Assembly (NCBI GenBank): GCA_027063305.1
Contig: JAMORY010000011.1
Span: 1 to 64,000, forward strand
Source of the DNA: Sulfurovum sp.
Lineage (GTDB): Bacteria; Campylobacterota; Campylobacteria; Campylobacterales; Sulfurovaceae
Direction: 5' to 3'
DNA: 64,000 nt
The position numbers and the translations under genes are program-made. The notes under the pieces are model-generated. The model saw only the letters and a list, made by a program, of their open reading frames with translations, searched no databases and was not told where the DNA came from. Numbering within the stretch: the first letter of the stretch is position 1; the number at the start of each line of letters is the position of its first letter. Shown piece after piece: positions 1 to 64,000 of this stretch.

Positions 1-106
1 GTTTTACGGCAAAAACATAATATTCACTCAACATTTTATGAAAAAAGAACAAAATGATGAAACCAAAATTTAAAAAATTGGGTAGGTTGCTAATTGGCTC
101 TGTGAT

Positions 107-613
107 TTGGGGTTATTAGAGGTGCCCTTTAGAAACTTTTATAAGGAAGAGAAAGAGAAACAGAGTATTCAATGTGAAGAGGTGGTCGAGGGAGCGCTCA
201 ATATCATCAGCTCCTCTTTGATAAATAAGAAGATCACACTTAAGAGTGACTTTCAGTGTCATAAGACCATTCATGTACTTGCTAACGAGATGAGACAGGT
301 GATATTGAACCTCATTAAGAATGCGGAGGATATTCTGATCGAAAAAGAGATAGACTCACCTACGATATGGGTACGAACCTATCATGATAAGAGCTGTGCA
401 TATCTGGAAGTATCGGATAATGCCGGTGGGATCCCTGAAAAGATCAAAGAGAAGATATTTGAGCCGTACTTCTCTACCAAACCCAAAAAAGAGGGAACAG
501 GGCTTGGTCTATATATGAGTAAGTTGATCATTGAAGACCATTGTCATAGAAAGCTCTATGTCAAGAACGGGAAAGAAGGGGCATGTTTTACTATACAGAT
601 AACCTTTATTTGA
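107..613 (+). pseudogene. Histidine kinase fragment, ATPase domain only
   Basis: This is the C-terminal half of a sensor histidine kinase. The HATPase_c boxes are all visible: N box NLIKNAEDIL, G1 DNAGGIP and G2 GTGLGLYMSK. What is missing is the dimerisation/phosphoacceptor helix with its HQWKQPL-type H-box. Homology to related kinases begins abruptly at FRNF, and the same frame carries stops at 71-73 and 83-85 just upstream. The only start available is a TTG at 107 with no clear ribosome binding site. I infer a truncated relic. A stand-alone ATPase fragment that docks on another kinase is possible but less likely. The 106 bases before it show no coding sequence I recognise. Confidence 0.65.
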
Positions 614-781
614 GAATATGGAAAAAGTGTAAAAATGGATAGGAAGGTATAAAAATAGTATTTTTTTATCTATTTATTTCTTACCTATCAATAAAAATGA
701 TATTTTTGTGTTATACTTTTGAGCAATAGGAAGTAGAATGAAGAGCGATTATAATAAATTCAAGATAGAAAAAAGTGGTGT

Positions 782-2392
782 ATGGTGGAACAGCAAGATA
801 TTGAAACACTAATAGAGCTCAATCAAGACCTCTCGGTACTTTATGTTGAGGATGATGATAGTGTAAGGTTCAGTACCCTTGCACTTTTAGAGAACTTTTT
901 CCCACATATCGATCCGGCGGAAGATGGAGTGGTAGGGCTGGAGAAGTATAAGCGTTTTTATGAGGAGGAGTCTCGATTCTACGATATCGTGATCACCGAT
1001 ATCAATATGCCTCATATGAACGGGATTGAAATGAGCGAGGAGATCCTCAAGATAAATCCCGAACAGAACATTATCGTGATCTCCGCACACGATGAATCTC
1101 ACTATCTGCTCAAACTGATCAATGCGGGCATTACGAACTTTGTACTTAAACCGATCGATCTTAAACAGCTTCAAAACGTACTCTACCGTGTTCTCAGTGC
1201 GATCCAGCAAAAGAGAACCCTTAAAGAGCAGCATGAGAGATTGGAAAGTATCAACAAAGAGCTTGAAGAGCAAAAGAACAGAGCAGAAGAGGCATCACGT
1301 CAAAAGAGTCTTTTTTTGGCGAACATGTCCCATGAGATACGTACTCCCCTCAATGCGATCACCGGTTTTATCTCTTTGCTACAAAAGGAAGAGACCAATC
1401 CTCGACGTATCAAATATCTGGATATCATCCAGAACTCTTCAAGTTCACTGCTTCAGATCATCAATGATATCTTGGATATCAGTAAGATCGAAAGCGGTAA
1501 AATGGAAGTTGAGTTCGTTGATTTCAATCCATACAACGATCTTATTACCGTAGCGGAGCTTTTTCAGCAAAAGGCAACGGAGAAGGGTGTGGTGCTTGAG
1601 ATCAAATATAATCACACCATGCCAAAGACCCTCTTTTCCGATGTGGTCAAGATCAAGCAGATACTCTCGAACCTTCTTTCCAATGCAGTCAAGTTCACTC
1701 CTGCGGGTAAAAAGATAAAATGTATTATCTGGTATCAGCATGGTAAGTTGAATATCCGTGTAAAAGATTATGGTATCGGTATCGACGAAGAGAAACAGAA
1801 GAGTATCTTTCAAGCCTTTGTGCAAGCAGAGAACTCTACAGTACGCGAGTATGGCGGTACAGGACTTGGATTGACCATTTGTGCCAAGCTTGCGGAGATG
1901 CTGGAGGGGAGCTTGACTCTTGAGAGTACACCGGGGAAAGGGAGTACCTTCCTGCTCTCTATTCCTGTAGAGGAGCGTACCTACAGTGATGACGAGAAAG
2001 AGACACCGCTTCCTGAAAAGCTCGATGGTCATATCTTGGTGGTTGACGATACCGAGACAAATCGTATGTTCATCAGTATTCTGTTAGAGAATGTAGGTCT
2101 GACCTATGATATGGCAAATGACGGTCTTGAAGCGATAGAGCAGTTCAAAAAGAACCGTTACGATCTGATCTTGATGGATGAGAATATGCCAAACCTCAAT
2201 GGCACGGGAGCTGCAAAGGTGATCATGGAGATGGAAAAGGAACAAGGTCTGACACATACACCTGTTATTTCATTGACTGCCAATGCACTCAAAGGTGATA
2301 GAGAACGCTTCTTGCAAGCGGGAATGGATGACTACCTGAGTAAACCGATAAACCCCGATACACTCTTACGACTGCTTGCAAAGTTCTTATAG
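782..2392 (+). CDS. Hybrid sensor histidine kinase, REC-HisKA-HATPase-REC
   Basis: This cytoplasmic hybrid kinase has 536 residues and no membrane segment. An N-terminal receiver (about 17-137, phospho-Asp D73, K123) leads through a coiled coil (about 145-175) to HisKA with H184 in the box NMSHEIRTPLNA. The HATPase follows, with N box NLLSNAVKFTP, G1 DYGIGID and G2 GGTGLGLTI. A C-terminal receiver occupies about 416-534, with D466 in LILMDENMP. With a receiver at the input end and no sensor domain, it probably takes phosphate or a protein signal from other kinases. It is closely related along its whole length to the kinase at 10867-12471. The ATG start has only a weak ribosome binding site, but it gives the same N terminus as that paralog. 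Confidence 0.9.
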   Translation: MVEQQDIETLIELNQDLSVLYVEDDDSVRFSTLALLENFFPHIDPAEDGVVGLEKYKRFYEEESRFYDIVITDINMPHMNGIEMSEEILKINPEQNIIVISAHDESHYLLKLINAGITNFVLKPIDLKQLQNVLYRVLSAIQQKRTLKEQHERLESINKELEEQKNRAEEASRQKSLFLANMSHEIRTPLNAITGFISLLQKEETNPRRIKYLDIIQNSSSSLLQIINDILDISKIESGKMEVEFVDFNPYNDLITVAELFQQKATEKGVVLEIKYNHTMPKTLFSDVVKIKQILSNLLSNAVKFTPAGKKIKCIIWYQHGKLNIRVKDYGIGIDEEKQKSIFQAFVQAENSTVREYGGTGLGLTICAKLAEMLEGSLTLESTPGKGSTFLLSIPVEERTYSDDEKETPLPEKLDGHILVVDDTETNRMFISILLENVGLTYDMANDGLEAIEQFKKNRYDLILMDENMPNLNGTGAAKVIMEMEKEQGLTHTPVISLTANALKGDRERFLQAGMDDYLSKPINPDTLLRLLAKFL

Positions 2393-2400
2393 ATATATAA

Positions 2401-2425
2401 CTGCCTTTTTTTTGGAAAAAGGCAG
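2401..2425. terminator. Perfect 10-bp stem-loop after the hybrid kinase
   Basis: CTGCCTTTTT pairs exactly with AAAAAGGCAG across a 5-base loop, 8 bases after the kinase stop. No T-run follows the stem on the + strand, so intrinsic termination is plausible but not proven. It lies about 120 bases before acs and probably separates the two transcripts. Confidence 0.45.
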
Positions 2426-2545
2426 AGATGTAACAAATAAGATCAATTTACTCCTAATTAAATTTTTTCCTCAAAATCCTTATCAAAACCCCATTCTTTA
2501 TGTTAAACTAACCCAAATAAAAAGTCCACATATAAGGAAATTATC

Positions 2546-4504
2546 ATGCTAAAAGAACTTTACTATCCCAATCCGGAGTTGGTGAAAGAAGCAAGGATCG
2601 GTTCTATGGAGCAGTACTGGTATCTGCAAAATAGAGCGAAGAATGACTATGAAGGGTTTTGGGGCGAGTATGCTAAAGAGAAGATCGACTGGATCAAGCC
2701 TTTCCATACAGTCCTAGATGAGTCGGACGCTCCGTTTGTCAAATGGTTTGACGGTGGTAAGCTCAATGTCGCTTACCAGTGTATAGATAGACATCTTGAT
2801 ACACGCAAGAACAAAGCGGCGATCATCTTTGTCGGAGACAGAGGAGAAGAGATAGCCGTGACTTATCAGGATCTCTACAGAAACGTGAACAGGTTCGCCA
2901 ACCTGCTGAAAGAGGACTTTGGTGTTCAAAAGGGTGACAGGGTTGTCATCTATATGCCGATGATCCTTGAAGCGGCGTATGCAATCTTGGCGTGTGCGCG
3001 TATTGGTGCGGTACACTCCATCGTATTTGGCGGGTTCAGTGCCGAAGCGCTCAAAGACAGGGTCCTCGATGCGGAAGCAAAAGTGGTCATTACCGCGGAT
3101 GGTGCTTACAGAAAGTCCAAGCCATATATGCTCAAGCCTGTGGTTGACAAAGCGCTTGAAGCGAATGATACACCGGTGGAAAAAGTACTCGTTGTCGAGC
3201 GTAACGGTGAGGATGTCGAGTGGGTAGCAGGACGTGACTACTCATATAATGAACTTATTAAAGACAAAGGCATTACGTGTGCACCTGAAGTGATGGAGAG
3301 TGAAGATCCGCTTTTCCTTCTCTATACCTCAGGAAGTACAGGGAAACCCAAAGGGGTACAGCACAATCAGGCTGGGTACATTCTCTGGGCACAAATGACC
3401 ATGGAGTGGGTCTTTGATGTCAAAGAGAACGATACCTACTGGTGTACGGCGGATATCGGTTGGATCACGGGGCATACCTACATCATCTACGGACCGCTTG
3501 CCATGGGTGCGACGACCGTGATGTTCGAAGGGGTCATTACCTATCCTGATGCAGGTCGTCCGTGGCAGATCGTAGAGTCTCTTGGTGTGAACCAGTTCTA
3601 TACCGCACCGACAGCCATCAGGGTACTACACAAGATGGGTGAAGATGAGCCTAAAAAGTATGACCTCTCTTCTCTCAAAGTACTAGGAACGGTGGGAGAG
3701 CCTATCGACCCGACGGCATGGAAGTGGTACTATGAGGTGGTAGGTAACAGCAAGTGTGCCATTGTCGATACCTACTGGCAGACAGAGACGGGTGGACACA
3801 TCGTCTCTCCGCTTCCTGGTGCAACCCCTATCAAACCGGCATGTGCGACACTGCCTCTGCCGGGTATCATGGCGGAGATCCTCGACCCTGAGACAGGAGA
3901 GAAGGTTGAAGCGGGAGAGGGCGGATATATGTGTATCACACGCCCTTGGCCATCACAGATCAGAAATGTCTGGGGTGATCCTGAGCGTTACAAGAAGTCC
4001 TACTTCGGGGATGTCAAAAAAGACGGTAAGCCGGTCTACTTTACCGGTGACGGTGCGGTGTATGATGAGAACGGTTACATCACCATTACCGGACGTACCG
4101 ATGATGTCATCAACGTTTCAGGACACAGAATGGGAACGGCAGAAGTTGAAGCGGCTATCAAAAAACATGAGAATGTCGCTGCCGTTGCGGTTGTCGGAAA
4201 ACCGCATGAGCTCAAAGGCGAGGGGATCTTTGCCTATGTCGTCCTTAAGAGTGATGAAGGTGTTGGTGACGAGATCGAAGAGGTCAAAGCGATCAATAAC
4301 ATCATTAAGCAGGAGATCGGTAATATTGCGATCTGTGATGATATGGTATTTGTTCCAGATCTGCCTAAGACCCGTTCAGGGAAGATCATGCGAAGAATCC
4401 TTCGAGCCCTTGCCAAAGGTGAGAAGATCACACAGGATACTTCTACTCTTGAAGATCCGAGCATTGTACCTACGATCGAGGAGATCATTCAGTGTAAGTG
4501 CTAA
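2546..4504 (+). CDS. acs: Acetyl-CoA synthetase (acetate-CoA ligase)
   Basis: AMP-forming acetyl-CoA synthetase of 652 residues, the usual length. It activates acetate with ATP through acetyl-AMP and then transfers the acetyl group to CoA. The P-loop [11 protein letters not shown] is at 260-270 and the YWQTETGG segment at 410-417. W411 there corresponds to the tryptophan that limits the pocket to acetate. The C-terminal SGKIMRR carries K613, the lysine that family members acetylate to switch off adenylation. The ribosome binding site TAAGGAAATTATC precedes the ATG. It appears to be transcribed alone. An HDAC-like deacetylase at 57.4-58.3 kb is a conceivable but unlinked partner for reversing acetylation. 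Confidence 0.97.
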
Positions 4505-4526
4505 GACAGCTGCACTTTCTCTACAT

Positions 4527-4543
4527 GACACCCTTGGGGTGTC
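4527..4543. terminator. Hairpin between convergent acs and uracil-DNA glycosylase
   Basis: GACACCC and GGGTGTC form a perfect 7-bp stem around a 3-base loop, just where two genes converge; the last base is the end of the glycosylase stop codon. There is no strong T-run on either side. It could serve both transcripts. Confidence 0.5.
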
Positions 4544-5211
4544 TATAGAGCTTCCATTAAAGCTTTTACTTTTTTCAAATCCTCAAATACCTCTTTTTTG
4601 GCACTGGGGTTACGCAGTAGAAAACTTGGATGATAGGTAGGAATAAGCGTATATCCCTCTTGTTGAAGCAGTGTGCCCCGAATCTTGGTAATGCCTGTCT
4701 CATCCCCCGTCATATAGTGGTATGCCGTACCTCCCAATGTAATGATGATCTTCGGATCGATCAGCGCGATTTGTTTTTGCAGGAACGGCTGGCAGGTATG
4801 CGCTTCACTAGGCGTTGGTATACGGTTGTTGGGTGGTCGGCACTTAACGATATTGGCGATATAGACTGCTTCTCTTGGAATAAGGAGGACATTTTCGATC
4901 ATCTTGGTCAAAAGTTCACCCGATCGGCCGACAAAGGGGCGTCCCATCTTATCTTCCGTAGCACCGGGGCCTTCACCAATGAACATAATATCCGCTTGTG
5001 GGTCTCCCTCTCCGAAGACCATATTTGTCCGGTGCTTGCTTAGTTCGCACAGATGGCATTGAAGTGCTTGCGCTTTCAGCTTTTCCAGATCATCAGGGAG
5101 GAAGAGATCGGGCTCACTCTCTTTATAGATCGATGCGGAGGTATAACGGAACCCTAGCTGTTTAAGCGTATAGAGCTGTTTGAGAAGAAGGGCGTTTTTG
5201 AGATTTTTCAT
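4543..5211 (-). CDS. Uracil-DNA glycosylase, family 4 (Fe-S type)
   Basis: This 222-residue protein is a family 4 uracil-DNA glycosylase, which removes uracil from DNA in base excision repair. The catalytic-site motif GEGPGATEDKMGRPFVG follows an N-terminal CHLC pair. A second cysteine pair (KCRPPNN and the later TC before QPFLQ) completes the four ligands of the 4Fe-4S cluster typical of this family. The C-terminal HPSFLLR matches the family HPS motif that contacts the minor groove. The N-terminal 40 residues before the first cysteine pair are a poorly conserved leader. It stands alone, convergent with acs. Confidence 0.9.
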   Translation of the reverse strand: MKNLKNALLLKQLYTLKQLGFRYTSASIYKESEPDLFLPDDLEKLKAQALQCHLCELSKHRTNMVFGEGDPQADIMFIGEGPGATEDKMGRPFVGRSGELLTKMIENVLLIPREAVYIANIVKCRPPNNRIPTPSEAHTCQPFLQKQIALIDPKIIITLGGTAYHYMTGDETGITKIRGTLLQQEGYTLIPTYHPSFLLRNPSAKKEVFEDLKKVKALMEAL

Positions 5212-5348
5212 GGTGTTATTATATCGGTATGTGCTTAGATATGGTAAAGTTAAGTTTTTTGGATAAAATAGAGCTATTATCTCATTAATGCTATAATTAA
5301 CAGATATTTATCTGATAGAATTGATTTGATTTTAAGGAGTATCGTATA

Positions 5349-5723
5349 ATGAGTAAAAGAATACTAATAGTTGATGATGTGGATTTCAATATTGAATTTG
5401 AAGCAAAGCTGATCCGTTCGCTTATGGCGGACCGAAACGTTGACGTAGAGATCGATACGGCGGATTCTGTTGCAATGGCGATGGAGAAGATCGAGAAGAA
5501 CAGACCTTATGATGCAATGATCATCGATATGAACCTTCCCGACGGAACAGGTGTCGAGATCGCTAAAAAGGCACGTAGCCAAAATAAAAAGACACGTTTG
5601 GCAGCATTGACGATCTATCCGAACGAATATGAGAAAGAGCGTGAGTCCTTCGATCTGTTCTTAAAAAAACCGATCATGCTCGATTCCTTTAAGAACAGCT
5701 TCCTTCAGCTACTTGAGATGTGA
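5349..5723 (+). CDS. Single-domain response regulator
   Basis: A stand-alone receiver of 124 residues with no output domain. The acidic pair is in LIVDDVDFN (D9, D10), the phosphoacceptor D60 lies in IIDMNLPDG, and a conserved lysine is in LKKPI near the C terminus. The ribosome binding site AAGGAG lies upstream of the ATG. It sits 40 bases before a GGDEF-EAL gene on the same strand, so the two are likely cotranscribed. Lone receivers often act as phosphate shuttles or bind a target protein directly. Which kinase feeds it cannot be told from sequence. Confidence 0.9.
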   Translation: MSKRILIVDDVDFNIEFEAKLIRSLMADRNVDVEIDTADSVAMAMEKIEKNRPYDAMIIDMNLPDGTGVEIAKKARSQNKKTRLAALTIYPNEYEKERESFDLFLKKPIMLDSFKNSFLQLLEM

Positions 5724-5763
5724 TCGAAAATAATATATAGCGGAAGAGAAGGAGGGGGAGCTT

Positions 5764-7047
5764 ATGATGTTGGAGAGAGATCCGTTAACGGGATTGTATC
5801 GTTATGAGGCATTGGTAGAAGTACTGAAAGAAAAATTTGGAGAGGGGAGTGGTGAGTTTAAGTTGGTGCTCTTTTGCATTGAATTTGATGATCTTGCACG
5901 TTTTAATGATACCTTCGATATCGATCTTGATGAACAGCTTCTTATCCAACTGGCCGATACATTTCGTAAGCTTACTAGCGATAGAGATATCGTAGCACGG
6001 GCGGGTACCTACCGTTTTGTATGGCTCTCTGAAGGGACAAGCTCTAAAGAAGAGGCATATAATAAAGCACAAGCGATCCTTAATACACTGCAAGAGCCTT
6101 TCTGTATTGCAGGGAATATGTTCTATATCACTGCTTCAATCGGGATATCTCTCTCTTCCAATGAGAACAATAGTGCGATAAAGATGCTCAAGAGTGCCGA
6201 GAACACTATGCGTATGGCACAGAAAAAGGGCACGAACCATATTGAGATTGGATCAAATGAACCTAATCCTTCTCTCAAGACCGAGCTGCGTTTAATGAAA
6301 GATCTTCCTTCAGCCATTGATAACGGAGAGATCTATTTTGTTTACCAGGGACAGTATTCTTTAAAAGAGAAGCGCTTCGTGGGTGCAGAGATCCTTACAC
6401 GTTGGCTGCATCCTGAGCTGGGGCATATCTCGCCAGGAGAGTTCATCCCTCTTGCAGAAAAAAGTGGAATGATCAGTCCATTGACAACAAAGATATTGGT
6501 AGCCTCCTCTTGTATGTTTAGGGAGTTGGAGGCACATGGTATCAAAGACTTCTCTCTATCTGTGAATATCTCCCCTTACGTACTTTTGGAAAAAAGCTTT
6601 TGTGATACGGTAGCTTTTCTCATAGAGAATTACGGACTTGCCGATAGCCAGTTGAACTTTGAGATCATGGAAGATACGATCTCTCAGAACCTTGAGAACT
6701 TTACACATCTCCTGAGTAAGATAAAGCAACGTAACATAGGTATCGAGATCGATGATTATGGGACTGGGAATACCTCTTTGAACTATTTGATCTCACTGCC
6801 GATCGATACGATCAAGATAGATCGTTCTTTTGTGAGCGATATAGATAAACATCCTAAGAAGTATGCACTTCTCTGTGCGATCATTGATATGGCAAAGGCA
6901 TTGGAACTGGATGTCATTATTGAAGGGGTTGAAACGGAAATGGAGATCGCACTTCTTAGAAAGTTCGAGAATATTGTCGTTCAAGGGTATTACTTTACCA
7001 AACCGTTGAGCGAGTCCGAATTTATCGCTCTTTTAACGGAAAAATAA
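5764..7047 (+). CDS. Degenerate GGDEF / intact EAL protein
   Basis: A 427-residue cyclic-di-GMP protein without membrane segments. In the N-terminal GGDEF-like domain (about 1-160) the signature is replaced by AGTYRFVW (80-87), so cyclase activity is not expected. The EAL domain (about 175-425) keeps the metal and catalytic residues by motif: E209 (EIL), N268, E300, D330/D331 in DDYGTGN, K351, E387 in EGVE, and Q407 in QGYY. I infer a phosphodiesterase, possibly with the GGDEF remnant as a GTP or regulatory site. A strong ribosome binding site (GGAGGGGG) precedes ATGATG. The lone receiver 40 bases upstream may control it. Confidence 0.9.
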   Translation: MMLERDPLTGLYRYEALVEVLKEKFGEGSGEFKLVLFCIEFDDLARFNDTFDIDLDEQLLIQLADTFRKLTSDRDIVARAGTYRFVWLSEGTSSKEEAYNKAQAILNTLQEPFCIAGNMFYITASIGISLSSNENNSAIKMLKSAENTMRMAQKKGTNHIEIGSNEPNPSLKTELRLMKDLPSAIDNGEIYFVYQGQYSLKEKRFVGAEILTRWLHPELGHISPGEFIPLAEKSGMISPLTTKILVASSCMFRELEAHGIKDFSLSVNISPYVLLEKSFCDTVAFLIENYGLADSQLNFEIMEDTISQNLENFTHLLSKIKQRNIGIEIDDYGTGNTSLNYLISLPIDTIKIDRSFVSDIDKHPKKYALLCAIIDMAKALELDVIIEGVETEMEIALLRKFENIVVQGYYFTKPLSESEFIALLTEK

Positions 7048-7052
7048 ATAAA

Positions 7053-7074
7053 AAGGGTATATACTAGCACCCTT
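7053..7074. terminator. Stem-loop between convergent genes
   Basis: AAGGGT and ACCCTT can pair around a 10-base loop, with A-rich and T-rich flanks on the two sides. It lies in the 16-base gap between the GGDEF-EAL gene and the GAF hybrid kinase and overlaps the end of the latter. A short bidirectional terminator is likely, though the stem is only 6 bp. Confidence 0.4.
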
Positions 7075-9109
7075 CTTCCAACACCTCTTTGATCCTCTTT
7101 TTGCTGAACGGTTTGCCTATGCGGCTATTAAAGAGTCCCTTTTCTTGCTCTTGTGTAACGTCTCCTGAGATCGAAACCGCAAAGAGTGGTTTTGTTTTTT
7201 TCGCTCTCTCATGTCTTCGAAAGGCTTGAAGTACTTCCGTACCTGTAAGTTTTGGCATATGCTGATCTAGGAATGCAAGGGTATATGGACTCTGAGTATC
7301 TAGTGCATGCTTAAGTAGACCAAGTGCTTCTTCTCCATCCTTGGCAGTATCTATTTGGTAGAACTCTTCGGAAAGGATCGCTTTGATAAGCTCAACATTG
7401 ATCCTGTCATCATCTACGATCAATACACGCTTGGGAGTATTGACCGATATGAACTTATAGAGTTCGGGTGCATAGTAGGTATATTGGGAGATGATCGAGA
7501 TGTTATCGCTTATGATACTGCTGTTCATCGAAAGGAACGATCTCTCTATGACGATCACGGGAATTTGTCTCTGTTGATGATATGTCAGAGTCTGCTCTTT
7601 CCATAGCTTTTCAAAACATATTAGATGTGTAAGATCCGAGGTAGGCTGTTTCCCTTTCATAAGAATGGAGAGGTTCTCTTTTTTTAAACCGAACTTTGAG
7701 AGATATCTCAAAATATTCTTACTGCTTTCAACATCTTCTCTATCCATCATGATACCAAGTTTGATATGTGCTGTTTGAGATGGCTTGAACATCGGTGTCA
7801 TTTGAGAGACCTCTACGGGTATGGTGAAGTAGAAACTACTTCCTTTATCCAGTTCACTTTTAAGTTTAAGCTCTCCACCTAGTTTTTTCACATAGTCTGC
7901 ACAGATACTTAACCCAAGTCCTGTACCTCCGTAAGTAGCTTTCGTCTCTTCTTCTGCCTGTGTAAATGCTTGAAATATCTCGGACTGTTTCTCTTTTGCG
8001 ATACCTATACCCGTATCGGTCACACTAATAGAAAGCTGATGGTTCATAGCGATATATTTAACCATGAAGTTGACACTTTTTTGGCTTGGTGTGAATTTAT
8101 AGGCATTATTAAGAAGGTTCATTAATACACGTTTTAGTAAGGTGGTATCTAAAAGTACCTCTTTAGGAATGAACGGGTCGATATAGATATTATACTGGAT
8201 GGATTTACTGCTCATATTGGCAGAGAAACCTTCTGCAATATCGGCAAAGAACTTTGTTGGACTGACCTGTTGTGGCTTGGATACCTGTTGCTCTTTTGGG
8301 GATGAGAGATTATCCAGAATGGATGTTGTCAGTTCATTGATGAACTGTGCACTCTCTTTGGCATTTTTGACATATTGCAAGATACGTGGATCATCGAGTT
8401 TTTCTTCAAGAAGTTCAAGGAACCCATGGAGTGTATTTGCAGGTGTTCGAATATCATGTACCGTATTGGCCAAAAAACCGATCATTGAGTCTGGGGCTAT
8501 CTCTACGGGTGCTTGCCGGATCTTCTCCGCTCGTTCTACGATCTGCTCGGAAGCGATACGTAAGGGTCTTTCATGCGCAACACTTTTAGGAAGGATACGC
8601 TGTTTTTCCGGATACATCTGGTAGATCACTTTGCTTAGGAATGGAACTATTGCCTGAAGCAGTTCCATATCTTCTTGATCGAAGTTCTTGATCTTTTTAA
8701 CCGATGCATAGGCAGTGACCATTCCCAAGAATTGATCTTGATCGATAATAGGAACGATCAATTGTGATTTTATTTTGATATTGTCGGGATTATCAACCTC
8801 GGGAACATACCCTTTTTCACTGGCGATATAGTTGTATATCCCACTGCTTAGAGTAAAAAAACACTTTGCCAAGATCCCTTTTTGTCCCAGCATTGAGAGT
8901 TCTTTCAGTGTATTGTCGTCACGCTCTCTTCTAAGCGTGGCGCTCTCTTGATGAAAGATCCATAAAGAAGCGAACTCGGTACCGGTAACCTCTTTGATCA
9001 GTGCTTCTACGATCTGGTTGATCTTTGTTCTGTCCTGTTCATGCTCAAGTTGATTTGTTATATTGCTTAAAAGTCTTTTCAGGTCTTTAATATCCAGTTT
9101 TTCATGCAT
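7064..9109 (-). CDS. Hybrid histidine kinase, GAF-HisKA-HATPase-pseudoreceiver-REC
   Basis: Soluble hybrid kinase of 681 residues from the ATG at 9109, chosen because AGGA lies about 9 bases upstream; the frame stays open to 9220. A GAF-like sensor domain (about 30-165) precedes HisKA with H218 in the box NTVHDIRTPAN. The HATPase has NLLNNAYKFTP, DTGIGI and GGTGLGLSI. Next comes a receiver-sized segment (about 450-550) with no recognisable phospho-Asp (ICFEKLW at the expected strand), probably a pseudo-receiver. A true receiver ends the protein, with VLIVDDD and the acceptor Asp in LAFLDQHMP. It points away from the PAS and LC7 genes and shares their 151-base divergent promoter region. Confidence 0.88.
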   Translation of the reverse strand: MHEKLDIKDLKRLLSNITNQLEHEQDRTKINQIVEALIKEVTGTEFASLWIFHQESATLRRERDDNTLKELSMLGQKGILAKCFFTLSSGIYNYIASEKGYVPEVDNPDNIKIKSQLIVPIIDQDQFLGMVTAYASVKKIKNFDQEDMELLQAIVPFLSKVIYQMYPEKQRILPKSVAHERPLRIASEQIVERAEKIRQAPVEIAPDSMIGFLANTVHDIRTPANTLHGFLELLEEKLDDPRILQYVKNAKESAQFINELTTSILDNLSSPKEQQVSKPQQVSPTKFFADIAEGFSANMSSKSIQYNIYIDPFIPKEVLLDTTLLKRVLMNLLNNAYKFTPSQKSVNFMVKYIAMNHQLSISVTDTGIGIAKEKQSEIFQAFTQAEEETKATYGGTGLGLSICADYVKKLGGELKLKSELDKGSSFYFTIPVEVSQMTPMFKPSQTAHIKLGIMMDREDVESSKNILRYLSKFGLKKENLSILMKGKQPTSDLTHLICFEKLWKEQTLTYHQQRQIPVIVIERSFLSMNSSIISDNISIISQYTYYAPELYKFISVNTPKRVLIVDDDRINVELIKAILSEEFYQIDTAKDGEEALGLLKHALDTQSPYTLAFLDQHMPKLTGTEVLQAFRRHERAKKTKPLFAVSISGDVTQEQEKGLFNSRIGKPFSKKRIKEVLEEGC

Positions 9110-9260
9110 TGTTGATATTCCTATCGATTTATGGTTGGGTGAATTATAATGAAATGGCTCCAAAAAATATGTAGGATAAATCCTACAGACAATTTTTATC
9201 TTTTGAGATAAAATACGCATAACAATTTAATATGAAGAAAATATGAAGGAGCATAAGATC

Positions 9261-9782
9261 ATGCAACGATCTGAACCAACAGATATTGAACGTGAGGTAA
9301 GTAGTGTGGATATGATCGTATCCAAAGGAGATGCAGAGGGGAATATTACCTACACTAACCCGATCTTTATGAAGATCTCAGGGTATACACAAGGGGAACT
9401 ATTGGATAAACCGCACGCTATTTTAAGGCATCCGGATATGCCAAAGGTGATATTTAAATATCTTTGGGAGAACCTACAAGCAGGAAAAGAGGTAATAGCT
9501 TATGTAAAGAATCTCTGTAAAGACGGAAGTTACTACTGGGTAATTGCTCAGGTACGTGTGGCAAAGAACCCTGACGGTTCATTTAGAAACTATGTCTCTA
9601 CAAGAAGATGTATCACACAAAGTGCGAAAGAGAAGATATCTGCACTTTATGCCTCTTTAATAGAGATAGAGTCTGCTAAAGGGATCGAGGCTTCGGAAAA
9701 AGCACTGGAGGCATTTTTGGTAGAGAATGGACACACATTTGAGACATTCAATACGTGTATGACACAACTTAACACAAAATAA
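9261..9782 (+). CDS. CetB/Aer-type PAS domain protein
   Basis: A 173-residue single-PAS protein. The segment from IVSKGD through the ITYTNP, KISGYTQGEL, RHPDMP and YYWV motifs is the Aer/CetB class of PAS, which in characterised members binds FAD and reports redox or energy state. Campylobacter CetB has this size and works with a separate membrane partner, CetA; no CetA-like gene lies in this window. I prefer the ATG at 9261 because AAGGAG is 9 bases upstream; another ATG at 9243 is in frame. The C-terminal 50 residues are helical and may bind a partner. It is 19 bases before the LC7-like gene, suggesting one operon. Confidence 0.85.
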   Translation: MQRSEPTDIEREVSSVDMIVSKGDAEGNITYTNPIFMKISGYTQGELLDKPHAILRHPDMPKVIFKYLWENLQAGKEVIAYVKNLCKDGSYYWVIAQVRVAKNPDGSFRNYVSTRRCITQSAKEKISALYASLIEIESAKGIEASEKALEAFLVENGHTFETFNTCMTQLNTK

Positions 9783-9801
9783 ACACTAGGAGAATATAAT
9801 C

Positions 9802-10191
9802 ATGATCGATTTTAATAATGCAATGAAAAGGCTTAGGGCCGTTAACGGATATTTGGGATCTGCGGTATTGAACTACTCAGGAGAGACACTCTATATCGAT
9901 AATGAGAATACGGGGACAGATATCCCATACTCTGCGAGTATCTTCAACGATGCCTACAGAATGGTTTCAGAATCCTCTCTGGATGTCGGTTTTTCCGAGG
10001 CATCATCATTGGAGGCAAAAACACTCGATGGTCATGTCTTTTTGATCAACAGTGCCGGTGCATACGCTGAGGATCAGTTCGTGAAGATCAACGTATTTGC
10101 GATCTTTAGAGATGATGGAAATGTCGCATTGGCAAAGATGATCATGGATAAAGCATCGAAAATGATGTCTGACGAGTTGGGAAAACTCTAA
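9802..10191 (+). CDS. Roadblock/LC7-like protein
   Basis: A 129-residue soluble protein whose pattern fits the Roadblock/LC7 fold: a first helix (MKRLRAVNGYLG), a strand pair ending in GETLYID, a central helix (IFNDAYRMVSES), strands through DGHVFLINSAG, and a last helix with AKMIMDKASKMM. In bacteria this fold (MglB is the model) forms dimers that regulate Ras/Rab-like GTPases. A Rab-like GTPase lies 3.5 kb downstream in the same island, which strengthens the call. The assignment rests on fold pattern, not on diagnostic residues, so it is moderate. It sits between the PAS gene and the SixA-like gene, all on one strand with short gaps. Confidence 0.6.
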   Translation: MIDFNNAMKRLRAVNGYLGSAVLNYSGETLYIDNENTGTDIPYSASIFNDAYRMVSESSLDVGFSEASSLEAKTLDGHVFLINSAGAYAEDQFVKINVFAIFRDDGNVALAKMIMDKASKMMSDELGKL

Positions 10192-10213
10192 GAAAATTTA
10201 AAAAGGTGTTCTC

Positions 10214-10747
10214 ATCAAAACGTTATATTTTATCAGACATGCGAAGTCGAACTGGCAGGATGAAGGTGCCAGTGACTTCGAACGAGGTATCACTAAAAAA
10301 GGTAAAAAGAGTATTGAGACGATTGCTTCTTATCTGAAGCTTCGTGGTGTTATGCCAGATCGCATACTCTCAAGTTGTGCATCACGGGCACAGGAGAGTG
10401 CGGATAAGATCGCAAAGATCCTCTCATATGAGGGGCGTATCGAATATTTGCAAGAGTTGTACTATACACCTACGGAGGTTATGCATGAGATCCTTCTTAT
10501 GCAAGATGATGCAGACGATACGATCTTTGTGATCGGACATAATCCTCAATTGACCGATATGGTGAACCTATTGGTAGATGATCATGTAGCAAAAATTCCT
10601 ACTATGGGGGTAGTGGCGATCAATTTTGATATTGAGCACTGGAGTGAATTGTCGTATATTCGGGGGGAGTTGGATTTTTTTATTTATCCTAAACAGTTCA
10701 AGTATTATATTCCTAAACAGATCAGGGCGATTTTAGAACGTACCTAA
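10214..10747 (+). CDS. SixA-like phosphohistidine phosphatase, probable ATC start
   Basis: A histidine phosphatase of 177 residues. The catalytic RHAKSNW motif opens the protein, and GHNPQ supplies the second active-site histidine. SixA removes phosphate from HPt domains of hybrid kinases, and an HPt gene lies 2.5 kb downstream. The reading frame has a stop at 10199-10201 and contains no ATG, GTG or TTG before the RHAK motif. An ATC at 10214, preceded by AAGG, falls exactly where the family starts (M-KTLYFIRHAKS). The first ATG, at 10352, would remove the catalytic histidine. I therefore annotate an ATC start; an error in the base at 10216 is the alternative. Confidence 0.82.
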   Translation: MKTLYFIRHAKSNWQDEGASDFERGITKKGKKSIETIASYLKLRGVMPDRILSSCASRAQESADKIAKILSYEGRIEYLQELYYTPTEVMHEILLMQDDADDTIFVIGHNPQLTDMVNLLVDDHVAKIPTMGVVAINFDIEHWSELSYIRGELDFFIYPKQFKYYIPKQIRAILERT

Positions 10748-10866
10748 AAATATAAAATCATATACTTTTCTTATCCTAAAATGATATAATATCAATAGGT
10801 ACAGTATGTAAAAGTCTTGTATGAGGGGTGAATATATTTATTAAAAGGCAAAAGAAGGAGAATATT

Positions 10867-12471
10867 TTGTCTCAAAAAACAGTTGAGGAGTTATTGTCTG
10901 TTGATGGAGAACTTAGTCTACTTTATGTAGAAGACAATAAAGATGTACGTGATAGTATGGTGGAGTTGCTCGAACATTACTGTAGCGACTTCGATGTTGC
11001 AGTGGATGGACAGGAAGCATGGGAGAAGTACCAGTCTTACCATAAAAAGACGGGGCATTATTACGATATCGTTCTAACCGATATCAATATGCCGAAAATG
11101 AGTGGTATTCAACTTATCGAGAAGATCCGTGAACGGAATGAGCGTCAGATCATTGTGGTGATCTCTGCGCATAATGAGCTTGACATGCTTTTAAAGCTGA
11201 TCGAACTGGAGATCTCGAATTTCATCGTGAAACCTTTGGAGATGGATCAGTTCGAAAGGGTCTTTGCCCGTGTGATCAATATTGTTCACCAACGGCGGAC
11301 CTATTACCGCTTGAATGAAGATCTACAAAGAACAAAGATGCTTGCAGAACAGGCTACACAGTATAAAAGTCAGTTTCTGGCAAATATGTCACATGAGATA
11401 CGTACTCCACTCAATGCGATCATCGGATTTATCTCACTTCTTCGTGAACGAGAGGATGATGAGACAAAGATGAAGTATTTGGATATCATTATGAACTCAT
11501 CGGACTCACTCCTCCAACTGATCAATGATATTCTTGATGTGAGTAAGATCGAAAGCGGTAAGCTTGAGATCGAACCGCAGAACTTCAATCCATATAAGGA
11601 TCTTATTACGGTTGCAGAACTTTTCCAGGCCAAAGCGGCGGAGAAGGATATCGTGCTTACGATCAAATACAACAACTCCATACCTGAACTACTATATGGA
11701 GACTCATTACGTATCAAACAGATCTTCTCCAATCTTCTTTCCAATGCCATTAAGTTCACACCTGAAGGCTCCAAGGTCAAGTGTGTCATCTGGTATAAAG
11801 ACGGCAATCTCAATATCATGGTCAAAGATTACGGGATCGGTATCAGTAAAGAACAGCAGCAGAAGATATTCCAGCCCTTTACCCAAGCGGATGGTTCGAT
11901 CGTGCGTAAGTATGGCGGTACGGGACTGGGCTTGACTATCAGTATGGAGCTTAGCAGGCTCTTAGGCGGTGAGTTGACACTAAAGAGTGAAGAAGGAAAA
12001 GGAAGTGTTTTCCGTCTGAGTCTGCCTATTCCTTTAGGAAAAGAGGAGAAAGAGGAAGAAGAGGAGAGTATCGAGAAGTTAGAGGGGCATGTTCTGGTGG
12101 TTGAAGATTATGAAGCGAACCGCATGTTCGTTGGGATCATTCTTGAAAATGCCGGTTTGACGTATGATATTGCACATGATGGAGTAGAAGCGATCAAAAA
12201 GTTCAAAGAGAACAAGTATGATCTTATCTTAATGGATGAGAATATGCCGAACCTCAATGGGACCGAGGCGACCAAAGAGATCTTGCGTCTTGAAAAGGAG
12301 CAAGGGCTTTCACATACACCCATCGTCTCCCTTACGGCCAATGCCCTAAAAGGTGACCGTGAACTCTTCCTTGCATCAGGGTTCGATGATTATCTAAGTA
12401 AACCGATCGATCCTCAGAAGCTTCTTAAGACAATGAAGCGTCTGTTGAACTCCTGTCCCCTACCTAGCTAG
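10867..12471 (+). CDS. Hybrid sensor histidine kinase, REC-HisKA-HATPase-REC
   Basis: A 534-residue soluble hybrid kinase, paralog of the one at 782-2392 with the same domain order. Receiver 1 carries D72 in VLTDINMP. HisKA has H176 in NMSHEIRTPLNA. The HATPase shows NLLSNAIKFTP, DYGIGIS and GGTGLGLTI. The C-terminal receiver has LVVEDYE and LILMDENMP. I chose the TTG at 10867: AAGGAG lies 6 bases upstream and the resulting N terminus lines up with the paralog. A GTG at 10828 is in frame but would add 13 residues that the paralog lacks. It converges on the NarL-type regulator with an 8-base overlap and is followed by an HPt gene, the natural acceptor for its second receiver. Confidence 0.9.
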   Translation: MSQKTVEELLSVDGELSLLYVEDNKDVRDSMVELLEHYCSDFDVAVDGQEAWEKYQSYHKKTGHYYDIVLTDINMPKMSGIQLIEKIRERNERQIIVVISAHNELDMLLKLIELEISNFIVKPLEMDQFERVFARVINIVHQRRTYYRLNEDLQRTKMLAEQATQYKSQFLANMSHEIRTPLNAIIGFISLLREREDDETKMKYLDIIMNSSDSLLQLINDILDVSKIESGKLEIEPQNFNPYKDLITVAELFQAKAAEKDIVLTIKYNNSIPELLYGDSLRIKQIFSNLLSNAIKFTPEGSKVKCVIWYKDGNLNIMVKDYGIGISKEQQQKIFQPFTQADGSIVRKYGGTGLGLTISMELSRLLGGELTLKSEEGKGSVFRLSLPIPLGKEEKEEEEESIEKLEGHVLVVEDYEANRMFVGIILENAGLTYDIAHDGVEAIKKFKENKYDLILMDENMPNLNGTEATKEILRLEKEQGLSHTPIVSLTANALKGDRELFLASGFDDYLSKPIDPQKLLKTMKRLLNSCPLPS

Positions 12472-13096
12472 TTTGCCGTAATTCAAATGCAAACTGAATA
12501 AGCTGCGCGCTATTTTCTAAGTGCAGCTTCTCCAAGATACGTGTACGATAGGTAGAGACGGTCTTGGGGCTTAACGATAGCTTTTTTGCGATCTCTTGAA
12601 ACGTCAATCCGTCCGAGAGTAGTGTCAGGACCTCCAACTCTCGTTGCGAAAGTGTCGAGAGAAGGTCTTGGGCTGAAGCTTCAAGAGAAAAACCAAACGG
12701 TAGGCTCTCTTGTAGGGTTTGACTGACATATTTTCTTCCTGCCATTATCTCTTCTATGGCACGGATCACTTCATTACTGAGTATGGTTTTGTTAAGATAG
12801 CCAGATGCACCTGCTTTAAATGCCCGTATTGCATAGATCTCTTCAGGATATGCACTGAGTATGAGGATCGGAAGTTCAGGTAAGATCCCTTTGATCTTTT
12901 TGATCGAATCTAAACCATTACTGTCTCCAAGGTTAAGGTCGAGGACAAGCAGATCTATGGAAGTTGTATCCAATGCTTTCATAAGTGCTACAAGTGAGGA
13001 TGCAGAGATAACTACTTTCATCTTGTGAGATTCGATGATCATACTTAATCCGCTACGGACGATCTCATGATCATCGGCTAAACCTATCTTGAACAT
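12464..13096 (-). CDS. NarL/FixJ-type response regulator
   Basis: A DNA-binding response regulator of 210 residues. The N-terminal receiver has DDHEIVRSG and phosphoacceptor D53 in LVLDLNLGD. The C-terminal LuxR-type helix-turn-helix spans about 145-205 (LSQRELEVL, SPKTVSTY). It is the only transcription factor of the signalling island, and so the likely output of its phosphorelay. It overlaps the end of the hybrid kinase by 8 bases tail to tail, so it is transcribed from its own promoter in the 157-base gap it shares with the HPt gene. Target genes cannot be read from the sequence. Confidence 0.93.
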   Translation of the reverse strand: MFKIGLADDHEIVRSGLSMIIESHKMKVVISASSLVALMKALDTTSIDLLVLDLNLGDSNGLDSIKKIKGILPELPILILSAYPEEIYAIRAFKAGASGYLNKTILSNEVIRAIEEIMAGRKYVSQTLQESLPFGFSLEASAQDLLSTLSQRELEVLTLLSDGLTFQEIAKKLSLSPKTVSTYRTRILEKLHLENSAQLIQFAFELRQTS

Positions 13097-13253
13097 CGTT
13101 CCTCCCTAAAAACTTATATCTTTCACTATACATTATTTATTCTTTAAGGATACTGTGAGTGAATTGAAGTAATAATTACAGACAGTGTTATGCTGTTTAT
13201 TTGTTATTATGTAGACAATATCTAGCAAACAAGCTCTTAAGAAGGCAGAGACA

Positions 13254-13568
13254 ATGGAAGAATTAATTGAAGAGACAAAACGTATCGCACAGGCGCGATT
13301 TCAAACATTTGGGTTCGGTGAGGCTCAGATTGAACAGCTATTGGCGTCGGGGGAGAGAGATCTAAAAAAGGAGCTTGAGCATTTAAGAGAGCTTCTTATG
13401 CAAGAACCATGTGATCTTGATGCGATCAATCGGTCATTACATGCGCTTAAAGGTTTGGTGTTAAATATGGGAAATGATGATGCGGCAGAGAAACTTTCGG
13501 AGTTGAGGGGCTCTGAAGATCCTCAAGAGAAGATAGAAACGCTCAAAAGGTTGACACATATCGCATAA
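13254..13568 (+). CDS. HPt (histidine phosphotransfer) domain protein
   Basis: A small helical protein of 104 residues. The segment SLHALKGLVLNMG matches the HPt signature HxxKG, with H63 as phosphoacceptor and K66/G67 in place; the following helix AAEKLSELRG is also typical. HPt proteins carry phosphate from the C-terminal receiver of a hybrid kinase to a response regulator. Three hybrid kinases and two separate regulators lie within 13 kb. It is 77 bases upstream of the Rab-like GTPase on the same strand. AAGAAGG precedes the ATG. The length suits a single HPt with a short N-terminal helix. Confidence 0.8.
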   Translation: MEELIEETKRIAQARFQTFGFGEAQIEQLLASGERDLKKELEHLRELLMQEPCDLDAINRSLHALKGLVLNMGNDDAAEKLSELRGSEDPQEKIETLKRLTHIA

Positions 13569-13645
13569 AACTGATAGAATTCCAAGATAATTGCCGATAA
13601 AGGCATATAATTGTACTATAATTGATATACTCATGAAGGGTAGTA

Positions 13646-14155
13646 ATGATTTCAAGAAAGATTGTTTTAGTCGGGGATTTCTCAACGGGTAAAACAAGTT
13701 TGATCCGGCGTTTTGTCGATAACCAGTTCAGTGACAGTTATTTAAGCACGATCGGTGTGAAAATATCTAAAAAACAGATCCCTCTTAAAGAGGAAGTGAT
13801 ACAAGCACTGATCTGGGATATTGAGGGGGGTACACCTAATAAACCGGTCAACACGACATATCTTCTTGGTGCACACGGATGTATTTTGGTGGCAGATAGT
13901 ACCCGTGAAGAGACTATTGAGAATATAGATGGTTATCTTGATATTGTTAAGAAGTGTGCACCTAAGTCGGCATTTATTTTAGTGTTGAACAAGTGCGATA
14001 TGTTAAATGAGATCGAGAAAGAGTTGCTCTATAAAGGGGTTGGAGAACGTTTTAAAGACCGGATAGAACATATCTATCTCGCTTCGGCAAAAACAGGTGA
14101 AGAGGTAGAGACGATGTTTAGAGCGATCGCTACCTTGGTAAGTCCAAAAGGCTAA
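13646..14155 (+). CDS. Rab-like small GTPase
   Basis: A Ras-superfamily GTPase of 169 residues with eukaryote-like features. G1 is GDFSTGKT (10-17), G2 is the threonine of STIGV (T35), G3 is DIEGG (58-62), G4 is NKCD (115-118) and G5 is SAK (147-149). SYLSTIG and the later LLGAHGCILV resemble Rab proteins closely. G3 departs from the usual DxxGQ: the catalytic glutamine is replaced by glycine, so intrinsic hydrolysis may be slow or need a partner. There is no lipidation cysteine motif. The stop is 2 bases from the next kinase start, implying translational coupling, and the HPt gene is just upstream. An LC7-like protein at 9.8 kb is a candidate regulator. Confidence 0.88.
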   Translation: MISRKIVLVGDFSTGKTSLIRRFVDNQFSDSYLSTIGVKISKKQIPLKEEVIQALIWDIEGGTPNKPVNTTYLLGAHGCILVADSTREETIENIDGYLDIVKKCAPKSAFILVLNKCDMLNEIEKELLYKGVGERFKDRIEHIYLASAKTGEEVETMFRAIATLVSPKG

Positions 14156-14157
14156 AG

Positions 14158-15354
14158 ATGCATATTCAAGAAGTATTTAATGCGATCTATGCCAACCATC
14201 TTTATGAATATCTGGTTATCGATGAATCTCGTAAGATCATTGAGTATTCCGATAAGGCATTCTCTTTATGTTTGAACCGTCCGGAGAACTGTAAAGAGAT
14301 GATCTTAGAAGAGGTTCTTCCTGAACTATGCGGTTTGGAAGAAGAGATAGAAAGGGTCTTTTCCGGAGATTCTTCCTCATTTACTCTCCCTTATATCTTT
14401 AAGGAACCTGATACCTATGTACATATTCATATCCATCCCGGACGTGAGAAGCAAGTATCCAAACCCGAAGAGAACCGTTATGAGAGCGTTATCATTCTTT
14501 TTGAAAATATCTCTGAGATCGCTACGGCACAACAAAGTTTGATCCAAGAGAGAAATGAAAAAGCGCTTTTGGTTAAAGAGGTTTCCCAAAAGAACATACT
14601 GCTCAAGCGTTTCAATGCACAAATGCAAGAGTTGGTGGATGAAGAGATACGAAAGAATATGGAAAAACAGCGTATCGTAGAACTTCAATCCCGCTATTCC
14701 CAGATGGGAGAGATCATCAGCATGATCATTCACCAATGGAAACAGCCTCTCAATGCTATGAGTATTATTGTCAATGTTCTCAAATTGAACTTGATGAAAA
14801 ATACGCTCTCTCCAAATGAGATCAAGAATAAGCTTGACGATATCCTCTCTCAGATCAAATATATGGATCAGACGGTCAAGGATTTTCAGAACTTTTTCAA
14901 TCCCTCGAAAGAACAGATACGCTTTAAAGCATATAATGTGATCCAAACGGTATTTGACCTTGTAGGATATACCTATGAGCATAAAAATATCTCATTGGAA
15001 TTAGAAGGTGATAAAGAGGTCAGTATTGTTGGCCATCCCAATGAGTTCAGTCAGGTCATATTGACACTGCTTCAAAATGCAAAAGATGCCTTTATGGAAC
15101 ACCCTAGAGAGGATATGCGTATTGTTGTACGTATTGAGAAAGAGAAAGACCATGCAGTTATTATCGTAAGGGATAATGCCGGTGGTATTCCCGAAGAGAT
15201 TATCGATAAGATATTCGATCTCTATATGACAACAAAAGAGCAGGGAACCGGTCTTGGACTCAATATTGCAAAACAGATGGTCGAGAAGAACATGAACGGT
15301 AGGCTCAGTGTACGTAATGTTGAAGAGGGTGCGGAGTTCAGGGTCTATATATGA
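14158..15354 (+). CDS. Soluble PAS-like sensor histidine kinase
   Basis: A 398-residue kinase without membrane segments. The N-terminal PAS-like domain (about 10-120) is followed by a long coiled coil (about 122-180). The H-box is MIIHQWKQPLNAM with phosphoacceptor H192, the Campylobacterota class. The HATPase has LLQNAKDAF, DNAGGIP and GTGLGLNIAK. The start lies 2 bases after the GTPase stop, so GTPase and kinase are almost certainly made together; the GTPase may gate the kinase or the reverse. The stop overlaps the start of a tiny membrane protein (ATGA). Confidence 0.9.
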   Translation: MHIQEVFNAIYANHLYEYLVIDESRKIIEYSDKAFSLCLNRPENCKEMILEEVLPELCGLEEEIERVFSGDSSSFTLPYIFKEPDTYVHIHIHPGREKQVSKPEENRYESVIILFENISEIATAQQSLIQERNEKALLVKEVSQKNILLKRFNAQMQELVDEEIRKNMEKQRIVELQSRYSQMGEIISMIIHQWKQPLNAMSIIVNVLKLNLMKNTLSPNEIKNKLDDILSQIKYMDQTVKDFQNFFNPSKEQIRFKAYNVIQTVFDLVGYTYEHKNISLELEGDKEVSIVGHPNEFSQVILTLLQNAKDAFMEHPREDMRIVVRIEKEKDHAVIIVRDNAGGIPEEIIDKIFDLYMTTKEQGTGLGLNIAKQMVEKNMNGRLSVRNVEEGAEFRVYI

Positions 15355-15509
15355 TAAAAAAACCGCTTTTGCTCTTTCTTCTTTCCTTGATTCTACTTAT
15401 CATCATCGCCGTAGTATACCAGCGCTACTGCAAGTCCAAACCAAACGGTTGTAAAAAGGTTGAACGTAGTGCCGATGAGAGCTATCCGCAAAAAGGGATA
15501 GACTGGTAA
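15351..15509 (+). CDS. Small single-span membrane protein
   Basis: A 52-residue protein whose ATG overlaps the kinase stop in an ATGA, a sign of translational coupling. Residues 5-23 are a strong hydrophobic helix rich in Leu and Ile, followed by a basic, cysteine-containing tail (two Cys, KSKPNG). It looks like a type I or II membrane anchor with a 28-residue soluble part. I recognise no family. Its position suggests it could tether the soluble kinase or GTPase to the membrane. Confidence 0.6.
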   Translation: MIKKPLLLFLLSLILLIIIAVVYQRYCKSKPNGCKKVERSADESYPQKGIDW

Positions 15510-15667
15510 GGCTGTTAACTATTTACCGCTATAATGGCACTCTAATTTAAGCGTGCTTCGATCAACGACTTTCTTTTTTGACCTTTAGGGTCTACAAATC
15601 ACCAACTCCTTTGCCTTGGATCGACATTATACCCTAATGACAGGCACAGAACACACATAGGATATTT

Positions 15668-16933
15668 ATGTCATTTACAAATTTGGGACTCAACGACTCC
15701 CTGCTCAAAGCGATCAAAGATCAAGGGTACGATACCCCAACACCCATTCAAAAACAAGCTATTCCTGTTGTCATCGAAGGCAAGGATGTCCTTGCCGCTG
15801 CACAGACAGGTACGGGGAAAACGGCTGGTTTTACACTGCCATTACTAGAAAGGCTCTCTCAAAGCAACCCAAAAATGGGTAAAAAACAGATTCGTGTACT
15901 GGTCTTGACACCTACGCGTGAATTGGCGGCACAGGTAGCAGAGAGTGTGGAGACGTATGGAAAGCATATGAAGTACACTTCTACGGTTATTTTCGGTGGG
16001 GTGGGGATCAATCCGCAACTTGCCACACTGCGTAAAGGGGTAGATATTGTTATCGCCACACCGGGGAGACTGCTCGATATCGCATCACAAAAAGGTATTG
16101 ACTTCTCGGCACTGGAGACACTGGTACTCGATGAAGCGGACAGAATGCTCGATATGGGATTCATCCATGACATTAAAAAACTGATGAAGATGATGCCAAA
16201 GCAGAGACAGACCCTACTCTTTTCCGCTACTTTCTCCAAGGAGATCAAGCAGTTGGCATCGGGATTGCTTAATGATCCCGTACTCATTGAGGTTGCACGA
16301 GAGAATACAACATCAGAACAGGTAAGCCAAGTGGTCTATCCTGTTGATAAACGCAGAAAGAGAGAGCTCCTCTCTCAGCTCATTAAAACAAAGGACTGGA
16401 GACAGGTTCTGGTCTTTACCCGTACCAAGCATGGGGCGAACAAGTTGACAAAACAGCTTGAAGAGGCAGGCATAACGGCAGCTGCCATTCACGGGAACAA
16501 GTCGCAAGGAGCAAGAACCAAGGCGCTTGCGGCATTCAAGTCAGGTGAAATACGTGTCCTTGTTGCCACTGATATTGCAGCAAGAGGAATAGACATCGAC
16601 CAACTTCCGCATGTGGTTAATTACGAACTGCCGAACATTCCTGAAGATTACGTACACCGTATCGGTCGTACCGGACGTGCAGGGCAGAGTGGCGAAGCGG
16701 TCTCTTTGGTCTGTATCGATGAACATAAACTCTTGGCAGACATTGAACGTTTTACCAAATCAAAGATCAAAAAAGTGGATATTGAAGCTTTTAGACCCGA
16801 TCCCGATATTAAAGCCGAGCCGATCCAAAACGGAAGAGGCGGTGGACAGAGACGCGGTGCCAATACAAGAGGACGAAGCGGTGGTAACAGCAGCCGTAAC
16901 CGTTCGACACAAAGAAGCAGGAGCAGAGCATGA
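15668..16933 (+). CDS. rhlE: DEAD-box RNA helicase, RhlE type
   Basis: An ATP-dependent RNA helicase of 421 residues. Motifs are in order: Q motif (TPIQKQAIP), [10 protein letters not shown], Ia PTRELA, Ib TPGRLL, II DEAD, III SATF, V ARGIDI and [12 protein letters not shown]. The last 40 residues are an Arg/Gly/Ser-rich tail, common in RhlE proteins that act on ribosome assembly or RNA decay. It overlaps the next gene by 4 bases (ATGA). The 158 bases before it are non-coding and probably hold its promoter. Confidence 0.95.
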
Positions 16934-17259
16934 GAAAGACATTTCAACTAGTAGACCCCAAAAAACATGAAGACCGCGTACTTGAAGCGATCAAACACGA
17001 GATCCGTAAATATGTAAAAAGAGAGAAGAAAAAAGAGCTCCCTGAAAAAGAGACGATGTATTGGGATTTTGACTGTAAGATAGGTGCGAGTATAGAAGAT
17101 GCCAAAACTGTTGTCTTTGAGGAGCTCATTCAATCACTGGATAGATTGAAAGCTTCCGGTGCTGCCGAGGTGTATGTGGAGGTCATTGCAAAGGCTGTAC
17201 CGAAGCCACCTAGAACAGAGAATAAAGAGAAAGTAGCTGACAAAGCGGAAGAGGCGTAG
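16930..17259 (+). CDS. DUF6172 family protein
   Basis: A 109-residue soluble protein. The opening [20 protein letters not shown], the central [12 protein letters not shown] and the WDFDCKIG motif match my recollection of DUF6172, small proteins of unknown function in proteobacteria. The C-terminal 20 residues are charged and low complexity. It overlaps the end of the RhlE-type helicase by 4 bases, so the two are coupled and a link to RNA metabolism is a reasonable guess. Confidence 0.75.
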
Positions 17260-17432
17260 GCCCTCTTCTCAATGTATTAAATAGTTACCGATCATTTAGC
17301 AACCTCTCTAGCCAACTTTGTGTTTCCAAGAAACTCTCTCCATACATATTTAGAATACGTAGTAATTTAAAGTTTACTTTATGGATATTTTTAAAAGATA
17401 TTGGAATAAAAAAAGGTTTATTAAGGAGTTAT

Positions 17433-17460
17433 ATAAAAATAAGCCCGCAAATGCGGGCTT
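17433..17460 (-). terminator. Intrinsic terminator of the superoxide reductase gene
   Basis: Read on the - strand, AAGCCCGCA pairs with TGCGGGCTT across a 2-base loop and is followed by a T-rich run (ATTTTTAT). This is a classic Rho-independent terminator 15 bases beyond the stop. Confidence 0.9.
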
Positions 17461-17475
17461 GAAAATGTAGGAGAA

Positions 17476-17862
17476 TTAGTCCGCTACAGTCACTTCAACC
17501 GGAGTTGATTCCCAGATCCCGTGTTTTGTACAGTATCCGTGAGCAACAAGGTTGAGTTTGCTTTTCATTGGTCTGATGTTGAATGTTACTTCAGCGTGAG
17601 ACTTCTCGTTTCCAAGAGTACCAGGTACGAAAGTAGCCATTGCAAGTTTTGTGTCACCGTCAAAAAGTGTGATAGACTCGATGTAGTGATCGAAATCATC
17701 AGGGTGTGTATACTCGTTACCCATTTTTACGTTTACTTTAAGCATTTCACCTTTTTTTGCTTCACCCTCTACAGTGATAAATGGTGAGTGTCTGTCGATA
17801 AGGTCTTTTTTCGCTTCTCTATCGATCTCTGAAATGTCTTGGTATTTATTGATCTTTGGCAT
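17476..17862 (-). CDS. Superoxide reductase (neelaredoxin type)
   Basis: Class II superoxide reductase of 128 residues, which reduces superoxide to hydrogen peroxide at a non-heme iron. The ligands fit: H25, H53, H59, C111 and H114, with HPDDFDHY and the C-terminal CTKHGIW. There is no N-terminal desulforedoxin domain. The lysine usually next to the first histidine is an arginine here. The ATG at 17862 has AAAGGA upstream; a TTG two codons earlier is in frame. It is monocistronic with a clear terminator. Such enzymes suit a microaerophile and need an electron donor such as rubredoxin, not found in this window. Confidence 0.92.
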   Translation of the reverse strand: MPKINKYQDISEIDREAKKDLIDRHSPFITVEGEAKKGEMLKVNVKMGNEYTHPDDFDHYIESITLFDGDTKLAMATFVPGTLGNEKSHAEVTFNIRPMKSKLNLVAHGYCTKHGIWESTPVEVTVAD

Positions 17863-17991
17863 ATTCAATCCTTTTAATTTGGTTTTGTGGGAGTATTATA
17901 ACATAAAAAGTTAATAAATAGGATAAAAAATGTCTTATTTAACTTTTTTTACTTTTGCTTTGGGGTATAATGGGTACAAAAAGGTATAAGT

Positions 17992-18717
17992 ATGAGAGTT
18001 GAGCCTACTGTTTTAAATGGAGCACTGCATGGGCAATTACCATCGACATTTAGTCTGTTGTGTTGGAATCTGCATAAACAGGGTTCTTTGGATCCTGTGG
18101 TAAGCGAATGGCTCGAACGTGTCAATTGGATATCGGACCTGATGTTGTTTCAAGAAGCTGCATGGCAAGAGCCGCTTTCTTTGGATATGTGGCAGGGGTA
18201 TGATGTTGCGGCTGTTGCCAACCTCAAATGGCAAGAACGGCGTTATGGTGTGATGAGCCTCTCATTAGCTAAGGTGTTGGGGGTAGAGGGGTATTTGAGC
18301 TTACATCGAGAAGTGGGATGGACAACGCGCAAAGGGGCACTTTTTTGCCGTTACGGGGTAGATGGAACTATTTTGTTAACGGTAAATGTCCATATGTTGA
18401 ACTTTCATCACGATGTGGCATATGAAGATGAGTTGGCACGCTTAGAATATCTTTTGGAAAGGTATGAAGGAGCATTGATCCTAGCAGGGGATTTTAACAC
18501 ATGGAACCGTAGGCGCACACTGCTTTTGAAAACGATGTGCCGGAGGTTGAAGTTGCGTCATGTGGCAGTGAAGGGTGTGCGAAGATTTGGCAGATATGCT
18601 TTAGACCATCTCTTCTATCGGGGTGTGCAGATGGTTGATGCCTCCGTACTTCAAACACATCGACTCTCCGATCATCACCCGATACGAGTGTGTTTTACGA
18701 TGCCACGATCCGTTTGA
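17992..18717 (+). CDS. Endonuclease/exonuclease/phosphatase family protein
   Basis: A 241-residue member of the EEP superfamily. Order of motifs: the N-terminal strand LLCWNLHKQG (metal-binding Asn), FQEAAW (metal-binding Glu), LAGDFNTWNRR (catalytic Asp and Asn) and SDHHPIRV (catalytic His). There is no signal peptide. Substrates in this superfamily range from DNA to phospholipids and cannot be assigned here. Its end overlaps the convergent TcdA gene by 23 bases. Confidence 0.85.
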   Translation: MRVEPTVLNGALHGQLPSTFSLLCWNLHKQGSLDPVVSEWLERVNWISDLMLFQEAAWQEPLSLDMWQGYDVAAVANLKWQERRYGVMSLSLAKVLGVEGYLSLHREVGWTTRKGALFCRYGVDGTILLTVNVHMLNFHHDVAYEDELARLEYLLERYEGALILAGDFNTWNRRRTLLLKTMCRRLKLRHVAVKGVRRFGRYALDHLFYRGVQMVDASVLQTHRLSDHHPIRVCFTMPRSV

Positions 18718-19330
18718 TCGCCTCAGAGCAGGCAATAAGCCCGAAAGTCCCTGTGACGGCAACGCAAGAGCCTTTCTCTTTACACTTATCCTCTTCGGAC
18801 GAGAAGATGACCGTGAAATTCCGGTCGAATTTTGCTTTTTTAAGCTCGTTTCTGACCTTTCTAGCCAGTGCGTTCCCATGGGTCTTCCAGATGCCTGCTA
18901 CCTCTATTTTGGTGGTATCGTACCGTTTGGCAGAGCCCATTGCCATAATGAGCTTCTTGTAGCACTTCTTGGCTACTTCTATTTTGACCTTGGTGGTATC
19001 TGCGGCATCGATGATGATATCGTAAGGCTCAAAATCAAATGATGCCACCCATGTCATATCCATTTTCTGTTCCATCCCTTTAATACCGGGGTAGAGGGCT
19101 ATGAGCGTGGCGACCTTGCTCTCTCCAACCGCATCTGAGCCTATTTGCCGATTACGGTTTGTTTCATCGAAGGTATCGTAGTCGATAATGGTAATGTCGG
19201 TCACACCTGAGCGGTAGAGGCAGTCAAGCGCATAGGAGCCGACTCCGCCTACGCCCAAAATGAGTACTTTGGCTTGTTGGAGTTTTTCGAAGTCCTCTCC
19301 AAAGAGCATGCGGCAGCGATGGAACCTCAT
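18695..19330 (-). CDS. tcdA: tRNA threonylcarbamoyladenosine dehydratase, short form
   Basis: ThiF/E1-like enzyme of 211 residues that cyclises t6A37 in tRNA using ATP. The Rossmann ATP-binding GVGGVGSYA, the DYDTFDETNRNRQ motif and DAADTTKVK are clear. The C-terminal CVAVTGTFGL is also typical of TcdA. It is shorter than the roughly 270-residue E. coli protein. I start it at the ATG at 19330, where the family begins (MRFHRCRMLFGE); the frame stays open for 25 more codons without homology. It follows surE on the - strand, separated by a repeat. Confidence 0.88.
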   Translation of the reverse strand: MRFHRCRMLFGEDFEKLQQAKVLILGVGGVGSYALDCLYRSGVTDITIIDYDTFDETNRNRQIGSDAVGESKVATLIALYPGIKGMEQKMDMTWVASFDFEPYDIIIDAADTTKVKIEVAKKCYKKLIMAMGSAKRYDTTKIEVAGIWKTHGNALARKVRNELKKAKFDRNFTVIFSSEEDKCKEKGSCVAVTGTFGLIACSEAIKRIVAS

Positions 19331-19348
19331 TGTGCTGCTCCGCAATAC

Positions 19349-19391
19349 AATGAGGAGTGAGGAGTGAATAGTGTCGGTATGCAATGCTTTT
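19349..19391. repeat. Dispersed intergenic repeat, copy 1
   Basis: The stretch contains GAGTGAATAGTG followed by CGGTATGCAATGCTTTT. The same block (GTGAATA..TG..GGTATGCA..CAATGCTTTT) recurs after greA at 22191-22250. This copy lacks the short hairpin insert of that one. It lies between surE and tcdA. Confidence 0.6.
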
Positions 19392-19417
19392 GTCTTATAT
19401 ACCAATAACTAATATGA

Positions 19418-20212
19418 CTACTGTTCATTGAACCACTCCTGAAGGGTGTTTATCTCATCATGTGCGGTCATATCGAGTTGAATGGGGCTGATGGAAACAT
19501 AGCCGTCATTGACCGCTTCGAAGTCGGTGGTGTGTCCTTGTGTGTCCATCCAGCCCAGTTCGGGCAGTCCGATCCAGTAGTACTCTTTGCCTCTGGGGTT
19601 GTAGTGTACTTCAGCATTGTGGGCGTAGAGACGGTTGCCGGCACGGGTGACCTTGAAGCCTTTGCATCGGTTCTTAGGAATAGGAGGAATGTTGATATTG
19701 AGAAATTTACGTGGCGGCAGAGGAAAATCACCTTTGAATATCTTTTCTACTAGAGTTGCAATGCTTTTTTGTGCCAATGCGTATCCAAACTCATCGATGC
19801 TTTTGCCGTGTTCTGCGTAGACCTGGCTGACAGCAATACCCGGAATACCTTGAAGTACCGCTTCCATCGCTGCTGATGCGGTTCCTGAGTAGGTGATGTC
19901 CTCACCCATGTTCGAGCCTATGTTGATGCCGGAGATAACAATGTCTGGTTTATGCTCTTTAAAGAGCTTGTTGAGTGCCAGAAAAACACAGTCGGACGGT
20001 GTACCGTCGTCGAGTTTATAGAAGTTTGGCTCAAGCTCGATGAAGTGGAGGGGGCGTGTCAGTGTCAGTGAGTGTCCGCAAGCGGACTTTTCGCTACTAG
20101 GTGCGACCACAACCACCTTCCCAAGGGGTTTGAGCGCCTCGATGAGCGCATGTAAGCCTTTTGATTCGTATCCGTCGTCGTTGGTGATGAGTATGCGTTT
20201 TGTTTGTGCCAT
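19418..20212 (-). CDS. surE: 5'/3'-nucleotidase SurE
   Basis: Survival protein SurE, 264 residues, a metal-dependent nucleotidase that dephosphorylates nucleoside monophosphates. The metal site ITNDDGY opens the protein, and SGINIGSNMGEDITYSGT is the second signature. The length is normal for Campylobacterota. It reads toward tcdA; both concern nucleotide or tRNA metabolism, but the repeat between them argues for partly separate transcripts. Confidence 0.95.
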   Translation of the reverse strand: MAQTKRILITNDDGYESKGLHALIEALKPLGKVVVVAPSSEKSACGHSLTLTRPLHFIELEPNFYKLDDGTPSDCVFLALNKLFKEHKPDIVISGINIGSNMGEDITYSGTASAAMEAVLQGIPGIAVSQVYAEHGKSIDEFGYALAQKSIATLVEKIFKGDFPLPPRKFLNINIPPIPKNRCKGFKVTRAGNRLYAHNAEVHYNPRGKEYYWIGLPELGWMDTQGHTTDFEAVNDGYVSISPIQLDMTAHDEINTLQEWFNEQ

Positions 20213-20278
20213 ATGCTTGACCTTTGTTCTTGTGTGGGAAGTATATACAAAAGGGTATGAAATGTCAAAGTTTTAAAC

Positions 20279-20339
20279 TTAAAAATAGATTTACAACTCC
20301 AATTTATTGAATTAAAAATAGATCTATAAGTCTAATTTT
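20279..20339. promoter_or_regulatory. Direct repeat before the AAA ATPase, possible operator
   Basis: Two imperfect copies of a 27-28 base unit (TTAAAAATAGAT then T..A.AA.T.C.AATTT) start at 20279 and 20312, 33 bases apart. The second contains the palindrome TAGATCTA. A -10-like TAGAAT follows at 20342-20347, 32 bases before the ATG. The arrangement suggests a pair of protein binding sites, perhaps autoregulation; the binding protein is unknown. Confidence 0.4.
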
Positions 20340-20373
20340 GATAGAATGGATAAAAATTAAGAGAGGATAGACC

Positions 20374-21564
20374 ATGTTGGATGAGCTTAGGGAGTATCAG
20401 CGTACGCTTTTTGCTAAAAACAATTTTATCTATAAACGATATTTTCACCGTACACTTAACCTCGATAAAAAGCTGGTAGGTCTTATTGGTGCCAGAGGGG
20501 TGGGAAAAACGACCTACCTTATTCAGTACCTCAAAGCACTCGATATCCCTTTTAGTCAAAAACTCTACATCAGTGCCGATACGATCACCATCCCCTCACT
20601 CTTTGAAGTGGCTCAAGCATTTCAGAAAGAAGAGGGCAAGGTGCTTGTGATTGATGAGATACATAAATACAAAGACTTTGAGATAGAGCTTAAAAAGATC
20701 TATGATATTTTAGATCTCAAAGTTATTTTCAGCGGAAGCAGCGCTTTAAAGTTGGACAATGCCAAAGCGGACTTGAGCAGAAGGGCGGTTGTGTATGAAG
20801 TGGACGGTTTGAGCTTCAGAGAGTTCATTGAGTTGAGTGAAGGGATCGAGCTGCCAAATTTTACATTGGAAGAGATTTTAAAGAACCATGTAGATATCGC
20901 CTATGAGCTGCTTGAAAAGTTCAACGTGACGCTACGCTTTAGAGAGTATATTGCACAGGGGTATTATCCGTTCTATTTTGAAGACAAAGAGGATTATCTT
21001 ATTAAACTCAATCAGACGATCAATACGGTGATCGAAGTGGATATCCCCTCTATCTTCCCCATAGAATATGACAGTGTGCAAAATCTTAAAAAGCTGGTAC
21101 GGCTTCTGTGTGAGTCCCACCCCTATACACCCAACATCAAAGAGCTGCTACATAAAATGGACATGAAGGATAACTATAAAGGGCTTTATCGGTTTTTGGA
21201 TTATCTCAATCATGCGAAGATATTGCATACCATCAAGCCTAAAGCCAAAGGCGATACGATCTTTGTAAAACCTGACAAGATATACCTGAACAATACCAAT
21301 CTGCACCATGCCTATTGTACGCAAAGCAACATTGGTACACTCAGAGAAGTATTTGTAGCAAGTATGCTGCAAAACAGACACCAGATAGAAGTAGCGAAAA
21401 AAGGTGACTTTTTGGTAGATGGTGCATATCTGCTGGAAGTAGGCGGCAAAAGAAAGTCGTTTAGGCAGATCAAAGATGAGTCTAACGCTTTTGTGGTGGC
21501 GGATGATATTGAGATCGGAAGCGGTAATAAGATTCCGTTGTGGTTGTTTGGGTTTATGTATTGA
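20374..21564 (+). CDS. AAA ATPase with DUF4143 domain
   Basis: A 396-residue ATPase. Walker A is GARGVGKTTY, Walker B is VLVIDEIHK, and the following FSGSSAL is the sensor strand typical of this group. The C-terminal half (about 200-390) has the DUF4143 pattern: winged-helix region, then LREVFVASML and a nuclease-like fold ending in LEVGGKRKS. Such genes are very widespread and often mobile, with unclear function, perhaps in genome defence or DNA handling. Sequence just upstream is more AT-rich than the neighbours, and the gene stands alone between surE and greA, so lateral gain is possible. Confidence 0.85.
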   Translation: MLDELREYQRTLFAKNNFIYKRYFHRTLNLDKKLVGLIGARGVGKTTYLIQYLKALDIPFSQKLYISADTITIPSLFEVAQAFQKEEGKVLVIDEIHKYKDFEIELKKIYDILDLKVIFSGSSALKLDNAKADLSRRAVVYEVDGLSFREFIELSEGIELPNFTLEEILKNHVDIAYELLEKFNVTLRFREYIAQGYYPFYFEDKEDYLIKLNQTINTVIEVDIPSIFPIEYDSVQNLKKLVRLLCESHPYTPNIKELLHKMDMKDNYKGLYRFLDYLNHAKILHTIKPKAKGDTIFVKPDKIYLNNTNLHHAYCTQSNIGTLREVFVASMLQNRHQIEVAKKGDFLVDGAYLLEVGGKRKSFRQIKDESNAFVVADDIEIGSGNKIPLWLFGFMY

Positions 21565-21704
21565 GAAAAGGAAGGAACGTTAAAGCAGATAGAAAAAGAT
21601 CTGAAGTTATAAAAATACTGAGCAGTCCAAATCTGTAACCCTATAGGTTAATCTGCTATAATATCCCCAATCAAAGACAATCAAACCATTTTAAAGGAAG
21701 AATC

Positions 21705-22199
21705 GTGCAAAAAGAGCCGATGTTACGTGAAACGTATGTAAAGTTGAGTGAAGAGCTTGAGCAGTTAAAGACCCATGAGAGAGGCAAGATCGCCAAAGTG
21801 ATCGATGAGGCAAGAGAACTGGGTGACCTCAAAGAGAATGCGGAGTACCATGCGGCAAAAGAGAAGCAGGGATTGATGGAAGCGCGTATTGCAGAGTTGA
21901 CCGATGTGATCGGACGTGCACAGGTGGTCGATCCTTCGACATTGGCGCATGAGCGTGTAAGCTTTGGTTCGACGGTCTGCTTGACCTGCCAAGAGAGCGG
22001 GGAGGAGGTGAAGTATACGATCGTCGGAAGTATGGAGTCAGACCCGGAGAGAGGGCTCATCTCGTTCCAGTCACCGATGGCACGTGCGCTTATTGGTAAA
22101 GAGGAGGGGGATGAAGTAGAGTTGATGCTTCCAAGTGGCAAGAAAGCGTACGATATTGAAGAGATTTCATATGAGGAGATCGTCCTCAAAAGTGAATAG
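21705..22199 (+). CDS. greA: Transcript cleavage factor GreA
   Basis: GreA of 164 residues, which rescues backtracked RNA polymerase by stimulating cleavage of the nascent RNA. The N-terminal coiled coil carries GDLKENAEYHAAKEKQ with the acidic tip, and the C-terminal FKBP-like domain ends in GKKAYDIEEI. It starts at GTG with AAGGAAG 6 bases upstream; the opening MQKEPM is the usual one in Campylobacterota. The stop lies within a dispersed repeat. Confidence 0.96.
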   Translation: MQKEPMLRETYVKLSEELEQLKTHERGKIAKVIDEARELGDLKENAEYHAAKEKQGLMEARIAELTDVIGRAQVVDPSTLAHERVSFGSTVCLTCQESGEEVKYTIVGSMESDPERGLISFQSPMARALIGKEEGDEVELMLPSGKKAYDIEEISYEEIVLKSE

Positions 22200-22250
22200 T
22201 GAATAACGAATAGTGAATAATGTTGGTATGCATTGCATAGCAATGCTTTT
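22191..22250. repeat. Dispersed intergenic repeat, copy 2
   Basis: It begins in the last codons of greA as AGTGAATAGTGAATAACGA and runs to GTATG, followed by the 7-bp hairpin GCATTGC-ATA-GCAATGC and TTTT. The block GTGAATAACGAATAGTGAAT is also present, in the other orientation, after aspS. The hairpin plus T-run could terminate greA transcription. Confidence 0.65.
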
Positions 22251-22271
22251 ATAATGTAGGAAGGATAATCA

Positions 22272-23279
22272 ATGGTAAAAGTAGGTGTAGTTGGTGCCAG
22301 TGGATATACGGGGCTTGAACTGGTGAAGATGTTAATCACTCATCCGGGGTTCGAGTTGACCTATCTGGCAACGACACAGGGCGATACGATGATAGAGGCA
22401 CTTCATCCCTCCCTTGAAGGAGTTGTGACTCAGCCTGTGGCCAAAGCGGATGTTAACGGTGTGACGGAGCATTGTGACCTGGTATTTCTAGCCTTGCCGC
22501 ATAAAGCCTCCATGGGTTTTGCCAAAGATCTCATTGAGAACGGTTTGAAAGTCGTGGATCTCTCTGCCGATTACCGTTTGGAACTTGATACCTACGAGGC
22601 ACACTACTGTCCGCATGAGGACAAGGAACATCTTGGTGAGGCTGTCTATGCACTTATCGAGTACTACCGTGAAGCACTTAAAAATACAAACCTTGCCGCA
22701 GGACCGGGCTGTTACCCTACAGCGACACTGCTGGGTATCTTGCCGTTCATCCCCTACCTTGATACTGCCGCACCGCTCTTTGTCGATGCCAAATCGGGTG
22801 TGAGTGGGGCAGGGAAGAAGCTAAGCGAGACGACCCATTTTGTGACGGTCAATGACAACATCTTTGCATACAACCCGCTCAAGCACCGCCATGCACCCGA
22901 GATCGCAGAGAAGATAGAGAAGGTGCATGGAGTAAAGATGCATGTCAATTTCGTGCCACATCTCATTCCTGCTACCCGTGGAGAGCTTGTGAGTGTCTAT
23001 GCCATGCTCAAAGCCGATATCGACCCGTTAATGGTACTTAAAGAGGCATATGCCAATGATCCGTTCATCCGTATCCGTGAAAAACCGGTGGATATCAAGA
23101 GTACGGCTGGAACACACTTTTGTGACATCTATGCCGCACGAAACGGCAATGCGCTCTTTGTCAGTTCGGCTATTGACAACCTTTTAAGAGGGGCAAGCTC
23201 TCAGGCACTTGCAGCAGCGAACCTGATGTGCGGATATGATGAGGGGATGGGTATCCCAACGATCGCTTACGTCCCCTAA
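22272..23279 (+). CDS. argC: N-acetyl-gamma-glutamyl-phosphate reductase
   Basis: ArgC of 335 residues, the NADPH-dependent third step of arginine synthesis. The Rossmann motif GASGYTGLEL is at 8-17, the catalytic cysteine C147 lies in AGPGCYPTA, and the substrate-binding HRHAPEI is present. Length is normal. No other arg gene is near, so the pathway is scattered as in other Campylobacterota. A tandem heptamer repeat follows its stop. Confidence 0.96.
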   Translation: MVKVGVVGASGYTGLELVKMLITHPGFELTYLATTQGDTMIEALHPSLEGVVTQPVAKADVNGVTEHCDLVFLALPHKASMGFAKDLIENGLKVVDLSADYRLELDTYEAHYCPHEDKEHLGEAVYALIEYYREALKNTNLAAGPGCYPTATLLGILPFIPYLDTAAPLFVDAKSGVSGAGKKLSETTHFVTVNDNIFAYNPLKHRHAPEIAEKIEKVHGVKMHVNFVPHLIPATRGELVSVYAMLKADIDPLMVLKEAYANDPFIRIREKPVDIKSTAGTHFCDIYAARNGNALFVSSAIDNLLRGASSQALAAANLMCGYDEGMGIPTIAYVP

Positions 23280-23281
23280 TA

Positions 23282-23309
23282 ATGAGGAATGAGGAATGAG
23301 GAATGAGGA
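23282..23309. repeat. Four tandem copies of ATGAGGA
   Basis: Four exact copies of the heptamer ATGAGGA run from just after the argC stop. Each copy contains both an ATG and a GAGGA ribosome binding site. The third ATG (23296) is in frame with the metallophosphatase. Adding or losing copies upstream would leave the last two unchanged, so this is unlikely to be an on/off switch. Confidence 0.9.
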
Positions 23310-24006
23310 ACCGAATGAGATAAAAGAGGGGGCTTTGTTTATTGCTGACTCTCACTATCCTCACCATGGTGAGGAGTTTCTGACTCTGCTTCAAAAACTC
23401 TCATCAGGCAAGATCACTACACCCCAGCTCTTTTTGATGGGGGATAACTTCGATCTTCTCTTTGGCTATAACGACTACATTAAAAGCTTCTCTCAAGAGG
23501 CGATAGACCTTCTTGGTAGCCTTTCTGAAATCTTGGAGATACACTACTTTGAAGGCAATCACGATTTTTGCCTCTCTCCGATCTTCCCAAATATACATGT
23601 CTACCCCAGAGAAGTACAACCTGTTTATTTTAGGCTGAATGAAAAGCGTGTAGCGCTCTCTCATGGCGACAGGTATGCCACGGGTGCAGGGTATGACCTC
23701 TATAGCAGACTGCTTCGCAACAGATCGATATTGACACTCCTTAAGCCTTGGGAGAAGCGGATCATTGATGATCGGATGGCAAAGCTTTCACAAAAAGAGA
23801 TATGTCATGACTTTGAGGGGTTTACAAAGCGGGTGGCGCGTATTTTAACCTATTATGACGATGCCGATCTGGTCATTGAAGGGCATTTTCATCAGGCTAG
23901 AACGCTAGGAAAGTACATATCTCTGCCTTCGCTTGCCTGCCAAAAGTGTGTGGGCATGGTGTGCAACGGGAGTGTGGATTTTGTTGAGAGTCATACGCTA
24001 GGGTGA
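23296..24006 (+). CDS. LpxH-like metallophosphatase
   Basis: A calcineurin-like phosphoesterase of 236 residues, most like UDP-2,3-diacylglucosamine hydrolases of lipid A synthesis. Metal-site motifs are ADSHYPH (the LpxH-like DxH), MGDNFDLLFG, EGNHDFCL, LSHGD and EGHFHQ. The spacing is right for LpxH/LpxH2, but other phosphoesterases share these motifs. It starts inside a tandem repeat that supplies its ribosome binding site. Its stop overlaps the start of a YqaA-like gene by 1 base, so the two are coupled. Confidence 0.8.
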   Translation: MRNEEPNEIKEGALFIADSHYPHHGEEFLTLLQKLSSGKITTPQLFLMGDNFDLLFGYNDYIKSFSQEAIDLLGSLSEILEIHYFEGNHDFCLSPIFPNIHVYPREVQPVYFRLNEKRVALSHGDRYATGAGYDLYSRLLRNRSILTLLKPWEKRIIDDRMAKLSQKEICHDFEGFTKRVARILTYYDDADLVIEGHFHQARTLGKYISLPSLACQKCVGMVCNGSVDFVESHTLG

Positions 24007-24425
24007 TGGTTTACCTCTCATTATTCGGTGTGGCATTCATCTCTGCAACACTGCTTCCGATGGGAAGTGAAGCAGTACTGCTTTATGATCTGAACTTGGA
24101 TAAGACTTCTGCGTGGCTTTTGTGGCTGAGTGCTACGCTTGGCAATACCCTTGGTGCGGTCGTGAACTACTGGCTGGGGCTCAAAGGAGAAAGCTTCCTT
24201 GAGAAACGCGGCTACCTCTCAGCCATGAAGATGCAGCGTGCTCATGTGCGATTTGAGAAGTGGGGCGGTTGGGTCCTACTGCTGAGCTGGGTACCGGTCA
24301 TTGGTGATCCTTTGACATTCATTGCCGGGGTATTGCGGTTTCATTTTTGGACATTTTTGTGGGTGGTTGCTGTAGCAAAAGGGGTGCGCTATGCGGTTGT
24401 GATCAGAGGGTATTTGCTGATATAG
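24006..24425 (+). CDS. YqaA family inner membrane protein
   Basis: A 139-residue membrane protein of the YqaA branch of the DedA/SNARE-associated superfamily. It has three or four hydrophobic stretches; the middle GNTLGAVVNYWLG and the later WVPVIGDPLTFIAG are the family hallmarks. The role is thought to be membrane lipid or proton homeostasis and is not settled. A GTG at 24003 is in frame as an alternative start. It overlaps the end of the LpxH-like gene. Confidence 0.82.
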   Translation: MVYLSLFGVAFISATLLPMGSEAVLLYDLNLDKTSAWLLWLSATLGNTLGAVVNYWLGLKGESFLEKRGYLSAMKMQRAHVRFEKWGGWVLLLSWVPVIGDPLTFIAGVLRFHFWTFLWVVAVAKGVRYAVVIRGYLLI

Positions 24426-24428
24426 TGC

Positions 24429-24443
24429 GGGACGTAGTGTCCC
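24429..24443. terminator. Short hairpin between convergent genes
   Basis: GGGAC pairs with GTCCC over a 5-base loop, directly after the YqaA-like stop, with AAAAGAT after it. It could be a weak terminator for either convergent gene. Confidence 0.3.
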
Positions 24444-24449
24444 AAAAGA

Positions 24450-24761
24450 TCACACACGTACCTTTTGCAAGGCAGGTGCGTACTTTGTTTTGAGTACTCT
24501 ATTTGTATAGAACGATCCAAACGGTACAAGTGAGAGCAGGAAGTACCAGAGTGTCTCTCTTTTGCCAAACTGCTCTTCACTTTTTGCTTCAAGTAGCTGA
24601 TAGATAAAGGCGATAAAGAGCATTCCGTGGATCATACCTGCAATTTTGGTAGCAACAGGGATCCCCATTGCATATTTTAGCGGCATTGCCAGAAAAACAA
24701 GTACCAAAAATGAGTACCCTTCGATTTTGTTAATGAGTAGAAATTTTTTTAATTCGGACAT
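24450..24761 (-). CDS. DUF3817 membrane protein
   Basis: A 103-residue integral membrane protein. The pattern of an amphipathic N terminus, IEGYSFLVLVFLAMPLKY, the central GMIHGMLFIAFIYQ and a last hydrophobic segment FLLSLVPFGSFY matches DUF3817, in which an Glu and His face the membrane core. Function is unknown. It reads alone, convergent with the YqaA-like gene, and has a good ribosome binding site (AGGAGT). Confidence 0.85.
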   Translation of the reverse strand: MSELKKFLLINKIEGYSFLVLVFLAMPLKYAMGIPVATKIAGMIHGMLFIAFIYQLLEAKSEEQFGKRETLWYFLLSLVPFGSFYTNRVLKTKYAPALQKVRV

Positions 24762-24836
24762 AATTACTCCTATTTAAGATATGTAAGTATAGCATAGGGA
24801 GCTTCAGGAAAGATAAAAATTATTATTTGATGGAGA

Positions 24837-24864
24837 AAAAGCTGCCAAAATATCGGCAGCTTTT
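24837..24864 (-). terminator. Intrinsic terminator of adk
   Basis: On the - strand AAAAGCTGCC pairs with GGCAGCTTTT over an 8-base loop, ending in a T-run. It lies 15 bases after the adk stop. Confidence 0.88.
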
Positions 24865-24878
24865 ATGAAGGGGGGGAG

Positions 24879-25472
24879 TTAGATCTTAGAGAGTACGAAT
24901 TGCTCCATATCTGCAACGACCTCTTCAAGGCTTCTCTCACCGTCGATCACGGTAAGAAGCCCTTTTTCTTCATAGAACTTCTGAATTTCAGGAAGCGGAT
25001 CGGTGTAGATCTTCATACGGCTTACAAAGACCTCTTCACTGTCGTCACTTCTCTCTTCGCCCGGTGCCGCTTCTGCACGGCGACCCAAAATTCTCTCTCT
25101 TGCAACCTCTTCGGAAACACGCACTTCGATAACCGCTGCAAGGTCGATGTTCTCTTCTTTGCTAACGATCTCGTCAAATGCTGTCATCTGCTCTGTACTT
25201 CTTGGGTATCCGTCGATAAGAATGTTGTCTACAGGTGCATTGTTGATCGCAGATACGATCGTATCGATGATGATGTTCAGTGGTACCAAAGCCCCTTTAG
25301 AGATGTAGCTCTCAATCTCTTGTCCAAGTTCGGAACCGCTTGCAACCTCTTCACGAAGCATATCTCCGGTAGAGTAGTGAACGATCTTGTCACTGTGTTT
25401 TTCAGCGATGATACTCGCATCAGTTGTTTTCCCTGAACCGGGTGCCCCGATGATCAAAAATAGTTTTTTCAT
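24879..25472 (-). CDS. adk: Adenylate kinase
   Basis: Adenylate kinase of 197 residues, which interconverts ATP, ADP and AMP. The P-loop GAPGSGKT lies at 9-16, the AMP-site HYSTGDMLR follows, and DGYPRS and GRRAEA mark the hinge and lid start. The lid is the short, zinc-free type. It follows aspS on the same strand after a 94-base gap containing a dispersed repeat. Confidence 0.95.
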   Translation of the reverse strand: MKKLFLIIGAPGSGKTTDASIIAEKHSDKIVHYSTGDMLREEVASGSELGQEIESYISKGALVPLNIIIDTIVSAINNAPVDNILIDGYPRSTEQMTAFDEIVSKEENIDLAAVIEVRVSEEVARERILGRRAEAAPGEERSDDSEEVFVSRMKIYTDPLPEIQKFYEEKGLLTVIDGERSLEEVVADMEQFVLSKI

Positions 25473-25500
25473 GTTGTTTCCTTATCTGTTTTTTGTCATA

Positions 25501-25567
25501 TTGAATAGAAGTGAAGCAATCGCTTCACATACTGAATATTATTCATCATTCACTATTCGTTATTCAC
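25501..25567 (-). repeat. Dispersed intergenic repeat, copy 3
   Basis: Read on the - strand it starts at the aspS stop with GTGAATAACGAATAGTGAAT, continues to GTATG, then the 7-bp hairpin GTGAAGC-GATT-GCTTCAC. Layout and the 20-base opening block match copy 2 after greA, although the hairpin sequence differs while keeping its pairing. Confidence 0.65.
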
Positions 25568-27324
25568 TAAGCTGTTGGTGTTTGTCTGATACGCAGACTC
25601 AACTCTTTAAGCTGCTCTGCATCGACCGGGCTTGGTGCTTGTGTCAGCAGACACTGTGCACGTTGCGTTTTTGGGAATGCAATGACATCACGGATGCTCT
25701 CCGCACCTGTCATGAGCATGATCATTCTGTCAAGTCCCATAGCGAATCCACCGTGCGGCGGTGCACCGAACTTAAGCGCGTCAAGCAAGAAACCGAACTT
25801 CTCTTGCGCTTCCTCTTCGCTGATACCAAGCAGTTTGAAGATCTCCGCTTGCATCTCCTCTTTATGAATACGGATAGAACCACCACCAAGCTCCGTACCG
25901 TTAAGTACGATGTCATATGCGATGGACTCGATCTCTTCAATATCCTCATAGTCAAGCGATTTTGGTTGTGTGAACGGATGGTGAAGCGCTTTGACGCGTC
26001 CGTCTTCCACTTCGAACATCGGGAAATCAACAACCCATAAGAACTCAAATACACCCTCAGGGATGATCTCCATAAGCTCTGCAAGGTAGAGTCTGAAACG
26101 ACCCATGTAGTCAAGTACTACTTTTTTCTCACCCGCACCGAAGAATACGACATCGCCTACTTCAAGCTCACAACGTGCAACAATCGCTTCGAGATCCGCT
26201 TCGGTAAAGAATTTCGTTAGCGGTCCTTTGAGACCGTCCTCTTTCATCTGGAAGTATCCGAGACCTTGCGCACCGAACTTGCGGACGTAATCTTCAAACC
26301 CTTTCATTTGACGCTTGGAGAAGATGTTGTCGCCGTTTGGTACTTTAAGCGCTTTGATACGGTTCTTCTTCGGTGATTTTGCAATGTTCGAGAAGATCTC
26401 GTTGTCACACTTCTCAAAGATGTCGATCACATCGACCATTGCCATATCGAAACGAAGGTCAGGTTTGTCCGAACCGTACTTCTCCATCGCTTCATGGTAT
26501 GTTATACGTTTAAATGTTTTAGGAATATCAAATCCGCACTGTGTGAAGATATCGTTAATGAGCTTCTCTGCAACGGCAATGACATCATCTTGCGTACAGA
26601 AGCTCATCTCAACGTCTATTTGCGTGAACTCCGGCTGTCTGTCCGCTCTGAGGTCTTCGTCACGGAAACACTTTGCGATCTGGAAGTAACGGTCGAACCC
26701 CGATACCATCAATAGCTGTTTGAAAAGCTGCGGAGATTGTGGAAGTGCGTAGAACTCACCGCCATGCACACGGCTTGGTACGAGGTAGTCACGCGCACCC
26801 TCAGGGGTTGACTTTGTCAGTACCGGTGTTTCCACTTCGAGGAAACCGAGCTCATCGAGAGAGTTACGTGTCGCAATGGTCGCTTTGGAGCGGAGTTTGA
26901 AGATGTCGTATGACTTTTGACTTCTAAGCTCAAGGTAGCGGTATTTAAGACGGATCTCTTCGTTTACTTTCTCGTCGCCCAGATCGAACGGCATCGGCTT
27001 GGAGCGGTTTTCGATGACAAGGTTGTCTACAACGATCTCGACTTTTCCTGTTTTGAGGTTCGGGTTCTCAAGCCCTTCGCCTCTGGCTCTGACCTTACCT
27101 GTGGCGATGAGGACGAACTGATCACGCACCTCTTCGGCCATCTTGTGCGCATCGGCATTGTCGGCAGGGTCACAGACAAGCTGTACCACTTCGTCTTTAT
27201 CTCTGAGGTCGATGAAGATCACCCCTCCGTGGTCTCTACGGCTGGCAACCCAACCGGCTACGGTGACTTCCTCACCGATATGTGTTTCGTTTATCTCGGC
27301 ACAATAGTGTGTTCTCACGTGCAA
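25567..27324 (-). CDS. aspS: Aspartyl-tRNA synthetase
   Basis: Class II synthetase of 585 residues, bacterial type. An N-terminal OB fold for the anticodon (about 1-110) is followed by the catalytic core with motif 2 ([16 protein letters not shown]), the bacterial GAD insertion and motif 3 (GLDRMIML). In Campylobacterota this enzyme is often non-discriminating and also charges tRNA-Asn; whether that applies depends on asnS and gatCAB, not in this window. It appears to head an operon with adk. Confidence 0.97.
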
Positions 27325-27373
27325 TCCTTCGATGTAATAGTGCCGCGATTATATCGAAAACTCCTTTAGAGTC

Positions 27374-28483
27374 TTAAAAACCTTCTCTGTGGTACTCACT
27401 GCTCATGGTGAACATTACCTTCAGATCGGTAGGGGAGGTGGCGTACTGATATGCCTGATCTTCAGTGATCTTCCCTTGTAATGTAAGGTTATAGAGTGCC
27501 CGATTGAAAGTGATCGAACCGTAGGATTTTCCCGATCTTTCGATAGCATCGTAGATCTCGTCTTCACGCTTGTTGAGAATGAGCTCCTGCATAAGGCTGC
27601 TTTTGAACATCAGCTCAACGGCGGGAACAAGATCACCTGAGGTACTTTTGATCAGCCTTTGGGAGATGGTCGCCTCAAGGGTGCTGGCGATCATATGGCG
27701 TATACGCTGTTCATCCTGACTAGGGAAGAGGGCGATAAGACGGCTGATGGTCTCTTTGGCATCGAGTGTATGGATGGTGGAAAATACAAGGTGTCCGGTG
27801 TTGACCGCATGAATGATGCTCTCGGCGGTCTCGACATCCCGTATCTCCCCTACGACGATAATATCGGGATCTTCACGGAGGCTGGCACGGAGGGCAGAGG
27901 CGAAGTTCTGTGTATGTTTGCCCACTTCACGCTGTTCGATGATGGAGCGCTCATCATGAAAGATATACTCCACGGGATCTTCAATGGTGATGATATGTCT
28001 GCGGTGCTTCTGGTTGATCGCATTGATGATCGCTGCGAGTGTCGAGGTCTTTCCGCTGCCGGTCGTACCTGTAATGAGTACCAATCCGTGCCGAAGGTCT
28101 ATGAGCTTTTCCATTGCCGAAGGGAGGTTCAGCTCCCGAAATGTCTTGATGTGCGGTGGGATCAGTCTGAAAGTGATGGCATATCCGTCAATATGCTCAT
28201 AGATATTGAAACGAAAACGGTACTGTTTATTGAGCTTGAACGCCCCGTCGAACTCTTTTGTCTCCAAGAATCTTTCATACTTCTCGGCAGTCAAGAAGCG
28301 TATCAGGGTGCTGACGATACGGTGTTCTATAGTTGCTCTGGAGAGTTTGGTTATCTCCGTTCTTACTCTTGCATGCAGATGGGAATTACTTTTAATATGA
28401 AGGTCTGTACCTCCCTTCTTAATAAGTAGGTGAAGCCAACTCTCAAGTTGTTTCTGTGCGACTTTTAAATAATCCATTTCCAT
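27374..28483 (-). CDS. PilT-like secretion/retraction ATPase
   Basis: A type IV pilus or type II secretion ATPase of about 369 residues. Walker A is TGTTGSGKTST, the Asp box includes TIEDPVEY, Walker B is IIVVGEIRD, and the His box is STIHTLDA. It lacks the zinc-binding tetracysteine of PilB-type extension ATPases, so PilT-like retraction is the best reading. No other pilus gene is near, so it may serve distant pili. I start at 28483, after GAGGGAG; an ATG at 28477 is also possible. Confidence 0.88.
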   Translation of the reverse strand: MEMDYLKVAQKQLESWLHLLIKKGGTDLHIKSNSHLHARVRTEITKLSRATIEHRIVSTLIRFLTAEKYERFLETKEFDGAFKLNKQYRFRFNIYEHIDGYAITFRLIPPHIKTFRELNLPSAMEKLIDLRHGLVLITGTTGSGKTSTLAAIINAINQKHRRHIITIEDPVEYIFHDERSIIEQREVGKHTQNFASALRASLREDPDIIVVGEIRDVETAESIIHAVNTGHLVFSTIHTLDAKETISRLIALFPSQDEQRIRHMIASTLEATISQRLIKSTSGDLVPAVELMFKSSLMQELILNKREDEIYDAIERSGKSYGSITFNRALYNLTLQGKITEDQAYQYATSPTDLKVMFTMSSEYHREGF

Positions 28484-28597
28484 ATCTCCCTCAAAATATG
28501 TTGTAGAAATCATAGCATAAAAGCGCTATTGTTTACACGTGGTTTACCCTGAGGGTGTAGTATGTGGCTAGCAAGATCGAATTGAAAGGAATATCAA

Positions 28598-29110
28598 ATG
28601 ATCAAAAAATTAACGCTAAGTGCGATCACGGCACTGTCACTTCTCAGTATCTCTGCCGTTGCGCAGGGGATGGAAAACGGTATGATGCAGCAGGCAAACA
28701 TGCCTCAAAAGCAGAAGATGATGAAAAAGAAGAAGAACTCTCCTTTCCTCATTAAGCGTGGGCTTCCGCACATGACCAAACTTCTCATGATGAACTGGGA
28801 TGATCCGAAGTTGGCACTGACCCTTGAGCAGAAAGAGAAGTTGATGGTGGTACGTAAAGAGACCATCGGTGGTGTTCGTCAGATCAAGCCTGAGGTCAAC
28901 CGTCTTAGAAAAGAGATCGTTCAAGCGATCAAGAACGGTGTAAAAGCCGATACCCTCAAAGAGAAAGTGGAAAAGCTCGCATCACTTGAAGCCGAAGCGA
29001 CCATGATCCACCTTCGATGTATTGAGAACACGAAAGCGGTACTCAGCCAAGAGCAGTTGGCATATTTGATGCAAAAACAGAAGCAAAAGAGGATGAACCG
29101 CACGAAGTAG
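28598..29110 (+). CDS. Spy/CpxP-like periplasmic protein
   Basis: A 170-residue exported protein. Residues 1-23 form a signal peptide (cleavage likely after AVA). A Met/Gln/Lys-rich linker (about 25-45) precedes a helical region with two LTxxQ-type motifs, LTLEQKEKL and LSQEQLAYL. These mark the Spy/CpxP fold, periplasmic chaperones or metal-stress sensors. The methionine cluster could bind copper. RBS GAAAGGA lies before the ATG. The next gene is another exported protein 32 bases on, so they may form an operon for envelope stress. Confidence 0.8.
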   Translation: MIKKLTLSAITALSLLSISAVAQGMENGMMQQANMPQKQKMMKKKKNSPFLIKRGLPHMTKLLMMNWDDPKLALTLEQKEKLMVVRKETIGGVRQIKPEVNRLRKEIVQAIKNGVKADTLKEKVEKLASLEAEATMIHLRCIENTKAVLSQEQLAYLMQKQKQKRMNRTK

Positions 29111-29142
29111 TGCCAACAACGGTCTTGATAAAAGGATCTTTT

Positions 29143-29580
29143 ATGAATAAACAGTATATCTTACGTGCCACGCTCTTCATCTCCATTATGGTGATGAGTC
29201 CCGCTGTTGCGCAGGTCAATCTGCGTACGGTACAAGTGACACAGCAAAAAGAGGCACAGCACGACCTGCAAATGGAAATAGCCACAGCACTTGAAGCCAA
29301 AGGGCTTGAACGTGATGCCGCAGAGCAGATCGTAAAAGAGCATGTCAAAGGGGAGGGAACAGCACAAATGGTAGAAGCCATTGCTACACATACCTCCCTC
29401 TCAAAAGCTTCTATTGTCGCCTATTTAGGTGAAAAGGCACTCTTTAGAAAAAGTGTCGACCTTACATCTTATGATGTACTTCTTAGTATGATCGGTAGTA
29501 TCACCAACCATACACCCGATGTTTCAACACGCGCGAAACTCAAACAACTCTCCAAGTATTACAGTAGACAAACTGTATAA
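29143..29580 (+). CDS. Exported protein of unknown function
   Basis: A 145-residue protein with a signal peptide (about 1-23, ending SPAVAQ). The mature part is helical, rich in Ala, Glu and Gln, with no cysteines. I do not recognise a family. I start at the ATG at 29143, with AAAAGGA upstream. It follows the Spy-like gene and is closed by a terminator, so the pair is probably one transcript. Confidence 0.7.
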   Translation: MNKQYILRATLFISIMVMSPAVAQVNLRTVQVTQQKEAQHDLQMEIATALEAKGLERDAAEQIVKEHVKGEGTAQMVEAIATHTSLSKASIVAYLGEKALFRKSVDLTSYDVLLSMIGSITNHTPDVSTRAKLKQLSKYYSRQTV

Positions 29581-29583
29581 ACA

Positions 29584-29605
29584 GAGCCCTTCGGGGCTTC
29601 TTTCC
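29584..29605 (+). terminator. Terminator after the Spy-like operon
   Basis: AGCCC-TTCG-GGGCT forms a stable UUCG tetraloop hairpin 3 bases after the stop, followed by TCTTTCC. Confidence 0.75.
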
Positions 29606-30238
29606 TATAGTAAAAATATGACAATATGACATATTTTTTGTTTTTTGTTTTAGAATACTTCTATCGTTTTTCCTCAGGTTCAAGAAGATTTTTATAAGTT
29701 TAGATTTTGAGGTATAGTATGGTATATAAGTATATTTTAAAATGTTCAGATAACAGTTATTATACAGTGAGTACAAAAAACCTTGAATAAAACATATTGG
29801 TTAACATAATATAAATTCTGTTAAAAAAGTAGATATGCTCTTCCGGCTGTATGTGTGTGTCGGTTTTATTATTTATGAAAAATGGATTTTTAGGTTTCTC
29901 TCTATTTTTTGCTTGTCTAATGTTTATTTGATAGAAAATGGATTCTGCTCCTACGGATTTTTTTGGATGCTTTAAATAAATTATTGTGATTTTAAAATTG
30001 TGATTTTAAAATGGGCAGACACATAGGTCTGCTTCTACAAGGAATATTCTCATATTTAATAATATTGCAAAAGTGATTTTATCTGTAGGCAGTAGATCCT
30101 GTATCTGCCCCTACAGTACAACAAAATATGGCTCCTATATTAATATTTTAAAATATATAAAACTCCTATTTTCTCTACAAGGAATAAACTCTAATCTCCA
30201 CAAGCCCCCTAAAATACGAGCTTTGTGCCTATACAGAA
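29606..30238. other. Long AT-rich intergenic region with palindromes
   Basis: No reading frame here looks real. The region is very AT-rich. It holds two palindromes that share CTGC/GCAGA words: GCAGAC-ACATAG-GTCTGC near 30018-30035, and a longer imperfect one (CTGTAGGCAG against CTGCCCCTACAG) near 30083-30118. GATTTTAAAATTGTGATTTTAAAAT is a direct repeat around 29989-30012. It may contain decayed repeats or an unannotated small RNA. I see no origin, tRNA or insertion sequence. Confidence 0.6.
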
Positions 30239-30378
30239 GAACAGTTGTTCACTTAATAAAAAAAGAGCAATATTAAAAAAGAACAGATGTTCACTAAAAA
30301 GGATTTGAAGAAAATTAAGTATGAACAAATGTTCATAAGTTTTGGATCCCCTATTCTTGACATATGAACAATTGTTCA
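30239..30378. promoter_or_regulatory. Four evenly spaced TetR-type operators
   Basis: Four copies of the palindrome GAACAnnTGTTC occur at 30239-30250, 30281-30292, 30323-30334 and 30366-30377. Their centres are 42, 42 and 43 bases apart, four turns of B-DNA, so all face the same side. The third extends to ATGAACAAATGTTCAT and the fourth to TGAACAATTGTTCA. They lie directly before the TetR gene, its likely binding protein. Confidence 0.85.
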
Positions 30379-30385
30379 CTATAAT
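30357..30385 (+). promoter_or_regulatory. Consensus sigma-70 promoter of the tetR gene
   Basis: TTGACA (30357-30362) and TATAAT (30380-30385) are both perfect and separated by 17 bases. The fourth operator palindrome sits entirely inside the spacer, so a bound repressor would block polymerase. The ATG is 19 bases after the -10 box, giving a very short leader that includes AAAGGAG. Confidence 0.85.
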
Positions 30386-30403
30386 TTTAAAAAAGGAGTC
30401 ACT

Positions 30404-31057
30404 ATGAACGAGCCTACGGGCACTTCCGCCCCTTCTAAAGGAAGTAAAACCAAAGTAAAAATACTCAAAACGGCACTGAAGCTCTTCTCTTCTAAAGGTT
30501 ACAAAGCTACTACGGTAAGAGATATCGCAGGTGCGATGGGAATGAAGCAAAGTGCGCTTTATAATCACTTCAAGAACAAAGATGCGATACTAGAAGCACT
30601 TATTAGTGACCTGACCTCTTCGGCGATTGTTACGTTATTTGAGAATAAAGATGCCCAGCAGCTTCATAAACAGGGGAAATCACTTCTAATGAGTATTGCC
30701 ACTACTTTCAAGCTTTTGAGCTTTGACGGGCAAAATGAGGCGCTTTTTAAATTGATGATGCAGGAGATGTTCAGAAATGAGAGGGTTAGAGAGATATATA
30801 ACGAGTATTTCTATCAGGAGAATGTTAAAAAGCTCTCCGGTATCTTCTTTGCGATGATGCAGGATGAGATGATCAAGTCCTCCGATCCGCTTTTGTTGGC
30901 AAATGAGTTCCTCTCTCCGCTCTTTTTCTATCAGATGCAGGTTTCTTTGCTAAAATTAGACAAGAAATCGACCTCTTCGGTTGTTTCGATGTTCGAAAAG
31001 CATGTAGATCACTTCTGGGATACCATAAAAGTGGTCAATCAGGATACGCTATTTTAG
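30404..31057 (+). CDS. TetR/AcrR family transcriptional regulator
   Basis: A 217-residue regulator. After a 17-residue leader, the helix-turn-helix runs through ALKLFSSKGYKATTVRDIAGAMGMKQSALYNHFKNKD (about 26-62 in two parts, ending in the YNHFKNKD signature). The C-terminal ligand-binding half is helical and has no known ligand signature. Four GAACAnnTGTTC palindromes upstream point to strong autorepression. A SAM methyltransferase starts 64 bases after it on the same strand and may belong to its regulon. Confidence 0.92.
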   Translation: MNEPTGTSAPSKGSKTKVKILKTALKLFSSKGYKATTVRDIAGAMGMKQSALYNHFKNKDAILEALISDLTSSAIVTLFENKDAQQLHKQGKSLLMSIATTFKLLSFDGQNEALFKLMMQEMFRNERVREIYNEYFYQENVKKLSGIFFAMMQDEMIKSSDPLLLANEFLSPLFFYQMQVSLLKLDKKSTSSVVSMFEKHVDHFWDTIKVVNQDTLF

Positions 31058-31121
31058 CTAAAGAATGCAAAATATTTACGAATATTAAAAAATAGAAAAT
31101 AATATTAAGGAATATAAAAAA

Positions 31122-31733
31122 ATGGATCAAAAAAAAGTGGACCTTTTTGCGCATAAATCAAAAAATTGGGATATGAAATCTCGTCGAGTGACAAATGCAC
31201 GAAACATAGCAGAGTTAATAGTAAAAAATATAGAACTTAATAAGCGTATGGAGATCATGGATTTTGGTGCGGGAACGGGACTGCTTGGATTTTTCATCGC
31301 CCCGTTCGTCAAAAAGATCGTTGCGGTGGATAACTCCCCTTCTATGCTGCTTGAGTTCAAGAAGAAGTGTGATGAGTTCCAATGTGAGACTGAAGCGGTG
31401 GAGAAAGACCTCTCTTGTGAGATACTTGATTGTAAATTTGACGGTATCATCTCTTCGATGACCATTCACCATCTTGAAGATACACTTACCCTCTTCCGTA
31501 AGTTCTATGATATGCTGCATGAGGGTGGTTTCATTGCCATTGCAGACCTCGATACGGAGGATGGCAGCTTTCATTCGGACAATACGGGTGTGTTTCACCA
31601 TGGCTTTGACCGTGAAGTGCTTCAGGCTGTTGTCGAGGAGGCAGGATTTAAAGATGTAAAGTTCGATACGGCTTCGACCATTAACAAGCCACATAGGGAC
31701 TTTACGGTTTTCTTGCTTACCGCGAGAAAATGA
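31122..31733 (+). CDS. Class I SAM-dependent methyltransferase
   Basis: A 203-residue methyltransferase of the UbiE/Methyltransf_11 kind. Motif I is DFGAGTGLLG, the acidic residue closing strand 2 is in AVDNSPSM, and motif IV-like SSMTIHHL follows. The substrate is unknown. RBS AAGGAATAT precedes the ATG. It follows the TetR gene and could be coregulated with it. Post-stop sequence has the TGAATGATGAAT word of the dispersed repeats. Confidence 0.85.
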   Translation: MDQKKVDLFAHKSKNWDMKSRRVTNARNIAELIVKNIELNKRMEIMDFGAGTGLLGFFIAPFVKKIVAVDNSPSMLLEFKKKCDEFQCETEAVEKDLSCEILDCKFDGIISSMTIHHLEDTLTLFRKFYDMLHEGGFIAIADLDTEDGSFHSDNTGVFHHGFDREVLQAVVEEAGFKDVKFDTASTINKPHRDFTVFLLTARK

Positions 31734-31779
31734 TGAATGATGAATTTATAGTGATATTGAATAATATAAAGGCAAAATG

Positions 31780-32412
31780 ATGAAACAGTGGCTTTGGTTA
31801 GGGGTGTTTACGGTGATGTTGGTCTGGTCTGGGATCAACCCTAAAGATCAGTTTACATGGTTCTTGGAGGTGTTTCCTGCACTCATCGGATTTGTGCTTA
31901 TTGTACTTACTTACAAGAAGTTTCCGCTTACACCCCTGCTCTATACGCTCATATTGATGCATATGATCATTTTGATGGTGGGTGGGCACTACACTTATGC
32001 CGAAGTACCTGTGGGCGAATGGATCAGGGAGCTGCTGCATCAGAGCCGTAATAACTACGATAAGCTTGGGCACTTCTTTCAGGGATTCGAACCTGCCATC
32101 TTGGCACGGGAGATACTCATTCGTAAAGATATTGTAACGGCAAGCAGAGCGTGGTTGAACTACATCATCTTAAGCATTGTACTTGCTTTTTCTGCATTTT
32201 ACGAACTCATCGAATGGTGGGTGGCGTTGGTTACGGGAGAAGATGCCGAAGCGTTTTTAGGTACGCAGGGGTATATGTGGGATACGCAGTCAGATATGAT
32301 GTATGCACTGGTCGGTGGTATTGCCGCCTTGCTTCTGCTGAGTCGTTGGCATGATAAAGAGTTGGAGCAATTGAGGAATGAAGGTGCGCGTGATGCGCCC
32401 TTTGGGTTTTAG
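31780..32412 (+). CDS. DUF2238 (YjdF-like) membrane protein
   Basis: A 210-residue integral membrane protein with about five hydrophobic segments. HYTYAEVPVG, the YDKLGHFFQGF motif and AFYELIEWW are typical of the YjdF/DUF2238 family, whose function is unknown. The ATG at 31780 is preferred because AAGG is 7 bases upstream; the adjoining ATG at 31777 is also possible. It overlaps the convergent heme protein gene by 4 bases. Confidence 0.85.
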   Translation: MKQWLWLGVFTVMLVWSGINPKDQFTWFLEVFPALIGFVLIVLTYKKFPLTPLLYTLILMHMIILMVGGHYTYAEVPVGEWIRELLHQSRNNYDKLGHFFQGFEPAILAREILIRKDIVTASRAWLNYIILSIVLAFSAFYELIEWWVALVTGEDAEAFLGTQGYMWDTQSDMMYALVGGIAALLLLSRWHDKELEQLRNEGARDAPFGF

Positions 32413-32969
32413 TGATTTTTGATCTCTGTGACGATCACGCCTCTAAGGTCGCCCTCTTTAAATCCTGTGGCGTGGTCGTTAGGGTATGCACTTTTGAGTG
32501 CATCTTGGATCTGCGGTGAGAGATCGCTTCCGTGACACTTGAGACAGACTTTTTTGGTTACAAGCGGTTTATAGACACGGGTGGTGTCTCCTACTTCGAC
32601 TACTTTAATATCTTTTGGGGTAAATGTTTTTGCCTCTATCGCCGCCTCATACGCCTTCATCACCTTCTCATCGGTACTGTCTGGTGTATTGACCTTGTCG
32701 TTTCTTACCTTGAGTGCCGTACGTCTGACTTTGGCATAGGCTGGTAGTTTGGCATTGACATCATGGGTGATCTTGTCTGCACTGCCCGTACAGAATGCCA
32801 GTGCTTCCAGACCACTCGGGTCTTTTTTCATGTGGGCTTTGAGTTCGCCTTTCAGTGCGCCGCCAAGCATTTTGATGTATTTGACACCTTCCATCTTGAC
32901 AGCGGTATTGTCCGCCATGCAAACAGATGTCAATAAAAGGGCTGAAAGTGCTATCGTTGATAATTTCAT
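32409..32969 (-). CDS. DUF3365 periplasmic c-type heme protein
   Basis: An exported 186-residue protein with a signal peptide of about 19 residues. One heme c site, CLKCH, lies in the C-terminal half. FCTGSADKIT and the RRTALKVRN stretch match DUF3365 (Tll0287-like) domains, which bind heme and may sense redox state or gas. No membrane anchor or kinase domain follows. It reads alone, upstream of no obvious partner. Confidence 0.88.
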   Translation of the reverse strand: MKLSTIALSALLLTSVCMADNTAVKMEGVKYIKMLGGALKGELKAHMKKDPSGLEALAFCTGSADKITHDVNAKLPAYAKVRRTALKVRNDKVNTPDSTDEKVMKAYEAAIEAKTFTPKDIKVVEVGDTTRVYKPLVTKKVCLKCHGSDLSPQIQDALKSAYPNDHATGFKEGDLRGVIVTEIKNH

Positions 32970-33003
32970 CTTATCACTCCTATCAATTTTTTTGTGATTA
33001 TAG

Positions 33004-33954
33004 TCAGTTTTGATTAATGGCAGATGTAATTTTGGTAGCAGTAAGGAAAATGTACTGTTTGCCGGTAATGGTCACACGGAATTTTTTTTGCTGGAGGTAC
33101 TTTTTGGCAAACATCACATCGTTGAACAGCAGGCTCATCTCGCTCATGGCATAGTTGGGTGCTTTGGCACCATAGATCATCTCGCCGTTGATCCAGCGGG
33201 AGTTGGGAAAGCCGAGGATGAGTGCGGCATTTTCGGTAAGGTGGTTTTGTACCAGATCCATGAGGAAGGGTTTGTAGTTAATCCCCGGACTCTGAAGCGT
33301 ACCGATGCTAATGAGAAGATCGGCTTTTGGAAGTTTAAGTGAAGCAAGATCATTGATATCATGCGCATAGAGGTCGACATGTGAGGGGGAAAAACGTTCT
33401 CTTGCTTTGACAAGTGCACTCTTGGAATGGTCGATACCGACAAGATGCATCTGAGAGAAGGTCTCTTGTGAAATCATGTTTTCAATGACCTTAAACTCAT
33501 CACCCCGGTTAATACCGAGGTTGAGGATCTCTCTTCTGTTCTCTACTTTGACATTACGGAGTGCCTGTAAGTAGTAGTGTAAGAATGCCGCCTCTTCCAT
33601 TTTGTGAATACGTGCAAAATGTGAGTCGTTACCGTACTTCTCTTCACGTTGGGTAACGATCTTCTGGTGAAAGGAGTCATTTTCCCTTTTATATAATGTA
33701 AGTGAAATACGATGTTCATCGATGGGTTTGGGGAGCATCATACGGCACTCTAGAAGTTCGGCGAACTCCATCCACGTACGCAAGCTTCGATATCGGTAGT
33801 GTCTACCTGAAACTTCTATCATCTCTCCGGCATATGTACCGGGAGCGTAGTCGGGATTGAGTAGATGTAAGGTGATACGTGAATGTGTGTCAAGAAGTTG
33901 CCGTAGTTGTCGTTCTATCTGTTGAAGCGGCTGATCCGTGATCTCTATGGTCAT
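33004..33954 (-). CDS. SAM-dependent methyltransferase with extra N-terminal domain
   Basis: A 316-residue protein. The C-terminal two-thirds (about 110-310) is a class I methyltransferase: motif I ILNLGINRGDEF, post-I VGIDHSKSAL, and the later LLISIGTLQSPG. The first 110 residues, with the segment HLLNPDYAPGTYAGE, are not a domain I recognise. Its ATG overlaps the stop of the BioC-like gene by 4 bases, so the two methyltransferases are translationally coupled. It may act on the same pathway, but a role in biotin synthesis is only a guess. Confidence 0.75.
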   Translation of the reverse strand: MTIEITDQPLQQIERQLRQLLDTHSRITLHLLNPDYAPGTYAGEMIEVSGRHYRYRSLRTWMEFAELLECRMMLPKPIDEHRISLTLYKRENDSFHQKIVTQREEKYGNDSHFARIHKMEEAAFLHYYLQALRNVKVENRREILNLGINRGDEFKVIENMISQETFSQMHLVGIDHSKSALVKARERFSPSHVDLYAHDINDLASLKLPKADLLISIGTLQSPGINYKPFLMDLVQNHLTENAALILGFPNSRWINGEMIYGAKAPNYAMSEMSLLFNDVMFAKKYLQQKKFRVTITGKQYIFLTATKITSAINQN

Positions 33955-34670
33955 GCTTCCGACCTTTTTAGAAAAGCCGAGGGTGATTCATGGATAAGTA
34001 TGATCTCATACTCCAGATGATCGAGTGGATAACGTTCCATTAACTGTTTCATCTGTCGGTAGCCCAAGATGTTACGCCCCGCTCCGACACCGCTCTTTTT
34101 CATATAGCGGAACATCTCTCTGACCGATGGGAAGGCAAGCCTCTCCTGCATGATATCAAAAGATGCATGGGGGAAGTGTTTGTGTGCCAAGCGTTCTACC
34201 TCCTCTTTGGTACGTAAAAGAGGTGGGATGTTCGCTACATCGTAGAGTGTTTTGAATGTGTTTGCTGTAAAAATGGCAAGGGAGACGGGACTTTTGAGTG
34301 CTGAGATCTGCGTAAGTGTCGCATCGAGGTCGCTCGCCCACTGGAGTGCGGAGGCGGAGATGATACGATCAAAACGGTAGTCATGCAGTTGTTCGAAAGC
34401 CTCAGGGTCGTTAAAGTTCCCGTTGATAAGCGTGATGTTCTCATCACGCGGATGAAGTGCCAGCATCCCTTCTGCAAAATCCATCCCCACAAAGTGTGTG
34501 ATCGGCCAATCGACCGCTTCGTAGACACTGCCGTTCCCGCAACCGATATCGAGGATGCGTCGGGGTGCATCGGTGATCTTTGCCAAGAGTGCGTGGTGAA
34601 CCCTCTTTTGGATGACATTGACTTGGGTATAGGCTTGGGCGTTTTGAGAGAAGGATCGCTGAATATTCAT
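33951..34670 (-). CDS. bioC: BioC-like malonyl-ACP O-methyltransferase
   Basis: A 239-residue methyltransferase. The opening RSFSQNAQAYTQ..N.IQ is the BioC signature, and DIGCGNGSVYEA is motif I. SASALQWASDL and the C-terminal MKKSGVGAGRN also fit. BioC methylates malonyl-ACP to start the pimelate part of biotin synthesis. No other bio gene is in the window. It is followed by a second methyltransferase with a 4-base overlap. Confidence 0.8.
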   Translation of the reverse strand: MNIQRSFSQNAQAYTQVNVIQKRVHHALLAKITDAPRRILDIGCGNGSVYEAVDWPITHFVGMDFAEGMLALHPRDENITLINGNFNDPEAFEQLHDYRFDRIISASALQWASDLDATLTQISALKSPVSLAIFTANTFKTLYDVANIPPLLRTKEEVERLAHKHFPHASFDIMQERLAFPSVREMFRYMKKSGVGAGRNILGYRQMKQLMERYPLDHLEYEIILIHESPSAFLKRSEA

Positions 34671-34736
34671 CGTGGTTCCGCATCGTTTGAGAATTTTAAG
34701 TGTATTATACGATTTTTAAGTTAGATACATCTATAA

Positions 34737-34826
34737 AAGGGAGGTGTTCCCTTCCTTAATGGGGTGAAAAGGGAGAAGAATGTTTCAACTGAATGGAGGA
34801 GTGAAAACATTAAATTAAGGAAGGGA
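34737..34826. promoter_or_regulatory. Inverted repeat with alternative hairpins, possible RNA switch
   Basis: TCCCTTCCTTAAT (34748-34760) and ATTAAGGAAGGGA (34814-34826) are a perfect 13-bp inverted repeat, 53 bases apart. Inside them AATGTTTCAACT and AGTGAAAACATT nearly pair. A nearer AAGGGA (34737-34742) can instead pair with TCCCTT (34748-34753). The two folds exclude each other. It lies about 100 bases before the flavoprotein gene and could be a leader element, a small RNA or a protein site. Confidence 0.5.
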
Positions 34827-34927
34827 TAGTGAAAGTATACGCTTTTAATGTTAACCCAATGTTAATTATGAGATAAAAATGAGATATTTTGCTATTATTG
34901 TACAAAAAAGAGCGGAAAGGTTTTTTT

Positions 34928-36175
34928 GTGAAGTCAGATGACTATGATATTATCGTGATTGGAGCCGGTGCGGCAGGAATGTTCGCAGCCATTACCGCTG
35001 CACGTCAGGGGAAGTGTGTGCTTGTGCTGGAGAAGTTGCCTAAGATCGGTACGAAGCTTAAAGCAACGGGAGGCGGACGCTGTAACCTGACCAATACGCT
35101 GGAGAGTGAACGTTTCATGGAGTCGTTCGGAAGAGAAGGACGTTTTATGCGTTCTGCACTGCACGCTTTCGACCACCATGCCTTGGTTACCTTCTTAGAA
35201 GAAATAGGGGTCAAGAGCCATGCACCTGACGGATTTCGCATCTTTCCCGTCACACATAAAGCGACAACCATTATTGAGGCTCTGGAGCGGGAGATGTCAA
35301 GGCTTGGCATTACGGTGCTTTGCGGATGTCGGGTCGATAGGTTACTTGATGAAGCTATGCGGGTTCAAGGGGTGAAGCTGGATGACGGACGCTCTTTTTA
35401 TGCTACAAAGGTGATCGTGGCAACGGGTGGCAAGGGGTATCCTCAGCTGGGTGCGGAGGGAGACGGCTACAAGCTCGCTTCGGAAGTAGGACATACCATT
35501 AGCGAACTCTATCCTGCGATGATGCCTCTGAAAGTTAAAGAGACGTGGATCGCCTCCTGCCGTGCCGATACCCTGCCTAAAGTGACCCTGCGTGTGGATA
35601 TGAAGAAGTATCGCAAATATCAGGCTACGGGAGATCTCATCTTTACCAAAGATGGCATACGCGGGCCTGTGGTGCTCGATTTTTCACGGGAGATCACGCC
35701 ACTGCTACACCGTTATGACGAGGTTCCGCTAGTTGCGAACTTTACCAGAGGGATGAATGAAGAGCAGGTACGAACCCTCTTTAACGAGATACGTCAAAAA
35801 GAGCCGCACTTGACGACACTGGCACTGGTAGAGTATCTGCTTCCCCATTCTGTTGCAAGTGCGCTATGTGATTTGGCAAAGGTCGTACCCGATAAGGGTT
35901 TCAAAAAGCAGACAGGAAAAGCTAGAGAGCGGCTTATTCAGCTATTGGCATGGACACCGTTGACCGTTACGGGGCACGAGGGTTTTAAGATGGCGATGAT
36001 CACCCGCGGAGGTGTCAAACTAAAGGAGATCGAACCTCGAACGATGGAGAGTCGAAAAGTGCAAGGGCTCTACTTCTGTGGAGAGGTATTGGACCTCGAC
36101 GGACCTTGTGGCGGCTACAACCTTCAGTGGTCATTCTCCAGTGGTTATCTCGCGGGGTTGAGTGCTGCGCTCTGA
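34928..36175 (+). CDS. BaiN/HI0933-like flavoprotein
   Basis: A 415-residue FAD-dependent oxidoreductase. The N-terminal dinucleotide fold is IVIGAGAAGM, followed by KATGGGRCNLTN, a hallmark of the HI0933/BaiN (YhiN) family. GPCGGYNLQWSFSSG closes the FAD site. Substrate is unknown for most members. I start at GTG 34928, with GGAAAGG 7 bases upstream; the frame is open to 34889 without homology. Its last 45 bases overlap the convergent kinase gene. Confidence 0.9.
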   Translation: MKSDDYDIIVIGAGAAGMFAAITAARQGKCVLVLEKLPKIGTKLKATGGGRCNLTNTLESERFMESFGREGRFMRSALHAFDHHALVTFLEEIGVKSHAPDGFRIFPVTHKATTIIEALEREMSRLGITVLCGCRVDRLLDEAMRVQGVKLDDGRSFYATKVIVATGGKGYPQLGAEGDGYKLASEVGHTISELYPAMMPLKVKETWIASCRADTLPKVTLRVDMKKYRKYQATGDLIFTKDGIRGPVVLDFSREITPLLHRYDEVPLVANFTRGMNEEQVRTLFNEIRQKEPHLTTLALVEYLLPHSVASALCDLAKVVPDKGFKKQTGKARERLIQLLAWTPLTVTGHEGFKMAMITRGGVKLKEIEPRTMESRKVQGLYFCGEVLDLDGPCGGYNLQWSFSSGYLAGLSAAL

Positions 36176-37408
36176 GTCATTTTCATTCAGAAAGAGCACA
36201 ATGAAACATGCACCGTTCGCACGGTTCTCAACGGTGAGTTCGGCATGGTGCTTTCGTGCGATACGCTGACTCATATAGAGTCCTATTCCTGTTCCTTCCC
36301 CCTCCTCTTTGGTCGTGGTGTTGGCATCAAAGAGCGTATCGAGGATCTCTTCGGGGATACCTCCGGCGTTATCTTCTATCTCTAGACGCGGATGATCGCC
36401 GGTGTGGTTGATGAGGCGAATGATAATGGAGCGTTTTTGTATCCTACGCTCGATAAAGGCATCTTTGGCATTGTTGATGATATTGAGAATAAGGTGTTTG
36501 AACTCGTTCTCGAACCCGTTGACAATGATCTCGTCCGTTTGTGCGATCTTAACGAGAATACGGTTCTTTAAGATGTCGTCCTTGGCAAGGAAGAGTGCCG
36601 AGTTGACGACATCGAGGAGCTTGAAGTCGCTGCGCTCTTTGTTTGGACGGAAGAATGAGCGGAACTCATCGAGGGTATTGACCATGTGGTCGATCTGAAG
36701 CTGAATATCTTTTCTGAACTTCTCGATATAGGCTTGATCCACGTTGCCCTCTTCAAAATCGTTGCGGATCATTTCACTATAGAGCATTAAGGCATTGAGC
36801 GGTTGTTTCCATTGATGTGCGACCGAATCCATCATCTCGCCTATCATTGCCATTTTTGACTGCTGGATGAGCATCTCCTCTTGCGCGATACGGAGGCGGT
36901 ACTCTTCGCTCTCACGTTTTTGTGCCCGTATAATGTGATGGGTTCGCGCATTGAGACTATCGACAAGTATTCCGATCTCACTTTTATTGTCGAACTGGAT
37001 CGTATGGTAGGTATCTTTCTCCTGTAGTTGTTCGATCAGCTTTTCGATGGGACGTACGAAGAGCGCACGCAGAATGAAATAGCCAATAAGTGTGGCAAGG
37101 AGGGTAATGACAAGGGTTCGCCACCGTACTTCATCGATGATCTTTGAGAATGTGTCGTGCTGTCTGGGTGCATGCATAAAGGAGGGGTCGTTCTTTAGCA
37201 GTGTGAATATCTCCGCTTTGGAAAGGTTGCATTCACTGTGTTTGGTCAAGAGTACGGCGGCACGCTCGGCACTTATTTCGGAGGTGCGCGTCATTACTTC
37301 TTGTGGGTTGATCATGGAGAATGTACGGATGATACTAATAAGGTAGATCATGAAGATCAAGACAAAAAAGCCGATCATCTTCACTTTTAGACTGTTATAC
37401 CACTTCAT
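36131..37408 (-). CDS. Membrane-bound sensor histidine kinase
   Basis: A 425-residue kinase. One membrane helix (about 8-30), a short periplasmic part of about 70 residues with the single Cys in HSECNLSK, and a second helix (WRTLVITLLATLIGYFI) lead into a HAMP-like linker and a coiled coil. The H-box is DSVAHQWKQPLNAL, and the HATPase has NIINNAKDAF, DNAGGIP and GEGTGIGLYMS. I start at 37408, with AAAGGTG 5 bases upstream. No response regulator adjoins it. Its end overlaps the flavoprotein gene by 45 bases. Confidence 0.9.
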   Translation of the reverse strand: MKWYNSLKVKMIGFFVLIFMIYLISIIRTFSMINPQEVMTRTSEISAERAAVLLTKHSECNLSKAEIFTLLKNDPSFMHAPRQHDTFSKIIDEVRWRTLVITLLATLIGYFILRALFVRPIEKLIEQLQEKDTYHTIQFDNKSEIGILVDSLNARTHHIIRAQKRESEEYRLRIAQEEMLIQQSKMAMIGEMMDSVAHQWKQPLNALMLYSEMIRNDFEEGNVDQAYIEKFRKDIQLQIDHMVNTLDEFRSFFRPNKERSDFKLLDVVNSALFLAKDDILKNRILVKIAQTDEIIVNGFENEFKHLILNIINNAKDAFIERRIQKRSIIIRLINHTGDHPRLEIEDNAGGIPEEILDTLFDANTTTKEEGEGTGIGLYMSQRIARKHHAELTVENRANGACFIVLFLNENDSERSTQPREITTGE

Positions 37409-37553
37409 ATGCACCTTTAGTTCGCTCAAGTGCTTCAATTATATCAAACGATATGTTAAGTTCTTGTATAAATGGAGATGAAAGTGTGGGAATACACCAA
37501 TGGTTAACCAAAGTGTATTAAGATGGTGGGAAAATCAATACGATGGATCACTT

Positions 37554-38894
37554 ATGGCGTTACGACCGATACCGATTATCATACTTCTTACCGTGTTCAT
37601 AGCCGCCTCATTGCAGGCTGACTATACGCTCAAACCAAGCAAACGCAAATCCAGCCGTATCGACCATATGCCAAAAGCCGTGGTGGCTGATATGCACCGC
37701 ATTCCCCAAGATCCTGCCTTCTATGCCAAGCAGATCAAACCGTGGTCAAAGTGGCGACAGAAGCGTGCGGACGAGGTTTTTAACAAAAAGTACTTCAAAC
37801 CGTGGGAGCTGAGACGTTTGGATATTCCGGCACAGGATTTCGGCTGGGAGATACGCTTTGTGACCAAGAACGAGATCTATACCGCTTTGGGAAAACGCAT
37901 CGGGGAGCGAACCTACAAACGGTGGATAGACAACGCTAACTATGCGCAAAAAGACACCCTGCGCTACCGTGCTATTACGACCGAGCGGGTCAATGTGCGT
38001 GCGCTTCCGACCACAACGGCATTCTACCTTGATCCAAAACGTCCCGGAGAGGGATTTCCGTTCAACTACAATCAGAACTCGGCACTGCACATGAACGTAC
38101 CGTTGTATGTCTCGCACTTCTCCAAGGACAGAAAATGGGCGTTCGTGCGTGCTTCGTATGCGTTTGGATGGGTAAAGGTAAGCGATATCGCCTTTGTTGA
38201 CAACAAGTTCATCAAGCGTTTCAAGAACGGCCGGTATGCCATGACCATCAAGGATGACCTGCGTCTCTACAACGAGCGTGGCAAGGCAGTGAGCTTTGTG
38301 AAGCTTGGTACCCTCTTCCCTATCGCCAAAGACGGCAAACGCTACCTTGCTGCAGCACGTACGGCGAACGGTCAGGTACGTCTGAAGCGTGTACGCGTCG
38401 TGGAGCATGGACTTATCGCCAAAAAACCTCTGCCCTTTACGGCACGCAATGTAGCAAAAGTTGCCAAAGAGTTCTACAACGAGCCATACGGTTGGGGCGG
38501 TGGATACGGCTGTCGTGACTGCTCGGCGACCACACGCGACTTTTTAGGTGTATTTGGTATTTTCCTGCCGAGAAACTCCAGCAAACAGGCAAAGGCCGGT
38601 AAGAGCGTGCCTATTAGAGGGTTGCTAAAAAGTGCGAAGAAGCGCAAGATCATCCAAGAGGCCGAACCCTTCCGTTCGCTACTCTACGTTCCGGGACATA
38701 TTGTGCTCTATCTGGGGCAGTACAAGGGTGAGCCGGTCATTATGCATACCTATTGGGGTATCCGCAAGAATGACGGTACCAAGCTTGTTACCGGACGTAC
38801 CATCATCACCACGACAGAGCCGGGGAAAGAGCGGCGGGATGTCAGAGAGCGCAGTAAGCTTATCAACACGCTAAAAACCATTGTGAAGTTTTAG
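37554..38894 (+). CDS. SH3 and NlpC/P60 cell-wall hydrolase
   Basis: An exported peptidoglycan hydrolase of about 446 residues. MALRPIPIIILLTVFIAASLQA is split by charge into a normal signal peptide, which is why I favour the ATG at 37554 over the in-frame ATG at 37500. SH3-like regions occupy the middle. The NlpC/P60 domain has its catalytic cysteine in GCRDCSATTRDF, a His in PGHIVLYLG and a further polar residue near HTYWG. Likely an endopeptidase that trims stem peptides. Confidence 0.87.
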   Translation: MALRPIPIIILLTVFIAASLQADYTLKPSKRKSSRIDHMPKAVVADMHRIPQDPAFYAKQIKPWSKWRQKRADEVFNKKYFKPWELRRLDIPAQDFGWEIRFVTKNEIYTALGKRIGERTYKRWIDNANYAQKDTLRYRAITTERVNVRALPTTTAFYLDPKRPGEGFPFNYNQNSALHMNVPLYVSHFSKDRKWAFVRASYAFGWVKVSDIAFVDNKFIKRFKNGRYAMTIKDDLRLYNERGKAVSFVKLGTLFPIAKDGKRYLAAARTANGQVRLKRVRVVEHGLIAKKPLPFTARNVAKVAKEFYNEPYGWGGGYGCRDCSATTRDFLGVFGIFLPRNSSKQAKAGKSVPIRGLLKSAKKRKIIQEAEPFRSLLYVPGHIVLYLGQYKGEPVIMHTYWGIRKNDGTKLVTGRTIITTTEPGKERRDVRERSKLINTLKTIVKF

Positions 38895-38900
38895 ATCTTT

Positions 38901-38970
38901 GTTGGGTGGGTAATTGCCCTCCACGTATGTAAAATTGAATATTTTACATCGGACTAAAGCCCACCCTACA
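38901..38970. repeat. Compound palindrome, GTAGGG-type repeat
   Basis: Outer arms GGGTGGG and CCCACCC enclose an inner perfect hairpin ATGTAAAAT-TGAAT-ATTTTACAT. The arm words GGGTGGG.AATTGCCC and CCCACCCTAC recur at 50187-50258. It lies between the NlpC/P60 gene and rsmD. Confidence 0.7.
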
Positions 38971-38987
38971 CGCAACTATGGTAAAAT

Positions 38988-39632
38988 ATGCTTATGAAAT
39001 ATCAAGACAGACAACAAGACAGACAACGAAGAGGAAAAGAGAAGATCAAACTCTTTACCACTACCATCATTGCAGGTGAGTTCAAAGGTAAACAGATCGA
39101 GATCCCCGATATCTCTACTACACGAAGCTCCAAATCCATTTTGAAAGAGTCGTTCTTTAACACCATTCAGTTCGAGATCATCGACCGTAACTTCGTCGAG
39201 GTCTTTGCCGGAAGCGGATCGGTCGGGCTTGAAGCGCTCAGCCGCGGGGCGGCACAGTGTTACTTTATGGAGTATAACAAGATCGCCTTCCGTTCACTGG
39301 AGAACAACATCCGCCAGACCGACCCAAGCCGCTGTCATGCCCTTTTTGGAGACAGCTTTGAGAACTTCTCAACACTCTATGACCTTATCAAACGTCAAGG
39401 AAGAAAGACCTACTTCTACTTCGATCCGCCCTTCTCCACTCGTGACGGCATGGATGACATCTACGACAAGACCATCGCCCTCATCGAGCAGATAGAGCCT
39501 GAAGTGTGCGAAATGGTCGCAGTCGAGCACATGACCAATCTTACTATGCCTGAAGAGGTAGGTGCATTACAAAAGAGTAAAAAGAAGAAGTTTGGGCGTT
39601 CAACCCTGACCTATTACAAACCTAAAGCATAA
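38988..39632 (+). CDS. rsmD: 16S rRNA (guanine-966-N2) methyltransferase
   Basis: RsmD-like enzyme of 214 residues. The N-terminal GEFKGKQIEIPD and TRSSKSILKESFFN fit the family, motif I is EVFAGSGSVGLEAL, and the catalytic motif is DPPF. It methylates G966 of 16S rRNA. An ATG two codons on (38994) is possible. Preceded by a compound palindrome and followed by another repeat, so it is probably monocistronic. Confidence 0.9.
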   Translation: MLMKYQDRQQDRQRRGKEKIKLFTTTIIAGEFKGKQIEIPDISTTRSSKSILKESFFNTIQFEIIDRNFVEVFAGSGSVGLEALSRGAAQCYFMEYNKIAFRSLENNIRQTDPSRCHALFGDSFENFSTLYDLIKRQGRKTYFYFDPPFSTRDGMDDIYDKTIALIEQIEPEVCEMVAVEHMTNLTMPEEVGALQKSKKKKFGRSTLTYYKPKA

Positions 39633-39644
39633 TACCATTTTCCC

Positions 39645-39730
39645 AAAAGGGTAACCATAAGGGTTACCCCCCTACAAATAGAAAATATACCCTCCATTTG
39701 CCTGTAGGGGCAACCTTTGTGGTTGCCTTT
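39645..39730. repeat. Palindromic repeats after rsmD
   Basis: Two hairpins in tandem: GGTAACC-ATAAG-GGTTACC and GGCAACC-TTTGT-GGTTGCC, with CCCCTAC and GTAGGGG facing each other between them. The words CTGTAGGGGCA and CCCCCTACA resemble those at 30.1 kb and 50.2 kb. The second hairpin ends in TTTATT and could terminate rsmD. Confidence 0.65.
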
Positions 39731-39790
39731 ATTACGTTTGTTTACTCTTAGCCGTTAACACATGCTATAATAAATGAAAAAAGAAGTAAG

Positions 39791-40543
39791 ATGAGAAAAA
39801 AAGAAGATCATATCGCCCTCTTTATCGACTGCGACAACATTTCGCACCGTTCGATCGAGGGTATTATTAACGAACTAAGTAAGTACGGGGTGGTGAACAT
39901 CCGCCAGGCGTACGGCAACTGGACCAAAGAGAACCTCAAGAACTGGGAGGACAAACTCTTGGAGTTTGCCATCAAGCCCATTCAGCAGTTTGATTACTCC
40001 AAGAACAAGAACGCAACAGACATCCTCATGACCATCGATGCCATTGACCTGCTGCATACCAAGGACATTGATGCATTTGCCTTTGCTACGAGTGATTCGG
40101 ACTTTACGCCGGTGGTAATGCGCGTACAGGCAGAGGGCATCAAAGTATTCGGCTTTGGGGAGAAGAAGACACCCAAGCCTTTTATGGCGGCGTGTTCGCA
40201 GTTCATCTTTACCGAGAACCTTATGGGAAATACCGAAGATGAGAACAGTGTTGAGACACCGGTGCAAAAAGAGCAACGCAGAAAGAACGGCAAACAGTTA
40301 AGACAGGACAGCTGGCTGGTCAACCTGCTACGTACGGCAGTAGAGCAGACAGCTGACGATTACGGCTGGGCGAACCTCTCGGAAGTAGGACAGTACATCA
40401 ACAATAAATCCTCCTTCTCTCCACTCAACTACGGCTACAAGAAGCTCAGCTCGCTCATCAAAGAGATCGACTTGTTCGATGTCGCCTACGATGATGTGAG
40501 TAAACAGATGAGTATCCGTGACAAACGTTGGAAGGGGCAGTAA
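39791..40543 (+). CDS. NYN domain (LabA/DUF88) protein with OST-HTH domain
   Basis: A 250-residue putative ribonuclease. The NYN/PIN-like domain (about 5-145) has acidic residues in FIDCDNISH, NATDILM and SDSDFTPVV, expected to bind metal. The C-terminal part (about 170-245, with LLRTAVEQT and the later YGYKKLSSLI) fits an OST-HTH/LOTUS RNA-binding domain. RNA cleavage is inferred from the fold. The deaminase gene begins 3 bases after its stop. Confidence 0.85.
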   Translation: MRKKEDHIALFIDCDNISHRSIEGIINELSKYGVVNIRQAYGNWTKENLKNWEDKLLEFAIKPIQQFDYSKNKNATDILMTIDAIDLLHTKDIDAFAFATSDSDFTPVVMRVQAEGIKVFGFGEKKTPKPFMAACSQFIFTENLMGNTEDENSVETPVQKEQRRKNGKQLRQDSWLVNLLRTAVEQTADDYGWANLSEVGQYINNKSSFSPLNYGYKKLSSLIKEIDLFDVAYDDVSKQMSIRDKRWKGQ

Positions 40544-40545
40544 TA

Positions 40546-41010
40546 GTGGCGGAGAGGTTCATGCAAGTTGCCATTGAAGAGGCACAAAAAGGTGTGAGTG
40601 CAGGTGACGGCGGTCCTTTTGGTGCGGTGATCGTCAAAGATGGCGAGATCATTGCCAAGGCACACAACGAGGTAGTCAAAGAGAACGACCCTACCGCACA
40701 TGCAGAGATCCTTGCGATACGGCGTGCTTCGGCACGGCTTGGAACATATGTGCTGGGAGGGTGTGTACTCTATACCACCGGAGAGCCCTGTCCAATGTGC
40801 TTTTCAGCTATTCACTGGGCGCATATCGATAAGGTCTACTATTGCAATACCAAAGAGGATGCGGAGGCTATTGGATTTGATGATGCTTTTATTACGAAGG
40901 TGCTTTGCAAGGAGATCCCCTCTCCTATTCCTTTTGTCCGACTCTCTTCCAATAGCTGTCGAAAACTCTTTATTACGTGGTACACAAGCCCAAATAGAAA
41001 GCCTTACTAA
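40546..41010 (+). CDS. Nucleoside/guanine deaminase
   Basis: A 154-residue zinc deaminase. HAEI supplies the zinc His and catalytic Glu, and PCPMC the two zinc cysteines. GDGGPFGAVIVKDG and the C-terminal aromatic segment are closest to guanine deaminases, though cytidine or tRNA substrates are not excluded. I start at GTG 40546, with GAAGGGG upstream; ATG 40561 also has a ribosome binding site. It overlaps the convergent helicase by 4 bases. Confidence 0.87.
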   Translation: MAERFMQVAIEEAQKGVSAGDGGPFGAVIVKDGEIIAKAHNEVVKENDPTAHAEILAIRRASARLGTYVLGGCVLYTTGEPCPMCFSAIHWAHIDKVYYCNTKEDAEAIGFDDAFITKVLCKEIPSPIPFVRLSSNSCRKLFITWYTSPNRKPY

Positions 41011-43061
41011 GTAGTCTTATTACCCTTTGTTTCAGCTTCGACGAACTCTCCTTTTATAAGCCCCGCTTCATGGAGGAACTGGGAGGGTTTGTAATCGACC
41101 TTCTTTAGTTTGTCATACTTTGCCAAGGAAAGGTAGAGTTTATCTTTGGCGCGTGTAACGGCCACATAGAAAAGCCTTCTTTCCTCTTCGATAGAGCTCA
41201 TCATACGGCGGTTTGGAAAACGTCCGTCCACCAGATCGACCACATAGACTTCAGGAAACTCCAATCCTTTGGATGCATGTACCGTAAGCAGGTTCACCCC
41301 TTCGCCCTCACTCAGCTCTCCACCGCCAAGTACCATCGCATTGACAAAACGTCTGAGTTCCTTATATTGACGAGAGAGGTTCAGTAGCAGGTTCGCTTTA
41401 CGGATGATACGCTCACGAGCCGTTTTGCGTTTCTCTTCATCGATCTCACCGTTCTTGAGGCGTCCACGCTGTTTGGAAAGCATCTCGACGATCCCTTCGT
41501 AAAGGCGGGACGAGAGTGCGGTTTGAAGTACGGCGGAGGGGTCCTCTTGATGTTTGACATGACGCATCAGGCTGTAGAAGCGCTCAAAGAACTTCACCCC
41601 CTCCTGTGTGAGCTTTGGGTGCTTGAGTAGTGGATGGTTATAGACCTCTTGAGGCAGTTCAAGGTGGCGAAATCGGGTTGCCGAACCTATTTCGAAGTCA
41701 TCATCGAAAAGTCCGAGCTGGACGTTCTTTTTGGGATTGAGCTTGGGAAGTTCCTTTTCGATAGGGTGCAGTACGCCCTGCATGAAGCTACCACGCCCAA
41801 AGTGGATGAAGCACTGGAACATCTCTTTGGAGAGTGCTGAGCCAACACCTCCTGCATATTCGAAAATATGAATGAACGCCATCATATCTTTGGGATTGAC
41901 CAGCAAAGAGAGGATATCTAACAAGAACTTGATCTCTTTGGCATCGAAAAAGCTGGTACCTCCCTTGCGTTTACAGCTTATGCCCATCTCTCTTAGGCTC
42001 GCTTCTATCCCGTCGGCAGAGGAGTTGTTACGGAAGATGACGGCAATGTCATTGTTGGGAACATGCGTATGCTTAATGGAGTGCGCGATCGCCTGATACT
42101 GCTCGAAGAGGTCATTGTAGATAAGAAGCTTGGGTGAGTAGGACTTGCCGTGCCGCCCTACTTCAAGTTTTTTTGGGTAGATGCGCTCGTTTCTTTCGAT
42201 CACCCTGTTTGCCAAGGAGAGAATGGGTGCAGTGGAACGATAGTTGGTTTTGAGGGTGAATACCTTGGCATTTGGATAGCGTTTGGAGAAGGTTGCGATA
42301 TTCTCGATATTGGCTCCGTTGAAGGCGTAGATACTCTGGTCGTAATCCCCCACACAGAAAAGTGATTTTGGTTTGAGTGAATCGATCAAGGCACTTTGTA
42401 GGGTGTTGGTGTCTTGATATTCGTCGACCAATACTTCATCAAAGGGGATGGTATGCTCCTCAAGGTGGGCTTTCATGCGTAACAGCAGATCGTTGAAAGA
42501 GGCGAACCCATAAGAGAGTTTCTCTGCTTCGAACTCTTCAATGATGTGCATATAGGCATCCATCACCACTTCATGCTCGGGATACTTCTCTAAGAACCAT
42601 ACATCGAACCCCTCAAGCGAGGCATTCTGATAGAGTGAGTACATCTCATAGAGATAGGTTGCCGAAAAGGGTGCAGTGGACAGGTTCATCCGCTCGAAAT
42701 TACGCTTCTCATAGATACTGCGAAAGAGTGTTTTGAGTTCGCTTGGCTGTTTGAGTGCAAGGTTCGGGTGCATCTCTTTGAGCCATCGGTAGCTGACCGC
42801 ATGGAAGGTTCCCGACTCGATCTTTGAGACCACGCGTTTTGGGAAAAACCGCTCCAGACGGGCGATCATCTCTCCGGCTGCTTTATTGGTAAAGGTAAGA
42901 AGCAGGATCTTTTGCGGTTTGATACCGCTTTGGAGAAGGTGGGCGATACGCCCGACGATCGTAGAGGTCTTTCCCGTACCTGCCGATGCGATGATAAGGT
43001 TATGTCCTAGTGGTGCGGTAGCAGCGCTGAGCTGTTCCGCATTGAGGGATGAGAGTGGCAC
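41007..43061 (-). CDS. UvrD/Rep-type ATP-dependent DNA helicase
   Basis: Superfamily 1A helicase of 684 residues. Motifs in order: Walker A ASAGTGKTST, Ia LTFTNKAAGEM, II DEYQDTN, III GDYDQSIYAFNGA, IV-like NYRST, V HASKGLEFPEV and VI VAVTRAKDKLYLS. It unwinds DNA 3'-5' in repair or replication restart. It starts at GTG 1 base after the stop of the small gene upstream. Confidence 0.94.
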   Translation of the reverse strand: MPLSSLNAEQLSAATAPLGHNLIIASAGTGKTSTIVGRIAHLLQSGIKPQKILLLTFTNKAAGEMIARLERFFPKRVVSKIESGTFHAVSYRWLKEMHPNLALKQPSELKTLFRSIYEKRNFERMNLSTAPFSATYLYEMYSLYQNASLEGFDVWFLEKYPEHEVVMDAYMHIIEEFEAEKLSYGFASFNDLLLRMKAHLEEHTIPFDEVLVDEYQDTNTLQSALIDSLKPKSLFCVGDYDQSIYAFNGANIENIATFSKRYPNAKVFTLKTNYRSTAPILSLANRVIERNERIYPKKLEVGRHGKSYSPKLLIYNDLFEQYQAIAHSIKHTHVPNNDIAVIFRNNSSADGIEASLREMGISCKRKGGTSFFDAKEIKFLLDILSLLVNPKDMMAFIHIFEYAGGVGSALSKEMFQCFIHFGRGSFMQGVLHPIEKELPKLNPKKNVQLGLFDDDFEIGSATRFRHLELPQEVYNHPLLKHPKLTQEGVKFFERFYSLMRHVKHQEDPSAVLQTALSSRLYEGIVEMLSKQRGRLKNGEIDEEKRKTARERIIRKANLLLNLSRQYKELRRFVNAMVLGGGELSEGEGVNLLTVHASKGLEFPEVYVVDLVDGRFPNRRMMSSIEEERRLFYVAVTRAKDKLYLSLAKYDKLKKVDYKPSQFLHEAGLIKGEFVEAETKGNKTT

Positions 43062-43400
43062 TTATGCGTGACCGATGATGTAGTATGTGTTTTTGTTCTC
43101 TACTTTTTGAAGCTTGAGCTTATATTTGTCCGCCCAGTGCTCTACCAATACGTTGAATGCGCTCAAGTTGTCTGCATTGGAGTCCTCATCACACTTGATC
43201 TTCAGGTGGTCAACGGAATTGGACATAGCGATATACCCTTTTTCAACGGCAAGCGTATCGGCAAACGAAGGGATATGTGGGAGGAACTTCTCCAAACCTT
43301 CAGTGTTTGCGATGATCTTCTCCATCTGTGCGAGTGTCTGCTCCGTTACGTTGTAACCGAGCTGCTTCAAAAGTGCTTCGGGGGTGAGTTCTAAATGCAT
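43062..43400 (-). CDS. Conserved small protein of unknown function
   Basis: A 112-residue soluble protein, acidic at its N terminus (LTPEALLKQLGY) with a C-terminal strand-rich part (YKLKLQKVENKNTYYIIG). I recognise no family. The ATG at 43400 follows GAGGATCATTC. It is directly upstream of the helicase with a 0-base gap, so the two are likely cotranscribed. Confidence 0.75.
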   Translation of the reverse strand: MHLELTPEALLKQLGYNVTEQTLAQMEKIIANTEGLEKFLPHIPSFADTLAVEKGYIAMSNSVDHLKIKCDEDSNADNLSAFNVLVEHWADKYKLKLQKVENKNTYYIIGHA

Positions 43401-43489
43401 GAATGATCCTCGTGTTAAAATAGAATTTAAGAAGGGGATTGTATCGAATTTTTGATTAGGGTTGGAAACGGTATAAGCCGATACCACCC

Positions 43490-44080
43490 TTATGGGGTAT
43501 CGACCATCTCTATGAGCGCTTTGTAGTGCTCGACGTTCTGAAAAGCTTTTTCATAACGCCAGCGCAGTACGAACTCGATGATCTCGTTCTTCAGTCCCTC
43601 GTCCAGTTTCTCCGCTTTTCCGAAGTAGCCTAAAGAGACGTTCTTTGCCTTTTTCTTACCGTTCTTGTCCGGTTCGTAAGTGATGGCGATCACTTGAATG
43701 TACTTCCCTTCTCTGACCTGACCGAAATCCTCCTCTTTCAACCCGATACCTGAAAGGTTCATCGCCTTGTAATGAAAGATATTCTCGAATGAAGGGGACT
43801 TCTCATAAATGTTCAGTTTCTCGTAGAGCGTACGAAGTCTGTCGATATTGGCATCTCTGACTGTTTTGGATGTATGTTTTGGGGTGAAGAGCGGCGGTGG
43901 TGTCGCCTCCTGTGTCTGTTCTGGCTGAGGAGCTTTTTCCGGGGTCTCTTGTTTGATCTCTGTAAGGGGTGCAGCCGCTATGGTTGCCTGTGTGGGCTGC
44001 ACCTCTTTTTTCTGTTTCTGCTCAAGCTTCTCCTCCAGTTTACTGGTAAGGGCTCTAAGCTTGTCTAAACTAGTTGACAT
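43490..44080 (-). CDS. Hypothetical protein with proline-rich linker
   Basis: A 196-residue protein. An N-terminal helix (LDKLRALTSKLEEKLEQKQ) is followed by a Pro/Glu/Thr/Gln linker (about 28-70) and a C-terminal domain (about 75-195) with a GYFG strand motif and an aromatic last helix. There is no signal peptide. I do not recognise a family. RBS AGGAAA lies before the ATG at 44080. Confidence 0.7.
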   Translation of the reverse strand: MSTSLDKLRALTSKLEEKLEQKQKKEVQPTQATIAAAPLTEIKQETPEKAPQPEQTQEATPPPLFTPKHTSKTVRDANIDRLRTLYEKLNIYEKSPSFENIFHYKAMNLSGIGLKEEDFGQVREGKYIQVIAITYEPDKNGKKKAKNVSLGYFGKAEKLDEGLKNEIIEFVLRWRYEKAFQNVEHYKALIEMVDTP

Positions 44081-44347
44081 CACATTTCCTGTTATCTTTT
44101 ACGTTATTGAATCTCCGTATATCCGAACCATAGGGATAGTTTATCGTTCAAATATTAGAAAATATACTACATCATTACTAATAGAACCTTTAAAATGATA
44201 GTGAATAATATGAATTTTTTTATTTTTTAATGTAAAAATATCCAAATATGCTGATATTATAAAATATTTCACCTTAAACGCTCTAGATTAACCTACCTTT
44301 GGATAAAATATCCCCCTTAATATGAACGAGAAGAAGGATGGAAAAGA

Positions 44348-45619
44348 ATGGATTATCTACAGATCAACGGTGGGAAGAAGCTTAACGGAACGGTTACGAT
44401 CAGTGGTGCGAAGAATGCCGCACTACCGGTCATTGCCGCAACGATATTGAGTGATTCTCCGGTAAAGCTAACGAACCTTCCCAATGTTGTGGATATCCGT
44501 ACACTCTTAAAACTTCTGACGATGCTAGGGGGAAAAGTGGTGCATGAGGGAACGGTCGCGACTATCGATAACGGTTCGATCACCTCACATAAAGCTGTCT
44601 ATGAGATCGTAGCGCAGATGCGTGCGTCCATTCTTGTATTAGGACCTCTTTTGGCACGTTTTGGCGAGTGTGAGGTAAGCCTTCCGGGAGGTTGTGCCAT
44701 CGGTCAGCGCCCTATCGATCTTCATCTCAAAGCACTTGAGTCGATGGGGGCTTCCATTGAGATCAAAGGCGGGTATGTACATGCAGTCGCACCTGAAGGC
44801 GGCTTGAAAGGTGCGAAGATCATCTTTGATAAGATCACCGTCGGAGGAACGGAAAATACCCTTATGGCGGCAGCGTTGGCGCATGGAACGACCACTATCC
44901 TCAATGCGGCAAAAGAGCCGGAGATCGTACAGCTTTGCGTGATGCTCGCCTCTGCGGGTGTGTCTATCGAAGGGATCGGTACGAGTGAACTGACCATCGA
45001 AGGAACGGGTGGAAAACCGCTCACATTCCCTCAGACCGAGATCATCCCCGACCGTATAGAAGCAGGAACCTATCTATGTGCCGGAGCGATCACAAACTCC
45101 GAGATCACGCTTAACAAGGTCGATGTCGAGCATATCCGTGCCTCTATCGACAAGCTTGAATCGATGGGCTTTGATTTCACTATCGATGGGGATACCATTA
45201 CCATCCATCCTGCCGAAGAGATCAAACCGGTGAACATCATTACTGTAGAGTATCCGGGCTTCCCTACCGATATGCAAGCACAGTTCATGGCGGTCGCGGC
45301 GATCGCCAAGGGTGAAAGCCTTATTGAAGAGCGTCTTTTTGAGAACCGCTTCATGCATGTGAGTGAACTCAATCGTCTGGGTGCGGATATCTGGCTTAAA
45401 GGCTCGACAGCTGCGGTCAAAGGAGTGGAGAAGCTCTATGGTGCCGATGTGATGGCAACGGATCTGCGTGCCTCCTCTGCACTGGTACTGGCTGGATTGG
45501 TCGCAGAGGGTACGACCAATGTCAGACGTATCTATCATCTTGACCGTGGGTATGACGACCTTGAAGGGAAGTTGGCGGCTCTGGGTGCGGATATCATACG
45601 AAAAAGAGAGCAGAAGTAA
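44348..45619 (+). CDS. murA: UDP-N-acetylglucosamine 1-carboxyvinyltransferase
   Basis: MurA of 423 residues, the first committed step of peptidoglycan synthesis. The N-terminal GAKNAALP, the loop with catalytic C116 (GGCAIGQRP, the fosfomycin target) and the C-terminal [13 protein letters not shown] are all present. It is 2 bases upstream of a CYTH gene. The 267-base gap before it is AT-rich with TAATATG, and probably holds its promoter. Confidence 0.97.
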
Positions 45620-45621
45620 CT

Positions 45622-46083
45622 ATGGCGACAGAGATAGAGCGTAAGTTCCTGGTCGATACCGCTAAGCTTCCACCACTGCCAAAGCCGCATATCATTAAAC
45701 AGGGCTATGTTCCGGCAAATGGTGTGACCGTACGGGTACGGCTCTATGATGATAACGCTTTTCTTACATTAAAAGGGCGTACTCAGGGAGTGAGCCGTTT
45801 GGAGTTCGAGTATCCTATTCCCGTTTCTGATGCGGAGGAGATGCTCAAAGCACTTTGTATGCAGCCTTTCATCGATAAAAAACGCTATGAGATCATCTAT
45901 GCGGGACACTGTTGGGAACTGGATATTTTCGAAGGGGAGAATCAGGGACTTGTCATTGCCGAGATAGAGCTCTCAAATGAGAACGAGTCGTTCGAAAAGC
46001 CCGAGTGGGTCACACAAGAGGTCTCCGCCGATCCCCGATACCGTAACGGGAACCTTGTTACCAAGCCTTACTCTCAGTGGTGA
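45622..46083 (+). CDS. CYTH domain protein
   Basis: A 153-residue tunnel-fold protein. The N-terminal signature EIERKF is intact, with further charged strands (VRVRLYD, LTLKGRT, EFEYPI, KRYEI) lining the expected triphosphate tunnel. Family members hydrolyse triphosphates or act as class IV adenylate cyclases; short bacterial ones are usually triphosphatases. The stop overlaps the convergent OmpA gene by 10 bases. Likely cotranscribed with murA. Confidence 0.88.
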   Translation: MATEIERKFLVDTAKLPPLPKPHIIKQGYVPANGVTVRVRLYDDNAFLTLKGRTQGVSRLEFEYPIPVSDAEEMLKALCMQPFIDKKRYEIIYAGHCWELDIFEGENQGLVIAEIELSNENESFEKPEWVTQEVSADPRYRNGNLVTKPYSQW

Positions 46084-48062
46084 CGTAAACGCGAAAGCGC
46101 TGCATTTATCTTCTTCTGATCGAGTTGAAAACTTAGCTCGATCCGTCTGGATGCCTCTTTATCCTCCACGCCGTTAATGATAACTGGATCTTGCTCTCCC
46201 ATTCCTTTGGCTACAAGAAAGCGTGAGAGTCCATGCTTCTTGGCGATCGGTAAAGAGAGGATATAGCGCTTGATCTCTTCTGCTCTTTGTGCGGAGAGGC
46301 GTTGGTTAAGGCTTTGGCTTCCCGAAGTATCGGTATAGCCTTTGATGATGATACGCTTGAGATATTGTCCGTTGTGTGTGGTATTGATGATCGTATCGAT
46401 ATAGGTACCGATATCCTCTTTGAGGCTCTCGATAAGTTCGGGGTTGGGGACAACGCTTCCCGCTTCAAACAGATTCTTACTTTGGATAGTAAGCGCACCG
46501 TTTTTAGGATTTGGTATCGCATTGTTGTAGTGCTGCCTTGTAACGGCAAGGATAAGGCGGGTACTCATACTACGCAGTGCATCGATCTTTGCTTGTGTTT
46601 TGGGATCGATACGGGGTTTGGAGAGTACTTTTTGTAGGCTCTTTACCATTTTTTCCATGCTTTGTGTCAGCTGTGCGATATGCGCTCTTTCGGCTTTGAG
46701 CTCGGTATTCAAGGCAGATTGTGAGGCTTCAAGCTTCTGCGTCTTTTTTTGAAGTGTATGGAGTGCCTGTTCGCTTTGTTGGAGGGTTTCGAGTTTGTGC
46801 TGCTGCATCTTAAACTTACGGCTGATCTCCTCTATTGGCATATAGAGTGCGTTGATGATGGGAAGATCGGTCTGTTTTTTCAGGATCGCCCGTACCTTGC
46901 CAAGGTGGTCGATCTCTCTAAGCTCCCCTTTAAGATAGAGCCTGCCGTCCTCTTCATGGAGTGATATCTTCTCCCCTGTACGCTGTTGAATACGCTTTTC
47001 CAATACATAATAGCCGTATTTTTCTTTTAGGAAGAGCCCTGCTCCCAGTGTTATCGTACCTATGAGCAAAGCGGCAACGATCTTGGAGGCATGACTCTCT
47101 TTATGCTTCTGTTTTTTCGTACCGTTGCTTTGGGTGTTGAGGAACTTGAGCAGTTCGGCTTCTACCTTGGCAATACGCGGGTCACTGTCATCCCCCTCGA
47201 ACTCTTGAAAAAGTGTACTGTAACGTTTAATGATCTGGGCAAAGAAGAGGTTGATCTCCTTACGCTGCTCATGATCGGGTTCGGAATCGAGGAATGCAAT
47301 GAGGTAGACCGAACCGGCACTCTCTATGTAGAGGGTCGCATCGCCGTAACTGAGCAGTTGTACCTCTTTGCTACCGCTTTCTGCTTGATTGCTGATCCAG
47401 TCGTTGACGAAGTCCTTGATAGCACTTGCCATGGAGGCGACCATATGCGGATCGTCGATCTCACTGTTCTCATTGTTCGCTTCGGCGATGAGGAGTCCCG
47501 TCTCTTTATGGATAATGAAGATGGACTCGATGGTCGCATCACTGCTCTCCTCAAGCAAGAGCTCTGTCTCGCTTACGCCGGTCAGTTTGGCTTTGACCTT
47601 CCGTTTGTAGCGCTCGACCGAGAGCCCCTGCTCGATCTTGTCGTTGATCTTCTCCATCATCTCCTTGATCGCCTGTGTGACGTACTTGGAGATCATCCCA
47701 CCCATGATCGGGTAGAGTGCATCGATCATCTTGTCCTTGTTCTCTGCGATCTCCTGTGCGATCGCCGGAGAGATGATGCTTCGAAGAGACTGCTCCAGCG
47801 CATGCGGATCGTGTGCGGCACTCTGGGTGATGATCTGTGCAAGATAGCGTGAGAGGATCGTAATGGTTTGGCTCTCTTTTTGTGCTAAACGTGCGAGTAA
47901 TAGGTCATCAAAGAGTGGTAGGAGTTTGGTTTTGATCGCCTCCTCATCGAGGGTCTCGAACTCAAGGTGTTCTACCTTTGATGCCAGTTTTTCAAGCAGA
48001 GCAAGCTCATCAGCAAGCAGAAGTTGCTTTAACTGATCGAGCTCAGAGTTACTTTGTTTCAG
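46074..48062 (-). CDS. OmpA/BON protein with N-terminal sensor-like domain, probable CTG start
   Basis: A 662-residue protein. The first ATG (47729) would cut 111 residues that are conserved in the family (DPHALEQSLRSI through the DALYPIMG motif). Upstream the frame stays open with no ATG, GTG or TTG. A CTG at 48062 with AGGAG 7 bases before it is the likely start. Regions: N-terminal helical part, a sensor-like domain (about 171-291, IFIIHKETGLLIAEA) of longin/Roadblock-like pattern, a membrane helix (about 326-345), a BON domain (about 361-411), a coiled coil and a C-terminal OmpA domain (GYTDTSGSQSLN, SRRIELSF). It overlaps the coiled-coil gene by 14 bases. Confidence 0.8.
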   Translation of the reverse strand: MKQSNSELDQLKQLLLADELALLEKLASKVEHLEFETLDEEAIKTKLLPLFDDLLLARLAQKESQTITILSRYLAQIITQSAAHDPHALEQSLRSIISPAIAQEIAENKDKMIDALYPIMGGMISKYVTQAIKEMMEKINDKIEQGLSVERYKRKVKAKLTGVSETELLLEESSDATIESIFIIHKETGLLIAEANNENSEIDDPHMVASMASAIKDFVNDWISNQAESGSKEVQLLSYGDATLYIESAGSVYLIAFLDSEPDHEQRKEINLFFAQIIKRYSTLFQEFEGDDSDPRIAKVEAELLKFLNTQSNGTKKQKHKESHASKIVAALLIGTITLGAGLFLKEKYGYYVLEKRIQQRTGEKISLHEEDGRLYLKGELREIDHLGKVRAILKKQTDLPIINALYMPIEEISRKFKMQQHKLETLQQSEQALHTLQKKTQKLEASQSALNTELKAERAHIAQLTQSMEKMVKSLQKVLSKPRIDPKTQAKIDALRSMSTRLILAVTRQHYNNAIPNPKNGALTIQSKNLFEAGSVVPNPELIESLKEDIGTYIDTIINTTHNGQYLKRIIIKGYTDTSGSQSLNQRLSAQRAEEIKRYILSLPIAKKHGLSRFLVAKGMGEQDPVIINGVEDKEASRRIELSFQLDQKKINAALSRLRHH

Positions 48063-48600
48063 GTTTTTGCTCCTGTGTCAAAAGGGTATTGACATCGGTA
48101 CCTTGTATCTTCATTGCCACTTCAAGCAGCATACCCGCCATCGCATCGCGAGAGAGCTTCTCTTCACCAAGGTCCGAGAGCCCTTTGTTCAATGCCGCTT
48201 CGATCTGGGATCTCATCTGAGAGAGATTGCGGTTCATCTTCTCGTTCTCGTCCTCGATGTTCTCTTTCATGATCTTCAGTTTGGTCAGGAACTCATTCTT
48301 TTGATTGGTCAGTTGTGTCTGAAGCGTCTCATCGGTCGTACCGATAAGCTCTTTGAGCTTGTTGCGCTCTTTCTGTGTCGCTGTTGCGAGGTTGTCTATT
48401 TTCTGCTCCAGTGCTTCAAGAGAGCGTTCAGTCTCTCTTTGGAGCTTGGTATGGGACTCTTTGAATGTCTGGAGCATCTTCTCCTCAACAGTGTGTAGTG
48501 TACGGTTGAGTGTTTCGAAACGTTCGTCGAACTCTTTAAGTTGCGAACCGAAAATTAAGTCTCTGATCTGATCTACATTGTTCATGTTCTTCTCTGCCAT
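48049..48600 (-). CDS. Coiled-coil protein upstream of the OmpA/BON gene
   Basis: A 183-residue protein, almost wholly helical. The opening QIRDLIFGSQLKEFDER resembles the N-terminal segment of cyanobacterial and proteobacterial OmpA-partner proteins. Residues about 30-130 are a long coiled coil, and the tail AMAGMLLEVAMKIQGTDV is a second helix pair. No membrane segment. I start at 48600, with AGGA 10 bases upstream; an ATG at 48621 has none. It overlaps the OmpA gene by 14 bases and probably binds its product. Confidence 0.78.
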   Translation of the reverse strand: MAEKNMNNVDQIRDLIFGSQLKEFDERFETLNRTLHTVEEKMLQTFKESHTKLQRETERSLEALEQKIDNLATATQKERNKLKELIGTTDETLQTQLTNQKNEFLTKLKIMKENIEDENEKMNRNLSQMRSQIEAALNKGLSDLGEEKLSRDAMAGMLLEVAMKIQGTDVNTLLTQEQKPETK

Positions 48601-48749
48601 GGTCGGTTTATCCTCATACATTAGATTTATACGATAATTATATACCCTTATGAAGCGTTATCTGCTTATTTTCAGTCAAATTTTAAGTAAAATCGCTATC
48701 TTTATGGAAAATTAAATACAAATATCATGTTTGTACGGGAGGAATATCC

Positions 48750-48875
48750 ATGTTTCAAAAAATCGCACCTCTGATCGTTTTGGCGATGTTCGCTATAGGC
48801 GCATACTTCATGATCCAAGGGATGCACAATGCCACACAGATGGCAAAGAGCAAAGAACCGGCTATTATCGAATAG
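48750..48875 (+). CDS. Small membrane protein, 41 residues
   Basis: A short gene with a strong ribosome binding site, GGAGGAATATCC, before the ATG. Residues 5-24 form one membrane helix (IAPLIVLAMFAIGAYFM), followed by a polar tail. It ends 5 bases before the stop of the convergent pyrF. I recognise no family. Confidence 0.65.
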   Translation: MFQKIAPLIVLAMFAIGAYFMIQGMHNATQMAKSKEPAIIE

Positions 48876-48880
48876 TCTAT

Positions 48881-49567
48881 CTATTTCATAGTCGTCAGGA
48901 TCTTTTCGACCTTTGCTTGAGGGTCGGCATCTTTATAGATTGGTCGTCCAATCACAGGAAAATCCACCCCCTCTTTTGCCGCGATATCCAGTGTCGCGAC
49001 ACGCTGCTGGTCACCGGCATCTTCACCGAAAGGTCTAATACCGGGGCAGAGTGTCAGGAAGCTGTCTGATGTGGCTTCTTTGATCGCCCTGCTCTCAAAT
49101 GTCGAGCAGACCACACCGTCCAACCCGTTCTCGTAACTCATCTTCGCAAACTGCTCCGCTTTTTCATCAATACCCTTTTCGTAGATCATTCTAAATGTTG
49201 CATCATCAAATGATGTGAGTGCCGTTACTGCCAGCACCAACGGTCTCTTTTCATACGTTGAAAGACGATCCATGACTGTACGCATGGCAACCGGGCCTGC
49301 CGAGGCATGGATGTTGAACATATCCACACCCAGCTTAGCGATCTCTTCAGCGGCATCTGCCATGGTATTGGGAATGTCATAAAGCTTTAGGTCAAGGAAG
49401 ATCTTGAAGTCGGGGTTGATCTGCTTGAGTGCCTCAATGAACGGCTTACCGTCTCTAATGTAAGCGCGAAAGCCTACTTTCATCCAGATATTATACGTTT
49501 TGAGTGATCTTGCCAGTGCCAAATTCTCTTCAGCAGAGGGAAGATCGAGTGCTACGCACAGTTCCAT
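48881..49567 (-). CDS. pyrF: Orotidine 5'-phosphate decarboxylase
   Basis: PyrF of 228 residues, the last step of UMP synthesis. The catalytic motif [14 protein letters not shown] and the phosphate-binding PGIRPFG are clear. Length is normal. It reads alone on the - strand, facing the cyclophilin gene across a 67-base gap. Confidence 0.96.
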
Positions 49568-49634
49568 TGGTCATACCCTTATGTTTTAGTGGTATAATTA
49601 TACTTTAAATTAACTACAGAAGGACTAAACAACG

Positions 49635-50162
49635 ATGTTCGGAAAACAATCAAAACGTTACGATATCCCACAAGATGTGATGGAGACATACAACTACGCA
49701 AAGATCAAGACAAGCAAAGGTGACATCTGGGTCAAGCTCTACCATGAGGATGCACCCAACACAGTTGCGAACTTCGCACACTTGGCGAACGAAGGGTTCT
49801 ACAACAACCTGAAGTTCCACAGGGTCATTCCGGGCTTCATGGCGCAAGGCGGTTGCCCTCACTCAGGCCCTACAGGTAACCCTGCATTGGCAGGAACAGG
49901 CGGACCGGACTGGCAGATCGACTGTGAGACCGATACGAGTAACCATCCGCACAGACGCGGAAGCCTCTCTATGGCACATGCAGGGCCAAACACCGGAGGA
50001 AGCCAGTTCTTCATCTGTTTTGTCGCGTGTCCTCACCTTGACGGTGTGCATACCGTATTCGGCGGTATTGAAGAGGATGATACCGATAGCTTCATGGTGC
50101 TTGACAAGATCGAGCAGAACGATGAGATCGAAACGATCGAAATTCACGCAGAGAAAGCGTAG
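49635..50162 (+). CDS. Cyclophilin-type peptidyl-prolyl isomerase
   Basis: A 175-residue prolyl isomerase without a signal peptide, so cytoplasmic. The active-site stretch [13 protein letters not shown], then GSQFFI and the HTVFGG segment, is the PpiB-like signature. RBS AGAAGGAC lies upstream. A palindromic repeat follows the stop. Confidence 0.93.
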
Positions 50163-50186
50163 TTCGAATCAAGTTTCAGCATGTTT

Positions 50187-50258
50187 GTAGGGTGGGAATT
50201 GCCCACCTTGAGATCATAAAAATGAAAAAACAAGAAGGTAGGCAATTGCCTACCCTAC
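50187..50258. repeat. Palindromic GTAGGG-type repeat pair
   Basis: GTAGGGTGGG-AATTGCCCACC and GGTAGGCAATTGCCTACCCTAC face each other over about 30 bases. Each arm is itself nearly palindromic (GGGcAATTGCCC). Related arms occur at 38901-38970 and 39645-39730. It lies between the cyclophilin and NAD synthase genes. Confidence 0.75.
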
Positions 50259-50273
50259 GTGTTAAGGAAATGA

Positions 50274-52166
50274 ATGTTTGGTTATTACCGAGTCGCAGCA
50301 GCAGTCAACACCACCACCGTAGCTAATCCCGCTAAAAATGCCAAAGAGATCCTTGCGCTCATCAAAGAGGCGCACAAAAAAGAGGTCAGTGTCGTTGTAT
50401 TCCCCGAACTTACCTTCACCGGTTACACCGCCAGTGACCTTTTCCTTAACCAGACACTTTTAAAAGCGCAAAACGAAGCCCTTGAAGAAATATTAAAAAA
50501 TATAACAGAGATAAATACCGTTGCCGTTATCGGTATGGCACTGCTTGAAGCCGACAGGCTCTACAACTGTGCTGTGATCATACAACAAGGAAAGATACTT
50601 GGGATCGTGCCCAAATCCTACTTGCCGAGCAAAAAAGAGTTCTATGAGAAGCGGCAGTTCGTCTCAGGACGCGATGTCGTGCGAACGACCACGGAGCTCT
50701 TAGGCGAAGAGGTGCCGTTTGGTGTCGACCTGCTCTTTAGTGACGGTGCCGATATGACCTTCGGGGTGGAGATATGTGAGGATCTCTGGGCGGTCACTCC
50801 TCCAAGTAATCATATGGCTAGCAACGGGGCGAACCTGCTTTTGAACCTCTCTGCAAGCAATGAGATCATCGGTAAACATGCCTACCGTGAGGAGCTGGTA
50901 CGTACGCAGAGTGCGCGCTGTATGGCGGCATATGTCTATAGCTCCGCAGGGGTTGGAGAGAGTACGACAGATACGGTCTACGGCGGGCATGCCATCATCA
51001 GCGAGTATGGTTCGACTTTGGCTCAGAATGAGCGCTTTTGTATGCAAAGCCACCTTATTACCGCAGATGTAGACCTTGAGAGGCTGCGATGGCTTCGGCT
51101 CAATGAGGGAAGTTATGGCGATGCAAGACGCAAAAAGACACGTACGCTCAAACTTGCCACCCTACCTACGCTAAGCAGTCTGCAAAGAGAGATAGACCCT
51201 TTCCCGTTCGTCCCATCCGAATATGCAGATAAAAAAGCACGCTGTGACGAGATCGTACACATTCAGGCGCATGGGCTTATAAAGCGTATGACGCATGCGC
51301 ATATCCAAAAGGCGGTCATCGGCATTAGCGGTGGATTGGACTCGACCCTTGCCCTGCTCTCCGTTCACCGTGCATTTGAGATGATGGGATGGCATGTCGC
51401 GGACATCATTGCCGTGACCATGCCCGGATTCGGTACCACAAGCCGTACCAAGTCCAATGCCATGATGCTCTGCAAAGCCTTGGGTGTGACACTTAAAGAG
51501 GTGGATATTACCGACCTTTCGCTCAAAGAGTTCGATGCTATCGGACACGACCCAGCCGAGCATACGGTCACCTATGAGAACGTACAGGCACGGGCACGTA
51601 CTTCCATTTTGATGAACCTTGCCAATAAAGAGGGGGGACTTGTCATCGGAACGGGTGATCTGAGCGAGATCGCCCTTGGCTGGAGTACCTATAATGGGGA
51701 TCATATGAGTATGTATGCGCTCAACAGCGGTATTCCAAAGACGCTTATTCAGTATGTGATCGAATACTTTAAAAGTAATATGAAGATCGCTAGGATCATC
51801 GATGATATCCTCGCTACTCCTATCAGTCCGGAGCTGTTGCCGCACAGTGACGATGAGATCACACAGGAGACCGAGGAGATCGTAGGACCGTACGAGTTGC
51901 ACGATTTCTTTTTGTATCACTTCATCAAGTATGGCGCAAAGCCTGAGAAGATACGCTTTCTTGCCACCCTTGCCTTTAAAGACAAGTATGATGAAGCGAC
52001 CATTGCAAAATGGCTGAGACTTTTCCTTCGCCGCTTCTTTACACAGCAGTTCAAGCGCAGCTGTATGCCCGACGGTCCCAAAGTCGGTACGATCTCCCTC
52101 AGCCCCAGAGCAGACTGGAAGATGCCAAGCGATGCGGACTTTGAGGCGTGGCTTGATCCTCTTTAG
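50274..52166 (+). CDS. nadE: Glutamine-dependent NAD+ synthetase
   Basis: A two-domain NadE of 630 residues. The N-terminal nitrilase-type glutaminase has the Glu (E45 in FPELTFTGY), Lys in LPSKKEFYEKRQF and Cys (C168 in GVEICEDLW). The C-terminal ATP pyrophosphatase has SGGLDSTLAL. Ammonia released from glutamine amidates deamido-NAD. The ATG is preceded by TTAAGGAA. Confidence 0.95.
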   Translation: MFGYYRVAAAVNTTTVANPAKNAKEILALIKEAHKKEVSVVVFPELTFTGYTASDLFLNQTLLKAQNEALEEILKNITEINTVAVIGMALLEADRLYNCAVIIQQGKILGIVPKSYLPSKKEFYEKRQFVSGRDVVRTTTELLGEEVPFGVDLLFSDGADMTFGVEICEDLWAVTPPSNHMASNGANLLLNLSASNEIIGKHAYREELVRTQSARCMAAYVYSSAGVGESTTDTVYGGHAIISEYGSTLAQNERFCMQSHLITADVDLERLRWLRLNEGSYGDARRKKTRTLKLATLPTLSSLQREIDPFPFVPSEYADKKARCDEIVHIQAHGLIKRMTHAHIQKAVIGISGGLDSTLALLSVHRAFEMMGWHVADIIAVTMPGFGTTSRTKSNAMMLCKALGVTLKEVDITDLSLKEFDAIGHDPAEHTVTYENVQARARTSILMNLANKEGGLVIGTGDLSEIALGWSTYNGDHMSMYALNSGIPKTLIQYVIEYFKSNMKIARIIDDILATPISPELLPHSDDEITQETEEIVGPYELHDFFLYHFIKYGAKPEKIRFLATLAFKDKYDEATIAKWLRLFLRRFFTQQFKRSCMPDGPKVGTISLSPRADWKMPSDADFEAWLDPL

Positions 52167-52401
52167 AAGCATTTGACCTTACAGTATGCATGGTTCGTAT
52201 GCTTTAAGGGTATTTTCTTTCTTATCTTGGTAAACGAAGTAAGGGACGGGATGTACCTGATGGACAAAGCGGCTGAAGGAGAGGAGTAACCCCTCCTCTT
52301 GGCATCTTGGTTGCCTATAATGGTGGCACAAAGGTGTATTTGATCTACTTTACTCCTCTATCTGCATCGCGCTACAATGAAAAATAGAGTACAATAGTCG
52401 C

Positions 52402-52836
52402 ATGTTGAACAAGAAAGTATTCCTTACAAAAACAGATACGACCATAGGATTCGTCTCACAGGATGCGGATGCATTGAACCGTATTAAGCGGCGACCACCC
52501 CATAAGCACTACATCAAGGCCGTGGACTCTTTGCAAACCCTACAGCACTTCACCCGTGTGCCTCAGCTGTTTAAGAACCATCTTAGACGTGCAAGCAGAA
52601 CGACCTTTATCATGCCAAGTGGTGACTCCTACCGTGTGATCAAAGATAGACATCATCTCGGTTTGATCAAACGGCTTAAATGGGCCTATACCACCTCTGC
52701 GAATATCAGTGGTGCGTCTTATGATAAGAGCTTCGCGATCGAGGCGGCGGACGTGGTCGTTAGGCCACTGGAGGGGACGCAAAACCCCTCTACTATCTTA
52801 AAACTAGGAAAACACACCCGAAGGAGAATACGATAA
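52402..52836 (+). CDS. Sua5/YciO/YrdC (TsaC-like) protein, short form
   Basis: A 144-residue protein of the YrdC superfamily. The opening TKTDTTIGFVSQDADAL and KRRP, then the later SANISG, are the family motifs for binding threonylcarbamoyl-AMP precursors. It is shorter than the roughly 190-residue E. coli TsaC, as in other Campylobacterota. TcdA at 18.7 kb acts later in the same tRNA modification. Its stop overlaps the HIT gene start (TAATG). Confidence 0.82.
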   Translation: MLNKKVFLTKTDTTIGFVSQDADALNRIKRRPPHKHYIKAVDSLQTLQHFTRVPQLFKNHLRRASRTTFIMPSGDSYRVIKDRHHLGLIKRLKWAYTTSANISGASYDKSFAIEAADVVVRPLEGTQNPSTILKLGKHTRRRIR

Positions 52837-53207
52837 TGGCAGCAGTCTATGAGAATGAAAATATCCGAATAGAGATAGAAGAGAGTGAAATACCGTGGTT
52901 GAAGATATTTACGCAGCACACCTATAAAGAGATGAGCGAAGTACCGCGTGAGATACGTATGGAGATCTATGATCTGCTCGATACTATCGAAAGAGAGATG
53001 ATCGACCACTACGCACCGGATAAGATCAATATTGCGTCATTTGGGAACTATGTGCCTCATGTACATTGGCATATTATGGCACGTTTCAAGGAAGATAGCT
53101 ACTTCCCTGAGCCGATGTGGGGGACAAAACAGCGTGAAGCATCACTCTTGCTTCCTGATATCGGAGAGTTCTGCGAGCGTCTTGTCAGCCGCTTGAAGGA
53201 GGCGTAA
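52836..53207 (+). CDS. HIT family protein
   Basis: A 123-residue histidine-triad hydrolase. PHVHWHIMARF is the HxHxH motif. The substrate is likely a dinucleotide or adenylated compound. It is linked by 1-base overlaps (TAATG) to both neighbours, forming a tight three-gene operon with the TsaC-like protein and a methyltransferase. Confidence 0.9.
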   Translation: MAAVYENENIRIEIEESEIPWLKIFTQHTYKEMSEVPREIRMEIYDLLDTIEREMIDHYAPDKINIASFGNYVPHVHWHIMARFKEDSYFPEPMWGTKQREASLLLPDIGEFCERLVSRLKEA

Positions 53208-53791
53208 TGTCACATGCGGATAAAGAGAAGTGGGATCGAAAATATCGTCAAAAACCCACCTTGCTTCAAGATCGACCTGCCAGTAAGTTGCTACAGCGTT
53301 ATGCGAAGGAAGCATCAGGAAGTGTTGCGATAGACCTTGCTTGTGGAAATGGCAGAAATACCCTCTTTCTTGCAAAAGAAGGCTTTCATGTTGATGCTGT
53401 CGATATTTCCGAAGTGGCATTGGCGAACCTTAAAGAGAAAGTAAACGGTTTGGATGTGCAATTGATCGTATGTGATCTTGACGACTTTATACCAGAAGCC
53501 GGGCACTATGACCTTGCAGTGATGACGAACTATCTCGACCGTGCCTTGATCTTGCGTATGGCAGAAGCGTTGAAGTCAGGTGCACTTTTTATTATTGAAA
53601 CCTATATGGCACATCCTGAGAATGAGAAAAAAGATTCCAATCCCGATTTCCTTCTGGCAAAAGAGGAGCTTCTTGCGATGTTCGACAAGAGAGGGTATGA
53701 GGTGTTGGCATATGAAGAGTTCTTGAACGAACCGCATGAACTCTACCGAATGTATAAAGAGGCGATCGTAGTGAAGAAGCGATATCGGTAG
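53207..53791 (+). CDS. SAM-dependent methyltransferase, TehB-like
   Basis: A 194-residue methyltransferase of the TehB/thiopurine-type group. The N-terminal WDRKYRQKP is typical, motif I is DLACGNGRNTLFLA and post-I is AVDISEVAL. Substrate unknown; TehB acts on tellurite. Third gene of the operon starting at 52402. Confidence 0.85.
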   Translation: MSHADKEKWDRKYRQKPTLLQDRPASKLLQRYAKEASGSVAIDLACGNGRNTLFLAKEGFHVDAVDISEVALANLKEKVNGLDVQLIVCDLDDFIPEAGHYDLAVMTNYLDRALILRMAEALKSGALFIIETYMAHPENEKKDSNPDFLLAKEELLAMFDKRGYEVLAYEEFLNEPHELYRMYKEAIVVKKRYR

Positions 53792-53803
53792 CTTCTTTAT
53801 CGG

Positions 53804-54430
53804 TCAAGCCAATATCCACCCTTTACTTCTTCGTACGATCACGTCACGATACAACCAGAGCTTTTTGATGCGTTCTTGCTCTTGGGGTGAGAGTTGCGGT
53901 GACTGGAAAAGTCCTGCCTCTTCACGTTGGCGTTGTGCCTCGAACAAAATAAGCGCAGAAGCGACCGAGACATTCAAACTCTGTACCATCCCCCGCATCG
54001 GAATGAGTACCCGTTTATCCGCAAGTGCCAAGATCTCATCACTCACTCCATCCTTCTCATTTCCCATAACGATCATGGTCGGTTGCGTATAGTCCACATC
54101 ACGGAAGGAGACTGTGCTCTGGTCCAGGTGGGTGGCGACTATCTGGTAGCCGGATTTTTGCTTCTCTTTTAGGAACGCTACCTTATCTGCCGTATCGATA
54201 CGCCGATGCTCCACCCAACGGTGTGCGCCTTGGGAGATGGTCTTGTGAATACGAAGACTCTGGTCGTCGTTGACAGCGTAGTGGAAGTAGAGTACTCCTG
54301 CCCCGTCGCATGAGCGTAAAATGGCAGAGATATTCTGGGACATATGGACATTGTCACAGAAGAGTTGAAGATCGGGTTGTTTGTGGCGGAGGATCTCTTC
54401 GATCCTCGCAATGCGTTTGGCTTCTAACAT
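53804..54430 (-). CDS. trmH: tRNA (guanosine-18-2'-O)-methyltransferase
   Basis: SpoU-family enzyme of 208 residues. The knotted SAM-binding parts are NVHMSQNISAILRSCDG, MGNEKDG and the C-terminal LNVSVASALILFEAQRQR. The length and the RHKQPDL start fit TrmH rather than TrmJ or RlmB. It reads alone, convergent with the methyltransferase. Confidence 0.9.
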   Translation of the reverse strand: MLEAKRIARIEEILRHKQPDLQLFCDNVHMSQNISAILRSCDGAGVLYFHYAVNDDQSLRIHKTISQGAHRWVEHRRIDTADKVAFLKEKQKSGYQIVATHLDQSTVSFRDVDYTQPTMIVMGNEKDGVSDEILALADKRVLIPMRGMVQSLNVSVASALILFEAQRQREEAGLFQSPQLSPQEQERIKKLWLYRDVIVRRSKGWILA

Positions 54431-54455
54431 GAACGTAGTATAGCCAAAAGAAGGT

Positions 54456-55667
54456 TTAGATACCGCTGACTCTGAGCAGTTTTGTCTTACCGACCATCAG
54501 GTCGATACTCATGAAGATACGTTTAAAGACAGACTCCTGTCTGTACTCAAGGTTGTGCTTTTTGCAGATATCTTTGACGATCGGCTGCATCTTCTGATAG
54601 TAGCTTAGCGGCATGTTCGGAAAGAGATGATGTTCGACCTGATAGTTCAAGAATCCATGCAAGAAGTCGATCCAGTCCGAACCGGTATTGTAGTTGACGC
54701 TTCCCATGATCTGACGAAGGTAAAATTCACCCGTACTCTTGTGTGGTTCGGAGAACATATAGATGTCTTCTGCCGAGTGGTTAGGGACGATGACAAGGAA
54801 CGAGTGCAGATTCGCAAAGAACTCCGCCATCAGCAAAATAATAAACGCTGTCCAGACCGCGTGCAGTCCCAAAGGTAAGAAGAGTGCCGGGAAGAGAACG
54901 AACTTAATGACGATGTATGGAAGAAGATATTCCATCCAAAGTTCCAGACCGTTCTTGGTACGTGGATTGTATTCAAAGTCCTTGATCTCCAGTTTGTCTT
55001 GGTCCCTTCGCTTTTTATTCTCCAAAATTCTAAGCGTGTTGGGTGCATAGTAGGTGAACTTCCAAGTGCCTGCAAAGAGGTAGACAAATAGATAACGAAG
55101 CCACATCGGTGTTTTGGACTGAATAAGCCACTGAAGGTTACGCTCGACATTGTCGGGGTCTTCATCTTCTCCGAGGTGGTAGTGGTGCATGATATTGTGT
55201 TCATACTCCCAAGCCTGGGGTTTGATCCAGTCCAACCAGTCGACGTAGCGTCTGGCACCTTTGGCAAAGAACTTCTTGGTATAGCGCTCAGGGATGTTGG
55301 GTACTTTGTCGTAGGCACCATGCAGTACAGGGTGGGTCACATTCGCCCAGCGTGCCACGTTCCCCGTGCTGATAAGCAGTGCGGCAACAATGGCAGCAGG
55401 CCAGAAGATCCAGCCTGAGAGTTCTCCGCCTAAGAATTCGGTAAGGGCGATGATGAGGATGAGCGCATAGCCCGAGAAGGTAAATGCCCTTCCCCAGCGC
55501 TCCATCTTAAGCAAGTGTTGAAAGTCCTCTTCCCCTACCGGGTCCATGGTCTTTTTGATCTCGTCAATGTCTTTTTCCAGCTGATCTTTATCGATATCTT
55601 CGTAGCGTGCGTATTGGTGTGTGTCGTTGTGTTCGGGGTGTTCGGGGTGTTCGGGGTGTTTACTCAT
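54456..55667 (-). CDS. Fatty acid desaturase, membrane type
   Basis: A 403-residue integral membrane desaturase. Histidine boxes: HNIMHHYH, a middle HSFLVIVPNH and the C-terminal VEHHLFP, binding the di-iron centre. About four membrane helices are visible. I start at 55667, with GGA 7 bases upstream; the N terminus repeats HPE, encoded by a 9-base tandem repeat. It may desaturate acyl chains under cold or oxygen conditions. Confidence 0.87.
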   Translation of the reverse strand: MSKHPEHPEHPEHNDTHQYARYEDIDKDQLEKDIDEIKKTMDPVGEEDFQHLLKMERWGRAFTFSGYALILIIALTEFLGGELSGWIFWPAAIVAALLISTGNVARWANVTHPVLHGAYDKVPNIPERYTKKFFAKGARRYVDWLDWIKPQAWEYEHNIMHHYHLGEDEDPDNVERNLQWLIQSKTPMWLRYLFVYLFAGTWKFTYYAPNTLRILENKKRRDQDKLEIKDFEYNPRTKNGLELWMEYLLPYIVIKFVLFPALFLPLGLHAVWTAFIILLMAEFFANLHSFLVIVPNHSAEDIYMFSEPHKSTGEFYLRQIMGSVNYNTGSDWIDFLHGFLNYQVEHHLFPNMPLSYYQKMQPIVKDICKKHNLEYRQESVFKRIFMSIDLMVGKTKLLRVSGI

Positions 55668-55781
55668 GTAGATTTCCATTAAAAATAATGATTATTATAG
55701 TGAAATATTATTAATCTTACGTATAGGTGCTGACTTCTTTGGGATTTCGCTATAATACCGTTCAATTTAACATAAGAGAAT

Positions 55782-56279
55782 ATGATGTGTGATTTCAACA
55801 ACCTTAGTGATAAGCAGAAGCTTCATTACCATAGACTACTGCTAGATGCTGCCGAGAAGTTCGGTGGTAAGAACTTCTTTCTTCATCTGCTTGAAGCGAT
55901 CCGTGAGAGTAAACCTCACCCTTTGACCGCCGCCAACCGTACCTTTACGATGGAACTTGGTGAGATCAAGTGGAACAAGGTCATTTTCAATGATAAACTG
56001 CAACTGCTTCAAAAGATGCGTACAGGTGAGAGCGAGCGTGGTAACTTGTTGCCAAGTGAGGATGCAAAGAACTATAAGAAGGTACTTAACCTCGTGCGTA
56101 CCCTCAAACCCATTGTATTCCATGTCAAACCTACAGACAAAGCTGACGGACCGGGCTTTTTCTTTCAGCCCTTTGAAGTGATAGATAAAAAGACCACCCG
56201 ACTCAACCCGCTCTTTGATGCACTCTTCTTCTGTGCCATCGGTACGGTTAAAAAGATACTTAACTATGAATCTAAGTAA
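55782..56279 (+). CDS. Conserved protein of unknown function
   Basis: A 165-residue soluble protein with no signal peptide or membrane segment. Notable stretches are LSDKQKLHYHRLLLDA, a Lys/Arg-rich middle, and LVRTLKPIVFHV followed by FFFQPFEVI. I do not recognise a family. It overlaps the YwbE gene by 14 bases, suggesting coupled translation. Confidence 0.72.
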   Translation: MMCDFNNLSDKQKLHYHRLLLDAAEKFGGKNFFLHLLEAIRESKPHPLTAANRTFTMELGEIKWNKVIFNDKLQLLQKMRTGESERGNLLPSEDAKNYKKVLNLVRTLKPIVFHVKPTDKADGPGFFFQPFEVIDKKTTRLNPLFDALFFCAIGTVKKILNYESK

Positions 56280-56469
56280 GGATGGTAAAAAGCGTGCCGA
56301 TATCAGGTACGGATTGGATGTGGGTGTGGTGCTCAAAGAGGATCAGCCTACAGGCTACATCACCTACGGAAAGGTACAGAAAGTACTAACCAACTCTCCT
56401 ACCCACCCACACGGCATTAAAGTACGACTCAATACGGGAGAGGTAGGACGGGTCAAAGAGATACTCTAA
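56266..56469 (+). CDS. YwbE family protein (DUF2196)
   Basis: A 67-residue protein. DGKKRADIRYGLDVGVVLKEDQ, split by the usual short loop, then the TNSPTHPHGIKVRLNTGEVG core, identify YwbE, a small family of unknown function that may bind RNA. The ATG at 56266 lies inside the end of the previous gene. Confidence 0.9.
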   Translation: MNLSKDGKKRADIRYGLDVGVVLKEDQPTGYITYGKVQKVLTNSPTHPHGIKVRLNTGEVGRVKEIL

Positions 56470-56615
56470 ATAAAGAACATCCCCACCATAAGACCGAAAA
56501 AAGGTACCATCGCTAACATATAGATGCTCTTTTGGGTCTTGAGTGCCTTATAGACACCCCAAAAGAAGAGTGTGACGCAAAAGAGAAAAATAAGAATGAG
56601 CGTTAGGTTGTTCAT
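56466..56615 (-). CDS. Small membrane protein, 49 residues
   Basis: Two hydrophobic helices (about 3-21 and 32-48) joined by a basic loop (YKALKTQKS). Its ATG overlaps the stop of the next upstream gene in ATGA, so it is coupled to it. The stop overlaps the YwbE stop by 4 bases. I recognise no family. Confidence 0.65.
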   Translation of the reverse strand: MNNLTLILIFLFCVTLFFWGVYKALKTQKSIYMLAMVPFFGLMVGMFFI

Positions 56616-56827
56616 GAGAGTTTCTCCAGTTCTTCTTTATGCAGTCTATCGACCATCTTGATACTATCGAGTGCATTAAGCAGTATCTTTTTTGTCGAAG
56701 CCAACGGTTTCATATGTACATTGGTGTACTGTTTGTCGATGGTCTCGTCACCGACAATACGCATCACCTCGGACTCGAGCGAGTCGATGATCTCCTGAAT
56801 GTTCTTCTCGATAAGTTGCATATCCAT
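56612..56827 (-). CDS. Small helical protein of unknown function
   Basis: A 71-residue, acidic, all-helical protein (LIEKNIQEIIDSLESEV, later DSIKMVDRLHKEELEKL). Its start overlaps the stop of the MoaB-like gene by 1 base. It belongs to a run of three overlapping genes on the - strand. Family unknown. Confidence 0.75.
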   Translation of the reverse strand: MDMQLIEKNIQEIIDSLESEVMRIVGDETIDKQYTNVHMKPLASTKKILLNALDSIKMVDRLHKEELEKLS

Positions 56828-57360
56828 TATTTTGCCTTTGGTCTGAATATTTTAATAACCTCTTCATTGGCTTCCATATAGCTACCGCCAATGAGGTCGA
56901 TACAGTACGGTACTGCCGGAAATACCGCATCGAGACACTCACGGATCGACTTGGGTTTTCCAGGGAGGTTGATAATGAGCGATCCGTTACAGATACCTGC
57001 GGTCTGTCTGGAGAGAATAGCGGTCGGTACATACTGAAGGCTGACTGCGCGCATCTGCTCACCAAAGCCCGGAAGGAGCTTTTGACAGACGTTCTCCGTC
57101 GCTTCGGTGGTGACATCTCTGGGAGCGGGTCCCGTTCCGCCGGTGGTGACGATGAGATCGCAGTTCATATCACGTGATAGCTCAATAAGCGTTGTTTCGA
57201 TGATGCTCTGTTCATCGGGAATACAGCGGTACTCATACTCACACGGATTAAGCAGGTACTCTTTCATCGTATCCATGATGGCAACACCGGAGATATCTTC
57301 ATATATTCCTTGTGATGCTCTGTCGCTGGTGGTGACCACGCCTATTTTAATGGTGTCCAT
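56827..57360 (-). CDS. Molybdopterin adenylyltransferase MoaB/MogA
   Basis: A 177-residue enzyme of molybdenum cofactor synthesis, which adenylates molybdopterin. The motif TTGGTGPAPRDVT is intact, along with INLPGKPKSIREC. In Campylobacterota this is usually annotated mogA or moaB. It heads an operon with two tiny genes. Presence implies molybdoenzymes such as nitrate or formate enzymes elsewhere. Confidence 0.92.
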   Translation of the reverse strand: MDTIKIGVVTTSDRASQGIYEDISGVAIMDTMKEYLLNPCEYEYRCIPDEQSIIETTLIELSRDMNCDLIVTTGGTGPAPRDVTTEATENVCQKLLPGFGEQMRAVSLQYVPTAILSRQTAGICNGSLIINLPGKPKSIRECLDAVFPAVPYCIDLIGGSYMEANEEVIKIFRPKAK

Positions 57361-57408
57361 GACGCTCCTTTATGGTGCTTTGTTTTGTGCAATTATAGCA
57401 GGGTAGCT

Positions 57409-58323
57409 TTAGGGTTTTAGCATCTCTTCGATCGTAACTTTGACGTTCTCTCCCAATGCCTGCACATCATACCCGCCTTCGAGGAAGAAGATCAACGGTG
57501 TATCGGTAGTATCGAGGATGGTGCGTACCATGCGGGCTATCCCTTTGGTAGTGACGTTCAGCTGTGCCAAAGGGTCGCTTTCATGGATATCGTATCCGGC
57601 AGATACCAGAACGATATCGGGTTGAAATGTGCGCATTATAGGTGGAAGATCTTCTTGGTATATCTCTAAGATCTCTTTGTCACCACTATCTGGCATCAGC
57701 AGGAAATTGCGTGTGTAGCCCTCTCCTTCTCCTGCGCCGATCTCTGACTCCATACCCGTACCCGGATAGGCGAATGACTGATGGCTGGAGAAGTAGAATA
57801 CACTGCCATCTTCCCAGAATGCATCTTGGGTGCCATTACCGTGGTGAACGTCAAAATCGATGATCATCACACGCGAGAAGCCCTGTTGCTGTGCATATTT
57901 TGCTGTGATCGCAATGTTGTTGAAGAGACAAAAGCCCATGGAGGTCGTAGGTGTTGCATGGTGTCCCGGAGGGCGTACGACACAAAAAGCCCTTTGAAAT
58001 TCATCTGCTTTGATGCCATCGACCGCACGTATGCCTGCACCTACAGCTGTTTTGGCGGCAATGTAGGAGTCGTAGCTACAGTGGGTATCGCTGTCAATGG
58101 AGCTTGAGAGCAGACTGCATCGTTTGACCGTATCGATCTGCTCTTGTGTGTGGACACTACGTAGAATCGTCTCCTTTACACATAGCGGTTTGAGGCTGAG
58201 AAGTCTCTCTTTTAGCGGTGCAACGGCTTGTTCGATAGCGGTCAGACGTGCTTTTGATTCGGGGTGCCCACTACCTGTATCGTGTTGTAGATAGATATCG
58301 TCGGTAATGTAGGCACACACCAT
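57409..58323 (-). CDS. Histone-deacetylase-like family protein
   Basis: A 304-residue zinc amidohydrolase of the HDAC/AcuC/acetylpolyamine family. RPPGHHATPTTSMGFC carries the catalytic His pair, IDFDVHHGNGTQ and AGYDIHESDPLA supply the zinc ligands. The substrate could be an acetyl-lysine protein or an acetylpolyamine. Its ATG overlaps the stop of a small HTH-type gene (TAATG). Confidence 0.92.
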   Translation of the reverse strand: MVCAYITDDIYLQHDTGSGHPESKARLTAIEQAVAPLKERLLSLKPLCVKETILRSVHTQEQIDTVKRCSLLSSSIDSDTHCSYDSYIAAKTAVGAGIRAVDGIKADEFQRAFCVVRPPGHHATPTTSMGFCLFNNIAITAKYAQQQGFSRVMIIDFDVHHGNGTQDAFWEDGSVFYFSSHQSFAYPGTGMESEIGAGEGEGYTRNFLLMPDSGDKEILEIYQEDLPPIMRTFQPDIVLVSAGYDIHESDPLAQLNVTTKGIARMVRTILDTTDTPLIFFLEGGYDVQALGENVKVTIEEMLKP

Positions 58324-58619
58324 TATTTCAATCCCATACTGATCTTCAGGTTGTCCATCTCACGGCGAAGACGCGTTACTTCATCTTGCAAAGAGAGAAC
58401 CAGTCTTTGCATCTCTTCGTTGGAAAGGGAGATCTCTTTACTCTCTTCTTTTTGGCTCTTTTGGGGCGTTTCCGTATCTTGCGGAAGAATGTAGGTTGCC
58501 TCTTTGCCGTCCTCTTCGACCGTTTCGCTCTGTAGTTGTCCGGATTTGACCATTTTCACTACATTAAAAAGGCTGAGTTTGTGTTTGACGGCATACTGTT
58601 TCAGTGTCATTCGTGCCAT
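58323..58619 (-). CDS. Small HTH-like protein with coiled coil
   Basis: A 98-residue protein. The first half (LKQYAVKHKLSLFNVVKMVKSGQL) looks like a MerR/excisionase-type helix-turn-helix that recognises an N-terminal context; the second half ends in a coiled coil (LSLQDEVTRLRREMDNL). RBS AGGAGGTGAAC is very strong. It may regulate or bind the deacetylase it overlaps. Confidence 0.75.
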   Translation of the reverse strand: MARMTLKQYAVKHKLSLFNVVKMVKSGQLQSETVEEDGKEATYILPQDTETPQKSQKEESKEISLSNEEMQRLVLSLQDEVTRLRREMDNLKISMGLK

Positions 58620-58715
58620 GTTCACCTCCTGTATAAAATTATGCGATTATACACAATTTATTCATATTTATCTGCTATAATGCACATAATCAAATATCAT
58701 ATTAAGGAATATAAC

Positions 58716-59273
58716 ATGAAATTGAAACGTATTTCACTTGTACTAGGTGCGGCGATGACCATGTTCATGGGAACACTGCTACATGCAGAAGCGGCAAAGG
58801 TGATCGATGCCAAAGCGGATGTTGCGGTCGAGCTCTTCAAGAAAAAGGTAAAAGGGGGCGGACGTTTCCTTGAACGTGTCAAGGGGTATCTTGTTTTCCC
58901 TTCCGTCTATAAAGGCGGTTTCATTGTCGGTGGTGAGTATGGTGAGGGTGTTTTGCGCATCAACGGTAAGAGTGTTGCCTATTACAGCATTGCATCCGCA
59001 TCGCTCGGGCTTCAGATAGGTGCGCAGAAGACTTCCTATATTTTCGCGTTCGCCGACCAGTATGCACTCGACAAGTTTATGAAGAGTGATGGATGGGAAG
59101 CGGGTGTGGACGGTTCTATTGCCGTAGCGAAGTGGGGACAGGGTATCGATATCAGTTCTATCAGCTTCGAGAAGCCGATCTACGCGTTTGTATTTAATAA
59201 CAAAGGGTTGATGGCGAATGTCTCTCTTGAAGGGACGAAGTTCACCAAGATCCATCCTGATGACTCTCTTTGA
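58716..59273 (+). CDS. SYLF (YSC84) domain exported protein
   Basis: A 185-residue exported protein with a signal peptide of about 26 residues. The SYLF pattern is visible in AVELFKKKVKGGGRFLERV, VFPSVYKGGFIVGGEYGEG and LGLQIGAQ, with IYAFVFNNKGLMANVSLEG at the end. Such domains bind membrane lipid. RBS TAAGGAATAT. A terminator follows. Confidence 0.88.
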   Translation: MKLKRISLVLGAAMTMFMGTLLHAEAAKVIDAKADVAVELFKKKVKGGGRFLERVKGYLVFPSVYKGGFIVGGEYGEGVLRINGKSVAYYSIASASLGLQIGAQKTSYIFAFADQYALDKFMKSDGWEAGVDGSIAVAKWGQGIDISSISFEKPIYAFVFNNKGLMANVSLEGTKFTKIHPDDSL

Positions 59274-59280
59274 TCCAAAC

Positions 59281-59306
59281 GGGTGGGCCTCTCCCGCCCT
59301 CTTTTA
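59281..59306 (+). terminator. Terminator of the SYLF gene
   Basis: GGGTGGG pairs with CCCGCCC (one U-G pair) over a 5-base loop, then TCTTTT. It lies 7 bases past the stop. Confidence 0.75.
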
Positions 59307-59376
59307 ACACCCCCTCTATCCTACTCTCAATCTTTATTCAGTATACTACTTTAATCATACATATAAGGAGCTACCC

Positions 59377-59961
59377 ATGACACCTAGGATCGAAGAGATG
59401 ATGCAGGATATCGAAACGATGAAAGCGCGTTTACGTGAAGAGATAGCCAAAGAGGAGAAGAAGATCGCCTATACGATCAAGAACGGATCGGTGGTCTTTG
59501 AGGAGGCACTTTTGCAACGGCAACGCCAACAGATGAAACAGCTAGGTGCATGGTTTCGTGAGATCCCTTTCATTCAGCTTTTAACGGCACCGGTGATCTA
59601 CGGTATGATGATCCCCGCTGTTATTTTGGATCTCTCACTCTGGATATATAAGATCATTGTAGGCAAAGTGTTTAATATCAAGTTCGCAGAGCGTAAGGAT
59701 TATATTGTTTTTGACAGGCACTATCTGGGGTATTTGAATATCATTGAAAAGATCAACTGCGTCTACTGTTCCTACTTCAACGGACTGATGAACTATGCCG
59801 TTGCGATCGCAGGACGTACCGAGCTTTACTTCTGTCCTATTAAACATGCGAAGAAAGTAGCGTATGAACACCCGTTTAGCTACCGCTTCTTCTCTTACGC
59901 GGATGGAGAATCCTATCAAGAGAGATTAAAAAGGCTTAGAGAGGAGACGGCAAAGAAGTAG
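59377..59961 (+). CDS. Conserved protein with membrane segment
   Basis: A 194-residue protein. An N-terminal coiled coil (about 3-30) precedes two hydrophobic helices (about 66-96) and a cysteine-bearing region (INCVYCSYFNGLM and ELYFCPIKHAKK). The cysteine spacing hints at a metal or Fe-S site. I recognise a conserved pattern but no named function. Confidence 0.72.
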   Translation: MTPRIEEMMQDIETMKARLREEIAKEEKKIAYTIKNGSVVFEEALLQRQRQQMKQLGAWFREIPFIQLLTAPVIYGMMIPAVILDLSLWIYKIIVGKVFNIKFAERKDYIVFDRHYLGYLNIIEKINCVYCSYFNGLMNYAVAIAGRTELYFCPIKHAKKVAYEHPFSYRFFSYADGESYQERLKRLREETAKK

Positions 59962-59967
59962 CCAAGG

Positions 59968-61260
59968 CTACCCTTTGATCTCTTTGAGCGTTTCGTAAGC
60001 GGCTTTGATCGCCTCTTCTATCATCTCATCGGTGGTCGCAGTTGAGATGAATCCCGTTTCAAACGATGAACATGCCAAGTAGATACCACGGTCTAGCATC
60101 CCTTTATGGAACTTGGCAAAGAGCTTTTGGTCGTTCTCCATCGCATCGGCGAAGTTCTTGACCGGTTTGTCTGAGAAGAAGAAACCGAACATGCTTCCAC
60201 GTACATCCGTTACCATCGGTACATTGACCGCATCTGCCGCTTTTTTGAAGCCCTCTACCAGTTTTTTGGCTTTGTTCCCAAGCTCTACATAGACAGCCGG
60301 GTTGTTCTTGAGCTTTCTGAGACTTGTCAGCCCTGCTGCCATAGCAACAGGGTTTCCGCTGAGTGTTCCCGCCTGATAGACCGGCCCTTCAGGAGAGAGG
60401 TGGGACATGATCTCCGCTCTGGCACCAAAGGCACCGACAGGCATACCCGCACCAATAACCTTACCGAGTGTCACCATATCGGGCTTGACCTGTGTGATCC
60501 CCTGCGCACCTTTGAGTGAGGCTCTAAAACCACTCATCACTTCATCGAAGATAAGCAGTGCACCATGCTCATCACAAAGTGCTCTTAGCCCCTCAAGGAA
60601 CTTCTCATCGGCAGGCACCAGTCCCATATTCCCTGCAATAGGCTCGATAATCACACATGCCACACCACCTTCAGAGTCTGCAAAACACTTCTCAACCGAT
60701 GCAAGGTCATTGTAGGTTGCCAAGAGTGTGTGCTTGGTCAGGTCTGCCGGTACACCCGGGCTACTAGGGTTACCAAATGTCGCCGCTCCCGAACCTGCCT
60801 GAACAAGCAGAGAGTCGCTGTGTCCGTGGTAGCACCCTGTGAACTTTACAATATCATCACGTCCGGTAAATCCACGTGCAAGACGCAATGCGCTCATGAC
60901 CGCTTCAGTTCCCGAACTGACGAAACGTACCTTGTCGATGGTATCGAAGAGCGTGACGATCTCTGTAGCGAGTTCTGTTTCTACCGTGGTCGGCGCACCG
61001 AAACTCAACCCTCTCTTGACCGCTTCGATGACCGAAGCTTCAATGTCTGCGTCACAGTGACCAAAGATCAGCGGTCCCCAGCTCTGTACATAGTCGATGT
61101 ATTTATTCCCATCGATGTCATAGAGGTAACCACCCTCACCTCTTTCAATGAACGGAGGTGTACCCTCCACACCGCTGAATGCTCTTACCGGAGAGTCTAC
61201 ACCTCCGGGAATAACCTTATATGCCTCTTCAAATGCTGCAATTGACTTGTCGTATGCCAT
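59968..61260 (-). CDS. hemL: Glutamate-1-semialdehyde 2,1-aminomutase
   Basis: HemL of 430 residues, a PLP enzyme making 5-aminolevulinate by the C5 route to heme. The PLP lysine lies in [13 protein letters not shown], and the [10 protein letters not shown]-like [10 protein letters not shown] binds the cofactor. I start at 61260 after GAGGA; an ATG at 61275 is in frame. It is divergent from the TonB-like gene across a 56-base gap. Confidence 0.96.
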
Positions 61261-61316
61261 ACTATTAATCCTCATTATGTATAATTGCGGTGATTATACA
61301 CTATAGGGACTAAAAG

Positions 61317-62237
61317 GTGAGAGATACTCGTACACTCAAAGGGTTTTTACTATCGTTTATCTTTCACCTGATCATTTTTCTACTCTTTTTTCTCTCTTTT
61401 GAAGAGTTGAAGATCATTCCTCCTTCGTCCTCAAAACAGGACAAGAAGATCACCCTGAACCTTTCACAGTTCACCCCTCCGGCTCCACAACCCAAACCAC
61501 GCCAAAAAGTCACACCGCCACAACAGAAATCTGTACCAACCCCACCGGTAACCCCACCAAAACCGGTAGAGAAGCCTGTCATCAAAAAGCCGAAAGTCAA
61601 ACCTGAGCCCCCTAAGCCTGTTGCGGAAAAAAAGGTGGTAGAAGAGAAAAAGAGTATCCGTGTTGCTAAAAAGGCCAAGAAGGACAATAATATCACCAAA
61701 ATAGCTAAGACAGAAAAAAAGCAGAAACTTGCCAAAACAAAACCCAAAAAGAAAGTAAAGAAAAAGATCGCAAAGAAAAAATCGCTGCCTAAAACCTTCA
61801 GATTGCCTAGAAAACATAGTAAGGACAAACTTGCAAACGCACTTCTCGGAGGAAGAGGGAAAACAAGATCCGCTACAAATATAAAACCGACACCGTTGAT
61901 TCGTAGACTCTATGGAAAAGAGTTCTATTCGTTCACACCTACGCAACAAAAATTCATTAAAGATCACCTCAACGAAATACATCGTATCACTCAAAATACG
62001 CTTACAATCAACGGCTATCCCGATGTTGCTGTTCGTACGGGACAACAAGGGGTCAATGTCGTTTCCTTCTACCTTCATCCCAACGGTGACATCAGTCATC
62101 TCAGACTTGTAAAACGTATGGGGTACGAAGCGCTCGACAACAATACGATCGCCGTTATCCAGATTGCGTATAAGGACTATCCAAGACCAAAAACAAAAAC
62201 AAAAATCGTTTTTTATGTCAACTACCGTCTCTATTAA
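61317..62237 (+). CDS. TonB-like energy transducer
   Basis: A 306-residue periplasm-spanning protein. One N-terminal membrane helix (about 9-27) is followed by a long Pro/Lys-rich spacer (about 45-170) and a C-terminal TonB-type domain (about 215-306, VSFYLHPNGDISHLRLVK). It starts at GTG with a weak AGGGA site. No exbB/exbD lies nearby, so it probably uses them from elsewhere. Confidence 0.83.
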   Translation: MRDTRTLKGFLLSFIFHLIIFLLFFLSFEELKIIPPSSSKQDKKITLNLSQFTPPAPQPKPRQKVTPPQQKSVPTPPVTPPKPVEKPVIKKPKVKPEPPKPVAEKKVVEEKKSIRVAKKAKKDNNITKIAKTEKKQKLAKTKPKKKVKKKIAKKKSLPKTFRLPRKHSKDKLANALLGGRGKTRSATNIKPTPLIRRLYGKEFYSFTPTQQKFIKDHLNEIHRITQNTLTINGYPDVAVRTGQQGVNVVSFYLHPNGDISHLRLVKRMGYEALDNNTIAVIQIAYKDYPRPKTKTKIVFYVNYRLY

Positions 62238-62306
62238 TGTTACTATTATTTTAGAAACAATATAATTGGAAATAATATAAATTAATGTACGAGGAGAAAT
62301 AGACAC

Positions 62307-62741
62307 ATGTTTGATTTTTTATTTTCTTCTAAAAATGAAAAGCTTGTCAAGAAGTGGCATAAAGAGCATGAGGAGATTGTGGAACTTGCGCATAAAGTAA
62401 TAGGAGAGTACTCTAAAAACAATCATGACGCCGCAAAAAAGTATCTTAAAAAGTTAAATGACCTTGCCGTCGACCATGTGATGGACGAAGATATTCAACT
62501 CTTCAAGCTGACGCACGACGAAAAGAGTATCGACCCGAAAACGGAGGTGCTGGTAGAGGACTTCATTAAGAGTTTCAAGAAAACGAAACTGGCGCTTATG
62601 GATTTTCTTAGCAAATACTCCAGACCCGAAACGCCTCTTGACGATACTTTCTTTCAGCAGTTTAATGATCTTGTCGAAGTACTCGGCGAACGCATTAACT
62701 TCGAAGAACGCAATGTCTATTCAAGACTGAAAGAGAAGTAA
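62307..62741 (+). CDS. Hemerythrin-like protein
   Basis: A 144-residue four-helix protein with the HHE pattern: HKEHEEI, HVMDED and NFEERNVY supply the expected His and Glu di-iron ligands, although the second His-x-x-x-Glu is degenerate. It may bind oxygen or sense it. Its end overlaps the convergent L,D-transpeptidase by 25 bases. Confidence 0.8.
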   Translation: MFDFLFSSKNEKLVKKWHKEHEEIVELAHKVIGEYSKNNHDAAKKYLKKLNDLAVDHVMDEDIQLFKLTHDEKSIDPKTEVLVEDFIKSFKKTKLALMDFLSKYSRPETPLDDTFFQQFNDLVEVLGERINFEERNVYSRLKEK

Positions 62742-63430
62742 TCTCGTAGCAACCTTTTCACATCCCGTTTCGTTCCTTGAATAAGAAGCGGGTTTTTCTC
62801 CTTCGACAGCCACTTAATCACCTCTTTCATCTCTTCCTCATCCATTACCGTACACCCTGCGGTAGGTACATCTTTGATATGTATGAAGATACACGATCCC
62901 GCCCCCGGAACCGCACCCACTTCATCGATGTGGTTGTGATTGACCACAACACCGTACTTGTAGTAGTTCTTGGGGAACTTCATATGCTCTTTGCTCTTGT
63001 AGTCCACTTTGACCTTGGTACTGTCGACGATCTTGTTGTAGAGTTTTGAGTGAACATCATCTACGCAGTGGTTGGTCTCTTTGTAGACTTTGTAGGGATA
63101 CTTCACATCAAAAGGCGCGTAGCCAAACGCCTGTTTAAGCTCGAAGATCCCTGCCGGTGCTCTGCCGTCTCCCTCTTTTTTGATATATCTGGCATCTTTG
63201 GGGATGGTGTGCAGCCCTCTTCCCCAGCCTAGTCCGTTGCGACCAAGCTTGATGTCGATGGCTTTGCCTACCTTGTGCCACTTCCCACGGCTCTTCTCAT
63301 ACCGTTGCAGTGTTCCAGTGTTATCGTTCCAACCTTGGGTCGTTACGACAATGAGTTGTTTGGTATCATGGAACTCCTTCCCATAGATAAAAGTAAAAAA
63401 TAAAATTCCTATCAGTAAAATTTTTTGCAT
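62717..63430 (-). CDS. L,D-transpeptidase family protein
   Basis: An exported 237-residue enzyme of the YkuD/ErfK type, with a short signal peptide (about 1-18). The HIDEVGAVPGAGSCIFIHI stretch, then AGCTVM, holds the catalytic His and Cys. Likely a carboxypeptidase or L,D-transpeptidase acting on peptidoglycan. It overlaps the hemerythrin gene tail to tail. Confidence 0.85.
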   Translation of the reverse strand: MQKILLIGILFFTFIYGKEFHDTKQLIVVTTQGWNDNTGTLQRYEKSRGKWHKVGKAIDIKLGRNGLGWGRGLHTIPKDARYIKKEGDGRAPAGIFELKQAFGYAPFDVKYPYKVYKETNHCVDDVHSKLYNKIVDSTKVKVDYKSKEHMKFPKNYYKYGVVVNHNHIDEVGAVPGAGSCIFIHIKDVPTAGCTVMDEEEMKEVIKWLSKEKNPLLIQGTKRDVKRLLRDYFSFSLE

Positions 63431-63471
63431 TGTGTTATAATCTCTCTTAAATAAATTAAAGGTACTGTTGA

Positions 63472-64000
63472 ATGGAATACGGCATTCTCTCCATCGCTAT
63501 CCCGCTGCTTACAATCTTTCTTGCCATTATAACAAAAGATGTCATTGTCTCTCTGATGGGCGGTATTTTTGCAGGTCTGTTGGTGCTTAATGGCTACAAC
63601 CCTGCTACGGCGTTTACCGCTCTTTTTAACGGCATTATCGAGCAGTTTGGCGAAGGGTGGATCACCAAGACCCTGCTCTTTACTCTATTGGTGGGAGCGG
63701 TCATCAAACTTCTTTCTACAAGTGGTTCTGTGGAAAGTTTTGTTGCCTACCTCGATGAGAAATCCGAAAAGATAGACTCTCCCAAAGGGGCGATGCTGCT
63801 TGCCTATATTATCGGGGTAGTGATCTTCATCGAGTCTTCCATTACTTCACTCGTAGCTGGTACCGTTGCCAAGCCGCTGTGCGACCGTAACGGTGTCAGC
63901 CGTGAGAAGCTCGCCTACATCTGCGACTCCACCTCCGCCCCCATCTGCTCGCTCATTCCGCTTAATGCATGGGGTGCGCTGCTTTTGGGGCTCATCGTGA
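63472..64000 (+). CDS. NhaC-type Na+/H+ antiporter, N-terminal part
   Basis: The 5' end of a membrane transporter, cut by the window edge. 176 residues are visible with about five hydrophobic helices. VSLMGGIFAGLLVL, the later IFIESSITSLVAGTVAKPL and the STSAPICSLIPLNAWG stretch resemble the NhaC/ArsB-like antiporter superfamily. AAAGG precedes the ATG at 63472. Confidence 0.8.
   Translation, partial: MEYGILSIAIPLLTIFLAIITKDVIVSLMGGIFAGLLVLNGYNPATAFTALFNGIIEQFGEGWITKTLLFTLLVGAVIKLLSTSGSVESFVAYLDEKSEKIDSPKGAMLLAYIIGVVIFIESSITSLVAGTVAKPLCDRNGVSREKLAYICDSTSAPICSLIPLNAWGALLLGLIV

Follow-up and report, generated by a model that had tools for sequence, protein, structure and literature searches.

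Among bacterial proteins, it is the Rup GTPases that come closest to eukaryotic Rab/Ras (PMC4316618). Group 1 Rup is a four-gene system made up of a coiled-coil protein, an OmpA protein, the Rup GTPase, and an output enzyme (PMC4316618; Wuichet and Sogaard-Andersen 2014). At the time of that 2014 survey, no Rup had been experimentally characterized, and the Rup activating protein was listed as unknown (PMC4316618). Group 1 Rup GTPases have been regarded as lacking a roadblock partner. Small GTPases accompanied by roadblock-fold proteins are represented by MglA/MglB of Myxococcus and by the actinobacterial conservons (CvnABCD), in which a histidine kinase, a roadblock protein, and a small GTPase are encoded together. 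The conservon GTPase belongs to the MglA family (PMC4316618), in which the G3 aspartate is replaced by threonine (PMC3000849).

The window analyzed here is a 64,000-bp stretch of a Sulfurovum sp. contig. The explanation favored for the locus as a whole, with a probability of roughly 0.65, is that it combines a phosphorelay (module A) with a separate small-GTPase circuit lying alongside it (module B), the latter being a split Group 1 Rup system whose GTPase is regulated by the OmpA protein (Table 1). All nine genes that the original prediction had placed between positions 9261 and 15509 were present at about those places and were for the most part correctly named, but the GAF hybrid kinase, which is part of the set, had been omitted. 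The analysis supports these gene identities, a phosphorelay, and a circuit in which a small GTPase feeds a kinase. The statement that no described system has this set is half correct, as the GTPase part is Group 1 Rup, described in 2014 (PMC4316618).

Table 1. Features of modules A and B in the window
Feature	Position	Strand	Basis or remark
GAF-HisKA-HATPase-REC hybrid kinase	7064..9220	-	Pfam; oriented divergently to PAS; module A core
Single-PAS protein, CetB/Aer-like	9243..9782	+	PAS_3 E 4e-15
LC7-like protein, 129 aa	9802..10191	+	85-91% identity to nearest Sulfurovum copies
SixA-like phosphatase, apparent ATC start	10214..10747	+	TIGR00249 under cut-off; catalytic residues kept
REC-HisKA-HATPase-REC hybrid kinase	10828..12471	+	Pfam
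NarL-type response regulator	12464..13096	-	REC + GerE
HPt protein	13254..13568	+	Hpt E 7e-5; HALKG/HAIKG motif
Group 1 Rup (Rab-like) GTPase	13646..14155	+	Ras E 4e-29; G motifs
Rup output kinase: N-terminal Q..NE domain, then HisKA-HATPase	14158..15354	+	Pfam
52-aa membrane protein, one hydrophobic segment	15351..15509	+	Overlaps kinase stop
Rup-system OmpA protein: predicted roadblock/longin domain (cytoplasmic), single TM segment, C-terminal OmpA part	46074..48062	-	OmpA E 4e-12
Predicted roadblock/longin core of OmpA protein	47202..47540	-	AF2, Foldseek, VIA
Rup-system coiled-coil protein	48049..48621	-	Homologues upstream of OmpA-Rup in other cassettes

Module A, comprising the GAF hybrid kinase, PAS, LC7-like, and SixA-like genes, is a Sulfurovaceae unit that is found without the GTPase and that is extended in part of Sulfurovum by the second hybrid kinase, the NarL regulator, and the HPt protein. 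The PAS, LC7-like, and SixA-like genes are separated by gaps of 19 and 22 nt. Neighbors at 32 loci carrying an orthologue of the LC7-like gene included PAS (31 loci), the GAF kinase (27), SixA (22), HPt (9), and the GTPase (4), and because the gene order from PAS to HPt recurs across other Sulfurovum genomes, the clustering exceeds chance. The SixA-like protein scored 65.1 bits against TIGR00249 (cut-off, 74.5) and retains the catalytic residues RHA..R..E..H; it would hold HPt-phosphate low. The HPt protein scored 23.4 bits against its Pfam family (cut-off, 24.6; E = 7e-5), and its phospho-accepting histidine motif HxLKG was present in all 9 distinct orthologues aligned, as HALKG or, in two rows, as HAIKG. 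The single-PAS protein contains an RHPDMP motif like that of Aer-type PAS domains; the likeness of the locus to redox taxis by CetA/CetB (Campylobacter) and Aer (Escherichia coli) lies in this protein. No CetA-like receptor partner was identified beside the PAS gene, the neighbors of which encode the LC7-like protein, SixA, and a hybrid kinase.

The GTPase of module B (169 aa), for which the best PDB match was Sec4 (E = 1e-22), contains the motifs GDFSTGKTS (G1), WDIEGG (G3), and NKCD and SAK (G4/G5) and fits the definition of Rup as a single domain of 150 to 240 aa. In G3 the aspartate is present and the glutamine is absent, as it is from the single-domain rows of the alignment, and Asp58 is invariant in alignment A3; MglA swaps this aspartate for threonine, whereas the window GTPase keeps it and belongs with Rup. 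No other single-domain Ras-like GTPase turned up in this genome. MglA-type GTPases were sought through PF00071 only, a search that a divergent MglA may escape. A further difference from MglA/MglB is that the predicted roadblock domain of the window forms part of a membrane-spanning protein that binds peptidoglycan. In the conservons, a separate MglB homologue partners the GTPase, and CvnC is included. The locus showed none of this: its GTPase is of the Rup type, and no CvnC-like protein was recognized in the interval. Downstream, the N-terminal domain of the output kinase contains a Q..NE motif with glutamine in 115 of 117 nonredundant rows, including that of the window, and this residue is assumed to be the same invariant glutamine as in PMC4316618. 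Domains of this kind precede GGDEF in other cassettes, with the output swapped between histidine kinase and GGDEF.

The window shares with Group 1 Rup a Rab-like single-domain GTPase lacking the G3 glutamine, a coiled coil, a membrane OmpA protein, and an output protein (kinase or c-di-GMP enzyme) whose N-terminal part has an invariant glutamine. It differs in that the four genes, all on one contig and contiguous in most related loci, form two pairs about 31 kb apart, with the Rup-kinase pair adjoining the HPt phosphorelay (HPt-Rup gap, 77 nt; Rup-kinase gap, 2 nt; overlap of the kinase and 52-aa protein genes, 4 nt). Module B is a split system: the genes for Rup and its output kinase follow HPt, and those for the coiled-coil and OmpA proteins are found 31 kb from them. 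Among 80 Rup loci (Campylobacterota, Cyanobacteria, and one Spirochaetia bin), most were preceded by a coiled coil and/or an OmpA domain and followed by a Q..NE output, and both of these usual GTPase neighbors, the coiled-coil and OmpA proteins, are kept at 46.1 to 48.6 kb of the window. The coiled-coil protein (48049..48621) matched no Pfam family above cut-off.

The cytoplasmic domain of the OmpA protein, of unknown function in 2014, is predicted here with good confidence, and newly relative to that survey, to have a roadblock/longin fold, on the basis of structural modeling. The AF2 model (41 sequences) had a pLDDT of 84.3 and a pTM of 0.71, and the best Foldseek matches in the PDB were Myxococcus xanthus MglB, Ragulator, and TRAPP (E of about 1e-4; probability, 1.0). 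VIA likewise returned Ragulator, an Asgard roadblock protein, and MglB (Z of 11.2 to 11.7; 2.5 to 2.7 Å over 104 to 108 residues). A PDB sequence-profile search with the domain gave no roadblock match, so it is from structure that the fold is argued. On the strength of the predicted fold, this domain is the leading candidate to be the missing regulator of Rup. The periplasmic end of the OmpA protein would grip peptidoglycan and display the domain in the cytoplasm, where it would set the nucleotide state of Rup according to the envelope; Rup-GTP would then engage the Q..NE domain of the kinase and switch its output, which is the presumed direction of the signal. We judge it somewhat better than an even bet that Group 1 Rup has a roadblock partner after all, namely, the conserved OmpA protein acting as a peptidoglycan-anchored regulator that links envelope state to Rup and from there to a histidine kinase or diguanylate cyclase, in a circuit rewired beside an HPt phosphorelay in Sulfurovum. 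If so, the pairing of small GTPases with roadblock proteins (MglA/MglB, Rag/Ragulator) would extend to the Rup branch as well, and the predicted roadblock/longin domain of the wall-anchored OmpA protein offers a concrete, testable candidate regulator. No later work on Rup and OmpA was found in the open papers searched, nor was any biochemical study of a Rup. Longin proteins (Sec22b and a VAMP7 complex) and adaptor sigma/mu subunits also matched the domain by VIA (Z of 9.6 to 10.7), so the predicted fold does not distinguish roadblock from longin or a GAP from a GEF or scaffold. These matches would suit a longin-type scaffold that places Rup or the kinase and leaves the nucleotide state of Rup unchanged, but this is unlikely, given that the best structural matches were roadblock proteins, one of them MglB bound to MglA, its GTPase.

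Two other readings concern how the modules came together. The GTPase was joined to the PAS-to-HPt cluster in five species only (the window, G092, G116, G094, and L174), whose HPt-linked Rups fall in one Sulfurovum clade and may or may not share a single origin. The Rup-kinase pair may have come to lie beside HPt through neutral rearrangement, with no signal common to both circuits, and any crosstalk of this pair with HPt or NarL is conjectural. Such a rearrangement is conceivable, if on balance doubtful: in G102, G108, G112, and G042 no Rup lies next to the PAS-to-HPt cluster, and the OmpA orthologue was also kept elsewhere in the other three HPt-linked genomes tested, but the adjacency recurs in five species despite diverged Rups (60 to 68% identity to the window copy). 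The original prediction had instead joined the modules through the LC7-like protein, as a roadblock regulator (GAP or scaffold) of the GTPase that jointly gates the relay. In its favor, the two genes lie within about 6 kb and in the same order in five Sulfurovum species, the LC7-like protein has weak profile matches to roadblock, and the two genes co-occur at the genome level within Sulfurovum (both genes, 11 genomes; Rup only, 1; LC7 only, 2; neither, 15; P = 2.4e-5, uncorrected for phylogeny). Against it, co-occurrence outside Sulfurovum was not significant (P = 0.23). Among 19 genomes of the family with both genes, these were within 10 kb in 5 and unlinked in 14, including a single-contig genome (G042) with 195 kb between them; in a further 18 genomes carrying the LC7-like gene, a single-domain Ras-like GTPase was not detected, apart from two short ORFs of 96 and 111 aa. 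The separation of the genes in related genomes, which had been named in advance as evidence against the pairing, was therefore largely what was found. LC7 was near Rup at only four of the 80 Rup loci (L172, L174, L177, and L178), all Campylobacterota. Given this linkage pattern and the GTPase's own coiled-coil and OmpA neighbors, synteny lends the pairing no support, and with a predicted roadblock-like domain already present in the Rup system's OmpA protein, regulation of the GTPase by the LC7-like protein is improbable. Signaling richness was rejected as a cause of the co-occurrence, with EAL counts being alike (8.1 versus 7.3; P = 0.75).

For the LC7-like protein itself, weak profile matches weakly favor a roadblock fold. 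With Pfam alone, the window protein had no match, Robl_LC7 included, and a search of its own genome came back empty; Robl_LC7 was the Pfam family most often matched, weakly, by members of its family (4 of 30; best E = 0.076). The only PDB matches of a paralogue profile (A6) were two Asgard roadblock proteins, both weak (E = 0.31 and 0.43), and an AF2 model built with only 5 close sequences had a pLDDT of 41.8. Comparison by hhalign gave no support for homology with the OmpA-protein domain or, with only 3 comparison sequences, with true Robl_LC7 proteins of the phylum. No relatives were found in viral contigs.

Two of the genes have unusual apparent starts. No ATG, GTG, or TTG codon precedes the RHAKS motif of the SixA-like gene, and its non-AUG start looks conserved as ATC, ATT, or ATA across orthologues. 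The OmpA gene has an apparent CTG start at 48062, which also looks conserved; its first ATG is at 47729, and numbered from the ATG, the TM segment spans aa 216 to 234.

All nine genes named in the original prediction were present in the window, which belongs to a Sulfurovum-type genome of 2.03 Mb in 34 contigs, with Sulfurovum as the closest named relatives; the strand of the NarL gene and the start of the SixA gene were corrected, and a GAF hybrid kinase that had been omitted was counted into the set. The window also contained a second REC-HK-REC hybrid kinase (782-2392) resembling that at 10828-12471, and a kinase (1-613) truncated by the contig start, the window's first base being that of the contig.

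Features of the two gene sets in the window, with related loci (L numbers) sharing the feature
Feature	Position	Strand	Remark
GAF hybrid kinase	7064-9220		divergent from PAS gene; counted into gene set
SixA gene	start at 10214	plus	corrected start, at ATC codon before first ATG
Apparent conserved non-AUG SixA start	10214-10216		also L038-L049, L055-L058, L061, L065, L067, L111, L114
NarL gene		minus	corrected orientation
OmpA gene of Rup system	46074-48062	minus	
Modelled cytoplasmic domain of OmpA protein	47160-47642	minus	41 sequences
Conserved CTG of OmpA gene	48060-48062	minus	also L071-L087, L176, L179, L193, L250
Coiled-coil gene of Rup system	48049-48621	minus	

Group 1 Rup GTPases were defined by Wuichet and Sogaard-Andersen as having a Rab-like G domain that lacks the G3 glutamine, together with characteristic neighbors, namely, a coiled-coil protein, a protein in which an unknown domain is followed by a membrane helix and an OmpA end, and an output enzyme carrying an invariant glutamine within the N-terminal region (PMC4316618). 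The window GTPase is a Group 1 Rup. Its G3 reads WDIEGG, and the adjoining kinase carries a Q..NE motif, with the glutamine in 115 of 117 aligned rows; in other genomes, the N-terminal domain of this kinase precedes GGDEF instead. When one genome per species was scanned (84,980 species), Rup loci were found in Campylobacterota, many Cyanobacteria, and one Spirochaetia bin, mostly with the coiled-coil and OmpA domains upstream. In the window, these two genes lie about 31 kb away from Rup, and the OmpA gene was also kept elsewhere in the genome in the other genomes tested in which Rup and its kinase adjoin an HPt gene (G092, G116, and G094). No fewer than three genomes thus have a split cassette: the window genome (G000), G092, and G116, each of which has a single Rup match. 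The five HPt-linked Rups fell within one Sulfurovum clade of kinase-type Rups without a settled branching order.

Modeling of the cytoplasmic domain of the OmpA protein (pLDDT, 84.3; pTM, 0.71) predicted a roadblock/longin domain ordered as helix, two strands, helix, three strands, and helix. In a Foldseek comparison with the PDB, the top-ranking structures were Myxococcus MglB, subunits of Ragulator, and TRAPP, with E values near 1e-4 and a probability of 1.0. VIA-align gave Z scores of 11.7 to Ragulator and Asgard roadblock proteins, 11.2 to 11.4 to MglB, and about 10 to longin and adaptor domains, with roadblock superpositions at 2.5 to 2.7 Å over 104 to 108 residues; sequence profiles did not detect the relation. 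One hydrophobic segment (amino acids 216 to 234 from the ATG) follows the domain and precedes the OmpA end, suggesting a cytoplasmic domain with a periplasmic anchor. In the proposed mechanism, envelope state would pass through the OmpA/roadblock protein to Rup and on to the kinase N-terminal domain, with an HPt/NarL/SixA relay running alongside; the kinase may feed that relay, as judged solely from adjacency in five species.

The LC7-like protein had been proposed as the partner of the GTPase. Across the family-wide collection, the LC7-like gene occurred in 52 of 120 genomes and the GTPase gene in 25. Neighborhoods of up to 20 kb were read around 60 loci, and linkage was scored for 32 LC7-orthologue loci. 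PAS (31/32), GAF hybrid kinase (27/32), and SixA (22/32) genes predominated over HPt and second hybrid kinase (9/32 each), NarL (7/32), and GTPase (4/32, with L174 as a fifth linked case) genes. By these counts, the LC7-like protein is part of a PAS/GAF-kinase/SixA unit, apart from the GTPase, and the proposed partnership was not borne out. The Ras-family matches of 18 genomes that carry the LC7-like gene but no GTPase were either proteins of at least 300 amino acids or short open frames (96 and 111 amino acids), the latter taken for fragments. Some room for the pairing is left by co-occurrence, which was found within Sulfurovum (11 genomes with both genes, 1 with Rup only, 2 with LC7 only, and 15 with neither; P = 2.4e-5, kinship ignored), where EAL-gene number does not account for the link, but not outside the genus (P = 0.23).

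A roadblock fold for the LC7-like protein is likely but unproven. Among Pfam families, Robl_LC7 is the one matched most often in its wider family, though weakly (4 of 30 members), and a paralogue profile matched only two PDB sequences, both of them roadblock proteins of Asgard origin (E = 0.31 and 0.43); AF2 with only five close sequences gave no usable model. Among 150 Campylobacterota genomes, only three Robl_LC7 proteins exceeded the Pfam cutoff (L128 to L130), and more small proteins adjoin them. Elsewhere, LC7-like paralogues lay beside GAF-type hybrid kinases away from the PAS locus (L126 and L127), and a tandem pair of LC7-like genes lay directly 5' of apparent TrkA- and TrkH-type potassium transport genes (L124:2850-6620). 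At L120 to L123, a PAS and LC7-like pair is followed by a leucine-rich-repeat protein whose C terminus resembles, by eye, the COR region of a Roco protein, and a second LC7-like gene is divergent.

Two apparent non-AUG starts were conserved. Of 24 SixA orthologues at the family's LC7 loci, 21 had ATC (12), ATT (8), or ATA (1) at the start position, preceded by a Shine-Dalgarno-like stretch, and 3 had ATG; distant SixA genes of the phylum sample had ATG there, and GTG once. In Sulfurovum-type cassettes, the OmpA gene has about 111 conserved codons ahead of its first ATG, and a CTG in its frame (+1) precedes the stop codon of the coiled-coil gene by 8, 11, or 14 nt. This CTG is invariant, whereas the overlapping coiled-coil residues vary. 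It is likely the OmpA/roadblock gene start or a frameshift site; either CUG initiation or +1 frameshifting would explain the pattern. IF3 is encoded in the window genome.
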